NCBI GenBank assembly: GCA_025359065.1
Contig: JANYHM010000070.1
Span: forward strand, 1-55,333
DNA length: 55,333 bases
Reading direction: 5' to 3'
Origin: Synechococcales cyanobacterium GL140_1_metabinner_5_sub
GTDB taxonomy: Bacteria > Cyanobacteriota > Cyanobacteriia > Cyanobacteriales > Chamaesiphonaceae
Positions 1-55,333 of the stretch are shown piece by piece; the first letter of the stretch is position 1, and the number at the start of each line of letters is the position of its first letter. A program made the position numbers and the translations under genes. The notes beneath the pieces were generated by a model. It saw only the letters and a program-made list of their open reading frames with translations, ran no database searches and was not told the origin of the DNA.

Positions 1-82
1 CTAATTGCTGTTGTGTTAACATGACTTCAGATTTGTAAGTATCAATGATTTTCTGTCTCAGATCTACTGAATATGCTTTCAC
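1..82 (-). CDS. IS630-type transposase, N-terminal fragment, cut by window edge
   Basis: Reading the minus strand from a GTG at 82-80, just downstream of a GAGGAG ribosome binding site, gives MKAYSVDLRQKIIDTYKSEV and then six or seven more residues before the window ends. The opening 'K-x-Y-S-x-D-L-R-x-K-I' is the characteristic N-terminus of IS630-family transposases (helix-turn-helix DNA-binding half). The rest of the element lies outside the window, so terminal repeats and intactness cannot be judged. It starts only about 30 bases beyond the stop codon of the NACHT gene on the same strand, so the element may abut or truncate that gene. Confidence 0.75.
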   Translation of the reverse strand, partial: MKAYSVDLRQKIIDTYKSEVMLTQQQL

Positions 83-110
83 TAAGTTTCTCCTCTAGTA
101 AATAAGCATA

Positions 111-1655
111 TTATACTTCATCCGATCCTGATTTGCTATATTCTATTCTATCCATTCTCTCTTTTAATTGAGGTATTATTTGTGGACAGTTTATTTTCCT
201 GATCGCCTTAACGGATTGAACTCCAATATCCAAATCATCGTTCCCAAGAAAATGAAGTAACATCTCTGCAGATTTTGTTGAACGAGTACATCCAAGCAAG
301 TAAATTTTGAGCCAATCAGCGATCTCTTCCTCGCAAAGATTTTCGATAAGATTTTTCTGGAAATCCAATTTCATCGATCCTATTAGCCTCGCTCCTAGAG
401 ACAGATCAACACTCATTGCCGATTCAACAATCTTCGTTGCTTGCTCCTGATTATTTGTTAGAGATAGTGCAATCGAAATCACCTCTGTCCACTTTAAATA
501 ATTCAAGTAAAAATGCTGAAATCGCTGCTCATCAATAACATTAGTATGGCCATCATGAAGCATTCCCAGCAGTTTTTCTGCTGCATAATATTCTTGGAAT
601 AACTGGTGATGAAATTCCACACTACTTATGTCTGCCGCAACTTGTAACAAATGGTGTTCCAGCAAATCTTCCAACCATTCCTTAGCCTTAGCAGCGTGGT
701 CACTAACTCGATCAATCAAAAACTTCTCAATTGCCTTTTCTGCCACACCTCGATCGATAGTCAACCAAAACTCCGTCGGCTTAGACGAATCACCAGTCAT
801 CATCACAAAAGCCAAATGCTGTAAAATTTCTGACTTAAACCGCCGAAAATCCTCCGACACCGGAGGTAATCCTTTGAATCTGTCGTACTCCTGATCAAAC
901 AACCGAAACAATTCCCCTTTATTTTCAGGAATCTGTCCCGTCTGACCAAAAACATCGCAGAGCATCCTTAATAATAAAGGTGTTTCTGCTATCTCCCGTA
1001 ATCGATCGCCTAGCTGCCCTAATAACTTTTCTCCATTAACAGGCAAACGCTGTCCTACAAACTTTCGCATCTGCAATTCGGTCAAAGGTTTCATCTCTAA
1101 TCGCTGCTCAATCCCTAGATCTCCACCTACCACTAAATCACGGGTAGTAAAGATCATCGACACCGTAGAATTCTGCTCTCGGAAATCTGCTAAACCCCGT
1201 CGCAAATCATCCGTTGGTATCTCATTAACTCCATCAAGCAGTAGCACTAATCGATCAGCAAGCAACCAATCATCAATCTGATCCAATGACACTTTCTGCT
1301 TCGCCCGCCTAAATTCACCCTGAATCATTTCCTGGACAGATCGATTGCCCTTCAACTGCACTAAAATCGGCACCAAGCTCTCTGCTGCCAAAGCCAGCCG
1401 CAACTGATGCAAAGCTGTGGATTTCCCCGAACCCGGCCTACCGGCCAAAATAACATGTTCTCTTTTGTCTCCTAAAACATACTTCCGCAATCCATCCAGC
1501 ACTGGCAACTGTACTCGATCCATTTCCTGTTCATGCTGACCAGCCATTCCAACTTGCAAAGGCAATAAGGCATCCGTAGGCGTATAGAAAGCCCGCTGAT
1601 TGTCACCATCAGACAGAACAAAATATCGATAAGGCTGGAAGTCAAAATCTGACAT
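111..1655 (-). CDS. NACHT-domain NTPase (STAND family), possibly C-terminally trimmed
   Basis: A 514-residue STAND-type NTPase. Residues 72-80 form a Walker A loop (GRPGSGKST) and 136-145 a Walker B strand (LVLLLDGVNE), with the acidic NACHT extension; a sensor-like stretch SMIFTTRD follows near residue 165. The central part is helical (winged-helix/superstructure region), and the tail near 470-505 looks like a single HEAT-type repeat. The roughly 65-residue N-terminus shows no recognisable effector domain. Family knowledge: bacterial NACHT proteins often act as NLR-like sensors in phage defence, but many stand-alone cyanobacterial ones are uncharacterised. A transposase start lies immediately downstream and no partner gene is visible, so function is unassigned and the C-terminus may have been altered by insertion. 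Confidence 0.85.
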   Translation of the reverse strand: MSDFDFQPYRYFVLSDGDNQRAFYTPTDALLPLQVGMAGQHEQEMDRVQLPVLDGLRKYVLGDKREHVILAGRPGSGKSTALHQLRLALAAESLVPILVQLKGNRSVQEMIQGEFRRAKQKVSLDQIDDWLLADRLVLLLDGVNEIPTDDLRRGLADFREQNSTVSMIFTTRDLVVGGDLGIEQRLEMKPLTELQMRKFVGQRLPVNGEKLLGQLGDRLREIAETPLLLRMLCDVFGQTGQIPENKGELFRLFDQEYDRFKGLPPVSEDFRRFKSEILQHLAFVMMTGDSSKPTEFWLTIDRGVAEKAIEKFLIDRVSDHAAKAKEWLEDLLEHHLLQVAADISSVEFHHQLFQEYYAAEKLLGMLHDGHTNVIDEQRFQHFYLNYLKWTEVISIALSLTNNQEQATKIVESAMSVDLSLGARLIGSMKLDFQKNLIENLCEEEIADWLKIYLLGCTRSTKSAEMLLHFLGNDDLDIGVQSVKAIRKINCPQIIPQLKERMDRIEYSKSGSDEV

Positions 1656-1766
1656 GGGCTAGAACAAGAACCAAAGCGCTCCCTCTAGAATAGCGAAAAT
1701 ACGGGAGATAATGGTTATCGATCGGGCTTTACCCATTGCAGTGCCTTGGGGTGATGATAGCTTTAC

Positions 1767-1789
1767 CGTAGGTGATCAATGAACCTACG
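1767..1789. promoter_or_regulatory. Inverted repeat in divergent promoter region
   Basis: CGTAGGT and ACCTACG form a perfect 7-bp inverted repeat around a 9-base spacer, in the 174-bp gap between the divergently transcribed NACHT gene and the PucC-like gene, about 40 bp upstream of the latter's start. It could be an operator or a small transcript hairpin; nothing in the sequence decides which. Confidence 0.3.
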
Positions 1790-1829
1790 TGTCTGGCATC
1801 CAAATAGAAAACCGTGCTAAATATGATTA

Positions 1830-3305
1830 GTGACTCAACTTTTAAATAAAATTTTTATGATAAGTGGCAACCTCCCAGCCAATCACCCCCCAGCCCTGCC
1901 CGAAATCACTCTGTTCACCATGATCCGGCTGGGACTGTTTCAAGTGGCTCTAGGCATGATGTCAGTACTAGTTTTTGGGGTACTGAACCGGATTTTGATC
2001 AAAGAGCTACACGTGCCAGGGACGATCGCCACTTTGGTTTTAGCCATGACCTTGTTTGTGGCTCCAGCGCGGGTTTGGTTTGGTCAGATGTCTGATACAA
2101 AGTTGCTTTTTGGTCACTATCGTACAGGGTATGTCTGGGCGGGAGCAGCGAGTCTTTCAGTAATTGTGATTTTGGCTGTGCAGGTAATGTGGAAGCTGGG
2201 TGACAATGTGCGAGCGTTGGGAACTAACGACTGGACTGGGGAAACATACGGCTGGGCACTGCTGCTGGGCATTATGTTTGGACTCTATGGTTTGGCAGTG
2301 AGCGCCAGTTCTACTCCCTTTGCCACCCTGTTGGTAGATGTTACTGACGAAAGCAATCGATCGAAGATCGTGGCGATCGATTGGTCTATGCTTTTGATGG
2401 GGGTAATTGCAGGAGCCATTACAATCGGCGTGGTCTTGAAACCACTGGAATCGAATGATTCGATCGCTAATGTACAGCAGCAGATTGATCGATTGTTTAC
2501 TCTAGTGCCATTTGTAGTTTGCACATTGGCTGTTGTGGCTACCTGGGGTGTAGAAAAGAAATATTCTCGCTTCGCCCAACGCCAAAAACCCGCAGAATCT
2601 GCTGAGTCACCGGTGGGCTTAAAAAGAGCCTGGCTAATTTTGAATACTAATCGACAAACTAAGATTTTTTTCACCTTTTTGGTTTTTATGACTCTGGGGT
2701 TGTTCATGCAGGATGCAGTGCTAGAAACCTATGGTGGCCAGGTGTTTGGTATGTCGATCGGGCAATCAGCTCAGCTCAATGCTTTTTTTGGAACTGGTAC
2801 AGTAGTTGGTCTATTGCTGACCGGCTTTGCTTTGATACCCAAAATTGGTAAACAGCGCAGCGCTCGCTGGGGCTGTAGCCTGGTGGCTTTTTCGATGCTG
2901 CTGGTAATTGCTGCTGGTTTTACTCAAAATGTTAATTTCTTGAAGCTGGCGCTGCTGTTCTTTGGCTTGTTTTCGGGAGTCGTCACCACTAGTGCGTTGA
3001 CTCTCATGTTAGATCTCACTTTGCCTGAAACTGCTGGGACTTTTATTGGAGCTTGGGGATTATCTCAGGCTTTGGCTAAAGGGATTGCGACTATTTTAGG
3101 TGGGGTGTTGTTAGATATTGGCAAAAAGATTTTTGGGGCGACCGATGTAGCTTCTAATAGCTTGGTTTTGGCCTATGGATTGGTATTCACCTTACAAGCA
3201 GTAGTGATGCTGATAGCAATTAAGCTGTTGGGAAGAGTAAATATCAACGAGTTTAAAGTTGCCGGTGGAGAAGCTGTAAAAGCGGCGATCGAGCTGGGCG
3301 ATTAG
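1830..3305 (+). CDS. PucC/BCD-family major facilitator (pigment-related carrier)
   Basis: A 491-residue, strongly hydrophobic protein with about 12 predicted membrane segments. The opening (PALPEITLFTMIRLGLFQVALGM) region, the 'RVWFGQMSD' loop and 'GHYRTGYVWAG' are typical of the PucC / LhaA / BCD family of MFS-like carriers, implicated in delivery of (bacterio)chlorophyll or assembly of light-harvesting proteins in phototrophs. It is an inner- or thylakoid-membrane protein. The ORF opens with GTG at 1830; an ATG at 1857 is an alternative start that loses nine residues. It stands alone, transcribed away from the NACHT gene. Substrate is not determinable from sequence. Confidence 0.85.
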   Translation: MTQLLNKIFMISGNLPANHPPALPEITLFTMIRLGLFQVALGMMSVLVFGVLNRILIKELHVPGTIATLVLAMTLFVAPARVWFGQMSDTKLLFGHYRTGYVWAGAASLSVIVILAVQVMWKLGDNVRALGTNDWTGETYGWALLLGIMFGLYGLAVSASSTPFATLLVDVTDESNRSKIVAIDWSMLLMGVIAGAITIGVVLKPLESNDSIANVQQQIDRLFTLVPFVVCTLAVVATWGVEKKYSRFAQRQKPAESAESPVGLKRAWLILNTNRQTKIFFTFLVFMTLGLFMQDAVLETYGGQVFGMSIGQSAQLNAFFGTGTVVGLLLTGFALIPKIGKQRSARWGCSLVAFSMLLVIAAGFTQNVNFLKLALLFFGLFSGVVTTSALTLMLDLTLPETAGTFIGAWGLSQALAKGIATILGGVLLDIGKKIFGATDVASNSLVLAYGLVFTLQAVVMLIAIKLLGRVNINEFKVAGGEAVKAAIELGD

Positions 3306-3418
3306 GTGCTTCAATGGATAAGCTAAAATCAAGAAAGTTACGAGAGATAGAAGCTGTCTGGATTTGCTAGGTATTTCTGCTGAAGTACAAGGCCGTCGAA
3401 ATCTGAGACTATTAGTGA

Positions 3419-4147
3419 ATGTATATTTTCAATAATTTGCTGATGAAGCCATATCAAAGAATTGCGATCGAAGAATGTCATGAACCCCTTTTACCCTTGT
3501 CTAGCGAAGAGTTCGCCTTGGTAGAACCCCATGCTTATACAGCCTGTGGGGCAGATTATGGTGGCAAATCGCCGTATTTTTTGCGGCAGGGATCGATCGA
3601 TCGCCTCCGTCAAGCCCAGCAGCATTTGCAAATTTTGCGGCCGAGCTGGCGACTGCAAATCTTTGATGCTTATCGACCAGTAGAAGTGCAGCAATATATG
3701 GTGGATTACACTTTTAAGCAGGTTTTATGTGAGCGAGGATTAGAAAATTTAAGGTTGGCTCCTGATCAATCTGCGGAAATCTGGCAGCAAGTTTATAAAA
3801 TTTGGGCGATCCCCAGCTTTGACTTAGAGACACCGCCACCCCACAGTACCGGAGCGGCGATCGACCTCACCCTGTTAGATGCTGAGGGGCATGTAGTAGA
3901 CATGGGATCACCGATCGATGAGATGTCAGATCGATCGCAGCCCAACCATTTTGCTGCTGCTCCTGAGGGACAAGCATTTCATGAGCATCGAGAAATACTG
4001 CGACAAGCAATGAATGCGGCTGGTTTCGAGCGACATCCAGGAGAATGGTGGCATTTTTCTTGGGGAGATCAGCTCTGGGCTTGGATCTGTCAAGAGAATA
4101 ATGGAGTGGGATCAGTGGTAGCTCGTTATGGTAGGTTTATCGAATAG
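3419..4147 (+). CDS. D-alanyl-D-alanine dipeptidase, VanX/DdpX type (peptidase M15D)
   Basis: Zinc dipeptidase that cleaves D-Ala-D-Ala, releasing D-alanine during peptidoglycan turnover. The M15D signature is complete: HSTGAAID with zinc ligands His142 and Asp149, and HPGEWWHF with catalytic Glu209 and zinc ligand His212; Arg86 in DAYRP matches the substrate-orienting arginine. No signal peptide is evident, implying a cytoplasmic recycling role rather than vancomycin resistance (no vanH/vanA neighbours). It is followed after 17 bp by the DUF3110 gene and then murQ, suggesting one operon for cell-wall recycling. An internal ATG at 3443 could be the true start, since neither has a strong ribosome binding site. 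Confidence 0.9.
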   Translation: MYIFNNLLMKPYQRIAIEECHEPLLPLSSEEFALVEPHAYTACGADYGGKSPYFLRQGSIDRLRQAQQHLQILRPSWRLQIFDAYRPVEVQQYMVDYTFKQVLCERGLENLRLAPDQSAEIWQQVYKIWAIPSFDLETPPPHSTGAAIDLTLLDAEGHVVDMGSPIDEMSDRSQPNHFAAAPEGQAFHEHREILRQAMNAAGFERHPGEWWHFSWGDQLWAWICQENNGVGSVVARYGRFIE

Positions 4148-4164
4148 TCAGTTTCCTTTTTGCC

Positions 4165-4551
4165 ATGCGCGTATACGTCATTTTGTTCAACGCCCGTACC
4201 GATAATGAAGGTATTCATTCCGTGCGTGCCGAAGGTCACGACCTCATTTATATGTTTGCCGACGAAGATGATGCAACTCGTTATGCCATGATGTTGGAAG
4301 CTCAAGACCTTCCTACACCTGCGGTGGAGCCATTAGACTCCCAAGAAATTGAAGAGTTTTGTGCCGACAGCAATTACGAATGTGTGCTGATCGAGCAGGG
4401 CATGTTGGTGGTACCGCCCGAGAATAATGTGACTGATACCGATTGGCAAGCCGATGGTCAGCATCGAAAGACTGCTGACACTGCGGATGAAAATGCTAGT
4501 AGTGACGTAGACTACGATCGAATTCGTCGTCAATTAGAAGGATTACTTTAA
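4165..4551 (+). CDS. DUF3110 domain protein
   Basis: A 128-residue acidic soluble protein restricted to cyanobacteria and plastid-bearing eukaryotes. Residues 1-90 (MRVYVILFNAR..., GIHSV, DEDDATRYAMMLEAQDLP) match the DUF3110 pattern; the tail is acidic and low in complexity up to a conserved-looking end (DRIRRQLEGLL). No catalytic motif is visible and the family has no established function. The stop codon overlaps the murQ start (TAATG), so translation is probably coupled to murQ, and the dipeptidase gene is 17 bp upstream. Confidence 0.85.
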   Translation: MRVYVILFNARTDNEGIHSVRAEGHDLIYMFADEDDATRYAMMLEAQDLPTPAVEPLDSQEIEEFCADSNYECVLIEQGMLVVPPENNVTDTDWQADGQHRKTADTADENASSDVDYDRIRRQLEGLL

Positions 4552-5495
4552 TGCCAGAATCGACTCAGCAACCAGTGCAGCCTTCAGCTCAAAGGGGTTA
4601 TCTGACCACCGAACAGGTCAATGAGCGCAGCAAAAACCTCGATCGGTTGAGTGCGATCGAGCTAGTAGATTTATTTAATACCGAAGACAATCAGACCATC
4701 AAAGCTATTGCTGGTGCCAGAGCAGAGTTGGCCAAGGTAATAGAAGCTACCGCTGCTGGGATGCGCCAGGGTGGGCGACTGTTTTACATTGGCGCAGGGA
4801 CTAGTGGCCGATTGGGGGTATTAGATGCCGCTGAATGTCCTCCAACCTTTTGTACTTCGCCAGAAATGGTACAGGGGATTTTGGCTGGGGGCGATGGTGC
4901 CTTGGTTCGCAGCTCAGAAGGCTTGGAAGATATTGCTGCCGACGGGGCACAGGCGATGGTCGATCGAGGCGTAGGCACCAACGATGTACTGGTGGGGATC
5001 GCGGCTGGCGGTACTACGCCATATGTCCATGGCGCTTTGAAAGCCGCGAAAGAACGGGGGGCGACCACAGCATTTATTGCTTGTGTGCCGTTAGAACAAG
5101 TCTCGGCTAAAGCAGATATTGAAATTAGGCTGTTAGTGGGGCCAGAGATTTTGACTGGTTCGACCCGGCTTAAGTCGGGGACTGTGACCAAAATGGCACT
5201 GAATATTATTTCTACGGGCGCGATGGTGCAAATGGGCAAAGTTTATGGCAACCGAATGGTAGATGTGGCTGTCACAAATTCTAAGCTGCACGATCGAGCT
5301 ATCCGCATGCTGGCAGATTTGGCTGAGATTAATTACCAGGCTGCTGCTGAGTTACTAGAAGCTGGCGATCGATCGGTAAAAGTTTCGCTACTGATGCACT
5401 GGACTAGTGTGAGCAAAACTCAAGCTAAGCAGCTATTACAAGATCAGCAAGGGCAGTTGAGACAGGCTAGAGCTGCTGCCTCGAACCCCGCCTAA
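4551..5495 (+). CDS. murQ: N-acetylmuramic acid 6-phosphate etherase
   Basis: Cleaves the lactyl ether of MurNAc-6-phosphate to give GlcNAc-6-phosphate and D-lactate, a cytoplasmic step of peptidoglycan recycling. The 314-residue protein has the usual family length. The N-terminal TEQVNERSKNLDRLS, the sugar-phosphate isomerase (SIS) segment FYIGAGTSGRLGVLDAAE, the second phosphate loop GIAAGGTTPYV and the TGSTRLKSGTVTKM block are all family hallmarks. Its ATG overlaps the stop of the DUF3110 gene by one base. Together with the VanX-like dipeptidase upstream, the operon would salvage both sugar and peptide parts of the wall. Confidence 0.95.
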   Translation: MPESTQQPVQPSAQRGYLTTEQVNERSKNLDRLSAIELVDLFNTEDNQTIKAIAGARAELAKVIEATAAGMRQGGRLFYIGAGTSGRLGVLDAAECPPTFCTSPEMVQGILAGGDGALVRSSEGLEDIAADGAQAMVDRGVGTNDVLVGIAAGGTTPYVHGALKAAKERGATTAFIACVPLEQVSAKADIEIRLLVGPEILTGSTRLKSGTVTKMALNIISTGAMVQMGKVYGNRMVDVAVTNSKLHDRAIRMLADLAEINYQAAAELLEAGDRSVKVSLLMHWTSVSKTQAKQLLQDQQGQLRQARAAASNPA

Positions 5496-5498
5496 TTG

Positions 5499-5816
5499 CT
5501 ACAACAAGAGTGAAGAAGGTTGGCCGCTGAGCGCTGTTGCCCGCTCGCGGTCACTATTCTCCCCCATATCATGGTCGATCGTCAGTCGCTCCGGCTTGCA
5601 GCGTTTGACTACGGCCTGAATACCTTGAGCAGATTCGCTTTCTAGGTCTTCGATATAACCATTCATTGCTGACTCTGCCTCCTTTGCATCGGCAAAAGGG
5701 CCAAAGTAGTAAGTGCATTTGGGCTGAGTGGTAGAGACTTCGATCCACCAGGCTTGGCCCAAAAAATCTAGGGTATTAGTCCAGATTTCGCCGATCTTCC
5801 CGAGCTTCATTGGCAT
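5499..5816 (-). CDS. DUF1816 domain protein
   Basis: A 105-residue soluble protein convergent with murQ (only 3 bp between stops). The central block WWIEVSTTQPKCTYYFGPF, followed by 'A-x-x-A-E-x-A...Y-I-E-D-L-E-x-E-x-A' and 'V-K-R-C-K-P-E-x-L-T', is the DUF1816 pattern, a small cyanobacterial family seen also as a domain in some phycobilisome-linked proteins. No enzymatic residues are apparent. The function is unknown; I infer only that it is a folded one-domain protein. Confidence 0.8.
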   Translation of the reverse strand: MPMKLGKIGEIWTNTLDFLGQAWWIEVSTTQPKCTYYFGPFADAKEAESAMNGYIEDLESESAQGIQAVVKRCKPERLTIDHDMGENSDRERATALSGQPSSLLL

Positions 5817-6217
5817 TTTTCTATTTAGATCAAATTTACAATAAATGTTGACAAGGAAAAAGATTTCCCCTCTGCAAAGTTTGCCAGCAGAATTAACGAC
5901 AGTAGAAAATTAATAGATCAAGATCATCTAGTAAAAGTACCTACTCACCTGTGGCTGGGCGATTCTTCGCAGATACCTTTATGAATAATGGAGGGGAATC
6001 AGTCCATAGTCAACCTCAATATTCACCAAACTTCATGAGAATCACCACCTAAAGCACAATCTTGGCTTTGATCCTGCAAAAAAACGGTGATTCAAATCAA
6101 TCAAAAGCTTTTCCCGCAACACTTTAAGAATTCAGCGAACAATTAGATTAAATTTTAAAAACTCCACCTGAACTAACAGGTGAAGTTTCTAATAGTCTTA
6201 TGGCTCAGCCTATTTAT
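5817..6217. other. 401-bp non-coding interval
   Basis: Lies between the start of the DUF1816 gene (minus) and the end of rlmB (minus). It is AT-rich, has no credible ORF, and should contain the promoter of the DUF1816 gene near 5820-5900. Its far end holds the rlmB terminator (listed separately). A small RNA cannot be excluded, but I recognise no known cyanobacterial ncRNA in it. Confidence 0.6.
6155..6188 (-). terminator. Rho-independent terminator of mrnC-rlmB
   Basis: On the minus strand, 12-base arms (6188-6177 and 6170-6159) pair around a 6-base loop with one mismatch and are followed by a run of T. It lies about 30 bp past the rlmB stop. Confidence 0.75.
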
Positions 6218-8176
6218 TTATAGCCGTATCCGATTTGACCATCTCTGACGTTGGATCTCGTATAGAGCCATTGCTGCTGCGGTAGCCGCATTCAGACTGG
6301 CGGTTTTACCGGTAAGTGGGATCGAAATCAAGAAATCGCAGGTGTTTTCGGTAAGTAAACTTAGTCCCTCACCTTCTGCTCCAATAACTACAACAACTGG
6401 CCCAGTGAATTTGACATCGTGGATAGCCATGGGGGCGGTAGCCACTGTGCCATAAATCCAGAATCCGGCTTCTTTAAGTTCTTGCAGGGCACGGCTGAGG
6501 TTTGTGACTCTAGCAACGGGCAGATGCTCTAGCGCCCCGGCAGCGACCTTTTGGACGCTGCTAGTGATACCTACGGCTCGCCGTTGAGGAATCACTAAAC
6601 CCTGAACACCAAGGGCTTCGGCAGTACGCACCATGGCACCCAAGTTTTGGGGATCGGTTAGGCTGTCAGCGACCAAAATTACCGGCTGCTCGTTGCCTTC
6701 TTTTGCTTTGGTAATGAGTTCTGTCAGATCCCAATAGTGGTAAGGAGCAACTTGCGCCACGATCCCTTGATGATTACCACCATCGCAAAGCTGATGCAGG
6801 CGGCGCACGTCTACTTCGTCTACTACGGTACCGGTGCCTTTGGCTTCGGTAACTAATAAATTGAATTGGGGATCGTAGCGGAGTTTGGGCAACAACCAAA
6901 TGCGATTGATCTGCCGACCGCTTTCTAAAGCACTTAGTACTGAATGCTTACCGTAGATAAAATCTTCGGAAGCTTGTTCTAGTGGTGCCGAAGATTCTTG
7001 GGCGTTGGGTTGTTCAAAATAAATGGTGTCGCCTTCTACTTTGTCTTTCGCAGCATATCTCTGATCGCCATAAGGTTTCCGAGGTTCACGGTCACCTTTG
7101 GTCTGAGCGAAGCTATCGTTTTGAAATCCGCCGCCATCCCTGTCGCCAAAAGACTTACGAGGCGCTCTATCATCACCACCAAACCGACTGTCCCCAAAAG
7201 ACTTGCGAGCTGGTCGATCATCCCGATCAAAGGACTTTCTGGGTGCCCGATCGGTTGGGTTAAATGGCTTCCGATCGCTAAATGGTTTGCGAGCTGGCCG
7301 ATCGAACCCAGCATCATCAAAAGATCTGCGCGGTGCCCGGTCGTCGCCACCGAAGCGACTGTCCCCAAAAGATTTGCGCGGTGCCCGATCTGTGGGACTA
7401 AACGGTTTGCGATCTGGACGATCTCCACCCCCAAAGGATTTTCTGGCTGGCCGATCGCCCTGATTTCCAGCATCATCAAAGGATCTGCGTGGTGCCCGGT
7501 CATCCCCACCAAAGCGGCTATCGCCAAAAGGTTTGCGCGGTGCTCGATCCGAGAAACCACCGTCTCTGTCGCCAAAGGATTTACGAGGCGCTCTGTCTGT
7601 GGGGTTAAATGGTTTGCGGGGACGATCAGAGAAGCTGCCGTCTCTATCACCAAAAGATTTACGGGGTGCTCGGTCATCTCCACCAAAGCGGCGATCGCTG
7701 TCAAAAGATTTTTTTGGCCGATCGGAGAAGCTGCCGCCGTCTCTGTCACCAAAGGATTTGCGAGGTGCTCTGTCATCTCTATCAAAGCGGCGTTCGCTCT
7801 CGAACTTACGGGCTGGGCGATTCCTATCCGAGGACGCTCCGCGAACGATTGGTGCGCCACCATCGCGGTTAAAAGGCTTGCGCGGTGGCCGGTCATCGCC
7901 GCCTCTGCTATCACGGTCAAAAGATTTACGGGGGGCGCGATCATTAGGATTAAATGGCTTGCGGGAAGCGAAGCTATCCCGTGGAGAATCGCCCTCAAAT
8001 TTACGAGCCGGACGATCCGAGCTGCCACCGTCTCTGTCGCCAAAAGTCTTGCGCGATGGCCGGTCATCGCCGCCTCTACTATCTGCTGTTCTGCGGGGCT
8101 TGCGATCGCGGGGGGTAGCGTCATCAGCACGACGACTACCAAAATTACCACCAGCTTTACGGGGTTTAAAAGGCAT
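6218..8176 (-). CDS. rlmB: 23S rRNA (guanosine-2'-O-)-methyltransferase RlmB/TrmH family, with very long repetitive N-terminus
   Basis: SpoU-type RNA 2'-O-methyltransferase. The catalytic module occupies about the last 250 residues: substrate-binding domain from [16 protein letters not shown], then the three SPOUT motifs [27 protein letters not shown] and [22 protein letters not shown], which build the deep-trefoil SAM site. Everything before, roughly 400 residues, is an Arg/Asp/Gly/Phe-rich tail made of degenerate units around '[14 protein letters not shown]', predicted to be disordered and RNA-binding-like. Typical RlmB is about 250 residues. I chose ATG at 8176; the reading frame extends to a TTG at 8197. 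The gene follows mrnC after 33 bp, the same pairing seen in many bacteria. Confidence 0.9.
7060..8150 (-). repeat. Degenerate tandem repeats encoding the RlmB N-terminal tail
   Basis: About 1.1 kb built from related 30-60-base units that encode variations on 'R-x-P-R-K-S/P-F-G/N-D/P' separated by 'DRDGG', 'SRFGGDD' or 'NPTDR'. Near-identical stretches recur (for example [11 protein letters not shown] four times and [11 protein letters not shown] several times). Because the repeats are in multiples of three, long open frames appear on both strands; these are by-products and not genes. Confidence 0.9.
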
Positions 8177-8209
8177 AAAAAATACTCGATCGCTCAAATG
8201 TCGATCGGC

Positions 8210-8638
8210 TCAAAGGGTAGCAGAGACCAAAACTATTTCTGCCAGCAGTGTTTGCAGGCGATGGGGATTGGTGAGGTACAGGTAGCCAATTAATGTTTCA
8301 AAACCAGTGGCTTGCTGGTATATCTCGGGACTAACGCGGCGTGGGCCGCCGCTGGCTGCATTGCGACCGCGCTTGAGCCAAGACAGCTCTAACTCGGTCA
8401 ACTTAGGCAATAGCAATTCCAAATGACGAGCCTGAGTCTCGGCTCGGACTTGAGCGACCACTTCCTGATGATAGGAATGCGGTCTCTTGAGGGGCATTAG
8501 TAAGCTGGTACGTACATATAGCTCGTAAACGGCATCGCCAATGTATGCCAAAGACACTGGTGATACCTGCTGTATGGGCAAAAATAACCCACCAATTGCC
8601 GGGAGGTTCGGCCAAATCTCTTCATCCAGATCGGTCAC
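8210..8638 (-). CDS. mrnC: Mini-ribonuclease III
   Basis: A 142-residue RNase III catalytic domain without a dsRNA-binding domain, the Mini-III architecture used for 23S rRNA 3'/5' end maturation. Diagnostic are LAYIGDAVYELYVRT (with catalytic Asp in IGDAVYE), the RAETQA helix, RRGRNA-like 'LKRGRNA' and the second catalytic site ATGFETLIGYLYL with its conserved Glu. The rlmB gene follows on the same strand. Mini-III and RlmB both act on 23S rRNA, so the pair is a small rRNA-maturation operon. Confidence 0.92.
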   Translation of the reverse strand: MTDLDEEIWPNLPAIGGLFLPIQQVSPVSLAYIGDAVYELYVRTSLLMPLKRPHSYHQEVVAQVRAETQARHLELLLPKLTELELSWLKRGRNAASGGPRRVSPEIYQQATGFETLIGYLYLTNPHRLQTLLAEIVLVSATL

Positions 8639-8776
8639 AAAGTTAACTGCAAAGCTAATTAATTAATCGACCATCAAAATTGAGTACCAAATCAAATGGT
8701 CGATATCATTATTGAACGGTAGAGTAGACAGCTAGAATTATTGGCGATATGTATTGCTACAGAAATCGCTAACTTT

Positions 8777-9145
8777 CTAGGCTGCTGGCACATTGGCTAG
8801 AGCATCATTCACCGAGGTTTGAATTGACAAGAATTTCTCTAGTCTTACCAATTTGACAGTTTGCATTACCCGAGCGTTGGCAATTACTTGCAAAGAACCT
8901 TCTACAGATTGGGTTTTTTTGACCAGTTTAACCAAAGCTCCTAAACCAGAGCTGTCTACGAAATCGATCTTAGAGAGGTCTAAGATAATGTGCGGTGGTC
9001 CATCTTCGATGAACTTGCCGACAACTTTTTGAAAAGTCGGCTCCGAAAAAGCGTCTAACAAACCGGTGAGCCGAAATACTTGACAAGTATCCTTGAGTTC
9101 TCGGGTGCCGCGTAGGCTGACCGTTAATGTGAGTGTTTCAGCGAT
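8777..9145 (-). CDS. STAS-domain anti-sigma factor antagonist, apparent AUC start
   Basis: A SpoIIAA-like STAS protein (partner-switching regulator); the phosphorylatable serine lies in DFVDSSGLGAL near residues 65-66. The first ATG/GTG/TTG in frame is a TTG at 9061, which would remove the first beta strands of the STAS fold. The frame continues upstream through TVSLRGTRELKDT and CQVFRLTGLLDAF, clearly STAS N-terminal sequence, up to a TAG at about 9156. Between that stop and TTG 9061 there is no AUG, GUG or UUG. A perfect AGGAGG lies 5 bases before an ATC at 9145-9143, so I start there (122 residues). A neighbouring ATC at 9148 is too close to the AGGAGG. No kinase partner is adjacent. Confidence 0.8.
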   Translation of the reverse strand: MAETLTLTVSLRGTRELKDTCQVFRLTGLLDAFSEPTFQKVVGKFIEDGPPHIILDLSKIDFVDSSGLGALVKLVKKTQSVEGSLQVIANARVMQTVKLVRLEKFLSIQTSVNDALANVPAA

Positions 9146-9386
9146 GATCGCCTCCTAACATCTGTCTCTTAGCAGTTCGCAATTGAAAATAGAAAATCGA
9201 GCATAGCAAGCTGCTTGGTGTTTGTCAATCTTAATATCAAAAATTCCTTCAGTCATGCAATATGTCTGATAGCTTTGCTTGCGCCATAGGCGATCAGTTA
9301 TTTATTAACAATACATCAGTAATTATTACTACAAAACAGCTAATTTTTTAGCTTGGATTTAGTTGAATTAATGCCGCTATTGCAGT

Positions 9387-9590
9387 CTAACGACCTTGGC
9401 GAGAAGAAAGTTTTTCGCAGTGAGCCTGGGTTTCGTGCAGCAGTACCTGCAACTTATCACCAGTTGTAAGCGTATCTGGCACTAAATTTCTGGCCTGCAA
9501 TGCCATGTGCAACTGCAAATGCGCCACATAGTCACTGATTTCTGCCCCTAGGGAGGGATCACGATGGGGTGGAATGGTACCGATTTCCAT
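9387..9590 (-). CDS. Small conserved-looking hypothetical protein
   Basis: A 67-residue soluble protein (MEIGTIPPHRDPSLGAEISD...), with a predicted helical C-terminal half and no membrane segment. I do not recognise a named family. It stands alone between the STAS gene and panB, on the same strand as both, with about 125 bp to panB. Its composition (few low-complexity runs, plausible start) favours a real gene, but function is unknown. Confidence 0.55.
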   Translation of the reverse strand: MEIGTIPPHRDPSLGAEISDYVAHLQLHMALQARNLVPDTLTTGDKLQVLLHETQAHCEKLSSRQGR

Positions 9591-9715
9591 TAGTCTCTAA
9601 AACCTAATAGCTTTTATAAAGAAAATTTATCACAAGAAGCATTATCACTTCTTCGATCGCAAACAACATTTACATTGATCCCCATTTCACCAAATCCAGC
9701 CAAATCACTGACACA

Positions 9716-10495
9716 TCAATCTACTTCTATATCGGTAACTCGCCTCACATCCTGCTGATATGCCTGAACCGCCGCAGTGATAGCTCCCCTCAAATCAACA
9801 TAAGCCTTAGCAAAAGGCGGCAATTGATCGCTCAAACCTAACAGATCTGCCGTTACCAACACCTGACCATCACAATGCACCCCTGCCCCAATGCCGATCG
9901 TTGGTATCACTAATTTCTCACTAATCTCTTGAGCCAAATCGGCAGGAATATGTTCTAAGACGATCGAAAACGCCCCGGCCTGCTCTAAAGCCAATGCCTC
10001 AGCTAAGATGCGCTGTCGATCAACCTCTGTTTTGCCCTGTTGCCGAAACCCCAACTGCTTTACCGATTGGGGAGTTAAGCCCACATGCCCCATCACCGGA
10101 ATCCCAATTTCCACCAGCCGTACCACGGTTTCGATCAGGTGAGGATGCCCGCCTTCTAGCTTCACCGCCCCGGCACCGGTTTCTTTTAATACTCTTCCGG
10201 CTGAGGCGATCGCTGTACTCACATCCTGCTGATAGGTTAAAAAGGGCAAATCTACAACGACCAAAGCCTTCTCGACCCCGCGCATTACTGCTTGAGCATG
10301 GTGAATCATGGCATCCAAGGTCAAAGGCAGAGTGCTGCTGTGCCCCAGTGCCACCATCGCCAAAGAATCGCCGACCAAAATTATATCTACCCCAGCTCGA
10401 TCGAGGATGCGGGCGATCGGGTAATCCCAGGCTGTAAGCACCACAATCTTTCTATTTTGCTGCTTGTATTGAACCAGTTGACGAATTGTTAGCAT
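9716..10495 (-). CDS. panB: 3-methyl-2-oxobutanoate hydroxymethyltransferase
   Basis: First committed step of pantothenate synthesis: transfers a hydroxymethyl group from 5,10-methylene-THF to alpha-ketoisovalerate, giving ketopantoate. The 259-residue product from ATG 10495 ([11 protein letters not shown]) has the usual length; metal-binding VGDSLAM (Asp43), [22 protein letters not shown] and TIGIGAG motifs are all present. The open frame runs a further 150 bases upstream into the divergent alr gene, but that extension has no family similarity. panD, a later gene for the beta-alanine branch, is at 18.2 kb. Confidence 0.95.
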
Positions 10496-10545
10496 GGCGA
10501 TCGAAGTTGGGATAGCATGACGAGGGAAACAAGGCAGTAGCAACA

Positions 10546-11685
10546 ATGATCTTAACGGACGCATGGCCGCAACAGCGCGCCTGGGTAGAAATCGATCGAA
10601 GTAAACTAGCTCACAATGTGGGTCGGCTTCGCAGTTTACTGGCACCCGAAACCGCCTTGATGGCGGTAGTTAAAGCCGATGCCTATGGTCACGGCTCGAT
10701 CGAAGTAGCCAAGACTGTTTTAGCAGCCGGAGCCACCTGGTTAGCGGTGGCCACTGTTCCAGAAGGAATTGAACTGCGCGAGGCTGGGATTACGGCACCC
10801 ATTTTATTACTGGGCGCAGCGAACAGTTCGGAGCAAATTGAGTGGATCGAAAAGTGGGGCTTGCAGCCTTCGATCGTTAGTCTAGAACAGGCTCAGTACT
10901 TTCAAGAACATTTAACAAAGCCGATCGATGTCCACTTAAAAGTTGATACGGGCATGTCTCGCCTGGGTATTCCTTGGCAGAAAGCAGCAGATTGCTGCCA
11001 AATAATTCGTCAGCTCTACAATCTGCAAATTACTGGCATTTATTCCCACTTGGCTACTCCCGATGAGCCAGACCCAACGATCTTAGAGTTGCAAGAGCAG
11101 CGTTTTGCGACGGTTGTTGCCGAAATTAAACCCTTATTTCTAAAGCTGCCTTTGCTGCACATCGCTAATTCGGCTGGTCTAATGGTTGGCCAGCATTTGC
11201 ATCACGACCTGGTGCGGCCAGGGTTGGCTTTGTATGGTTTATGTCCTGCTCCTCATTTAGGCCATCAGCTCGGTCTTCAGCCGGTAATGAGTGTCAAAGC
11301 TCGTGTCACCCAAGTCAAAACCATTAGCGCTGGGACTGGAGTGAGCTATGGTCATCGCTTTATCGCTCAACGAGACACCACAATCGCTGTCTTGGGTATT
11401 GGCTATGCTGACGGTGTGCCCCGTCGTTTATCTGGACAGCTTGAATTACTGCTGCACGGTCAGCGAGTGCGGCAAATTGGCAACATCACCATGGATCAAA
11501 TCATGTTAGATATCACTGACCTATCTACTGATTCAACCAGAATAAAAGTTAATGATGTGGCTACGCTTTTGGGTGAAGCCGATGGACAAAAGATTACTGC
11601 CGATGATTGGGCTAATTTGTTGGGCACTATTTCTTGGGAAATTCTCTGTGGGTTTAAACATCGACTACCTAGAGTTATGGTTTAA
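10546..11685 (+). CDS. alr: Alanine racemase
   Basis: PLP-dependent interconversion of L- and D-alanine for peptidoglycan. Residues 39-50 hold the PLP-lysine motif [11 protein letters not shown] (Lys43), followed by the TIM-barrel blocks [12 protein letters not shown] and [11 protein letters not shown], and the C-terminal domain with GVSYGHRF (second catalytic tyrosine) and [17 protein letters not shown]. Length of 379 residues is typical. It is transcribed divergently from panB across 50 bp, so the two promoters probably overlap. Confidence 0.95.
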
Positions 11686-11758
11686 TAGACTACTTTTTGC
11701 TAGCTAATTTCCTAATAGCCAGATAAAATCAAATTCTGATTGCAACGCAAGGTATGTG

Positions 11759-12955
11759 ATGAAAGAACTTTCAGATATCTCTGGTGTTTTAGAGAGTAAG
11801 GAAGAATCTAAGCCCGGTATTTACCGTAGCCGTCTGTTTGGATTTATCCATCGTCAAGCCTATCGCTTGCGCGAAGGAGTCGGTTTAGGGATTCGCCAAG
11901 TTAAGGTGTCAGTACAATGGACTGGCCAAATTTTGTTGTCGCCCCTGCGTTGGTTCGATCGGTTTAAGCAAAATCCTAGCCGCCAAATAGCTGCCAAAGA
12001 AAAAATCCAAGAATTGCCCACCCTCACTAAGCCGCGCATTGAAGTAGAAATAATTTTGGCAGAAGTGGCCGCAGCGGGCTATGGCGAGCTGCAAATGCCC
12101 GTGCGGGAAGATTGGTCGGTGGTGGATGCCGATGATTGGGACACAGCTTTATTGGGTGAAAGTCAGTTGGCTCTGCGGGGCGAAGCGGCACTACCTCAAC
12201 GCACTAAGCCGGTAATTCGGGGCTTGGCTTCGCTGGTGGCCGATCGATCGATTGTATTAGTTGATCGATACAATCAAATTTTAGATGTGCTTTCCCCTAG
12301 CCAGCAGTTGCATCTTCAGCGCCAAATTGATCCGGTGTTGGCGCAACAGTGGGCGATCGATCAATCAAACCAACCGGAAATATCTGCCGAAGATTTTGGC
12401 TTATTGAACCCTACTCCTGGCCAACGATCTTTGCCACCGGCTCCACCTACCCCATGGCAAAAAGTGGGTAATTGGCTCCATTTCTATCGTGAGTATCTCT
12501 GGATCGATAGTCCGGTGAAGGAACCTGTGGGTCAACTGACGATTGCTCCACCCAATGCTTTGATATTGCCGACTAGGGAGTTTGTGCTGCCTGAATCTGG
12601 CAGTCTGGTGCGCGGCGCTAGTGGCGATTTAGCGGCAGTTGATTCATCGATCACCGGAAGTGTCGCCAAATGGAAGTTTGGGCGGAGGGCTGCTTTGAGT
12701 GAGGCAGCTAAACAGGCGCTGCATGATCGATCGCAGGAGTGGGAGATCGAAGGTTCTAACAGTATTGCGCGTCATCAAGTTAATAATCAAAGCAAAGCTG
12801 TGTTTACCCCAGAATGGATCGAGACTCCTACTTCAGATTTGGGCTATCATCGATCAATCTTTGTCCAGCTAATGGAATGGCTCGATAAATTGACGTTAGC
12901 TTTAGAAAATTGGCTGATTCAAATTTTTCAGAAACTATTTCCTAAGAATAATTAG
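11759..12955 (+). CDS. Conserved-looking cyanobacterial hypothetical protein
   Basis: A protein of about 398 residues that I do not recognise. It lacks a signal peptide and clear membrane spans. Residues 20-60 are basic and amphipathic (RLFGFIHRQAYRLREG, VKVSVQWTGQILLSPLRWFDRFKQ), suggesting membrane-surface attachment; another amphipathic helix ends the protein (LENWLIQIFQKLFPKN). The middle (about 85-190) contains a mixed alpha/beta block, and the second half is Pro/Ser-rich and probably flexible. The frame also offers a GTG at 11756. It sits between alr and lpxA, 58 bp upstream of lpxA, and might be co-transcribed with lpxA. Confidence 0.65.
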   Translation: MKELSDISGVLESKEESKPGIYRSRLFGFIHRQAYRLREGVGLGIRQVKVSVQWTGQILLSPLRWFDRFKQNPSRQIAAKEKIQELPTLTKPRIEVEIILAEVAAAGYGELQMPVREDWSVVDADDWDTALLGESQLALRGEAALPQRTKPVIRGLASLVADRSIVLVDRYNQILDVLSPSQQLHLQRQIDPVLAQQWAIDQSNQPEISAEDFGLLNPTPGQRSLPPAPPTPWQKVGNWLHFYREYLWIDSPVKEPVGQLTIAPPNALILPTREFVLPESGSLVRGASGDLAAVDSSITGSVAKWKFGRRAALSEAAKQALHDRSQEWEIEGSNSIARHQVNNQSKAVFTPEWIETPTSDLGYHRSIFVQLMEWLDKLTLALENWLIQIFQKLFPKNN

Positions 12956-13013
12956 TCGGTTGTCCCTAGCTTAGTTAGTGAACTAGAAAAAGCAGTTCCT
13001 TCTTTAAATTCTC

Positions 13014-13814
13014 ATGAAAATTCATTCTTCGGCAGTTATTGATCCCGGCGCTAAAATTGGCCAGAACGTAGAGATCGGTCCTTTCTGCTATGTTTCTAAC
13101 GACGTAGAAATTGGCGATGACTGTAAGCTGGTGAGCCATGTTACTATTTTGCCACACACCACGATCGGGCGCGGCTGTCATCTTCACAGCAACGCAGTTC
13201 TTGGTGGTTTGCCTCAAGATATTGCCTTCAAAGACGAAGTTAGCTATGTAGTTGTGGGTCAAGATTGCCAAATTCGAGAAGGTGTCACCATCCATCGGGG
13301 CACCAAGGCTGGAACTAAAACTACGGTAGGAAACGGCTGCTTACTGATGGTCAATAGTCACCTTGCCCACAATGTGCAGGTCGGCAACCAAGTAATTATC
13401 GCTAACGGTGCCCTGGTAGCGGGCTATGCCCAGGTCGGCAATCAAGCCTTTATCAGCGGCAACTGCCTAGTGCATCAATTTGCCCGGATTGGGAGAAATG
13501 TGATGATGGCCGGTGGTTCGGCGACTTTTCGGGACATTCCACCATTTTGTATGACTCGTCATCAGTCGGGAAATAGCGTGATGGGTTTGAATTCGATCGG
13601 CCTGCGCAGAGCCGGTTTGAATACTGCTGATCGGATGGAACTAAAGCGGGCTTTTAAGGTAATCTACAAATCTAATTTACTGATTGCCGAGGCGATCGCT
13701 CAGCTAGAAGCCGACTTTGATAATCCTCTAGTAACCGAAATGCTCGATTTCATTAAGGCTTCCGAACGGGGGATTTGTCGGTATATTTATGGCAATAGTG
13801 AAGACAAAGACTAG
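13014..13814 (+). CDS. lpxA: Acyl-[ACP]-UDP-N-acetylglucosamine O-acyltransferase
   Basis: First enzyme of lipid A synthesis: 3-O-acylation of UDP-GlcNAc. The protein is a left-handed parallel beta-helix built from hexapeptide repeats (I-x-x-G-x-x) over residues 1-190, followed by a helical C-terminal domain. Catalytic His119 lies in [16 protein letters not shown] and the IHRGT loop are LpxA-specific and separate it from LpxD. Length 266 is typical. lpxD lies 20 kb away, so the lipid A genes are not clustered, and no fabZ or lpxB is adjacent. Confidence 0.95.
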
Positions 13815-13867
13815 ACCTCATTGGTTTAGCGCAGTACAATAAGCCCAAACATAAGCGGGTGATATTT

Positions 13868-14251
13868 ATGACTGATTCTCTGGCCAATGCAAAATGCGTG
13901 CCTTGCCATGGCGGCGAACCAGCCGCAACCGAGGCCGAAATCACTGAACTGATGCGCCAAATCCCTAACTGGTGCAAGTTTGAAGTCAATGGAGCCGATC
14001 GAGTAGAGCGGGTATACTTATTCGACAATTTTCAGGCCGCTTTAGATTTTACTAATGCGGTGGGCGCAGCAGCAGAAAAAGAAGAGCATCACCCGGCTTT
14101 GTTAACCGAATGGGGCAAAGTGACGGTAACTTGGTGGACTCATGCCATCAATGGCCTGCATCGTAATGACCTGGTTATGGCTGCGAAGACTGATGAAATA
14201 GCCGATCGATCTGGTGCTAAACCAATTTCAGTCAGCATGGCGCATCCCTAA
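13868..14251 (+). CDS. Pterin-4a-carbinolamine dehydratase
   Basis: Dehydrates 4a-hydroxytetrahydropterin; family members also serve as pterin recycling enzymes or transcription cofactors. The core (residues 35-110) shows the PCD signature: [38 protein letters not shown], with the catalytic His-His-Pro segment and the closing 'T-H-x-x-x-G-L'. ATG 13868 is preferred over GTG 13859. A short extension containing CVPCHGG precedes the core. No phenylalanine hydroxylase is nearby, as is common in cyanobacteria. A strong hairpin follows. Confidence 0.9.
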
Positions 14252-14309
14252 AATTCGTAAATGCTGCAAATTCTCACTAGCAAGGCTGGTGGAATTTGTA
14301 CTGCATACA

Positions 14310-14347
14310 AGAAGTCCGACAGAATCTATTGATTCTGCCGGACTTCT
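14310..14347. terminator. Bidirectional hairpin between pterin dehydratase gene and tRNA-fMet
   Basis: Sixteen-base arms at 14311-14326 and 14331-14346 pair with a single mismatch around the loop TATT, followed on the plus strand by TATTTT. It lies past the dehydratase gene and just beyond the 3' end of the minus-strand tRNA, so it can end both transcripts. Confidence 0.75.
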
Positions 14348-14355
14348 ATTTTAAA

Positions 14356-14432
<77 letters not shown>

Positions 14433-14565
14433 TTGTTTTTCAGCGCTTACTAAGCATAGCGTGATTATCTGTAGATGGCAAGCTTTTGCTAAAACAAAAG
14501 TTTTTACCGATCGTTATTTGGGGCGATGCTGTGCCAAAATTGCCATGCTGGTATTGGATAGTAAG

Positions 14566-15546
14566 ATGTTTTCGATCGCTCAGATTTTAGGGGATTCACC
14601 AGCACTAATTCTCGTTACGGCGCTGTTATTGGACTACGTTGTCGGAGATCCTTGGGGCTGGCTGCATCCAGTTCAAGTAATGGGTTGGTATATTACGGCC
14701 TGGAGTAAATTCACTTGGAAACATTTTACAACCCCTGTACCCAGCAAGATTTCTGGTATTGGGCTGTGTGGAACGCTGATTTTGGGGTGTGGTATTGGAA
14801 GCTGGGCTTTTTTTCATTACCTGCAAATATGGCAGCCGATAGTTTCCAAAGTTCTTGAAGTCATTTTGTTGGCCAGTTGCTTAGCTGGTAAAAGCCTGCG
14901 TCAAGCCAGTGTGGATGTGTTGGGGGCTAATGATCTCTCTGAAGCTCGTCAGCGGCTTAGCAAGTATGTGGGACGAGACACCGCTAAACTTAGTGTCCCC
15001 GAAATTTACCGGGCTATCTTAGAGACTGTGGCAGAAAATTCGGTGGATGGCGTTACGGCTCCTTGGTTCTATGCACTACTTGGAGCTAGCATTCCGGGCG
15101 TTGGCGCAGTGCCCTTGGCTATGGCCTACAAAGCTGCTAGCACTTTAGATTCGATGGTGGGATATCTACGAGAACCCTATAAAAATTTGGGCTGGGCGAG
15201 TGCCAAGTTTGAAGATATCCTGACTTGGCTGCCTTGTCGTCTCACTGTTTTGACGCTGGCTTTATTTTCAGGGAAGCCCGTTACTATTGTACAAATCTGC
15301 CAGCGTGATGCTGTCCAAGATCCCAGCCCTAATTCTGGTTGGAGTGAATGTGTTTATGCGGCAATTTTAGGAGTGCAGCTTGGGGGCGATAACTATTATC
15401 AGGGTGAGCTGCGATCGAAGCCATTACTGGGAGATCCAGGAAAAGAAATTGAAGCGGAGATGATCGATCGGGCGTTAAATCTTACCCAGCAAGTAGTCTG
15501 GATGTGGCTGTTACCCGTTTTAGCTTGGATAGTGTTTAAACTGTGA
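14566..15546 (+). CDS. cobD: Adenosylcobinamide-phosphate synthase
   Basis: Membrane enzyme of cobalamin synthesis that attaches (R)-1-aminopropan-2-ol phosphate to adenosylcobyric acid (CobD in aerobic nomenclature, CbiB in anaerobic). Family motifs: LLLDYVVGDP...LHPVQVMGW at the start, VGRDTAKL, ETVAENSVDGVTAPWFYALLG, AYKAASTLDSMVGY, and LGGDNYY near the end; several hydrophobic segments. The frame opens at a GTG at 14461, but the first 35 residues lack family similarity; ATG 14566 (MFSIAQ) gives 326 residues, the usual size. ATG 14545 is another option. No other cobalamin gene is adjacent. Confidence 0.93.
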   Translation: MFSIAQILGDSPALILVTALLLDYVVGDPWGWLHPVQVMGWYITAWSKFTWKHFTTPVPSKISGIGLCGTLILGCGIGSWAFFHYLQIWQPIVSKVLEVILLASCLAGKSLRQASVDVLGANDLSEARQRLSKYVGRDTAKLSVPEIYRAILETVAENSVDGVTAPWFYALLGASIPGVGAVPLAMAYKAASTLDSMVGYLREPYKNLGWASAKFEDILTWLPCRLTVLTLALFSGKPVTIVQICQRDAVQDPSPNSGWSECVYAAILGVQLGGDNYYQGELRSKPLLGDPGKEIEAEMIDRALNLTQQVVWMWLLPVLAWIVFKL

Positions 15547-15598
15547 TAAACGACAATATCCAAATCGAAATCTATCGCAATGGTCTTTGGAGATTTTT

Positions 15599-15799
15599 AT
15601 GATGAACCCTGACTTTAATACAATGACAAAAGATGAGCTAAGAGCATATGTCGTTTCTCACCCTGATGAGCAAGCTGCATTTCATGAATTTGTCGATCGA
15701 TTCACTGAAGAAGCATCTCCAGAGACCTTCAATCTTCCTAATTCAAGTGCCGAGCTTCAGGAGGTAGAATTTTTAATTCAACAAAAGCTAGCACTTTAA
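15599..15799 (+). CDS. Small DUF6887-like protein
   Basis: A 66-residue acidic protein (MMNPDFNTMTKDELRAYVVS...) with a GGAG ribosome binding site six bases before ATG 15599; the frame also offers a TTG at 15587. The 'M-T/S-x-x-E-L-R-A-Y-V-x-x-H-x-x-x-x-x-A-F' opening is what I remember of the small cyanobacterial family named DUF6887, typically found near a DUF6888 protein and resembling toxin-antitoxin components. The family name is from memory. A second relative is encoded at 16277. Function unknown; an antitoxin-like role is inference only. Confidence 0.65.
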   Translation: MMNPDFNTMTKDELRAYVVSHPDEQAAFHEFVDRFTEEASPETFNLPNSSAELQEVEFLIQQKLAL

Positions 15800-15839
15800 A
15801 TTAGTAGCTTCTGTTCATTTGAGGTTAAGGAAACCATTG

Positions 15840-16070
15840 ATGAAAAACACTACTATTTCTATTCCTGTTGACGGCTCTACTGCTTTTGCCTATAGCCAAG
15901 CATCAGTAGAACAACAACAGAAGATCCAGTTACTCTTATCTTTACATCTCCGCGAACTATTCGCGCCGTCTGATGCTTCATTATTACAAATAATGGACGA
16001 TATTGATGTAAAGGCAGAATCAAGGGGGCTAACACCTCAAATTTTGGAGACTTTGCTTAGTGACGAGTAG
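15840..16070 (+). CDS. Putative small antitoxin
   Basis: A 76-residue protein (MKNTTISIPVDGSTAFAYSQ...). The pattern of a short beta-strand with 'I-S-I-P-V-D', then 'A-x-x-x-Q-Q-Q-K-I-Q-L-L-L-S-L-x-L-R-E-L', ending 'A-E-S-R-G-L-T-P-Q-I-L-E-x-L-L-S-D-E', is common to small cyanobacterial proteins encoded just upstream of PIN-domain (VapC-type) toxins. AAGGAA precedes ATG 15840; a TTG at 15819 extends the frame. No PIN gene follows here, so either the toxin has been lost or the protein works alone. Confidence 0.65.
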   Translation: MKNTTISIPVDGSTAFAYSQASVEQQQKIQLLLSLHLRELFAPSDASLLQIMDDIDVKAESRGLTPQILETLLSDE

Positions 16071-16116
16071 TGAAATTTTTATCTTGGATAAGTAGCAACG
16101 CTCAATTAAATGTAAG

Positions 16117-16290
16117 ATGGATCAGCCTGAAACTCTTGCCCAGACTAAATTCATCTTAAGTTTAATTAGGCACCCCTACTTACTAATGTGATTGTCAGTG
16201 CAGCATAACATCTACGTGTTAGCTGGCTACGATGAAGAAATTGAATTTCAAATTTTACCAAATGGGGAATTTACAGATGAGCCAAATTAA
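16117..16290 (+). pseudogene. Possible broken DUF6888-like gene
   Basis: One reading frame encodes MDQPETLAQTKFILSLI and a few more residues to a TGA at 16189, then, in the same frame, QHNIYVLAGYDEEIEFQIL and 'PNGEF' to TAA at 16288. The second part matches what I recall of the C-terminus of DUF6888 proteins ('x-I-Y-I-L-A-G-x-x-E-E-I-E-x-x-I-x-x-N-G-E-W'), and the first part resembles their start, but the middle is missing. It overlaps the start of the next DUF6887-like gene, the normal partner. Translation from GTG 16198 as a 30-residue peptide is the alternative. Confidence 0.35.
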
Positions 16291-16504
16291 TTATGATGCA
16301 ATGTCTGATGCTGAATTAAAGCAATATTTTCTCAAACATCGCGGTGATCGATCGGCTTTGCAAGCGCATTTAGACAGAATCAATCAGCTTCCGCCTAGAG
16401 TTATTGCCAGTCCTGACGACCCTGATTTTGATGAGAAAGTTCGATCGGCAATCCGCCAAAAAATAGAAGTAGCAAGCAATAATGCTCATCAACAAAACAA
16501 CTAA
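16277..16504 (+). CDS. Small DUF6887-like protein, second copy
   Basis: A 75-residue protein (MSQINYDAMSDAELKQYFLK...) related in its first 30 residues to the product of 15599 ('M-S/T-x-x-E-L-x-x-Y-x-x-x-H'). GGGGAA lies eight bases ahead of ATG 16277; the frame extends to ATG 16232 but that part coincides with the preceding DUF6888-like fragment. The C-terminal half (DDPDFDEKVRSAIRQKIE) is a predicted charged helix. Overlap with the fragment's end suggests the two were once a translationally coupled pair. Function unknown. Confidence 0.6.
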   Translation: MSQINYDAMSDAELKQYFLKHRGDRSALQAHLDRINQLPPRVIASPDDPDFDEKVRSAIRQKIEVASNNAHQQNN

Positions 16505-16710
16505 TGTAGTGAAAGGCTAATGATTTCTGACTTTAAGGCAACGACACTGTACCCATGATTATAGCCGTCGGATGCTCCATCATCTAGGCTTGATCGAAAA
16601 GACCACGCATGATGAATGCAGTTAAATGAATTGGGAGATATCGCCAAAGCCTGAACTTCGTCTAACGTCGATCGCGAATATTTTGCTGTCACCTAAATGC
16701 AGGAATGGTA

Positions 16711-16731
16711 AGATTGAATTGGATTCAATCT
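16711..16731. promoter_or_regulatory. Perfect inverted repeat ahead of orphan antitoxin
   Basis: AGATTGAAT and ATTCAATCT form a 9-bp perfect inverted repeat around TGG, 15 bp upstream of ATG 16746. Antitoxins commonly repress their own promoter through such palindromes, so this is a plausible operator. Confidence 0.45.
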
Positions 16732-16745
16732 GCCCCCGTCACATC

Positions 16746-16943
16746 ATGAGTACAATCGAATCAATCGTTCAGGAACTAGAAAAAATCCCTGAACCAATGC
16801 AACTGAGCATCCTAGAGCTTATTCGTTCCCTTAAAGAATCGACAAACACTGACGATCGACATCTATCGAAATCATCTCCACGAATTTTGGGGCTAAATCA
16901 CGGCGCGATGAAAATGAGTGATGATTTTGACGCACCAAGTTAA
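16746..16943 (+). CDS. Orphan antitoxin-like protein (DUF2281-like)
   Basis: A 65-residue protein from ATG 16746 (MSTIESIVQELEKIPEPMQL...). The helical N-terminus 'L-x-x-I-P-x-x-x-Q-x-x-I-L-x-L-I-x-x-L' and the C-terminal 'I-L-G-L-N-H-G-A-M-K-M-S-D-D-F-D-A-P' match DUF2281-type antitoxins, which normally continue 'L-P-D-x-F-W'. Here a stop follows at once, so the tail is shortened by several residues. No toxin gene follows: the next gene is an Rpn remnant on the opposite strand, overlapping this gene's stop by 4 bp. A palindrome sits 15 bp upstream. Translation from ATG 16626 is unlikely. Confidence 0.6.
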   Translation: MSTIESIVQELEKIPEPMQLSILELIRSLKESTNTDDRHLSKSSPRILGLNHGAMKMSDDFDAPS

Positions 16944-17428
16944 GCTGCTAACCACCGCTCTAAATCCCCCACATTAGTAAAATCCAGTAAATCCTCTGCC
17001 AAGACTTCTACTCGATCTATACTCAATCCATTCACCCTTGCTAAAAGTTCGGGAGATAAATTGCCGAGTTTCCGAGTCAGTTGCCTGATTACTAAAGAGC
17101 GTTCTCCCAGTAATATTCCTTCTTCCTTCCAACTAGTAGTAAATTCCATTACATTCTCCCGTTCTGTAGGTAATTTAATTTTATCAACTTCAACCTGAAA
17201 TTGCTGCTCCTCGATCAGATTCAACCGCAAATAATTATCAATGAATCCCGATATCAGGAAGGTTCTCGCCTTATCTAACTTGAGATTGGCAATCATCCGC
17301 AAACACTCAACCTTCATCCGTGGCCGATCTGCTGGCTCAATCTCCATCTTTGCCATTAACGCCGCTGCAACTGGATTAGGTTGAGACAAGAAATCTTTCC
17401 AATTCAGGCGATTAAACAGATGTTGCAG
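16940..17428 (-). pseudogene. 5'-truncated Rpn-family nuclease / DUF4351 gene
   Basis: The sequence encodes the C-terminal half of a recombination-promoting nuclease (Rpn, PD-(D/E)XK 'putative transposase') protein. The frame can be followed from a TGA at 17431 through HLFNRLNWKDF, then LSQPNPVAAALMAKM, the helical ADRPRMKVECLRMIANL block, SGFIDNYLRLN and the DUF4351 tail (RQLTRKLGNLSPELLARVNG ... DFTNVGDLERWLAA). The N-terminal nuclease domain with its catalytic residues is absent and no matching sequence lies upstream. A 149-residue product could start at TTG 17389, but it would lack the nuclease. Confidence 0.75.
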
Positions 17429-17558
17429 TCAATTAAGAATGTAATCGCGGCTGGTTGAGTGTCTGAAGAGGATATCAATCTGTGACCCTCTGCCGGTAAA
17501 ATGCTCAAGGGAAGAACTCCCACCGTCATTATTCTGTTTTTATTTTAGGAGAGCTACC

Positions 17559-18068
17559 GTGGATTTAGCGCGGATTCCTGCCCAACCCAAACCTGGGATT
17601 ATTAATGTTTTGATCGAAATTCCTGCTGGCAGCAAGAATAAATACGAATTCGACAAAGACCTCAACGCCTTCGCCCTCGATCGAGTGCTCTATTCTGCCG
17701 TGCATTACCCTTGCGACTACGGCTTTATCCCTAACACCCTGGGCGATGATGGCGACCCATTAGATGCCATGGTAATGATGGATCAGCCTACTTTTCCGGG
17801 CTGTGTGATTGCCGCCCGCCCGATCGGCGTATTGGGCATGATCGACGGTGGCGACAGAGACGAAAAAATTCTTTGTGTTCCTGACAAAGATCCTCGCTAT
17901 GCGCAGATCAAGTCGATCAAAGACATCGCTCCCCACTACCTAGACGAAATCAGCGAGTTCTTTAAAACCTACAAAAACCTAGAAAAGAAAGTCACCGAAA
18001 TCTTAGACTGGGAAGACGCAGACAAAGTCGCTGCCCTAGTCGCCAAAGGCATTGCTGCTTACAAATAG
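17559..18068 (+). CDS. ppa: Inorganic pyrophosphatase (family I)
   Basis: Soluble Mg-dependent hydrolase of pyrophosphate. The family signature is in [23 protein letters not shown], with the metal-binding aspartates in DGDPLD and further ligands in the [14 protein letters not shown] segment. 169 residues, the normal bacterial length. The start is GTG 17559 preceded by TAGGAGAG at proper spacing; no ATG alternative fits. It marks the return to core genes after the 15.6-17.5 kb debris region and is followed by panD. Confidence 0.96.
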
Positions 18069-18166
18069 CCAAAGCATAAGAGATAATTGAGCTGGCGCAG
18101 ATTGTTCTGTGTCAGCTTGAGACTTTACTGGATTGAGACCGTACCAGCTTTTGAGAGATTTTTATT

Positions 18167-18583
18167 ATGTTGCGTACCTTGTTGTTTGGCAAAATCCATA
18201 GCTGTACTATTACGGCATCGAATTTAAATTACATGGGCAGTATCAGTATTGATACTCTGCTGCTAGAAGCAGCTAATATTTTGCCTTACGAGCAAGTACA
18301 AGTGGTCAACGTCAATAACGGCCAGCGTTTTATGACCTATGCCATTGCGGCTCCTGCCGGTTCGGGATCGATCGAACTTAACGGGGCTGCGGCCAGACTG
18401 GGCGAACCAGGCGATCGACTAATTATTATGACCTACGGTCAGCTTACCCTGCCAGAAATCAGCCACCATTGCCCTCAAGTAGCCATGGTTGATATCAATA
18501 ATCATTTGGTAGAAGTGTTACAGTACGATGCTCTATTAGCAGAAAATATTACTCCTATTACTGTTAGCAGCCTGCTTAAATAG
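18167..18583 (+). CDS. panD: Aspartate 1-decarboxylase
   Basis: Pyruvoyl enzyme that makes beta-alanine for pantothenate. The proenzyme self-cleaves between Gly24 and Ser25 in YMGSISID; Lys9 and the [13 protein letters not shown] and [13 protein letters not shown] blocks are also conserved. 138 residues, slightly longer than the E. coli enzyme. It is unlinked to panB (9.7 kb) and transcribed after ppa with a 98-bp gap. A long inverted repeat lies immediately downstream. Confidence 0.95.
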
Positions 18584-18597
18584 TATCAAGGACAGAA

Positions 18598-18647
18598 ATT
18601 TGGCTTCAACTGCTGGCTCAGCCCATGTAGACTAGTTGAAGCCAAAT
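18598..18647. repeat. Long inverted repeat after panD
   Basis: Fourteen-base arms, ATTTGGCTTCAACT and its exact complement, flank a 22-base centre. It starts 15 bp past the panD stop, so it may be a terminator with an unusually large loop or a small mobile palindromic element. Confidence 0.6.
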
Positions 18648-18694
18648 ATAATACAATGCCGAGGATATCATTGTTGCGCTGAATCGGCGGGAAT

Positions 18695-20347
18695 ATGAAA
18701 CACAAGCTAGATCTGATTTTTTCATTACTGACGATCGCCACCATCAGCGTCCTTAGCACTAATCCTGTGAAAGCTGCCGAAAACATTGTATTCAAGCTGG
18801 GGCCAATTAAGAAATCTATTGCGGTTAAATCGATCGAAGCATTTGCCACCGAAAACCGCGAAGATGATGATATTTCTTTTATTACTAGAAATTTACCTCC
18901 TGAACAAAAATCCAGAGTCAGAGAACTCTTAGGATTTCGCCTCAATAGCAAACAATGGAATGAATTGTTTCGCTCTCAGGATTTGCCACCAGCTAATACT
19001 AATCTTTATTTGACAAGGATGTTAAATTCCAATTCAGGAAAAGAGCTGCTCTTTGATCTGGGCAAAATTGTACGTTTACCAGATGGCACGAATGGTCGAG
19101 AAGCAATCAAGACAGGTCTTTTTTCCGCATCTGCCAACTTGCTCGACTTCACTCCAATCAACATTCTTCGCAGTTTTCCTGGTGATATTTATATCGATGT
19201 GGAAGAAGTTTTCAAAGTACTCAATCAATCGGAAAAGTTCATTAAATCTGAGATAGCACTAATTAAACATTTGGAAAATTCCAGGTTGGACAGCAGTTCG
19301 AAAATGGCTGAAACAGCTTCTAATCAACTTAATGATATAAGTCAAAAAGTCGCAAAAGCTGGCTCTTTTGCAGTATCTAATCAAGTAATCAAACACTTCG
19401 ATATAAGTCGAAAGCGTCGTTTTACCACCAAACTTTATATACCTAAGACAGATCCTGCTGTAACAGCTAAAATCCCACTGGTGATTGTTGCAACTGGCAT
19501 GGGGTTAAATCAAGACTTCATGGCTTTTTTAGCTAATCATCTAGCATCTCATGGGTTTGCGGTGGGAGTTCCCGAGGCGATCGATAGCAATGATGTGAGA
19601 CAAAAGGACTTCTTTCTGGGACGCAAACCAGTATCAGCCGGAAACTTCGATGTCAGTGAATATGTTAATCGCCCCTTGGATATCACTTACATACTCAATG
19701 AACTCGATCAATTAAATTCCACAAAATTTCAAGATCGTTTAGATGTTAAACAGGTTGGTATTGTCAGCTATTCTTTCGGAGCAGTTTCAGCTCTCAGCTT
19801 GGCTGGTGCTAAATTTGATTTTGCTCAACTACAACAAGATTGCGAATCTCAATCTAAACTGATCAATCTTTCTTTGTTCTATCAATGTCGCGCCCTAGAG
19901 CTACCCGATTCCCAAAGAAATCTGGATTTCCGCGATTCACGTATCACATCATTATTTATGTTTGTGCCCATGGCTCAGAGCCTGTTTGGCTCTAAAAATT
20001 TGCAGGCGATCGATGTGCCCACCTATTGGAACTCCACTGCTCGCGATCCCTTCACCCCCATGGCTCAAGAGCAGCTTCTGGGCTTTACTGCCATGCAAAA
20101 CCCCAATAAGTATCTATCGATCGCTCTCGATGTAGGACACACCCCAGTACCAGCAACCATCATTGAGCAAGCAAATGTTTCTGAGACCATCAGTAGAAAA
20201 TTTCAAACCTATCTAGAAATGATGTCTACGGCCTTTTTTAAAGTCCATTTAACCGGAGATGAAAATTATCGACCATATTTAACCAGTTCTGATGAAAACA
20301 AGTTGAGCGTTTCGGCTAATGATCAGCTATTGCGCAAACCAAAATAA
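18695..20347 (+). CDS. Secreted alpha/beta hydrolase with DUF1400 N-terminal domain
   Basis: A 550-residue cyanobacterial lipase/esterase-like protein. Residues 1-27 form a signal peptide ending near VKAAEN. Residues about 28-150 are the DUF1400 domain (FKLGPIKKSIAVKSIEAFA; DDDISFITRNLPPEQ). From about 250 comes an alpha/beta-hydrolase fold: PLVIVATGMGLNQDFMAFL, a nucleophile elbow SYSFGAVSAL (the first Gly of the usual G-x-S-x-G is Ser), and a late DVGHTPV giving the catalytic histidine. Predicted periplasmic. Related proteins are annotated as dienelactone-type hydrolases; substrate unknown. Confidence 0.85.
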   Translation: MKHKLDLIFSLLTIATISVLSTNPVKAAENIVFKLGPIKKSIAVKSIEAFATENREDDDISFITRNLPPEQKSRVRELLGFRLNSKQWNELFRSQDLPPANTNLYLTRMLNSNSGKELLFDLGKIVRLPDGTNGREAIKTGLFSASANLLDFTPINILRSFPGDIYIDVEEVFKVLNQSEKFIKSEIALIKHLENSRLDSSSKMAETASNQLNDISQKVAKAGSFAVSNQVIKHFDISRKRRFTTKLYIPKTDPAVTAKIPLVIVATGMGLNQDFMAFLANHLASHGFAVGVPEAIDSNDVRQKDFFLGRKPVSAGNFDVSEYVNRPLDITYILNELDQLNSTKFQDRLDVKQVGIVSYSFGAVSALSLAGAKFDFAQLQQDCESQSKLINLSLFYQCRALELPDSQRNLDFRDSRITSLFMFVPMAQSLFGSKNLQAIDVPTYWNSTARDPFTPMAQEQLLGFTAMQNPNKYLSIALDVGHTPVPATIIEQANVSETISRKFQTYLEMMSTAFFKVHLTGDENYRPYLTSSDENKLSVSANDQLLRKPK

Positions 20348-20384
20348 AAAACTAGATGGTGATCTTTGGATACCATCTAGTTTT
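20348..20384. terminator. Bidirectional terminator between hydrolase gene and rpe
   Basis: Perfect 13-bp stem (arms 20348-20360 and 20372-20384) with an 11-base loop; the arms begin with AAAA and end with TTTT, so it works for both convergent genes. Confidence 0.85.
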
Positions 20385-20404
20385 CAATATTTAATCACTA
20401 AAAT

Positions 20405-21094
20405 CTAAGCAGTAACCAACTCTGGACGACGGCTATTGCGGATACCATCGATCGCTGCTGCATAGTCTGGAGTATTAAATACCGCCGAACCAGCCACGAT
20501 CGCATTAGCGCCAGCTTCTAACACCTGCCAAGTATTGTTGCCCTTCAGGCCGCCATCTACCTCAATCCAAGGATCTAGACCGCGCTCGTTGCATATTTGA
20601 CGGAGCTTAGCGATTTTGGGCACTACGCCAGGAATAAAGATCTGACCACCAAAGCCAGGGTTTACGCTCATGATCAATACTAGATCACAGAGGTCTAAAA
20701 CATACTCGATCGTGTCTAAGGAAGTACCAGGGTTCAAAACCACCCCAGCCATCTTACCTAAATCTTTAATCATGCCCAGAGTGCGGTGCAAATGGGTAGT
20801 AGAACTGGTTTCGGCATGTACCGAAATAATATCGGCACCAGCTTTAGCAAAATCAGCCACATAGCGCTCTGGCTCCACAATCATTAAGTGCACATCCAAA
20901 GGCTTTTTGGTATGAGGACGCACTGCTTCCACAATTAATGGCCCGATCGTGATGTTTGGCACAAACCGACCATCCATAACATCTACGTGAATCCAGTCCG
21001 CACCGGCTTTGTCTACTGCTTCGATTTCAGCACCTAGTTTGCCAAAGTCGGCAGACAAGATGGAGGGGGATATTACCGTTTTTTTTGCTGTCAT
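20405..21094 (-). CDS. rpe: Ribulose-phosphate 3-epimerase
   Basis: Interconverts ribulose-5-phosphate and xylulose-5-phosphate in the Calvin-Benson and pentose phosphate cycles. TIM barrel with [55 protein letters not shown] and EVDGG, containing the metal-binding histidines and the two catalytic aspartates. The frame extends to 21130, but ATG 21094 ([12 protein letters not shown]) matches the family start and gives 229 residues. Confidence 0.95.
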
Positions 21095-21203
21095 GGGAGA
21101 TATGTACAAGGTTGGTGGAGTCCGCGCCACGGCGCTGTAGCGATTTTATCAAAAATCTTCACCAAAATTGTGATAACACGTAACTTTGCTAAAAATTGCT
21201 TAA

Positions 21204-21710
21204 TCAGATCCAACATTTGGGTGGAACTAGCCACAGTAATTCACATTTGCCGATGAGGTCTACGGTATTTGGAGCTTGGAGTGCAATTACTCCGGCTTTT
21301 TTGAGATGGATGTGATCGAACTCTTGGCCAAACACCAAAATCTCTGCCCACTGACTCAAATTTGGCTCATGCCCCACCAAAACTAAGCGACCGGCGGTGG
21401 GATTAGTCAGTCGATAAGATGTGAACCACTCCAGCCAGTTCTCTAACAATCCATCGGGTGCCAAGTTTGGATGAATTTCTAGCACTTCACTCAATCCTGC
21501 CTCCAATAAAATCTGTGCTGTCTGGCAGGCGCGAACTAAAGGGCTAGAGAGCACCAGATCAAACTCCCAGCCTTTTTTGCAGAGCTGGCGAGCGACTAGC
21601 TCAGTTTTGGTAATGCCTTTGGTGGTTAACTCTCGATCGGCATCCGCTGTGTCGGGTGACAAATCCTCAGCAATCCCGTGACGCATCAAAAAAATTTCCA
21701 TCTTCTCCAT
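21204..21710 (-). CDS. sixA: Phosphohistidine phosphatase SixA
   Basis: Histidine-phosphatase superfamily member (branch 1) of 168 residues. The catalytic FLMRHGIAE (phospho-acceptor His) is at the N-terminus, DLVLSSPLVRACQTA carries the conserved arginine, and LVLVGHEPNLSQW the second catalytic histidine, the arrangement of SixA, which removes phosphate from histidine-containing phosphotransfer domains. ATG 21710 or 21701 can start it. Target kinase in this organism is unknown. Confidence 0.88.
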   Translation of the reverse strand: MEKMEIFLMRHGIAEDLSPDTADADRELTTKGITKTELVARQLCKKGWEFDLVLSSPLVRACQTAQILLEAGLSEVLEIHPNLAPDGLLENWLEWFTSYRLTNPTAGRLVLVGHEPNLSQWAEILVFGQEFDHIHLKKAGVIALQAPNTVDLIGKCELLWLVPPKCWI

Positions 21711-21830
21711 CTCTCAAAAATCATTCAGCGATCATTGCCTCTCATTCAACTGTCGCTAATTTGCCAAAATCAAACGATGGGTTTGCTTACCCACCATTTG
21801 CAATCGCTTATCTGCTAACAGAAATTGACC

Positions 21831-23114
21831 CTAAAGATTATCCGAAGGATTCACCAATCTGAGTAGCTTTTGCTTAATTTGGTTATCAAAGACTTCCCAT
21901 TTCATTTTGGCAAAATCAGAGTTTTCGTTGGAACCGCCCAAGAAACCAACCGGAATCTCGAAGCCCCCCGCAGTAAAACGTCCACCACCAAAGAAGCGAC
22001 CTTCAATGTTTTTACCAAAAGCCTCTTTGATAAACTCATCAGGATCCAGAGTCAGCTTAGAAGTCCGCAGCGAACCGATCACTACCTCTACTTCTTCGTC
22101 TTCATCATGGACAATGCCGTATACCACTGCCGTATGCACGTTTTCTTCTGTTACCAAGAAATCGGCGGCTTGAGGAATCGCATCTCGATCGTCGTAACGC
22201 AAGTAGCCCACCCCGGCGATCAAAAAGTTGTTCTGCACTACTCGGTTAGTCAAAGAGCGCTGAATTACATCCATAACCCGCTTCGATCGATAGACCTGAA
22301 GCACCGCATTTAGCAACTGAGCATCATAAAAGCGACTCAGATAGCCCGCTGCAACAAAGTCTTCTTCTTGAGCCTGCATGAGACGATTAGTGTCCGATCG
22401 CAGCCCGTGCATCAGAGCAGTGGCACACTTCACATGGTCACTAACGTTGCTGTCAAGCTTCAGTAGTCCACCCTGCAAATACTGGGTCAAAATCGTGGCG
22501 GTGGCTCTAGTCGAAGGCCGAATATCGATAAACTCCGCTGACAGCTCTTCTTGCTGACTGTGATGATCAATGATCACAGTAATAGGAACACCAGCTTCTA
22601 TTACTTGTTCTAAAAGCTGGCAGGTAGTACCCTGGTTATCGATCAGGACACAGCCTTGATATAACGACAAATCTTTATCTTTAACCGTGTTGATTGGCCA
22701 GCGTTTGGCTGGAAGACCAGTCAGTTTCACCAAAGCAATATTTTCTTGGTGGCTGAGGGTGCCTGCATAGACCATTTCACATTGAATGCTGTACTGCTTA
22801 GCAATCAATTGATAGGCCCAAGCTCCAGAAAGAGCGTCAGGATCAGGAAAATCTTGCAGCAAAATTAACTGTCGCTCACCACGATGGCGCTCCAAAGAAG
22901 CCCGCAGCTTGCAGATCGTGTCGTTGACATCAGCTTGAAAGGAATGCTCCTCTTCAGGACGGGCGATCGACGCGCTAGGAGCATCTCCGATCACATCAAG
23001 AGAAAATCCTTGTGCAGGCATATCAATAAGGCTGCCCGAGGGTAAACTACCCGCTGGTAGAATATCTGCCACAGCAGAAGCACCGGTGGAAGAATTAGCT
23101 GGTTTTACTGGCAT
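21831..23114 (-). CDS. DHH/DHHA1 phosphoesterase, NrnA-like
   Basis: Member of the DHH superfamily (nanoRNase / pAp phosphatase / c-di-NMP hydrolase group), 427 residues. The DHH motifs appear as FPDPDALSGAWAYQ, VLIDNQG, VIIDHHSQ and LRSDTNRLM; the DHHA1 end is seen in GRFFGGGRFTAGGFEIPVG. Motif I reads DPD in place of the more usual D-H-D. About 80 residues of Ala/Ser/Pro-rich, probably disordered sequence precede the domain. Likely a soluble Mn-dependent nuclease of short RNAs or pAp; exact substrate unproven. Confidence 0.85.
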   Translation of the reverse strand: MPVKPANSSTGASAVADILPAGSLPSGSLIDMPAQGFSLDVIGDAPSASIARPEEEHSFQADVNDTICKLRASLERHRGERQLILLQDFPDPDALSGAWAYQLIAKQYSIQCEMVYAGTLSHQENIALVKLTGLPAKRWPINTVKDKDLSLYQGCVLIDNQGTTCQLLEQVIEAGVPITVIIDHHSQQEELSAEFIDIRPSTRATATILTQYLQGGLLKLDSNVSDHVKCATALMHGLRSDTNRLMQAQEEDFVAAGYLSRFYDAQLLNAVLQVYRSKRVMDVIQRSLTNRVVQNNFLIAGVGYLRYDDRDAIPQAADFLVTEENVHTAVVYGIVHDEDEEVEVVIGSLRTSKLTLDPDEFIKEAFGKNIEGRFFGGGRFTAGGFEIPVGFLGGSNENSDFAKMKWEVFDNQIKQKLLRLVNPSDNL

Positions 23115-23519
23115 TTTGTCAAAGGTATTTTTTTACAGATCTAGGAGCGGGTCAACACAAAAAACTTAGAAAATATTAGCCAGAAAATATTCAGTACCAA
23201 TCCTCACGGAAAAACATCTTATCAATTTTCTTTACAAATTACTATATTTCTTAAGAATTCAGATAAAAGTGGCTCAAAGCTAGTCTGGGAGCAAAAAGAA
23301 ATCGCTGATATGAGATTACCGCGCAGCTCATCACTAAATCTATGCTACCCAAAGAAATTGACATAGGCAACCTCTCCAAAATCGTAAAAACTTATCAGAT
23401 ACTTTTTGTAACTAAATGTGGTTTGAGCACCCACCAAGATTTGGTCTACCATCTTGGGCATTCTGAGTAAAAGCCCTGTTATTACTAGCTTAGTTGTTAT
23501 TTAAAGGTTTTGCGTACCC
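23115..23519. other. 405-bp non-coding interval between divergent genes
   Basis: Separates the DHH phosphoesterase gene (minus) from the TPR gene (plus). AT-rich, no plausible ORF. It contains a direct repeat AGAAAATATT at 23168-23177 and 23182-23191 (14-bp period), about 55 bp upstream of the phosphoesterase start, which could be a regulator site. Nothing else recognised. Confidence 0.5.
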
Positions 23520-24644
23520 ATGCTCGAACAAGTTGAAGCAGCCCTCCAACGCCGCGATTACCAAACTGCCAGCAATATCTTGGCAAAAATAACCCAGAAG
23601 CAGCCCAATGACAGCCTAGTGAAGCTGTACAGCGGTAAATTACAAGAGGCCACCGCTCAGCTAGAAGATGCTGAGCAAACATATCGTCAGCTTATGCAGG
23701 GCGATTTGGTAGAACCTAAGATTTTGCAGGCAGCACGTCAGGGTATCGAAAGAATTAAGGCCGCTCAAGCTGCCAAAATTGAGGCTATCCGCAAGGCCGC
23801 CACCCAAGATTTCGTTGTCAACGAAAATAATATTCATGACCCGTCTGCTGCCGTACTCATATTGGAGCCAGTAGCAGCCCCAGAGAAAATGGCTATGGCC
23901 ATCAAATTTGCCCAAATCATGAAAATCGAGCCTTACAACGCGCGGCTCTTATTACCCAGCCGCAGTAGCCGAGTATATCGCACTGGCAACATGGGCGAGA
24001 TGAGCTGCTATGAGCATCAATTGCAAGCCGCAGATATTCCTGCTTTCGCGCTATCGATCGAACAACTCAACCAGCCAGAAATCATTCAAGTCAAAAACAT
24101 TGCATCTTTTAGTCCCAAAGCCCAAATTACCGCTTCAAACGGCTACGGCACCGATTTTTCCCGCAGCTATCACTTGTCAGAAGTTCGATCGATTATTAGT
24201 GGCATTATCCCAATCTTTGAAGAAATCACCCAAACTAGCGTTTTTACAACTAAAACCAAGGTCCAGTACAAATCCCAAATTCTAGACTACGTGCAGGTCT
24301 GGGATCTACATTTGCCCCGCCAAGAAGTCATTCTGCGGATTTGCAGCCAGAATTATTCCTTTCCCCAAAGCGAAAAAAAGGCTGGAATTGTCTCTAGCCG
24401 AGAAAACTGGCAAAAGTTAATCGGCAAAATCCGCGAGTATACTCCTCAAGCTCAACATTGGAAAGAGTTTACTCCTTTTGCCGAAACAGCATTAGGATAT
24501 CCCGACACCCTCGAAAAAATTTCGGCACACCTGCATTTAGTGCGCCGACAACCTAGTCTATGGGATCAAGCCTTTCAGCTTTACAGCGGGGCAATTTTTG
24601 CCCGTAACCAATCTAGTTCTCCAATCAGACCAGAGCTAAACTAA
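23520..24644 (+). CDS. TPR-containing cyanobacterial protein of unknown function
   Basis: A 374-residue soluble protein. Residues 1-75 read as about two tetratricopeptide-like helical hairpins (EQVEAALQRRDYQTASNIL..., ...DAEQTYRQLMQGD). The rest is a conserved-looking alpha/beta region with no motif I recognise: KMAMAIKFAQIMKIEPYNARLLL, GYGTDFSRSYHLSEVRSII, KVQYKSQILDYVQVWDLHLP. No signal peptide. It may be a scaffolding or assembly factor, but that is a guess from the TPR. Its TAA stop overlaps the TAG stop of the convergent neighbour by two bases. Confidence 0.7.
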   Translation: MLEQVEAALQRRDYQTASNILAKITQKQPNDSLVKLYSGKLQEATAQLEDAEQTYRQLMQGDLVEPKILQAARQGIERIKAAQAAKIEAIRKAATQDFVVNENNIHDPSAAVLILEPVAAPEKMAMAIKFAQIMKIEPYNARLLLPSRSSRVYRTGNMGEMSCYEHQLQAADIPAFALSIEQLNQPEIIQVKNIASFSPKAQITASNGYGTDFSRSYHLSEVRSIISGIIPIFEEITQTSVFTTKTKVQYKSQILDYVQVWDLHLPRQEVILRICSQNYSFPQSEKKAGIVSSRENWQKLIGKIREYTPQAQHWKEFTPFAETALGYPDTLEKISAHLHLVRRQPSLWDQAFQLYSGAIFARNQSSSPIRPELN

Positions 24645-25120
24645 GCTTCTGTTTTTTTCGCGGCTTTTTGCTTTTGCTGATTGCCCTGACTACCTTTTTT
24701 CATTTCCTTCACGTCTCTGGCCATAGACACAAAGCCTTTCATGTTGGCTCCAGGACGACGGCGATTGCCAGCAATGGCTGGAGTCACTAGGTAGTCGGTT
24801 GCAAAGTTAGTAATAGTAGGAATTACCGGTGCCACAACAGCTACTTCTGTTTTTGCCGGTTCATCTTTTTTCTTTTCTTGATTTTTATCTTTTTTGATCG
24901 AAGTCTTAGCTGATTTGCTCTTTTGCTCAGCAGAAGCCTTTGAAACAACCTCCGATTTTGCAGTCACTTCTGCTGCTTTAGGGGCATCAGCTTTAGCATC
25001 TTCTGCTTTGGGGGCATCAGCAACTACCTCTTTAGGTGCAACCGCAGCTTTTGGTGGTGCAGATTCATCAACCTGCATGTAAAAGCCATCATTTTTTTTG
25101 CCGAAAAATTTCTTAAACAT
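24641..25120 (-). CDS. Low-complexity hypothetical protein with conserved ends
   Basis: 159 residues. The N-terminus (MFKKFFGKKNDGFYMQVDE) and a C-terminal block (TNFATDYLVTPAIAGNRRRP, GANMKGFVSMARDV) look conserved, while residues 20-105 are an Ala/Lys/Glu/Pro-rich linker with repeats of 'A-P-K-A-E/A'. Most likely an intrinsically disordered linker joining two short binding motifs. I do not know a function. It is convergent with the TPR gene and the two stop codons interlock. Confidence 0.7.
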   Translation of the reverse strand: MFKKFFGKKNDGFYMQVDESAPPKAAVAPKEVVADAPKAEDAKADAPKAAEVTAKSEVVSKASAEQKSKSAKTSIKKDKNQEKKKDEPAKTEVAVVAPVIPTITNFATDYLVTPAIAGNRRRPGANMKGFVSMARDVKEMKKGSQGNQQKQKAAKKTEA

Positions 25121-25319
25121 AAAACTTAATAATTAATAAATGGCGTGAAGCATCGTCTAAGACAAAATTATCTGTGGCGCAGGGAGTCACTGGCAAGATG
25201 AGGTCACAAACTCTTACAAAAGTTTACATTGATTCGACAGAACAGAGTTGAGCAATCTTAGTCCAAGAGCCGCTGAAGACGTTAAATTAGGGAAGACAGC
25301 AACTTTTCAGTCGTGAGTT

Positions 25320-27224
25320 ATGGCAATCGAATTTCAAGATGAGTTTGAAGTAATAGTAGTTGGCGCAGGTCATGCGGGCTGTGAAGCAGCGCTAGCCAGT
25401 GCGCGTCTGGGCTGTAAAACTCTGCTGCTGACGTTGAATCTCGACAAAATTGCTTGGCAGCCTTGTAACCCCGCCGTGGGTGGTCCAGCCAAATCACAGC
25501 TCACCCACGAAATTGACGCCCTAGGCGGCGAAATGGGCAAAGTCACCGATCGAACATACTTACAAAAACGAGTCCTCAATGCCTCCAGAGGCCCAGCGGT
25601 CTGGGCATTGCGTGCCCAAACTGACAAGCGCGAATATGCGGCAGTGATGAAATCGATCGTCGAAAACCAGCCCAACCTCACTATCCGCGAAAGCATGGTC
25701 ACAGACTTGGTTCTGGGTAAAAACGGTGAAGTTACCGGCCTAGAGACTTACTTTGGGGTAGCTTTTGGCTGCCAAGCGGTTATTTTAACTACTGGCACCT
25801 TTTTGGGCGGCACCATCTGGGTGGGTAACAAATCGATGGCCGCTGGTCGCGCGGGTGAATTTGCGGCCACTGGTTTGACAGAAACTTTGCAAAGACTGGG
25901 GTTTGAAACCGGCAGACTGAAAACCGGCACCCCGGCAAGGGTGGATAAAAGATCGATCGACCCCAGCAAAATGGAACCCCAACCGGGCGACGAAGAAGTT
26001 CGCTGGTTTAGCTTTGACCCAGCCTATTGGCAAGAACGGGAGCAAATGCCCTGCTACCTCACCCGCACCACGCCGGCAACTCATCAAATGATTCGGGACA
26101 ATCTACATCTCACTCCGGTCTACGGGGGCTGGGTCGATGCCAAGGGACCGCGTTATTGTCCAAGTATCGAAGATAAAATTGTGCGCTTTGCTGACAAAGA
26201 TAGCCATCAGATTTTTATTGAACCAGAAGGCCGCGATATCCCGGAGCTGTACATTCAAGGATTCTCTACTGGTTTGCCTGAAAATCTACAAGTCACCTTG
26301 CTGCGCACTTTGCCCGGTTTAGAAAACTGCGTAATGCTGCGCCCTGCTTATGCAGTAGAATACGACTATCTGCCAGCAACTCAGTGTTACCCGACTCTGA
26401 TGACCAAAAACATTCCTGGGCTGTTTTGCGCTGGCCAAATCAATGGTACTACTGGCTACGAAGAAGCAGCGGGTCAAGGTCTAGTAGCTGGCATCAACGC
26501 TGCCCGCCTAGTCCAAAAAAAGCCACCAGTAATTTTCCCCCGAGAAGACAGTTATCTGGGCACCCTCATTGATGATCTTTGTACCAAAGATTTGCGGGAG
26601 CCTTACCGAATGTTGACTAGCCGATCAGAGTACCGTTTAGTGTTGAGATCGGACAACGCTGATCAACGATTGACCCCAGTAGGCCGAGAAATTGGCCTGA
26701 TTGATGACCATCGCTGGCAAATTCACACTGACAAACAAGAGCAAATCATCGCTGAAAAAGAACGGCTGCACAGTACCCGAGTGCGTAGTCATGAACCCGC
26801 AGGACAAGCCATCATCAACGAAGCCCAACAAGTTATTCGGGGCGGGGCAGTCACTTTGGCTGAGCTATTGCGTCGTCCTGGTTTTCACTATGCTGACTTG
26901 GCCAAATATGGTTTGGCCGATGTTGAACTCTCTGCCCCTGTCCGGGAAGCCGTAGAAATTGATCTGAAATATGCCGGTTATTTACAGCGTCAGCAGAATC
27001 AAATCGACCAGGTAAGTAAGCATACCAACCGTGCCCTTACTCCAGATATCGACTATAGCGCGATCAGTACCTTGTCGAAAGAAGCCCGAGAAAAGCTCGA
27101 TCGAGTGAAACCCCTGACTATTGGTCAAGCTAGTCGCCTGGGTGGAGTAAACCCGGCTGATATTAATGCTCTGTTGGTATGGACAGAACTCCAGCAGCGC
27201 CTAGCTAACGTACCACGTACTTAA
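25320..27224 (+). CDS. mnmG: tRNA uridine 5-carboxymethylaminomethyl modification enzyme
   Basis: FAD-dependent subunit that, with MnmE, modifies U34 of certain tRNAs. The FAD-binding [19 protein letters not shown] begins the protein; further hallmarks are [22 protein letters not shown], the KTGTPAR segment, [32 protein letters not shown] and the C-terminal LTSRSEYRL and [15 protein letters not shown] helical domain. 634 residues, the full family length. Its 3' end overlaps the convergent response-regulator gene by 20 bp. Confidence 0.97.
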
Positions 27225-28377
27225 ACACCATGTCGTTGATGGCCGCTTGGGTAAAGGGTTTGGTCATATAGTCGGTGGCTCCACAAAACTTGGCTCTGGC
27301 TCGATCAACAAAGCCAGAGTTGCTAGTGACCATAATAATTGGGGTGTTTTTAAAGGCGCTATTGCGGCGTACCATTGCACACAGCTTATAACCATCAATA
27401 TTGGGCATATCAATATCCATCAAAATGGCATCGGGTTTAATAGTGATGATTTTGGTTAAGGCCGCACCAGAGTCTAAGACTGTAAAAATCTTAAAGTGAG
27501 CGCTGTCTAAAAAGTCATTCATCCGCTGCAAAATAGTCGGACTATCGTCTACGCATACAATTTTGTATTGGGTGGCAGTAATCATCTCAAACGATAAATC
27601 CCGATCGCTCTCCATATCAGCAGATCTAGGCAGTTTTGCATACTGCGACTTAGGAGGACGCAAACCCACAACTCCAGCGGCAATCAATGGATCTAAGCTC
27701 TGAGCTACCCGAATTGCAGGTCGATTAAGCTGAAGTGCCAAATTATTAAAATCTACTCCAACCAAGAATTTTTGCAAATAGTCATATTTGCCATTATCTT
27801 CACTATTTTTCTTCACGTAAGGTCGTTGATAAGGGCTATAAATCCTTGCCCCTAAAGCTTTCCAGTCACTAATCTCGTCCTGGCACTCTTTGCTTAAAGA
27901 TAAAAAATTGATAGACCACAGAATAGGAAATTGCCGATTATCATCTACAAAGCTATAGGTAAACTCTGAGAGAAGTAACAAACTACGAATGGTTTCTTTG
28001 GTGATCTCGCGAATAATGCTGGCAGCGTCGGCTGCGGGCAACTGATTTTTACGCACTAGCGAGTATAAAGCCTGATAGTCGTAGCTAGGATAAAAGTCGT
28101 CTAGCTTGGCTCCTGAAATACGCTGCCGCAACTTTTCAAACATCTGTCCTTCGGGATGTTGATTCCGTACTTTTAGCACCTGGCGCATGTAGAGTTCGAT
28201 GCGATCGATCGGCTCAACTGAAAAGTTGGCATGGAAAATCTTGCCATCACTGAGGTAAATGAACCAAGTAACTCCATTGGCGGTTACTTTCAGAAAACCG
28301 TTGGCTTTGCGATTGGCGGCATTTTCTAAGAGACTGAGTGCCGATATGGTAGTATCTGTGCTTTGAGCTGAAATCAT
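27205..28377 (-). CDS. PATAN-REC response regulator (PatA/PixG type), copy 1
   Basis: About 390 residues. N-terminus: a PATAN/DUF4388 domain ([46 protein letters not shown]) with its long helical insertion. C-terminus: a CheY-like receiver with all key residues: acidic pair in VCVDDSPT, phospho-acceptor in [10 protein letters not shown], Thr in IIMVTSNS, Lys in YMTKPFT. Family members regulate heterocyst pattern (PatA) or type IV pilus phototaxis (PixG, TaxP1) by protein interaction, not DNA binding. ATG 28377 is preferred over TTG 28398. The gene is 178 bp downstream of a paralogue; they look like a tandem duplication. Confidence 0.9.
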
Positions 28378-28555
28378 CGCTAGGCTGGGTGTCAACAACT
28401 TTTATGTAGTCCGCAAGTCTCCACCGGTCAGAAAAATCAAGAATTCTGGAGCTTCGATCTACATGTATTATTCCCAGCACAAATCTGAAAGTATCACAGG
28501 CAAAGGTCAGAATGTTGCATCAAAGCTTGACCTAATTTTTTGGTTTAACAGCAAT

Positions 28556-29728
28556 TTAATATCTTAGGTGCCTAAACACCATCTGATTCAAGGCATCTTG
28601 GGTAAACGGCTTAGTGAGATAGTCAGTAGCTCCAAAAAATTTGGCTTTGGCTCGATTAACTAAACTAGAATTACCAGCCACCATAATAATCGGAGTGCTT
28701 TTAAATGCCTGATTGCCACGCACTATCCGACACAAGCTATTGCCACCAATATTAGGCATCTCGATATCCATCAAAATCATATGAGGTTGAACGGTGATTA
28801 TTTTTTCCAAAGCAGCATAGGCATCTTGCACCGAAAAAGTTTGAAAATAATCTCGATCCAAGAAATTATCTATACACTGTAGAACAGTTGGACAATTATC
28901 AATAGAAACTATTTTGCATCGATCGGTAGATAAAACTATTTCCTCAGATAACTCTTGATTATATTTAGCAAGCAGCCGGGGAAGTTTAACATATTGAGAT
29001 GTCGGTGGCAGCAAATCAATTACTCCAGAGGCAATAAGCGGATCTAAGCGTTGAGCGATGCGAATTGCCGATTGCCCCAGAGCCAACCCAAGATGATTGA
29101 AGTCCTGTCCTACTAAAAACTTTTTCAGATAATTATATTTAACATGGTTAGCATTTTTCCCGCAGACTACTGGTCTTTGATAAAAGCTAGAAACATTTGA
29201 TTTTAGAGATTGCCAGTCACTTATCTCACGCCGACATTCTTTTAGAAGAACTGTAAAATCATTGGAAAATAGCAGTGGAAAATCTCGGCCATCCGAGATA
29301 AAATCGTAGGTGAATTCCGAAAGAAGCAAAAAATTACAGATAGTTTCCTTAATCATTCTTCTAGTAATTAAGGCAGTGTTTGCTACAGATATCTGCTGTG
29401 CAGATAATAAAGAGTATAAGGTTTGATAGTCATGACTGGGATAAAAGTCATCTAGTCGAACACCAATCGTTTGCTCACGAAGCATTTTTAGTAAGCTTTT
29501 CTCGATGCGTTGGTCTTCAGTTTTTAAAACTTGGCGCATGTGAAATTCTAGGCGGTCGATCGGTTCGATCGAGAAATTGGCGTGAAATACTTCACCTTCG
29601 TTGAAATATATAAACCAAAAGATATCATTTGCTGACACCTTTAAAAGCCCAGTGGCCTTACGATTGGCAAAGTCTTCTAACAGTTCAATCGCTGATAGAA
29701 TAGTATTTTTCCGATGAGATAGAATCAT
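28556..29728 (-). CDS. PATAN-REC response regulator, copy 2, with altered receiver pocket
   Basis: 390 residues, co-linear with the next gene downstream along its whole length (PATAN/DUF4388 then receiver). The phospho-acceptor aspartate (MILMDIEMPN) and lysine (YLTKPFT) are kept, but the acidic pair is Asp-Asn (SIDNCPT) and the conserved Thr after beta-4 is Ala (IIMVAGNS). These positions bind Mg and switch the fold upon phosphorylation, so this copy may signal weakly or act as a phosphorylation-independent or pseudo-receiver. Codon choice is more AT-rich than its neighbour. No histidine kinase or chemotaxis gene is adjacent to identify the pathway. Confidence 0.88.
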   Translation of the reverse strand: MILSHRKNTILSAIELLEDFANRKATGLLKVSANDIFWFIYFNEGEVFHANFSIEPIDRLEFHMRQVLKTEDQRIEKSLLKMLREQTIGVRLDDFYPSHDYQTLYSLLSAQQISVANTALITRRMIKETICNFLLLSEFTYDFISDGRDFPLLFSNDFTVLLKECRREISDWQSLKSNVSSFYQRPVVCGKNANHVKYNYLKKFLVGQDFNHLGLALGQSAIRIAQRLDPLIASGVIDLLPPTSQYVKLPRLLAKYNQELSEEIVLSTDRCKIVSIDNCPTVLQCIDNFLDRDYFQTFSVQDAYAALEKIITVQPHMILMDIEMPNIGGNSLCRIVRGNQAFKSTPIIMVAGNSSLVNRAKAKFFGATDYLTKPFTQDALNQMVFRHLRY

Positions 29729-30128
29729 AGCTAAATAGTCTGCAATTTTTCTCGTTCCGTAGAATTCAGAAGAATTACGGGTTAAACAAATTCAAAACAA
29801 TCAAGATAAACATAAATTTTGACCTACTCTCATCATACCCACAAGGATCACTGCAACATCTAAACTCAGTAAGTATACGGAGGGCTTAAACTTTTTGCTA
29901 GTAAAGGCTCCAGCCTTTGGCTTCATTGGTAATGCTTGCGTTAATCCTAGTGAATCATTGAATCAACTAGCCTAGAATTGACTGTAAGAATTTCAAGTAA
30001 GAATTTCAAGCAGTCCCAAATGCTAATAGTTCTTCTTTGAGTATCGAACCACCCCATAAGCCAAAAGCACAATTGAGGCAATCTGGTTAGAATGGGTAGG
30101 AATAAGTAGCAACCAACACAGCAGACTC
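29729..30128. other. 400-bp non-coding interval between divergent genes
   Basis: Lies between the PATAN-REC genes (minus) and the tocopherol methyltransferase gene (plus). Contents: a short perfect hairpin AAAGGCT-CC-AGCCTTT at 29903-29918, and a tandem 13-bp direct repeat GTAAGAATTTCAA at 29984-30009. No ORF or known RNA. The repeat lies about 120 bp upstream of the methyltransferase and could be a regulatory site. Confidence 0.5.
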
Positions 30129-30983
30129 ATGAGTAACGACCTGTATCAACAAATTCAGCAATTCTATGATGCTTCTAGTGGCCTCTGGGAAAACATCTGG
30201 GGTGAGCACATGCACCATGGCTACTATGGTGTAGATGGCAAAAAGCAGTTAGATAGACGACAAGCTCAGATTGACCTGATCGAAGAATTGTTGAAATGGT
30301 CGGCATACAACAGCCCTGAAAACCCAAAGATTATTGATATTGGCTGTGGGATTGGCGGCAGTAGTTTATATTTAGCAGAAAAATTGCAGGGTGAAGTTGT
30401 GGGTATTACTCTTTCGCCAGTTCAGGCTAACCGTGCCCAAGAGAGAGCAGCGGTAGCCGGTTTAAGCGACAAAGCAGCTTTCAAAGTAGCCAATGCCCTC
30501 GACATTCCTTACCCAGACAACACTTTTGATTTGGTCTGGACGCTGGAAAGCGGCGAACACATGCCAGACAAAGACAAGTTTCTGCAGGAGTGTTATCGAA
30601 TCTTAAAGCCCGGTGGCCAAATGATTTTGGCTACTTGGTGTCATCGTTCTACCGAAGGTCAAGCTGGAGCCTTGACTCCGGCGGAAACCAAACATCTAAA
30701 GAAAATTTACGATGTTTATTGCTTGCCCTATGTAATTTCGTTGCCGGACTACGAAGAGATTGTGACTAAATGTGGATTTGAGGGAATGCGATCGGCTGAC
30801 TGGTCGGTGGCAGTTGCCCCTTTTTGGAATGTGGTCATTGACTCTAGCATTACGCCACAGGCTATTTTAGGACTTTTTAAGGCTGGTTGGAAAACCATCC
30901 AGGCGGCACTTTCATTAAAGTTAATGAGTCAGGGGTACGAACGTGGCCTGATAAAATTTGGTTTGATCACTGCCACCAAATAG
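30129..30983 (+). CDS. Gamma-tocopherol C-methyltransferase
   Basis: Last step of alpha-tocopherol synthesis (VTE4 type): SAM-dependent methylation of gamma- to alpha-tocopherol. The 284-residue protein has the family opening QFYDASSGLWENIWGEHMHHGYYG, SAM-binding IIDIGCGIGGSSLYLA (about 68-83), WTLESGEHMPDK and the C-terminal GYERGLIKFGLIT. These are those of gamma-TMT rather than of the membrane MPBQ methyltransferase. The N-terminal hydrophobic extension I recall in the Synechocystis enzyme is absent. HPPD follows after 34 bp, a tocopherol operon. Confidence 0.88.
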   Translation: MSNDLYQQIQQFYDASSGLWENIWGEHMHHGYYGVDGKKQLDRRQAQIDLIEELLKWSAYNSPENPKIIDIGCGIGGSSLYLAEKLQGEVVGITLSPVQANRAQERAAVAGLSDKAAFKVANALDIPYPDNTFDLVWTLESGEHMPDKDKFLQECYRILKPGGQMILATWCHRSTEGQAGALTPAETKHLKKIYDVYCLPYVISLPDYEEIVTKCGFEGMRSADWSVAVAPFWNVVIDSSITPQAILGLFKAGWKTIQAALSLKLMSQGYERGLIKFGLITATK

Positions 30984-31017
30984 AATCTTCCAAAAACAAT
31001 AGTTTCAGCTAGGTACT

Positions 31018-34094
<3,077 letters not shown>

Positions 34095-34289
34095 CCGAGA
34101 ATTCTCCTTTGGCCGGTCAAACTGCTTCTAGCTTAGATCAAAGTTGTCCTGCTTTGAGGATTGCGCCAAACTCCACAAGAGCTGAAACAGCCCCAGCAAA
34201 TATTCCGTAATAACTCGATTATCTACGATGGTGCCTTTTTGCTGGAGAATGGAAAGCTAGTCGATACCGATTAACTAACTCCAAAAACC

Positions 34290-35303
34290 ATGTTATTTAG
34301 CGAAGTTGTCAGCAAATTGGGCAATCCCCAGCACCATCTCGGTGCCAACCCCGAAATCAGCGGCTTGACCCCGATCGATCAAACTCAACCAGGTACTCTC
34401 AGCTACATCGAAGGCGACAAGTTTGCGAGTTTGATTGCCACCACCACCGCAGCGGCGTTAGTCTTGCCCCAAAAAGATGACATTCTGGCTAGCGCCACAG
34501 CGCAAGGATTAGCCTGGGTAGCCTCCTCAGATCCACGCTTACTTTTTGCCCAATCGATCGGTCTTTTTTATCAACCATTCCAACCACAGCCCGGAATTCA
34601 CCCTTCAGCAGTCATTGATCCCCAGGTGAAGCTGGGTGCCGATGTGTATATTGGTGCCCATGTGGTGATTCAAGGAGAAGTATCGATCGGCGATCGCACG
34701 GTGATTCACCCCAATGTGACTATTTACCCCGATGTGCGGATTGGCGATGATACGGTGCTTCATGCCAACTGTGTCATTCATGAACGCAGCCGCATTGGTA
34801 ATCGCTGTGTGATCAATAGTGGCACCACAATCGGCGCGGAAGGCTTTGGCTTTGTACCCACGGCTACTGGCTGGTTTAAGATGCAGCAGTCGGGCTACAC
34901 CATTTTGGCAGACCAAGTAGAAATTGGCTGCAATAGCTGCGTCGATCGAGCAGCAGTAGGTGACACCAAAATTGGCCGCGATACTAAGATCGATAACTTG
35001 GTGCACATTGGCCATGGCTCTGAGATTGGATCAAACTGTGCGATCGCCGCCCAGGTTGGCCTAGTAGGCGGGGTGAAGATTGGCAACCAAGTATTACTCG
35101 GCGGTCAGGTGGGTATTGCCAACAAAATCACCGTGGGTGACGGGGCGATCGCCTCCCCCAAGAGTGGCCTGCACAGCGATGTACTCCCCGGCACCATCGT
35201 GTCAGGGTATCCCGCAGTTCCTCACAAGACTTGGCTTAAGGCTTCAGCGATCATTAATCGATTACCTGAAATATATCAGGCTTTCAAAAAGATATCTAAG
35301 TGA
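34290..35303 (+). CDS. lpxD: UDP-3-O-acylglucosamine N-acyltransferase
   Basis: Third step of lipid A synthesis. N-terminal UDP-binding domain (LPQKDDILASATAQG region, about 1-105), then a left-handed beta-helix of hexapeptide repeats (110-300), e.g. IHPSAVIDPQVKLGADVYIG and IDNLVHIGHGSEIGSN with the catalytic-region histidines; INSGTTIGAEGFGFVP is LpxD-specific. The C-terminal GYPAVPHKTWLKA helix is typical. 337 residues. It stands alone between the tocopherol genes and acs. Confidence 0.95.
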   Translation: MLFSEVVSKLGNPQHHLGANPEISGLTPIDQTQPGTLSYIEGDKFASLIATTTAAALVLPQKDDILASATAQGLAWVASSDPRLLFAQSIGLFYQPFQPQPGIHPSAVIDPQVKLGADVYIGAHVVIQGEVSIGDRTVIHPNVTIYPDVRIGDDTVLHANCVIHERSRIGNRCVINSGTTIGAEGFGFVPTATGWFKMQQSGYTILADQVEIGCNSCVDRAAVGDTKIGRDTKIDNLVHIGHGSEIGSNCAIAAQVGLVGGVKIGNQVLLGGQVGIANKITVGDGAIASPKSGLHSDVLPGTIVSGYPAVPHKTWLKASAIINRLPEIYQAFKKISK

Positions 35304-35497
35304 AGCTGAGAGCCTCTGGCTTAAAGCCGTGGGCAGGAGATAGAATCGAGGCGTTGATATGACTAAGTTCCGACGGGAAGCTGAAGATAGTGCCCAATTC
35401 TATAAAAAGATTAATTCATCACTATTCCAGGTTGCACCGCAGGTGATCGATGCACAATAATGTATCATCAATTTCATCTTACCGCCCCCGCAGTGTC

Positions 35498-37471
35498 ATG
35501 TCAGATACAACCATCGAATCAATACTTCACGAGCAGCGCCTGTTCCAGCCCGCGCCAGAATTCTCTCAGGGGGCAACAGTCAACAGCCTAGCTGCTTACG
35601 AAGAACTTTACGCCAAAGCCGCCGCCGATCCCGCCGCCTTCTGGGGCGAACTCGCTCAACAGGAACTTCACTGGTTCAAACCATGGAAGCAAGTCCTAGA
35701 TTGGAGCAACCCGCCCTTCGCCAAATGGTTTGACGGCGGCAAAATCAATATTTCTTACAACTGCCTCGATCGCCACCTCACCACCGACCGACGCAACAAA
35801 CCCGCCTTAGTCTGGGAAGGCGAACCGGGCGACTCCCGCACCCTCACTTATTTTGAGCTGCATCAAGAAGTCTGCCAAATGGCCAACACCCTGCTCAAGC
35901 TAGGCGTAGTCAAAGGCGATCGAGTGGCCATCTACATGCCGATGATTCCCGAAGCAGCCACGGCCATGCTAGCCTGCGCCCGCATCGGAGCCGTACATAC
36001 CGTGATTTTCGGCGGTTTTAGCGCCGAAGCCGTGCGCGATCGATTAAATGCTGGGGAAGTCAAACTAGTAATTACTGCTGATGGCGGCTGGCGCAAAGAT
36101 GCGATCGTCCCTCTCAAGCTGCAAGTAGATAATGCGATCGCCGACAGTGCTTGCCCGTCAGTAGCAAAAATCTTGGTAGTCCAACGCACCAAACAAGAAA
36201 CTGCGATGGTGGCTAATCGTGACCATTGGTGGCACGAAGAACAAGCTACAGCTTCTACCGACTGTCCGGCAGCCGAACTAGATGCCGAAGACCTGCTGTT
36301 TATTCTTTACACTTCGGGCAGCACCGGCAAACCAAAAGGAGTCGTACATACCACTGGCGGCTATAACCTTTATACCCACATGACCACCAAGTGGATTTTT
36401 GACATCAAAGATTCTGATGTGTATTGGTGTACTGCCGATGTGGGATGGATTACCGGACATAGCTACATTGTCTATGGGCCATTATCTAATGGTGCTACCA
36501 CCGTCATGTACGAAGGTGCGCCCCGCCCTAGTAATCCGGGCTGTTTCTGGGATGTAATAGAAAAATACAAAGTCACCATTTTCTACACGGCACCTACTGC
36601 CATTCGTACCTTCATCAAAATGGGCGAAGAAATCCCCAATACCCGCGATATGTCTTCCCTGCGACTGCTAGGTACTGTGGGTGAACCAATTAACCCCGAA
36701 GCTTGGATGTGGTATCACCGAGTCATTGGCAAAGAACGGTGCCCGATCGTGGATACCTGGTGGCAAACCGAAACCGGCGGCATTATGATTACGCCGCTGC
36801 CCGGAGCTATTGCTACTAAACCCGGTTCTGCGACCCGTCCTTTCCCTGGCATCATTGCTGATGTTGTAGATTTGGATGGTCAGCCTGTTCCGCGCAATAC
36901 CGGCGGCTATTTGGTAGTTCGGCATCCTTGGCCAGGAATGATGCGCACCGTATATGGCGAACCCGATCGGTTCTGCACTACTTACTGGGAGCACATTGCC
37001 CCGATCGATGGTAAATACCTGTATTTTGCTGGTGACGGTGCCCGCCAAGATGAAGATGGGTATTTCTGGGTAATGGGTCGCATTGATGATGTCATCAACG
37101 TTTCTGGCCACCGTTTAGGCACCATGGAAGTGGAGTCGGCCTTGGTTTCTCATCCAGCAGTGGCCGAAGCGGCAGTGGTGGGCAAACCAGATGATCTAAA
37201 GGGCGAAGAAATTGTGGCCTTTATTACTTTGGAACATACTTTTACCGCCAGTGATGCTTTGATCAAAGAGCTGAAACAGCACGTAGGTAAAGAAATCGGG
37301 GCGATCGCTCGTCCGGGTGATATCCGCTTTACCGATTCGTTGCCCAAGACTCGATCGGGCAAAATTATGCGGCGGTTGCTGCGCACTATCGCGGCAGGAG
37401 AAGAGATTACTGGAGATACTTCAACCTTGGAAGATCGTTCGGTGCTCGATCGGCTGCGTCAGGATACCTAA
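35498..37471 (+). CDS. acs: Acetyl-CoA synthetase
   Basis: AMP-forming activation of acetate. ANL-superfamily motifs: [20 protein letters not shown] (P-loop), [28 protein letters not shown], the hinge [21 protein letters not shown] and the C-terminal [14 protein letters not shown] with the lysine that is acetylated in regulated homologues. From ATG 35498 (MSDTTIES) it has 657 residues, typical; the frame also allows ATG 35450. A strong terminator lies downstream. Confidence 0.95.
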
Positions 37472-37606
37472 TTAGCTAACGATCACTGGCAACTTCTATC
37501 ACCAATGATAGAAACACTCTCAAACAAAGCATGACTTTAGTTAGATGCTGTTGTTTAACTATCGATTTACAATCGAGGTATATAAAAAGTAAAGACATTA
37601 GCGAAG

Positions 37607-37639
37607 GAGGCAGATTCAGAGACGAATCTCCTCTTTTTT
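37607..37639 (+). terminator. Rho-independent terminator downstream of acs
   Basis: GAGG-c-AGATTC pairs with GAATCTCCTC around a 6-base loop (one bulged C), followed by TTTTTT. It is 136 bp past the acs stop and before the next gene. Confidence 0.8.
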
Positions 37640-37710
37640 ATTAGGATTTTTTGTAGCTATTCATATCATAATGTAGCAAGTATATTCTGCATCAACAATT
37701 CATCAAAACC

Positions 37711-38901
37711 ATGATCGATTTGCTACTAATGCTCATGTTAGGATTTTTGGGTAGCTTTGGACATTGTGCCAGCATGTGTGGATCTTTAGCCGTTGCTTTA
37801 GCCACAAATTCTTCAGCAGTCACTTGGAAACAGGCTTGGTGGTTTCATGGAGCCATGAACCTCGGTCGGGTTTTGAGCTACGGACTCGGCGGTGCTGTCC
37901 TAGGTGGTGTAAGTGCTGCCGTAATTTCTGGTGGTCAATTGGTGGGCATTGGGAGCCAGCTTCGATCGATCATTGCTCTCATTGGTGGATTGTTACTGAT
38001 TGGTTCTGGATTAGGCCAAGTTTTTCCTGGAAAATGGCCGTTGCCCAAGCTTGCTAGCTGTCATCGATCGATCCAAAAAACCACTCAGCAGCCTTGGCTA
38101 TTAGGAATTCTCTGGGGACTGATGCCCTGTGGCTTTTTATATACTGCACAGTTAAAGGCGATCGAAAGCGGTTCGGTCAGCCAAGGTGCTTTGACCATGC
38201 TGGCTTTTGGATTAGGCACCACGCCGGTAATGCTGGGCATTGGGTTCGCTGCCGGATACTGGAGCATCGAGCGCCGCAGTCAACTGCGGCGGGCAGGGGG
38301 CTGGATTGCGATATTAGTGGGGGTTCTAACCTTAGGGCGCAGCGGCGAAACAATGAGCAATGCAGGCTATGGAGCAATTAGCTGTCTGGCCTTGGCTTTG
38401 GTGGCTAGACCAGTAAGTAAGCTGTGGCCAGGATTAATGAGCTATCGGCGATTATTAGGAGTGGGGGCAGCGGTGCTGTCGATCGCCCATACCCTCCATG
38501 TGGTGGTTCATGGCTGGGATTGGAACTGGGGAGCTTGGGCTTTTCTGGTTCCCAGTCAACAGGCTGGCATCTTAGCGGGCTGTGGATCACTGGTTTTCTT
38601 GTTACCAGCAGCACTGACCAGCTTCGATCGCGCCCAAACTTACTTAGGTCATAACTGGCGGCGTTTGCACCTGTTGGGGGTTCCGGCAATAGTGCTGGCT
38701 ACCTGTCATGGAATTTTGACCGGGGCTAGTTATTTGGGCACGGTACAAGTAACTTTTGATCATCAGGTGCGATCGATAATTTTCCTAGGAGTGACTTTTT
38801 TGGTATTACTAATTCGCTGGCGCTGGCTCTGGTCAATGTTAGCAGTCGAAAAATTTTATACTCCCAGTGACAAGCTCAGGATATCGACACTTGGTAAATG
38901 A
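37711..38901 (+). CDS. DsbD/TauE-like membrane protein fused to ferric-reductase-like heme domain
   Basis: A 396-residue polytopic membrane protein in two halves. Residues 1-210 match the DsbD_2 / 'sulfite exporter TauE/SafE' group: FLGSFGHCASMCGSLA near the start (Cys19 and Cys23 in a potential metal- or thiol-active site) and GILWGLMPCGFLYTAQLKA in the repeat-related half. Residues 230-380 resemble the ferric-reductase transmembrane domain, with spaced histidines in AHTLHVVVHGWDW and RRLHLLGVPAIVLATCHG that could ligate two hemes. Such proteins may move electrons or metals across the membrane; specific role unknown. It is separated from pfkB by 62 bp. Confidence 0.75.
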   Translation: MIDLLLMLMLGFLGSFGHCASMCGSLAVALATNSSAVTWKQAWWFHGAMNLGRVLSYGLGGAVLGGVSAAVISGGQLVGIGSQLRSIIALIGGLLLIGSGLGQVFPGKWPLPKLASCHRSIQKTTQQPWLLGILWGLMPCGFLYTAQLKAIESGSVSQGALTMLAFGLGTTPVMLGIGFAAGYWSIERRSQLRRAGGWIAILVGVLTLGRSGETMSNAGYGAISCLALALVARPVSKLWPGLMSYRRLLGVGAAVLSIAHTLHVVVHGWDWNWGAWAFLVPSQQAGILAGCGSLVFLLPAALTSFDRAQTYLGHNWRRLHLLGVPAIVLATCHGILTGASYLGTVQVTFDHQVRSIIFLGVTFLVLLIRWRWLWSMLAVEKFYTPSDKLRISTLGK

Positions 38902-38963
38902 TGACGCTGTAACAACTTTGGGTTAGTATCCTGATTGTTCGCCACTTTTGGATGAGAAATCTT

Positions 38964-39947
38964 ATGGCTCGCTACGACGTATATGGACTAGGTAATGCTT
39001 TACTAGATGTGGAATGCGAGGTGGAGACAGCGGTACTGGCTGAACTAGGCATTGATAAAGGTGTCATGACTTTGCTTGACGAAGAAAGTCAGAACAAAAT
39101 TTTGCAGCATTTGGGTGACAAATCTACTAAAAGAACCTCTGGCGGCTCGGGGGCAAATACCATTGTGGCCGTTAGTCAATTTGGTGGCAAAGCATTTTAT
39201 TCTTGCAAAGTTGCTCAAGATGAACCGGGTACACATTATCTGCAAGATCTACGAGACTGTGGGGTTGAAACTAACCAAAATTCGGTGGGTGTAGGGGTTA
39301 CTGGTAAGTGCTTAGTTTTTGTGACTCCTGATGCCGATCGAACCATGAATACCTTTTTGGGTATTTCTTCTAATTTGGCGGTGAGTGATTTGGTACCAGA
39401 AGCGATCGCCGACTCTACCTATACCTACATCGAAGGTTATTTGGTGACGGGGGAAACCACTTTAAATTCGGCGATTAAAGCGCGAGAACTCGCCGCCGCT
39501 GCGGGTCAAAAAACTGCCCTGACTCTTTCTGATCCCAACATGGCCAAGTTTTTTAAACAAGCTTTGTTAGATATTGTTGGGCAAGGAGTTGATTTGCTAT
39601 TTGCCAATGATGCTGAGGTCTTTGAGATGGCGGGCACTCAAGATTTAGGAGTGGCGATCGAGTATTTAAAAACTCTGGCAAAAACTTTTGCGATTACTTT
39701 AGGGGCTAAAGGTTCACTGATTTTTGATGGAGAAAATCTGTTGGAAATTGCTCCTTTTCCGGTAAAACAGATCGACACAGTAGGTGCTGGTGATATCTAT
39801 GCTGCTGGCGTATTATATGGCATTACCAATGGTCTAGATTGGGCAACAGCCGGACGATTGGGTTCGATGGCTTCGTCTAAACTGGTGACGATATTAGGGG
39901 CACGGATGGCGACGGCTGACGTGCAGGCTTTATTGTCTAAACTGTAA
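38964..39947 (+). CDS. PfkB-family sugar/adenosine kinase
   Basis: Ribokinase-fold kinase of about 327 residues. N-terminal GGSGANTIVAVSQFGGKA is the PfkB first signature and DTVGAGDIYAAGVLYG the second, containing the catalytic aspartate. The arrangement and 'VYGLGNALLDVECEV' opening resemble bacterial adenosine-kinase-like members. Substrate cannot be fixed from sequence. ATG 38964 (MARYDVYG) is preferred over ATG 38952. The gene is followed by a hairpin and the convergent DUF2301 gene. Confidence 0.9.
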   Translation: MARYDVYGLGNALLDVECEVETAVLAELGIDKGVMTLLDEESQNKILQHLGDKSTKRTSGGSGANTIVAVSQFGGKAFYSCKVAQDEPGTHYLQDLRDCGVETNQNSVGVGVTGKCLVFVTPDADRTMNTFLGISSNLAVSDLVPEAIADSTYTYIEGYLVTGETTLNSAIKARELAAAAGQKTALTLSDPNMAKFFKQALLDIVGQGVDLLFANDAEVFEMAGTQDLGVAIEYLKTLAKTFAITLGAKGSLIFDGENLLEIAPFPVKQIDTVGAGDIYAAGVLYGITNGLDWATAGRLGSMASSKLVTILGARMATADVQALLSKL

Positions 39948-39956
39948 TTTGGATGG

Positions 39957-39997
39957 TGGCTGTAATTTGATTCCTGCGCGGTGATAAATCACAGCCA
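39957..39997. terminator. Hairpin between PfkB and DUF2301 genes
   Basis: TGGCTGT-AATTTG pairs with TAAATC-ACAGCCA (one mismatch, one wobble) around an imperfect loop, with A/T runs beyond. Placement between convergent stops suggests a bidirectional terminator. Confidence 0.5.
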
Positions 39998-40030
39998 TCT
40001 AAAAAACAGTCCATCAAAAAATCTGATAAA

Positions 40031-40666
40031 TCATATTTTAGACAAATGCTCAAAAACCGATTTATCTCCAATATCTGGAGGAATAGCTTGAATAGCTTTG
40101 CGGAATGCAAAAACCAAGAACAAGCCAGCCCACGCTACTAGCATCGCTTGCTCGATCGGCACTGGCAAAAAAGAAAACATGTGGCCCAACAACAACGCTG
40201 GTAACAGCGGAGTCAACAGCTTAGTTTCTAGGCGACCAAAACAAAAACCTTCTTTAAAAAAGATGCCAGTGAGAGCGGCAAAAACAAAGCCCACACCCAA
40301 AATCGAGAAAGGCTGTTGATAAACAAAAACAGCCAAAGGTTCAGAACTATAAACCGTAAAAACTACAGCAGCGATCAATCCAATTAACCAAAACAACTGC
40401 AATACCCGATGCAGAACTTTGAAATAAATATGAATTGTCCAGAGGCTCAGCCCTAAACCTGCGCTGAATAACATAAATAATGGAGTGAGTAGTTTCAAGA
40501 CTAGCGGATCATTACCAATTCCTAGAATCAGACCCACACCGATCGCCAAGCTCAGCCCAGAAATCGCCAGCCCAGTGCGATATAAAATCACCTCTCTTCG
40601 ATCGGCATCGGTAATAGTAAATTCACCAAACTGGCCTTGGTAAACCGGACTCATCGTAGTATTCAT
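40031..40666 (-). CDS. DUF2301 integral membrane protein
   Basis: 211 residues with about six hydrophobic segments. The soluble N-terminus (VYQGQFGEFTITDADRREVI) and FKEGFCFGRLETKLLTPLLP loop match DUF2301, a family restricted to cyanobacteria and some plastid lineages. No catalytic motif; function unknown. Predicted to lie in the plasma or thylakoid membrane. It is a single gene convergent with the PfkB gene and divergent from the glutathione transferase gene. Confidence 0.82.
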   Translation of the reverse strand: MNTTMSPVYQGQFGEFTITDADRREVILYRTGLAISGLSLAIGVGLILGIGNDPLVLKLLTPLFMLFSAGLGLSLWTIHIYFKVLHRVLQLFWLIGLIAAVVFTVYSSEPLAVFVYQQPFSILGVGFVFAALTGIFFKEGFCFGRLETKLLTPLLPALLLGHMFSFLPVPIEQAMLVAWAGLFLVFAFRKAIQAIPPDIGDKSVFEHLSKI

Positions 40667-40762
40667 AGATTGTTGCCTCTACAGCTCGCAATGTCTATTA
40701 TATCGTCAACCTTTCCGATACCATCCCAATTCCGGTAAGCTAATTAAAAACCTGTGACTGCC

Positions 40763-41746
40763 ATGAAAGGAAAATCTTTGCCGCCTAACCTGATTATTAT
40801 CTTGGGCAAATTTGTCTGGACAACCATGTGGCAGCTCATGATGTCTAAGCTAGCCCCGCGCGATCGCAGCGGAGCCTATCTAAGACCAGCTAGCGAATTT
40901 CATCACCAAATTGGGGATGAGCAATATCCAGCAGCGATCAATCGATATCATCTCTATGTAGGTATGAGTTGTCCTTGGGCACATCGCACCCTGGTGGTGC
41001 GGGCGCTGAAAGGACTGGAGAATGCAGTGTCAGTAACAACAGTGGTGGCCTCGGCAGAGTCTGGGGGGTGGATGTTGCCAGATGGAAGCCAGACTTTGGC
41101 TGATGTGTATAGATCGGCTCAACCAGGTTATCAGGGGCGCTGCACGGTGCCGATGCTGTGGGATAAGCAGACTAAGAGCATTCTGAACAACGAAAGCGCT
41201 GAAATTATTGTGATTTTAAATTCGGCTCTGAATGAGTTTGCTCAGCATCCTGAGCTAGACTTGTATCCAGAAGATTTAAGAGCACAGATCGATCAGTGGA
41301 ACGAAAAAATCTATGGCTCAGTAAATAATGGTGTGTATCGCTGTGGCTTTGCCCAAACCCAGGCGGCCTATGATGTGGCCTGCGAAGAATTGTTTACGAT
41401 GCTGAATGAACTCGATCGATCACTGTCAAATACTCAATATTTATGTGGCGATCGGCTGACTCTGGCTGATGTGCGATTGTTTACCACATTGATTCGGTTT
41501 GACATTGTTTATTTTGGCTTGTTTAAGTGCGATCGGCAGCGCATCCAAGATTATCAATACTTAGGAGCCTATCTTCGGGATCTCTATCAGCATCCGGGAA
41601 TTGCTGATACCTGCAACTTAGAGAGTATCAAACAAGATTACTATGGCAACCTGTTTCCGTTGAATCCTGGTGGAATTATTCCGGCGGGCAGTGGGTTTGA
41701 GGAGCTATTGCAAACACATGGTCGAAAATCGCTCATACCTACTTGA
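40763..41746 (+). CDS. Glutathionyl-hydroquinone reductase (Xi-class GST)
   Basis: Glutathione-dependent reductase acting on glutathionyl-(hydro)quinones. Residues about 60-75 carry the Xi-class active site MSCPWAHRTL with catalytic Cys; the GST N-domain ends with NNESAEIIVILNSAL, and the all-helical C-domain has CGDRLTLADVRLFTTLIRFD. 327 residues. Start at ATG 40763 (MKGKSLPP); a GTG at 40754 extends it by three residues. In phototrophs it may recycle quinone adducts, relevant beside tocopherol metabolism only by function, not by operon. Confidence 0.9.
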   Translation: MKGKSLPPNLIIILGKFVWTTMWQLMMSKLAPRDRSGAYLRPASEFHHQIGDEQYPAAINRYHLYVGMSCPWAHRTLVVRALKGLENAVSVTTVVASAESGGWMLPDGSQTLADVYRSAQPGYQGRCTVPMLWDKQTKSILNNESAEIIVILNSALNEFAQHPELDLYPEDLRAQIDQWNEKIYGSVNNGVYRCGFAQTQAAYDVACEELFTMLNELDRSLSNTQYLCGDRLTLADVRLFTTLIRFDIVYFGLFKCDRQRIQDYQYLGAYLRDLYQHPGIADTCNLESIKQDYYGNLFPLNPGGIIPAGSGFEELLQTHGRKSLIPT

Positions 41747-41819
41747 TCTAACTTTCCATGCAAGGAGAAGTAGATAATCAAGGCAATCATGAGAAATATT
41801 CAAATCTAGGCTTTTCACT

Positions 41820-42047
41820 ATGTGGCGCGTAACCATTCAATGTTCTGATGATAGCTGGCGGGTGCAGGGTGCCGCATTTAAAATCATTGCCGATAAGTAT
41901 CCAGCGACCTTGATCTCTTCCAAAAAAATGCCAGGAGACGATCGAAGAATTATGGCTTATCAACTCGAAGATGTCAGTGATGCAGATGCCTTTGTAGAGG
42001 AATGCTCTGGTTTAGATGGTTTTGTCGCAATGTTTGAATCACTGTAA
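41820..42047 (+). CDS. Small hypothetical protein
   Basis: 75 residues (MWRVTIQCSDDSWRVQGAAF...). The predicted pattern beta-alpha-beta-beta-alpha-beta resembles a single ferredoxin-like or ACT-like fold, but I do not recognise a family. It starts 73 bp after the glutathionyl-hydroquinone reductase gene, and is followed by a hairpin, so it may be the second gene of that transcript. Confidence 0.55.
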   Translation: MWRVTIQCSDDSWRVQGAAFKIIADKYPATLISSKKMPGDDRRIMAYQLEDVSDADAFVEECSGLDGFVAMFESL

Positions 42048-42061
42048 GTACAGATATCAAA

Positions 42062-42089
42062 AGAGCCAAAACAAGATTGTCTTGGCTCT
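42062..42089. terminator. Hairpin after small hypothetical gene
   Basis: AGAGCCAA and TTGGCTCT form an 8-bp stem, extended by three more pairs past one mismatch, with loop AGAT. It starts 14 bp past the stop. No strong T-run, so it is a weaker terminator candidate; it could serve the small minus-strand ORF as well. Confidence 0.5.
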
Positions 42090-42120
42090 GAGCTTTGACT
42101 GAAGGTGTTTTCGCTAACAG

Positions 42121-42324
42121 TCAGATAGCAGACTGACGGATTGGTGATGTAAATCTACCGGTGGTTTTGACAGGGAAAGCTGGAGTGAAAACCTTCTCCA
42201 TCGATATCTGTCCCCAGGTTGATGAATTCAAAGCTGTAGGGTTAAACTGTCCAATCATGGCTGCGAGTAAGCAAAGATTCGGTAAAAGATGCCACCATCC
42301 ATTCAAATAGTCATGTTGTTTCAT
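42121..42324 (-). CDS. Possible small membrane/secreted protein
   Basis: 67 residues from ATG 42324, which is preceded by GGGGAG at seven bases. The sequence MKQHDYLNGWWHLLPNLCLL has a hydrophobic stretch at 9-25 consistent with a signal peptide or a single membrane anchor, then a short polar tail (ending SPIRQSAI). I do not recognise a family. The good ribosome binding site, hydrophobic stretch and hairpin beyond its stop argue for a gene; its size and lack of known relatives argue against. Confidence 0.4.
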   Translation of the reverse strand: MKQHDYLNGWWHLLPNLCLLAAMIGQFNPTALNSSTWGQISMEKVFTPAFPVKTTGRFTSPIRQSAI

Positions 42325-42507
42325 CAATATACTCCCCAATGGTGAATCCCCATGGCTTTAGTAGATTTCATGCACTAATAATAAAACATTAAATCAATCA
42401 GAATCGTATAGATAGGCACCTGTTCATTGTTTTCTTTAGCTGTATCAATAACGAGCAAAATTTCTATCAGAAATAACGATGTATTGAATGCCTGGATTAG
42501 CTTTGTT

Positions 42508-42548
42508 TTTTTACAGCGCTCAACCGTAATAAAAAAGCACTGTAAAAA
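42508..42548. terminator. Terminator-like inverted repeat
   Basis: Thirteen-base arms TTTTTACAGCGCT and AGCACTGTAAAAA, one mismatch, 15-base loop, with T- and A-runs on the outer sides. No gene ends near it, so it may end an unannotated transcript or be a relic. Confidence 0.45.
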
Positions 42549-42565
42549 TGTGTGCTGCTACACAT
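42548..42565. promoter_or_regulatory. Crp/NtcA-like palindrome upstream of nrtA
   Basis: ATGTGT-GCTGCT-ACACAT is a perfect inverted repeat, i.e. TGTG-N8-CACA. Cyanobacterial NtcA prefers GTA-N8-TAC and SyCRP1 TGTGA-N6-TCACA; this site has the spacing of that regulator family but the bases of neither exactly. It is 522 bp ahead of the nrtA start. Confidence 0.35.
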
Positions 42566-43087
42566 CCACCTTTAATCTTAATTCATCGGCATAGATGAAA
42601 TTTGGTTGGATTTACGAAAATTTTGCTTGCTGACTACTACAAGCTCTGTTCCTGTCATTGTCCTGTCGAAGAGGAGCAGGATAGATCGATCGAACCACCT
42701 TAACCAATTTCAATCAGCAAATACTTAGGTCTGGCAGGCCAGAGAACCTATAAATTACGCCTGGAATACTTTGCTCAAGCCATATCCACCAGTGATCAGT
42801 GAATCGAAATCACCTTAGCCATAGAAAAACTTATAGATTTTATTCGATATTCATTAGTAAAAAATGCGACCTTCCTCTATACATAGAGAAAAATATGCGA
42901 TAAGCTTGAATGCAAGTTGATTGAATCTATGGATTGAGTCACCAAACTCAGTGCCTAGGTAGATTTGTCAATTATCCATAGTTAAAAATCTATTGTTTAC
43001 AATTATTTAACTCTATCGATACCATTTCTTCCTGGAGTTGGTGCCGATCGCTTTATATTTCACCGAATATCTATAAGGAGCAACAAT

Positions 43088-44404
43088 ATGAAACATCTGG
43101 CGAATAACCTTTCCCGCCGTAAATTTATTCTTACTACTGGGGCAACCGCAATTGGTGGGTTGTTGCTAAAAGGATGTAGTCCCTCCAATAATCAATCAGC
43201 CACCTACGCCAATATCAATGGCAGTGGCATTGAAATAACCAAGGCTCGAATTGGTTTCATTGGTCAAACGGATGCTGCACCATTGGTAATTGCCAAAGTA
43301 AAAGAGCTGTTTAAAAAATATGGTGTTCCAGATGTGGAGCTGGTTAAACAACCATCTTGGGCAGTTACTAGAGATAACCTGCAAATTGGTTCCGCTGGCG
43401 GCGGACTTGATGGAGCAATGCTTTTAAGTCCAATGCCCTATCACATGAGCATGGGAACTATCACTGTCAACAACAAAAAGCTGCCCATGTACATAGTGGC
43501 CAGAATGAATACTGGTGGCCAAGGAATTTCATTGGGCAATCTCTATCGAGATGCTAACGTGGGGTTAGATTCTTCTAAGCTCAAAGATCGGGTTGATCGA
43601 CAGAAAGCAGCCGGTAACTATTTGCGCTTTGCCCATACTTTTAAAGGTGGCAACAGTGATTTATTGTTGCGCTATTGGTTGGCCTCTGGCGGAATTAATC
43701 CTGATAAAGACGTGATTAGTTTGGTAGTGCCCGGTTCTCAGTTAGTGCCTAATATTAAAGTCAATAGCGTTGATGGCTTTTGCGTGGGCGATCCCTGGCA
43801 CGTGCGATTAATCAACCAGAAACTTGGCTATAGCGCCCTAGTGACCAATGAATTATGGCAAAATCACCCCGAAAAAGCTTTATCTTTTCGGAGCGATTGG
43901 GTCGATCGGCATCCAAATGCCACAAAAGCAATTGTGCAAGCCTTAATGGAAGCCCAGCAATGGTGTGACAAACCAGAAAATAGGTTGGAAATGGCCAAAG
44001 ATATTTCGGCACCAGAATGGGCAAAAGTCCCAGTCAAAGATGTCCAAGATCGCCTCACTGGCCGGATTGATTACGGTAGTAGCCGTCCCACAGTAGAAAA
44101 AAGTCCAAATATCATGCGCTACTGGGATAACTACGCTAGCTATCCTTTCAAAAGCCATGATCTGTGGTTCTTAACTGAGAATGTACGCTGGGGTCAAATT
44201 CCGCAAAATACTGATCTGAAACAGATAATCGATCGGGTAAACCGCGAAGATATCTGGCGAGCCGCCGCCAAAGACCTCAAGTTAGCAGCCGCCCAAATTC
44301 CAGCAACCACCTCCCGAGGAATTGAAACATTCTTCGATGGTGTCAAATTCGACCCCGAAAATCCTAGCAAATACTTACAAAGCCTAAAAATCAAACAGGT
44401 TTAA
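43088..44404 (+). CDS. nrtA: NrtA/CmpA-family anion-binding lipoprotein
   Basis: Solute-binding protein of the nitrate/nitrite or bicarbonate ABC importer; 438 residues. A Tat-like SRRKFIL precedes a lipobox-type GLLLKGC (Cys30). The body fits NrtA better than CmpA: FDYG-like 'RIDYGSS' block, and HPEKALSFRSDW, where Lys263 corresponds to the nitrate-contacting Lys that is Glu in CmpA. Trp91 and Gln145 of the pocket also appear. However the family 'G-G-T-H-D-L-W-L-R-Y-W' reads GGNSDLLLRYW, so the predicted nitrate-binding His is Ser190. Ligand therefore uncertain. It is first of nrtABCD; AAGGAG precedes the start. Confidence 0.87.
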   Translation: MKHLANNLSRRKFILTTGATAIGGLLLKGCSPSNNQSATYANINGSGIEITKARIGFIGQTDAAPLVIAKVKELFKKYGVPDVELVKQPSWAVTRDNLQIGSAGGGLDGAMLLSPMPYHMSMGTITVNNKKLPMYIVARMNTGGQGISLGNLYRDANVGLDSSKLKDRVDRQKAAGNYLRFAHTFKGGNSDLLLRYWLASGGINPDKDVISLVVPGSQLVPNIKVNSVDGFCVGDPWHVRLINQKLGYSALVTNELWQNHPEKALSFRSDWVDRHPNATKAIVQALMEAQQWCDKPENRLEMAKDISAPEWAKVPVKDVQDRLTGRIDYGSSRPTVEKSPNIMRYWDNYASYPFKSHDLWFLTENVRWGQIPQNTDLKQIIDRVNREDIWRAAAKDLKLAAAQIPATTSRGIETFFDGVKFDPENPSKYLQSLKIKQV

Positions 44405-44572
44405 ATAGTCTAAGAGTCCAGTCTAAAAATCTACCGTAGAGCGGGCTGCTATTGAGCAGAGTCGAAATACTGCCCACGAACTAAAATCTAAGCTTTTCAC
44501 TAGCGAGCAATGCTCACAAAGTAAGATTCAAATTCACTACTCATCTAACCTTTAAATTACAGGAAAATCATC

Positions 44573-45403
44573 ATGGCCAGAGCTGTCAACAATCGCTATC
44601 AACCCAATTTAATCAATAGATTATTGAGCAACAAAAAAACCAGAAAGGTTATTGCCCCCATCATAGCCGCAACCTTCTTTTTAATCATCTGGCAATTGCT
44701 CACCCTCAGTCCTGATGCAAATCTACCCAGTCCAATCAAGGTAATTCAACAAACCTGGGAGCTAATCATTAATCCTTTCTTTGACAAAGGAGCCAACAAC
44801 AAAGGACTATTTTGGCAGATTTGGGCTAGCTTACAGCGGGTAATCCAGGGTTTTGCCTTAGCGGCCATTGTAGGAATTTCAGTAGGAATTATTGTCGGAA
44901 CTAGTGAGTTTCTTTTTGATGCTCTAGATCCAATCTTCCAGGTACTGCGAACTATTCCACCCTTAGCTTGGTTGCCAATTTCCTTAGCAGCTTTCCAGCA
45001 GTCCAATCCATCCGCGATTTTTGTGATTTTCATTACCTCGGTGTGGCCAATTATCATCAACACGATCGCCGGTGTTCAACAAATCCCCCAAGATTACGTG
45101 AATGTCTCGAAAGTTCTTCAACTATCCCGCAAAGAATACTTTTTAGAAGTAGTCTTTCCTGCAACTGTTCCCTACATTTTTACTGGTTTAAGAATCGGCA
45201 TTGGTCTATCTTGGTTGGCGATCGTCGCTGCCGAAATGCTAATCGGCGGAGTAGGTATTGGTTTCTTCATCTGGGATGCCTGGAACGCCGCAAATGTCAG
45301 CCAAATTATCATTGCACTGCTTTACGTAGGATTGGTAGGTTTGATGTTAGATAAGCTAATTGCTTTTATTGCGACCAAAGTAGTCCCTGACGAAAAGAAA
45401 TAG
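44573..45403 (+). CDS. nrtB: Nitrate/bicarbonate-type ABC transporter permease
   Basis: 276 residues, about six membrane segments. Binding-protein-dependent permease of the NrtB/CmpB/SsuC group: RTIPPLAWLPISLAAFQ, the EAA loop region RKEYFLEVVFPATVPYIFTGLRIGIGLSW and AEMLIGGVGIGFFIWDAWN. It sits between the binding protein and the first ATPase, 168 bp after nrtA and 131 bp before nrtC, unusually wide gaps for such an operon. Confidence 0.92.
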   Translation: MARAVNNRYQPNLINRLLSNKKTRKVIAPIIAATFFLIIWQLLTLSPDANLPSPIKVIQQTWELIINPFFDKGANNKGLFWQIWASLQRVIQGFALAAIVGISVGIIVGTSEFLFDALDPIFQVLRTIPPLAWLPISLAAFQQSNPSAIFVIFITSVWPIIINTIAGVQQIPQDYVNVSKVLQLSRKEYFLEVVFPATVPYIFTGLRIGIGLSWLAIVAAEMLIGGVGIGFFIWDAWNAANVSQIIIALLYVGLVGLMLDKLIAFIATKVVPDEKK

Positions 45404-45426
45404 CTCATAAAGCAAACATTTTGTAG

Positions 45427-45443
45427 GGTGGGCAATGCCCACC
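45427..45443. repeat. GGTGGGCA palindromic repeat between nrtB and nrtC
   Basis: GGTGGGCA-A-TGCCCACC, an 8-bp stem with one centre base, preceded by GTAG. I recall this TAGGGTGGGC...GCCCACC palindrome as a widely dispersed repeat in cyanobacterial genomes. Its position between two operon genes could affect relative expression. Confidence 0.6.
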
Positions 45444-45534
45444 ACCTAAGGTCTTCTGCTACTCATCGTTTCCTCGATCGCCAAAGACACAATCAAAGAG
45501 ATCAACTCATCAAAAATCATCAGCAGGTAACAAA

Positions 45535-47523
45535 ATGTCAAACTTTGTAGAAGTCAATCAAGTCGATAAAACCTTCGATCTATCCGGTGGAGGTAGCTAT
45601 ATCGCTCTAAAGGGCATTGATTTAAACATCCGACGCGGTGAATTCATTTCATTAATCGGTCACTCTGGCTGTGGTAAATCTACGCTGCTGAACATCATTG
45701 CTGGACTCGATCATGCGAGCGAAGGCGTAGTCTTAGTAGACGATACCCCTGTAACTAAACCCGGCCCCGATCGAATGGTGGTTTTCCAAAACTACTCACT
45801 GTTACCCTGGCTTACAGTCAGAGAAAACATCGCCATGGCCGTTAACAAAGTCCTCACCGGCTTACCGAAGGCCGAAAGAAACGAAATCATTGAACAACAT
45901 ATTGATATCGTCGGCTTACGAGCGGCTGCTGATAAAAAGCCAGGACAATTATCGGGTGGCATGAAACAACGAGTCTCGATCGCCCGTGCCTTTGCCATTA
46001 AGCCCAAAGTATTGTTGCTAGATGAGCCTTTTGGAGCCTTAGATGCTTTAACCCGAGGCGGTCTACAAGAGCGACTAATTCAAATCTGTGAAGAAAACCA
46101 AGTAACGGCAGTGATGGTGACTCACGATATTGATGAAGCATTGTTGTTGTCCGATCGCATTGTAATGCTGACCAATGGCCCTTCTTCTAAAATCGGTCAA
46201 ATTTTAGATGTAGATATTCCCCGCCCCCGTAAACGGTTAGAGGTGGTAGAACACCCTAGCTACTACAGTTTAAGGAGTGAAATGATCTATTTCCTCAACC
46301 AGCAAAAACGGGTGAAGAAACTTCGCTCTCAAAAAAATACGGTAGTGGCAAGACATGGCCTAGAAAAAGTCAATATTCAACTGGGCTTTGTACCTTTAAC
46401 CGCCTGTGCGCCCCTAGCGATCGCCAAAGAAAAAGGCTTATTTGCCAAACATGGTTTAGATGAAGTGAGTCTAGTCCGAGAATCAAGCTGGCGAGGGATT
46501 GTGGATGGCATCAGTGGCGGCTACATTGATGCCGCTCAAATGCCTTCAGGAATGCCTGCTTGGATGACGCTGGGTGGCAATAACGATAGTCCATTGCCGA
46601 TCGTTACGGCTTTGACTATGGCGCGAAATGGTAATGCCATCACCTTAAAAGAAGAGTTCTATCAACAAAATGTCCGCACTCTGGATGATTTTCATAAATT
46701 TATTGTGGATACTCCTGATAAACAGCACAATTTTGGGATGGTGCATCCATCTTCGATGCATAATTTGCTGCTGCGCTACTGGCTAGCTGCTGGTGGCATT
46801 GACCCCGATAAAGATGTTCACCTAATGACTATTCCTCCTGCCCAAATGGTGGTAGATCTAAAAGCAGGGACAATCGATGGCTATTGTGTGGGTGAACCTT
46901 GGAATTATCGGGCGGCAAAAGAAGGCAAAGGCTTTACGATTGCTTCCGATTTAGGCATTTGGAATGGCCATCCAGGCAAGGTGTTAGGGGTACGAGAAGA
47001 TTGGGCTGCTGCTTATCCCAATACCCATGTAGCCTTGGTAAAAGCCCTCTTAGAAGCCTGTGAATATTGCGCTGACCCGCAAAACGTTGATGAGATTCGG
47101 CAACTGCTCTCGCAGCGCGAATATTTGGGGATGAAGGCCGAATATATCACTCTGGCTGATCCTTTGAATGACAACGGCGTTCACGATCCTCACCAAGAAT
47201 TTGCCCATCCTCAATTTTTTGGCCAAGGTGTAAATCGTCCGAGTCGCACCGAGCAACTATGGATAATTACTCAAATGGCTCGCTGGGGAATCACTCCCTT
47301 CCCGCGCAATTGGGTGGAAGTTTTAGAACGGGTCTGTCGGATGGGGACTTTTAGTACTGCATCCCGCGAATTGGGAATAGATGTGGATTACAGCCGTAGC
47401 CAAATCGAGCTATTTGATGGGGTGAAATTCAATACCGAAGATCCGATCGGTTATCTCAATAGCTTGCCAATCAAGCGATCAATTTCAGTTGCCGAAGTAA
47501 TTTTAGATCATGCAAAGGTGTAA
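45535..47523 (+). CDS. nrtC: ABC transporter ATPase with fused solute-binding domain
   Basis: 662 residues, architecture unique to NrtC/CmpC. Residues 1-255: ABC ATPase with GHSGCGKST (Walker A), LSGGMKQR (signature), LLLDEPFGALD (Walker B) and MVTHDIDEALLLSDR. After a linker, residues 280-655 form a NrtA-like binding domain (LGFVPLTACAPLAIAKEKGLF, HNLLLRYWLAAGGIDPDKDV, DGYCVGEPWNYRAAK, ending FNTEDPIGYLNSL), which in NrtC senses anions in the cytosol to inhibit transport. It ends 2 bp before nrtD. Confidence 0.94.
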   Translation: MSNFVEVNQVDKTFDLSGGGSYIALKGIDLNIRRGEFISLIGHSGCGKSTLLNIIAGLDHASEGVVLVDDTPVTKPGPDRMVVFQNYSLLPWLTVRENIAMAVNKVLTGLPKAERNEIIEQHIDIVGLRAAADKKPGQLSGGMKQRVSIARAFAIKPKVLLLDEPFGALDALTRGGLQERLIQICEENQVTAVMVTHDIDEALLLSDRIVMLTNGPSSKIGQILDVDIPRPRKRLEVVEHPSYYSLRSEMIYFLNQQKRVKKLRSQKNTVVARHGLEKVNIQLGFVPLTACAPLAIAKEKGLFAKHGLDEVSLVRESSWRGIVDGISGGYIDAAQMPSGMPAWMTLGGNNDSPLPIVTALTMARNGNAITLKEEFYQQNVRTLDDFHKFIVDTPDKQHNFGMVHPSSMHNLLLRYWLAAGGIDPDKDVHLMTIPPAQMVVDLKAGTIDGYCVGEPWNYRAAKEGKGFTIASDLGIWNGHPGKVLGVREDWAAAYPNTHVALVKALLEACEYCADPQNVDEIRQLLSQREYLGMKAEYITLADPLNDNGVHDPHQEFAHPQFFGQGVNRPSRTEQLWIITQMARWGITPFPRNWVEVLERVCRMGTFSTASRELGIDVDYSRSQIELFDGVKFNTEDPIGYLNSLPIKRSISVAEVILDHAKV

Positions 47524-47525
47524 TT

Positions 47526-48362
47526 ATGATACAAACTCAAACTAAACTAACTTTAAACCAACGGGTTGTAACGACAGATCCTTTCTTGGTCATTCAAGAT
47601 GTTGCCAAGATTTACCCCACGGCCAAGGGCACTTACACAGTTTTAGAAAACGTGAATTTGGTAGTAAATCAAAGCGAATTTATTTGCTTGATTGGTCACT
47701 CCGGCTGCGGCAAATCTACTTTACTGAATATGATTGCCGGGTTTTCGCAGCCCAGTAAAGGCATTGTGGAATTAAAAGGACAACCAATCACTGAACCTGG
47801 TCCCGATCGAATGATGGTGTTTCAGAACTATGCTCTTTTGCCTTGGAAGAGTGCTTTTGAAAACGTCTACTTGGCAGTAAATTCGGTTTATCCCCATAAA
47901 TCAAAAGCCGAGAAAGTCTCGATCGTCAATGAAAACTTAGCGATGGTAGGACTCTCTGACGCTGCTGATAAAAAGCCTCAGCAGCTTTCGGGTGGAATGC
48001 GCCAGCGGGTTTCGATCGCCCGTGCTCTCTCGATTCGGCCAGAGATCCTGATTTTAGACGAACCCTTTGGGGCTTTGGATCAAATTACTAAAGAGGAACT
48101 TCAAGAAGAGCTAATGAAAATCTGTGGTGAGCAACAGTGTACGGTGCTAATGATTACCCACGATATTGATGAAGCGCTATTTTTAGCCGATCGACTAGTG
48201 ATGATGACCAATGGCCCCGCTGCCAAAATCGGCGAAGTGCTAGACATTCCTTTCGATCGTCCTCGCGATCGAGACCAAATTATGGAAGACCCAGAGTACT
48301 ATAACTTGCGCAACTATGCTCTGGACTTTTTATATCATCGTTTTGCCCATGACGATGAATAA
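47526..48362 (+). CDS. nrtD: Nitrate/bicarbonate-type ABC transporter ATPase
   Basis: 278 residues, stand-alone ABC ATPase partner of NrtC: GHSGCGKST (Walker A), LSGGMRQR (signature), LILDEPFGALD (Walker B), MITHDIDEALFLADR. Start is 2 bp past the nrtC stop. The C-terminus (RDRDQIMEDPEYYNLRNYALDFL) is typical of NrtD/CmpD. Neither nirA, narB nor a LysR-type regulator gene lies next to the operon, so substrate (nitrate, nitrite or bicarbonate) has to be inferred from the binding protein. Confidence 0.93.
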   Translation: MIQTQTKLTLNQRVVTTDPFLVIQDVAKIYPTAKGTYTVLENVNLVVNQSEFICLIGHSGCGKSTLLNMIAGFSQPSKGIVELKGQPITEPGPDRMMVFQNYALLPWKSAFENVYLAVNSVYPHKSKAEKVSIVNENLAMVGLSDAADKKPQQLSGGMRQRVSIARALSIRPEILILDEPFGALDQITKEELQEELMKICGEQQCTVLMITHDIDEALFLADRLVMMTNGPAAKIGEVLDIPFDRPRDRDQIMEDPEYYNLRNYALDFLYHRFAHDDE

Positions 48363-48527
48363 TTTTCATGCAATTCTATGAATACCTCTAATGATTTGCC
48401 AGATTAAGATGTTGCTCAGAGAGTGCTAGAGTTATAAAATCGTCGTCTACAAAGATTAAGATAACTACTTTAGTCTTTGTAAATGTCAACGGCAACTTTG
48501 TAACAACTTAATGAGCTAACAGTCATC

Positions 48528-48998
48528 ATGCGAATACTTAGAAATTTATTGTCGATCATCACTGATGACGAAAAATTTTTACATAGCTTAGAAATCATTG
48601 AGGGATGGGTTTCTAAGCTCCTTTCTGTGGGCATGGTTCTGGTTACTTTTGCAGCGATCGGACATCTGGGCTATTCACTAGTTGAGACCCTACTTACAGT
48701 TCGAGACTATTATGATAATGATAATTTCAACAAGAAACTATTTCAGTTGTTTGGCTTATTTCTGAATGTATTGATTGCACTAGAAATACTAGAAAATATC
48801 ACGGCTTACCTCAAGAAGCACGTTATTCAAGTTGAATTAGTACTCGTAACTTCCTTGATTGCGGTATCTAGAAAAATTATTATTTTGGATTTAGAAAAAA
48901 AAGATAGTAATGACTTAATTGCTCTAGGAGTAGCTTCTCTTGCCCTGTCGGTGAGCTATTTGATCATTCGTCTTTCCAATCGCTCTAGCAGACATTAG
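48528..48998 (+). CDS. PsiE-family membrane protein
   Basis: 156 residues with four predicted membrane helices. The phosphate-starvation-inducible PsiE pattern is visible in the first helix region, in 'L-F-G-L-F-L-N-V-L-I-A-L-E-I-L-E-N-I-T-A-Y-L' and in VELVLVTSLIAVSRKIIILD. Function of the family is not established; the name derives from E. coli expression. It stands alone, 165 bp after nrtD. Confidence 0.85.
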   Translation: MRILRNLLSIITDDEKFLHSLEIIEGWVSKLLSVGMVLVTFAAIGHLGYSLVETLLTVRDYYDNDNFNKKLFQLFGLFLNVLIALEILENITAYLKKHVIQVELVLVTSLIAVSRKIIILDLEKKDSNDLIALGVASLALSVSYLIIRLSNRSSRH

Positions 48999-49044
48999 AG
49001 TTGTCGGGAAACAAGAATGGCTATGGGATTGGATTTCATTAGAT

Positions 49045-49464
49045 TCATGCGGTTTTCAAATAAAAATTCCATAGTCCTGTCGCTATTAGCATTAACTGAT
49101 CATCAAAACCAGTTTTACGATTTCTGTAAATTGATACAACACAGTTATATCGTTTGATGCCAGCATGAGCATGTTCACATTTTACTCGTTTGCTGCTCAA
49201 TGCTTTATTTTCCTCTTTTTGTTTCTCTGTCAAACCTTTTCCTCTGGGCTTTTTATGTGGTAAGTGGATATTCTCAAATTCATTTTGCAATCCTTGAAAT
49301 CCCAAATCACCTTCTATAGGAATCTCTCCTGGTATGTGTTCTACTATTTTTTCCTCATAAGCCTCTGTAAAACTTGGCAACATCTCTTCAAACGATTTGA
49401 GATTCATTCCAGTCATTGCTCGCATCAAACGGTCTTGTGCAAGGATATGCTCTAGATTTAGCAT
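49045..49464 (-). pseudogene. IS5-type DDE transposase remnant with internal deletion
   Basis: The 139-residue frame joins two separate parts of a DDE_Tnp_4-type (IS5-superfamily) transposase. Residues 1-40 (LEHILAQDRLMRAMTGMNLK, SFEEMLPSFTEAYEE) are the normal N-terminus; from about 45 on (IPIEGDLGFQGLQNEFENIH, LPHKKPRG, ...CEHAHAGIKRYNCVVSIYRN, MLIATGLWNFYL) it is the C-terminal end of the catalytic domain. About 135 residues, including the first catalytic Asp, are missing yet the frame is intact. It lies 20 bp from the malic enzyme stop, so its own outer end there is largely lost. Confidence 0.85.
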
Positions 49465-49484
49465 TAGGCATAATTTATGACCGA

Positions 49485-50879
49485 TTAATAACGAGCAACG
49501 CCATCTTCTCTGGCTGCTTTTTGTACCGCCGCCGTTACCGCCGTTGATACCCGAGGATCAAAGACCGATGGCACAATGTATTCGCGGTTTAAATCAGTCG
49601 GATTCACCAAAGAAGCGATTGCCTTTGCCGCTTCCAAATACATATTAGAAGTAAGCTGCTTAGCACGACAATCTAGCGCCCCACGGAATAAGCCAGGAAA
49701 AGCCAACACGTTATTAATTTGATTAGGATAATCACTACGTCCAGTAGCCATCACCGCCACAATGTCAGCAATTAACTCCGGCTGAATTTCTGGAATAGGG
49801 TTGGCCATCGCAAAGACGATCGGCTGCTCAGCCATGACCTGCACCATTTCTGGGGTAACTACACCCGGAGCGCTAAGTCCAATAAATACATCAGCACCCA
49901 CCATCGCATCGGCCAGACTACCGCCTTGATCTACTGCTAAAGCTAACTTCTCGGGAGTCAAATCGGTGCGGTCTTTGGCAATTATTCCCTTGGAATCACA
50001 CAGCACAATATGCTTTGCCCCAGCCAGCTTCAACAAATTAGCCACCGCAATACCCGCAGCGCCCGCACCGTTAAAGACAATTTTCACTTCAGCAATAGTT
50101 TTACCCACCACCTTGAGAGCATTCAACAAAGCCGCCAAAGTAACGATCGCTGTGCCATGCTGATCATCATGAAACACCGGAATATCTAGGGCTTCTTTTA
50201 GCCGCTTTTCGATTTCAAAGCAGCGGGGCGCAGCAATATCTTCGAGGTTTATGCCGCCAAACACCGGAGCGAGGTTAACAACAATATTGACAATTTCATC
50301 GGTATCTTGAGTAGTCAGACAAATCGGGAAAGCATCAATCCCGGCAAACTCTTTAAACAACATCGCCTTGCCTTCCATCACTGGCAGCGAAGCCTCAGCG
50401 CCCAAATTACCCAAACCCAGCACCGCACTGCCGTCAGTAACGATCGCCACCATGTTGCCCTTAACAGTCAGGTTATAAACCTCCGCCGGGTTAGCCGCGA
50501 TCGCCTGACAAACTCTGCCCACACCGGGCGTATAGGCCATCGCCAAATCTGACTGCCGATCGAGAGAAATTTTGCTTTCCATCCGAATCTTGCCGCCCCG
50601 GTGGAGCTGCATGGTGCGGTCGTATAAGCTCAGCACCTTTACTTCTGGAATACTTTTTACCGCTGTCCCAATCCGATCACCATGCTCAGTGCTACTAGCA
50701 TCAACCGTTACTTCGATCAACGAAATTGCTCGAGTTTGCTCAGTAATGTCGATCGCGCTGATGTTGCCGCCCACCGAAGCGATCGCCTGGGCAATACTGG
50801 CCAGCATCCCCGCCCGGTTAGGGGTTTCTAGACGCATGGTGATGCTAAAAGAAGGATTGGGAGTGAGTTTAGTAGTCAT
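49485..50879 (-). CDS. NAD(P)-dependent malic enzyme with N-terminal ACT domain
   Basis: Oxidative decarboxylation of malate to pyruvate. Residues 10-85 form an ACT regulatory domain ([21 protein letters not shown]). The catalytic part has [63 protein letters not shown] (metal-binding Asp pair) and the nucleotide-binding [15 protein letters not shown]. 464 residues, the small prokaryotic type. It supplies pyruvate from C4 acids; nearby pyruvate dehydrogenase E2 is on the other strand. An IS relic abuts the 3' end. Confidence 0.93.
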
Positions 50880-50901
50880 ATCTTCTTAGCCGTAGTGATT
50901 T

Positions 50902-51318
50902 TTAGTGCGGGATGATTTTGATGGCGGGGTAAAAGCGCTGGCCGCTGGTGAATTCTAACAAAAACTGGGTAACTTCCTCAGGTTGAATGGCCTGAAGGTC
51001 GGTTAAGAGCGCAGCGGCAGCACTGCGGATATGTTCAATATCCACATTTTGAGGTTGGTCATCTGGTTGATAGGCTGGTTCATAGTCTCGCAGCCGAAAG
51101 CGACCTTCCCCGAGCATGATGGTGGCTCCGCGCCAGTTAGAGTTACCAAGGTGATGACAGGCCACGGCGATCTGTAGTAGTCCTTGATAGAACTTCTTTT
51201 CTGGGACAGATGCCGCTACCCAGAGAGCTTCTAGGGTATCGTGACAGTCGTAGAATTCTTGGGTGTTGAATTGTTCGATCGCCTGTGCTAACTCAGTCCC
51301 TGGCAATGGATCAGACAT
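50902..51318 (-). CDS. DUF309 family protein
   Basis: 138 residues. The DUF309 signature is in IEQFNTQEFYDCHDTLEALWV and KKFYQGLLQIAVACHHLGNSNWRGA, an all-helical bundle with conserved His/Glu/Asp. Function unknown; a metal-linked role is suggested by the conserved acidic and histidine residues, but not established. Its ATG begins at the base after the ftrC stop codon, so it is translationally coupled to ftrC; the link to the thioredoxin system is inference from that coupling. Confidence 0.85.
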   Translation of the reverse strand: MSDPLPGTELAQAIEQFNTQEFYDCHDTLEALWVAASVPEKKFYQGLLQIAVACHHLGNSNWRGATIMLGEGRFRLRDYEPAYQPDDQPQNVDIEHIRSAAAALLTDLQAIQPEEVTQFLLEFTSGQRFYPAIKIIPH

Positions 51319-51669
51319 TTAAACGGCGGCCTTGACTTCGGCAAGAGTAATTTCTTGCTGATCGCCTACAAAATCTTGCTCAGGAGTGAGAAAAAGCATA
51401 CAGTGACATTCTTTGCGCTCGCGCATTGGCACACAGGGACAGTTCCAATAAGCTGCTTTAACTTCGGCTTCTTTGTCTTCGTAGTGGCGGCAGGGGCAGA
51501 GGGGGGCACCGAGTTCTTCTTTGTTGCAGGCTAAGCCTTTGATGACTACGGCGGTGACGCTGAGGTCGGCACAGAAATAAGTGCTGGTGTTTTTAGCATA
51601 GGTTTCAGAAAAGTGCCGCATCGCCTCTAGCATTTTATCGCTGGGTTCTTTGGGGGGTACTAAAGACAT
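51319..51669 (-). CDS. ftrC: Ferredoxin-thioredoxin reductase, catalytic subunit
   Basis: Carries electrons from ferredoxin to thioredoxin in oxygenic phototrophs. The [4Fe-4S] and redox-disulfide cysteines are all visible in the CPC and CHC motifs: LCPCRHYEDKEAE, NCPCVPMRERKECHCMLF. From ATG 51669 (MSLVPPKEPS) it has 116 residues, the family size; ATG 51675 is two residues longer. The variable subunit (ftrV) is not in the window. It forms an operon with the downstream DUF309 gene. Confidence 0.96.
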   Translation of the reverse strand: MSLVPPKEPSDKMLEAMRHFSETYAKNTSTYFCADLSVTAVVIKGLACNKEELGAPLCPCRHYEDKEAEVKAAYWNCPCVPMRERKECHCMLFLTPEQDFVGDQQEITLAEVKAAV

Positions 51670-51865
51670 AACCATTCCTCTGTGTGAAGTGCCCAGTCAT
51701 TTTACCGCAAGCGTGGCGTGTTGGCACTTGTCTGGCAGGTCGGTTGCCTCAGACCAAACGTATCCGCAGGTTGCACCATAGGCGATCAAAGACGCTGAAT
51801 GCAGCGGTCAAGCAAGGTGATAGAATAACAAGTTGATTCATTCCTATTCCTGCATATCATTCCCT

Positions 51866-53143
51866 ATGGCAATTCGTGAAGTGTTCATGCCCGCCTTGAG
51901 TTCTACGATGACTGAAGGCAAAATCGTCTCTTGGACGAAGTCGCCCGGCGATCGAGTAGCAAAAGGTGACACCGTGCTCGTCGTCGAGTCCGACAAAGCG
52001 GATATGGACGTGGAATCCTTTGCAGAAGGCTTTTTGGCAATTCTGCTGTTCGAGGCTGGCTCTTCAGTACCTGTCGGACAAACGATCGCCCTAATTGCCG
52101 AAACCGAAGCTGAAATAGCCGAAGCCAAAAAGCTCGGCGCAACAGCGGCACCATCTGCAAGCACCGCAGCCCCCGCTGCTGCCAGTACAGCCATAGCCAC
52201 CCCAGTAGCAGCCGCCACAGCACCATCTCAAGCTAGTGGACGCTTGATTGCTTCGCCTCGTGCCAAGAAACTGGCCAAAGACATGGGCGTGAACTTAGAG
52301 CAACTAAAAGGAACCGGACCAAACGGTCGCGTAGTCGCTGCTGATGTGGCCAGCGCTGCCGGTAAACCATTGCCCGCCAATATGGTTAGTCCTTCGGCTC
52401 CTCAAGTCGTCACCGCTGGCACTGTCGCGCCCATCATTGTGACCACCGCCGCGCCACCTAGCGTGCCCATGGCTAAGTTAGTACCTTTCAATACTTTGCA
52501 AAACGCGGTCAATCGCAACATGGTGGCTAGCTTAGCTGTCCCCACCTTCCGCACTGGCTTCACTATCACCACCGATAAGCTCGATGGTCTATACAAGCAG
52601 CTCAAACCCAAGGGCGTAACCATGAGCGCGCTGTTGGCCAAAGCGGTATCCATGACTCTGAAAAATTACCCGGTAATCAACTCCAGCTTCACTGATGCCG
52701 GAATTCAGTATCACGGTGCAATAAACGTCTCGGTAGCGGTAGCAATGCCCGATGGTGGCCTGATCACCCCAGTCTTGGCCAACGCAGACCAAATGGATAT
52801 TTATTCCCTGTCACGGGCTTGGAAAGATTTGGTCGATCGAGCACGCGCCAAACAACTGCAACCGGCTGAATACAGCAGCGGCACCTTCACTATCTCGAAT
52901 TTGGGCATGTTTGGAGTCGATAAATTCGATGCCATCTTGCCACCGGGAACTGGAGCAATTCTGGCGATCGGTGCTTCTCGTCCCACTGTGGTGGCTACGG
53001 CTGATGGAGCGATCGCTGTCCGCCAACAAATGCAGGTCAATATGACTGCTGACCACCGGATTATTTACGGTGCTGATGCCGCAGCGTTTTTACAAGACTT
53101 GGCCAAGCTGATCGAAACTGATGTGAATAGTCTGACTATGTAG
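51866..53143 (+). CDS. pdhC: Dihydrolipoyl acetyltransferase (pyruvate dehydrogenase E2)
   Basis: E2 core of pyruvate dehydrogenase, about 425 residues from ATG 51866 (MAIREVFMPALSSTMTEGK). Order: one lipoyl domain (1-75) with the lipoylated lysine in VESDKADMDVESF; a long Ala/Thr/Pro hinge; peripheral-subunit-binding domain (IASPRAKKLAKDMGVNLEQL); second hinge; catalytic domain with the C-terminal MTADHRIIYGADAAAFL (active-site His). The frame extends to 51833. No E1 or E3 gene is adjacent, as usual in cyanobacteria. Confidence 0.95.
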   Translation: MAIREVFMPALSSTMTEGKIVSWTKSPGDRVAKGDTVLVVESDKADMDVESFAEGFLAILLFEAGSSVPVGQTIALIAETEAEIAEAKKLGATAAPSASTAAPAAASTAIATPVAAATAPSQASGRLIASPRAKKLAKDMGVNLEQLKGTGPNGRVVAADVASAAGKPLPANMVSPSAPQVVTAGTVAPIIVTTAAPPSVPMAKLVPFNTLQNAVNRNMVASLAVPTFRTGFTITTDKLDGLYKQLKPKGVTMSALLAKAVSMTLKNYPVINSSFTDAGIQYHGAINVSVAVAMPDGGLITPVLANADQMDIYSLSRAWKDLVDRARAKQLQPAEYSSGTFTISNLGMFGVDKFDAILPPGTGAILAIGASRPTVVATADGAIAVRQQMQVNMTADHRIIYGADAAAFLQDLAKLIETDVNSLTM

Positions 53144-53169
53144 ATATTTGCAAATTGTAAATATAGCTA

Positions 53170-53203
53170 AAAATGGCTTCTACTCTAGAGTAGAGGCCAT
53201 TTT
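53170..53203. terminator. Terminator after pyruvate dehydrogenase E2 gene
   Basis: A 34-base palindrome centred on CTCTAGAG, with one G-T wobble, starting in AAAATGGC and ending in GCCATTTT; 26 bp past the stop. Confidence 0.8.
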
Positions 53204-53298
53204 GTTAAATCTGATCGCCCCATCTCGGCTCCCTAGAAACAAGATAAATGATAGAATCTGGTCTGAAATCGTCAAAAACATTCTTTGGAATCTTCCTT

Positions 53299-53829
53299 AT
53301 GCGCGAAATTCTTATTTGTCTGGGTGTGACGATGGCCTGCACAGTTCTTGTACTGTTTGCTCAATTCACCAGCGCCCCAGAAGCTCTAGCTGACCAATCA
53401 TCCATCAGTCAACCATCGACTCAGATGATTGCCATGAACACTAGCAAGCCCGAAAAAGCAGCTCCTGCTACATCACCGACCACTTCAACCAGCAAAACTA
53501 TGTCTGAAATTACCACTCCTTCCGGACTCAAATACGTAGATGTCAAAGTCGGCGAAGGTGCCACTCCTGTAGCTGGCCAAAAAATTACTGTGAAATATTT
53601 AGGCACCCTAGAAAACGGCCAAAAATTTGACGGCGGCTCGATCGATTTTAACGTTGGTCAAGGTCAAGTAATCAAAGGCTGGGATGAAGGATTGCTTACT
53701 ATGAAAGTTGGCGGCAGCCGCAAGCTGATTATTCCTCCGGACTTAGCCTACGGATCTCGTAGCCCCGGCGCTGGCATTCCTCCCAACGCCACCTTGTTAT
53801 TTGATGTAGAGCTGTTAGCAATCAAATAA
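53299..53829 (+). CDS. FKBP-type peptidyl-prolyl isomerase, exported
   Basis: From ATG 53299 (MREILICLGVTMACTVLVLF) the first 32 residues form a signal peptide or membrane anchor ending EALADQ. After a Ser/Thr/Pro-rich linker, the FKBP domain covers the last 105 residues: GQKITVKYLGTLENGQKFD, GQVIKGWDEGLLTMKVGGSRKLIIP, DLAYGSRSPGAGIPPNATLLFDVEL, with the ligand-pocket residues in place. About 176 residues. Predicted to act in the periplasm or thylakoid lumen as a folding catalyst. Followed by a good terminator. Confidence 0.9.
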   Translation: MREILICLGVTMACTVLVLFAQFTSAPEALADQSSISQPSTQMIAMNTSKPEKAAPATSPTTSTSKTMSEITTPSGLKYVDVKVGEGATPVAGQKITVKYLGTLENGQKFDGGSIDFNVGQGQVIKGWDEGLLTMKVGGSRKLIIPPDLAYGSRSPGAGIPPNATLLFDVELLAIK

Positions 53830-53853
53830 TTTAACTCTAATAAATAGACAGAA

Positions 53854-53890
53854 CCCAAATCTATACAATAGATTTGGGGATTATTTTTTA
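53854..53890 (+). terminator. Rho-independent terminator after FKBP gene
   Basis: CCCAAATCTA pairs perfectly with TAGATTTGGG around a TACAA loop, followed by GATTATTTTTT. It lies 24 bp past the stop and just before thiE. Confidence 0.9.
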
Positions 53891-53898
53891 GGTGAGCC

Positions 53899-54957
53899 AT
53901 GACTAATCGCATTACTGACAGCACTAATAAACAAGTTCTCAGAATATTAGATGCCAACCTCGATCGAGCCAGAGAAGGATTACGCATCGTCGAAGAATGG
54001 TGTCGATTTGGTCTAAATAACGTTAGCTTGGCGCGAGAATGCAAAGATTTACGCCAGCAGCTAGCCGCTTTACATACCCCAGATCTAAGAGCAGCCCGTA
54101 ATACTGTGGCCGATGTAGGTACCCAGCTTACTCATATTCAAGAAGAACAGCGAGAAAACATCGATCAATTACTAGTTGCCAATCTCTGTCGCATTCAAGA
54201 AGCATTAAGGGTGTTAGAAGAATACGCCAAGCTATATAACCCAGCGATGAGTGCTAGCTGTAAACAAATGCGCTACCGAGTTTATAGCTTAGAATCGGCG
54301 CTGGATGAATCGAAAACTCCTGCTAAGATGGCGGATTTAATTAAGGCCAAAATATATTTGGTGACTATGCCAGTTCCAAATTTGCTGGGGACTGTAGAGA
54401 AGGCTTTACAGGGAGGTCTGACACTGGTGCAATATCGCAGCAAAGAAGCTGATGATGTTGACAGATTTCAAGAAGCCCAGGCTTTATGTGAGCTATGTCA
54501 TCACTATGGGGCTTTGTTTATATTGAACGATCGGGTGGATTTGGCGCTGGCTGTTGGTGCTGACGGGGTGCATTTGGGGCAAAATGATTTACCGATCGCT
54601 GTGGCGCGTCAGATTTTGGGGCGAAATAAAATTGTAGGTCGATCAACTACTAACCCGGCTGAAATGGCTAAGGCTTTGGCGGAAGGCGCTGATTATATAG
54701 GTGTCGGTCCGGTACATGAAACTCCCACTAAGGCTGGAAAAGCGGCTTCGGGTTTAGAATATGTGCGCTATGCGGTGCAGCACTCTACAGTGCCTTGGTT
54801 TGCGATCGGTGGTATCGACCATACCAATGTGGGCGATGTAGTAGCAGCCGGTGCAACCGGGGTTGCAGTGGTTCGATCAATTATGCAGGCCAGTGATCCA
54901 GGGGCGATCGTGCAAGAGCTGCTGGCAAAATTTCCCCCGGAGTCGCTACAATCTTAA
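53899..54957 (+). CDS. thiE: Thiamine-phosphate synthase with N-terminal ThiD2-like domain
   Basis: Joins HMP-diphosphate and thiazole phosphate. Residues 1-125 are the cyanobacterial N-terminal domain (ThiD2-like: RILDANLDRAREGLRIVEEW, RIQEALRVLEEYAKL). Residues 145-345 are the ThiE TIM barrel: QGGLTLVQYRSKEAD, FILNDRVDLALAVGADGVHLGQNDLP, VGRSTTNPAEM, GADYIGVGPVHETPTK and WFAIGGIDHTNVGDV. 352 residues, normal for the fused form. No thi-box riboswitch is apparent upstream; the FKBP terminator lies 10-45 bases ahead of the start. Confidence 0.94.
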   Translation: MTNRITDSTNKQVLRILDANLDRAREGLRIVEEWCRFGLNNVSLARECKDLRQQLAALHTPDLRAARNTVADVGTQLTHIQEEQRENIDQLLVANLCRIQEALRVLEEYAKLYNPAMSASCKQMRYRVYSLESALDESKTPAKMADLIKAKIYLVTMPVPNLLGTVEKALQGGLTLVQYRSKEADDVDRFQEAQALCELCHHYGALFILNDRVDLALAVGADGVHLGQNDLPIAVARQILGRNKIVGRSTTNPAEMAKALAEGADYIGVGPVHETPTKAGKAASGLEYVRYAVQHSTVPWFAIGGIDHTNVGDVVAAGATGVAVVRSIMQASDPGAIVQELLAKFPPESLQS

Positions 54958-54978
54958 AGCACTGCCTGCCTAAAATTT

Positions 54979-55227
54979 ATGTCATATAGCGATTTCACCG
55001 TGGAGGCTGCCAGACGGTTTAATGAGCAGGCAGGAGAAAAAGCACAGCCAATTTATGGCTGTGTTACCAGTGGTTTGCTATGGCGTTTCCTCAAACTAGA
55101 TGGAAATCAAATGACTGTAGATTTAAAAGATTATTCTTTAGATCCCCTCGGTGATCTGCTGGGTAAATTGGTGTGGATGTGTGGAGATTTCAATACTACC
55201 CCTGTTAAGGTGACACATGTACTATAA
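54979..55227 (+). pseudogene. Internally deleted relic of a common cyanobacterial 'SYSDFT' protein
   Basis: 82 residues. The beginning, MSYSDFTVEA, is the start of a family of roughly 200-residue cyanobacterial proteins (often annotated only as hypothetical), and the remainder, RRFNEQAGEKAQPIYGCVTS, GLLWRFLKLDGNQM and 'D-L-K-D-Y-S-L-D-P-L', matches their C-terminal third (nuclease-like, 'A-x-x-F-N-x-Q-x-G-E-K...I-Y-G-x-V-T-T-G-x-x-W-K-F-L-K-L'). The central part, with the presumed catalytic residues, is missing, and the frame is intact. It starts 21 bp after thiE. Family identity is from memory. Confidence 0.6.
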
Positions 55228-55269
55228 TCTACCCATGACTTGAAAAGCTTTGTCAGAGGGGAATTGAAC

Positions 55270-55333
55270 ATGATTAGCGCCATCTTTGAACGATTTGTTG
55301 AGAATACTGCTGTAACGGTTATGGTTAGAGCCA
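55270..55333 (+). CDS. IS4-type transposase, N-terminal fragment, cut by window edge
   Basis: ATG 55270 opens a frame, MISAIFERFVENTAVTVMVR, which runs off the window. Its 'F-x-x-F-V-E-x-x-x-V-T-V-M-V-R' beginning is that of a group of cyanobacterial IS4-family DDE transposases. A GAGGGG lies upstream. The element's left end probably lies in the 42 bp after the preceding relic gene; terminal repeats cannot be checked here. Confidence 0.7.
   Translation, partial: MISAIFERFVENTAVTVMVRA

Follow-up and report, generated by a model that had tools for sequence, protein, structure and literature searches.

A probable AUC start codon, conserved as AUU, AUC or AUA across cyanobacteria, in a gene for an Ssr1600-type anti-sigma factor antagonist

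The window, i.e., the whole stretch of 55,333 nucleotides that was analysed, comes from contig JANYHM010000070.1 of Synechococcales cyanobacterium GL140_1_metabinner_5_sub. It carries on the minus strand a short gene for a STAS domain protein, followed by two genes that we take to code for a Mini-RNase III-like protein (mrnC) and, presumably, an rlmB-like protein. The features considered here are as follows.

8777..9145, minus strand: STAS coding sequence (Ssr1600-type anti-sigma factor antagonist); counted from ATC, it has 122 codons and the stop TAG; based on Pfam STAS, orthologues and AF2 match
9143..9145, minus strand: AUC, the probable start codon; ATT, ATC or ATA at the same place in 247 of 252 distinct orthologous contexts
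9151..9156, minus strand: Shine-Dalgarno (SD) sequence AGGAGG with a 5-nt spacer (9150-9146); read directly, conserved at -11 to -6 in orthologues
9155..9157, minus strand: in-frame TAG inside U-AGGAGG, which closes the frame upstream; read directly; 45 of 189 contexts have a TAG at codon -4
9059..9061, minus strand: TTG, codon 29, the first canonical in-frame start; rejected as start, as strands and invariant residues would go
9200..9228, minus strand: promoter-like TTGACA-17-TATGCT (10 of 12 matches), the second hexamer being preceded by TG; the site lies upstream of the start codon, with about 55 nt between them
8210..8638, minus strand: Mini-RNase III-like gene, the downstream neighbour (linkage by tblastn)
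6218..8197, minus strand: rlmB-like gene, after the Mini-RNase III-like gene (open reading frame list)

The STAS frame was found by direct reading to be open from ATC 9145-9143 down to TAG 8779-8777, and no in-frame ATG, GTG or TTG was present between TAG 9157-9155 and TTG 9061. A previous sequence-only reading of this DNA had described the frame, the AGGAGG, the absence of a standard start before TTG 9061 and an ATC at 9145 behind a 5-nt gap. All of these proved correct when re-read, and the upstream TAG, which had been placed at about 9156, could be located exactly at 9157-9155. The duplex of AGGAGG (9156-9151) with the anti-SD sequence was calculated at -11.7 kcal/mol. One feature on which the previous reading was silent is that two ATC codons occur in tandem in the window, at 9148-9146 and 9145-9143, so that there is a small ambiguity as to which of them is used. 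Two observations led us to choose the second one. The codon at its position hardly varies among orthologues, in contrast to the preceding one, which encodes Ile in 90 of 189 contexts; in addition, three Chamaesiphon-genus orthologues have their ATG exactly at the 9145-9143 position. With regard to the leader, the promoter-like site at 9200-9228 is weak evidence on its own, since one such site was found against 0.7 expected in shuffled sequences, and the predicted RNA fold of 9096-9205 was not better than that of shuffles (z +0.52). Besides, a 7-codon open reading frame in another frame of the minus strand (ATG 9161 to TGA 9140-9138) overlaps both the SD sequence and the start. It was considered as a leader or frameshift donor and rejected as a general explanation, because among 30 loci inspected by eye it was present only in the window and in the sister genome.

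The protein encoded in the window matched the Pfam STAS family with an E value of 2.5e-16, and TM1442 and SpoIIAA were among the matches of a profile search. An AF2 model based on a 30-row alignment (pLDDT 83.5) placed strands at residues 3-6, 11-17 and 21-28 and resembled the structures 1vc1, 1thn and 1til with Z scores of 15.5, 15.4 and 15.2, respectively. The SpoIIAA and TM1442 structures superpose from window residues 8-10 on (Z about 15), and a protein that began at codon 29 would thus be predicted to lack the strands with which the domain begins. The DSSG motif (D64, S65, S66 and G67) was invariant in 30 sequences. By sequence comparison, the window gene is an orthologue of ssr1600 of Synechocystis. 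It has been reported in PMC12329169 that Ssr1600 of Synechocystis sp. PCC 6803 is an anti-sigma antagonist which is phosphorylated by Slr1861 (PmgA) and controls SigC. The DSSG phosphorylation site discussed there is common to both proteins, S59/S60 of Ssr1600 corresponding to S65/S66 of the window protein.

Orthologous loci were collected in draws of 30, 80, 30, 80, 30, 2 and 20, which gave 272 loci; 20 of these were dropped as duplicates by context, leaving 252 distinct contexts, and the repeats L281-L288 were kept outside the count. One of the 80-locus draws was made up of the best 80 of 585 relatives, and the named set therefore leans to Nostocales. All 40 genomes searched, the window's own included, had a STAS match at E 0.001, and in 38 of them the match was strong (1e-39 or better). 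In a draw over the phylum, an orthologue at E 1e-25 or better was detected in 185 of 386 genomes, all 185 carrying the label own, same order or same class, and the starts were read in part of these 185. Loci were obtained from 30 of 41 picocyanobacterial-like genomes. The alignment of four loci with N-terminal indels (L195, L211, L217 and L248), at first counted with the odd rows (8 of 189), was corrected by eye by 1-3 codons, after which three of them showed ATT with an SD sequence and one ATG without it. According to a tally made by hand, 42 of 43 family labels were covered, the remaining one (f28, a 75% complete genome) having given no orthologue. Two nearly complete genomes, G002 of the Chamaesiphon genus and G134, had no orthologue at the cut-off used, and the STAS gene may be lost at times, as in these two.

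The codon at the start position was ATT in 172, ATA in 40, ATC in 35, ATG in 4 and CTG in 1 of the 252 distinct contexts, and GTG and TTG were not found there. ATT, ATC and ATA (ATH) together accounted for 247 contexts, or 248 non-AUG contexts if CTG is counted, and the first two bases were AT in all contexts except for the single CTG. Among the best 80 of 585 relatives, all 80 were non-AUG (ATT 62, ATA 11, ATC 7). Non-AUG starts were seen in 41 of the 42 family labels sampled, f24, represented by a single genome, having ATG only. A non-AUG codon at this position is conserved broadly over the cyanobacteria sampled. An alignment of orthologues had been proposed as a check on the AUC start, and its outcome was that the codon is mostly not ATG and drifts among ATT, ATC and ATA, which strongly supports the AUC initiation suggested by the sequence-only reading. 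We consider AUC 9145-9143 to be very probably the translation start of the STAS gene. For a regulator of a sigma factor, a putative non-AUG start in nearly every family label sampled is unusual in its breadth. In comparison, other STAS genes of the relatives, including the window genome, had a canonical start in 20 of 20 frames from 18 loci, these loci being a selection that covers part of the STAS matches of the 40-genome search. An assembly or sequencing error that converted ATG into ATC in this contig was another explanation to be considered. It had some prior plausibility and nothing else in its favor, and its probability appears negligible: the same ATC is present in the sister genome G001, and 246 further distinct contexts have ATT, ATC or ATA. 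As G001 is a separate assembly, a base-call error could be excluded for practical purposes.

Several features of the start codon set were examined further. In genus g78, ATA occupied the start position in 15 of 15 loci of one draw and also in L246; ATA is one transition away from ATG. We found no strong contrast between ATA at the start (40 of 247) and at internal Ile positions, where it made up 42 of 224 codons in genes with an ATA start and 103 of 1218 in the remaining genes, and therefore nothing is argued from ATA usage. At residue 2, 221 of the 247 ATH rows had Ala, Pro, Ser, Thr or Val, as is the case in proteins that lose the initiator Met according to the rule given in PMC13339759, which deals with other Synechocystis genes. 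The sole CTG among the 252 contexts was found in L228 (family f14), in which it is preceded by a strong SD sequence (AAGGAGGT).

The SD sequence reached -10 kcal/mol or better in 220 of 247 ATH rows (mean -11.4 kcal/mol); it was weaker than that in the remaining 27, the weakest being -6.0. For 156 control ATG reading frames from the loci of the best 80 of 585 relatives, which were taken from the most upstream ATG and some of which are therefore mis-started, the mean was 0.1 kcal/mol and none reached -10, suggesting that an SD sequence of such strength is unusual for these genomes. Of the 198 rows in which the SD match was 5 nt or longer, 147 had a spacing of 5 nt to the start. Positions -11 to -6 had more than 1 bit each, those from -20 to -13 at most 0.27 bit, and positions -2 and -1 about 1 bit with a preference for pyrimidines (U or C at -1 in 263 of 267 ATH loci). 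Conservation extends beyond the SD sequence and the codon, to -2/-1. Sequence conservation begins at the ATH codon, and upstream of it only the SD sequence and, more mildly, -2/-1 are conserved.

This profile is relevant to the idea that translation starts at a canonical codon further upstream and reads through the SD sequence, for example at a TTG located 11 codons up in many Nostoc-like loci. Upstream in-frame canonical codons were indeed present in 69 of 247 ATH rows (TTG 11 codons up in L219 and L290, ATG 15 codons up in L022), and the program that lists open reading frames selected the TTG in L081 and the ATG in L022. However, no canonical codon was found from the upstream in-frame stop to the ATH codon in 177 of 247 rows (in one more row the frame ran off the locus), the TAG closes the frame in the window itself, and the upstream residues are unconserved except for those in or beside the SD sequence. 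We regard this alternative as very improbable. In L081 (2468-2863) and similar Nostoc-like loci, the TTG chosen by the lister lies 11 codons up, before the SD sequence, and annotations of Nostoc-like genomes may be N-terminally wrong for the STAS gene. In genomes like that of the window, gene finders limited to ATG, GTG and TTG must mis-start this protein.

A downstream canonical start was also considered, at TTG 9061 in the window and at TTG or GTG codons 4-9 elsewhere, with the ATC left untranslated. For the window, this would remove strands 3-6, 11-17 and 21-28 of the AF2 model as well as residues T8, S10-T14, Q22, R25 and G28, which were invariant in 30 sequences, and TTG 9061 was rejected as a start. 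The N-terminal block recognized by the sequence-only reading contains these invariant residues, and it is the part that forms the three predicted strands. For the relatives, a canonical codon at positions 4-9 was present in 93 of 222 rows, and in 94 of the 247 ATH rows a canonical codon was absent both upstream, back to the in-frame stop, and before codon 16; for the rows with a canonical codon upstream or at positions 4-9 alone, another start is conceivable. The published start of Synechocystis ssr1600 also speaks for a downstream start, since its initiation codon is given in the methods of PMC12329169 as TTG, which corresponds to codon 7 here, six codons downstream of the conserved AUU. The numbering of that protein (S59/S60, L24, D25 and G43) is six lower than that of the window protein, which makes its residue 1 our codon 7. 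Against a start at this codon, it is TTG in only 31 of 252 distinct contexts, and it reads CTG or CTA in the two Synechocystis-like loci L219 and L290, both of which retain ATT with an SD sequence at codon 1. Moreover, the SD sequence is at the usual distance from the ATC and far from codons 4-9 or 29. Overall, a downstream start was judged improbable, and initiation at the AUC or its ATH counterparts was preferred.

The two loci L219 and L290 are informative for Synechocystis in another respect, because the antibody peptide specified for Ssr1600 in PMC12329169, apart from its leading Cys, forms the end of both their proteins. We infer from them that PCC 6803 itself probably has ATT at the homologous place. 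In that 2025 study, the TTG initiation codon of ssr1600 was changed to ATG for overexpression, and no discussion of a different ssr1600 start was found when the main text was searched for relevant terms. The published overexpression construct appears to begin six codons late and to leave out the native initiation control.

The four ATG rows are L010, L015 and L017, which belong to the Chamaesiphon genus and have ATG exactly at the ATC position, and L248 from another family, which was placed after a shift of two codons by eye. The SD sequence was absent in all four (2.0, 2.0, 1.3 and -0.4 kcal/mol). Parsimony over 227 rows gave about 19 third-base changes, of which 16 were among T, C and A, two to G and one from G to C. 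Since only two gains of G were needed, the four ATG rows represent about two events rather than four. The proportion of changes to G (2 of 19, versus about 26% at fourfold sites) is suggestive of third-base selection against G, although it is not significant alone. L019, also from the Chamaesiphon genus, shares residues such as Q29 with the three ATG rows of that genus, yet it has ATC and a strong SD sequence, and an ATG lineage may thus have reverted to ATC and regained the SD sequence.

In E. coli, proofreading by IF3 acts against AUU, AUC, AUA and CUG as start codons. If the same applies here, the strong SD sequence 5 nt upstream would hold the mRNA on the 30S and make up for a poor codon-anticodon match, the initiator fMet-tRNA would read AUC with a mismatch at the third position, and the product would begin with fMet-Ala-Glu-Thr-Leu, from which the initiator Met is probably cleaved, residue 2 being small. 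As IF3 discriminates against AUU, AUC and AUA, synthesis would be throttled at initiation, and it is reasonable to infer a low protein level from the AUC start; the sequence-only reading had proposed a low or IF3-responsive level. A possible reason for the retention of such a throttle over cyanobacteria is the role of the protein as the antagonist arm of a partner switch, the output of which would be set by the ratio of antagonist to anti-sigma factor; in Synechocystis, the switch would consist of Ssr1600, Slr1861 and SigC. Taken as a whole, the best reading is that initiation at a conserved AUU, AUC or AUA holds the amount of a dosage-critical antagonist down, and we assign it a probability of roughly 0.87. 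Within it, that the codon itself is kept in order to hold expression low seems likely.

A response of expression to IF3 or to initiation fidelity in vivo, by analogy with known genes, is possible, but we would give it somewhat less than even odds. A similarly tentative alternative accepts AUC initiation and opposes the IF3 part only: the weak codon could merely be a low set-point balanced against the SD sequence, with no response to IF3 or growth state. The ATG rows, which go back to two gains of G by parsimony, fit this alternative, as they lack the SD sequence, as if the expression level, rather than the codon or its sensitivity to IF3, were what is preserved. On the other hand, most third-base changes were exchanges among T, C and A (about 16), which leave the codon different from AUG; two led to G, and one was an apparent return from G to C. 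This suggests, if not conclusively, that the codon class itself matters. A comparison with S. aureus also bears on this question, because PMC13009471 describes that the AUA of ccpN responds to the medium and the AUU of cvfC1 does not.

The gene next to the STAS gene may be related to this question. Of 107 loci (tblastn, not de-duplicated) with at least 1.2 kb of sequence beyond the STAS gene, 105 had a Mini-RNase III-like gene downstream in the same orientation. A broader proposal would be that, across cyanobacteria, synthesis of the anti-SigC antagonist reads out the state of IF3 and the ribosome via its start codon; the capacity for initiation, along with the effects of Ci and light via the kinases of the antagonist, would determine how much of the growth-limiting RNAP-SigC is formed, the linkage to the Mini-RNase III-like gene, a gene of ribosome maturation, would follow the same logic, and selection would have prevented the codon from becoming AUG ever since the group's common ancestor. 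We consider this proposal speculative and, as a whole, rather unlikely.

Conserved non-AUG starts have rarely been described outside infC and a handful of genes. In E. coli, the AUU start limits expression of infC and pcnB, and that of infC provides autoregulation by IF3. These genes are unrelated to the STAS gene, and their dependence on IF3 is known from experiments. More similar are ccpN (AUA), cvfC1 (AUU) and infC (AUA) of S. aureus, which, like the STAS gene, have a non-AUG start behind a strong SD sequence on regulators; PMC13009471 gives reporter expression of about 10% of that from AUG, reaching as much as 30% in rich medium in the case of ccpN, and conservation of cvfC1 among staphylococci and of ccpN as far as B. 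subtilis. In contrast, the putative start of the STAS gene is kept across the cyanobacterial class, belongs to an anti-sigma antagonist and is known from comparison of sequences. For cyanobacteria, PMC8557916 reports a proteogenomic study of Nostoc sp. PCC 7120 in which peptides supported the use of ATA and ATT as starts, in eight revised genes and, with ATA, in two novel ones. Our literature searches found no report of a start other than AUG, GUG or UUG for ssr1600 or its orthologues, though an earlier report may exist. Therefore, the kind of start is already known from these E. coli and S. aureus genes, and what appears to be new is its occurrence in the STAS gene and its unusually wide distribution. 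The STAS gene offers a clear test of whether the weakness of a start codon is a regulatory input or an accident.

Since IF3 is involved in the proposed mechanism, the infC genes were also inspected. The infC of the window genome has GTG at its start, and no codon-based autoregulation by IF3 is suggested there. In the Chamaesiphon genus, all eight infC genes inspected (L158, L160, L162-L166 and L168) lacked an in-frame ATG, GTG or TTG in the stretch that runs from the upstream stop as far as the 20th codon, with ATC (seven) or ATA (one) where the window genome and most relatives have GTG; no clear SD sequence was seen at these eight starts. This resembles infC of E. coli and S. aureus, and by analogy may represent a separate gain of IF3 autoregulation. 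In seven other loci (L141, L151, L156, L157, L161, L167 and L169), infC reads ACG-CCT-GTG where some others have ATG-CCT-GTG, so that the start is either GTG or ACG as a further non-AUG start. L170, a second, divergent IF3-like gene of G013 which was left outside the infC count, had no canonical start near the N-terminus and showed ATC after GGAG. Finally, the N-terminal half of the rlmB-like product (6218-8197) is long, repetitive and rich in Arg, Asp, Gly, Ser and Lys, and the gene is overlapped by long open reading frames in other frames.
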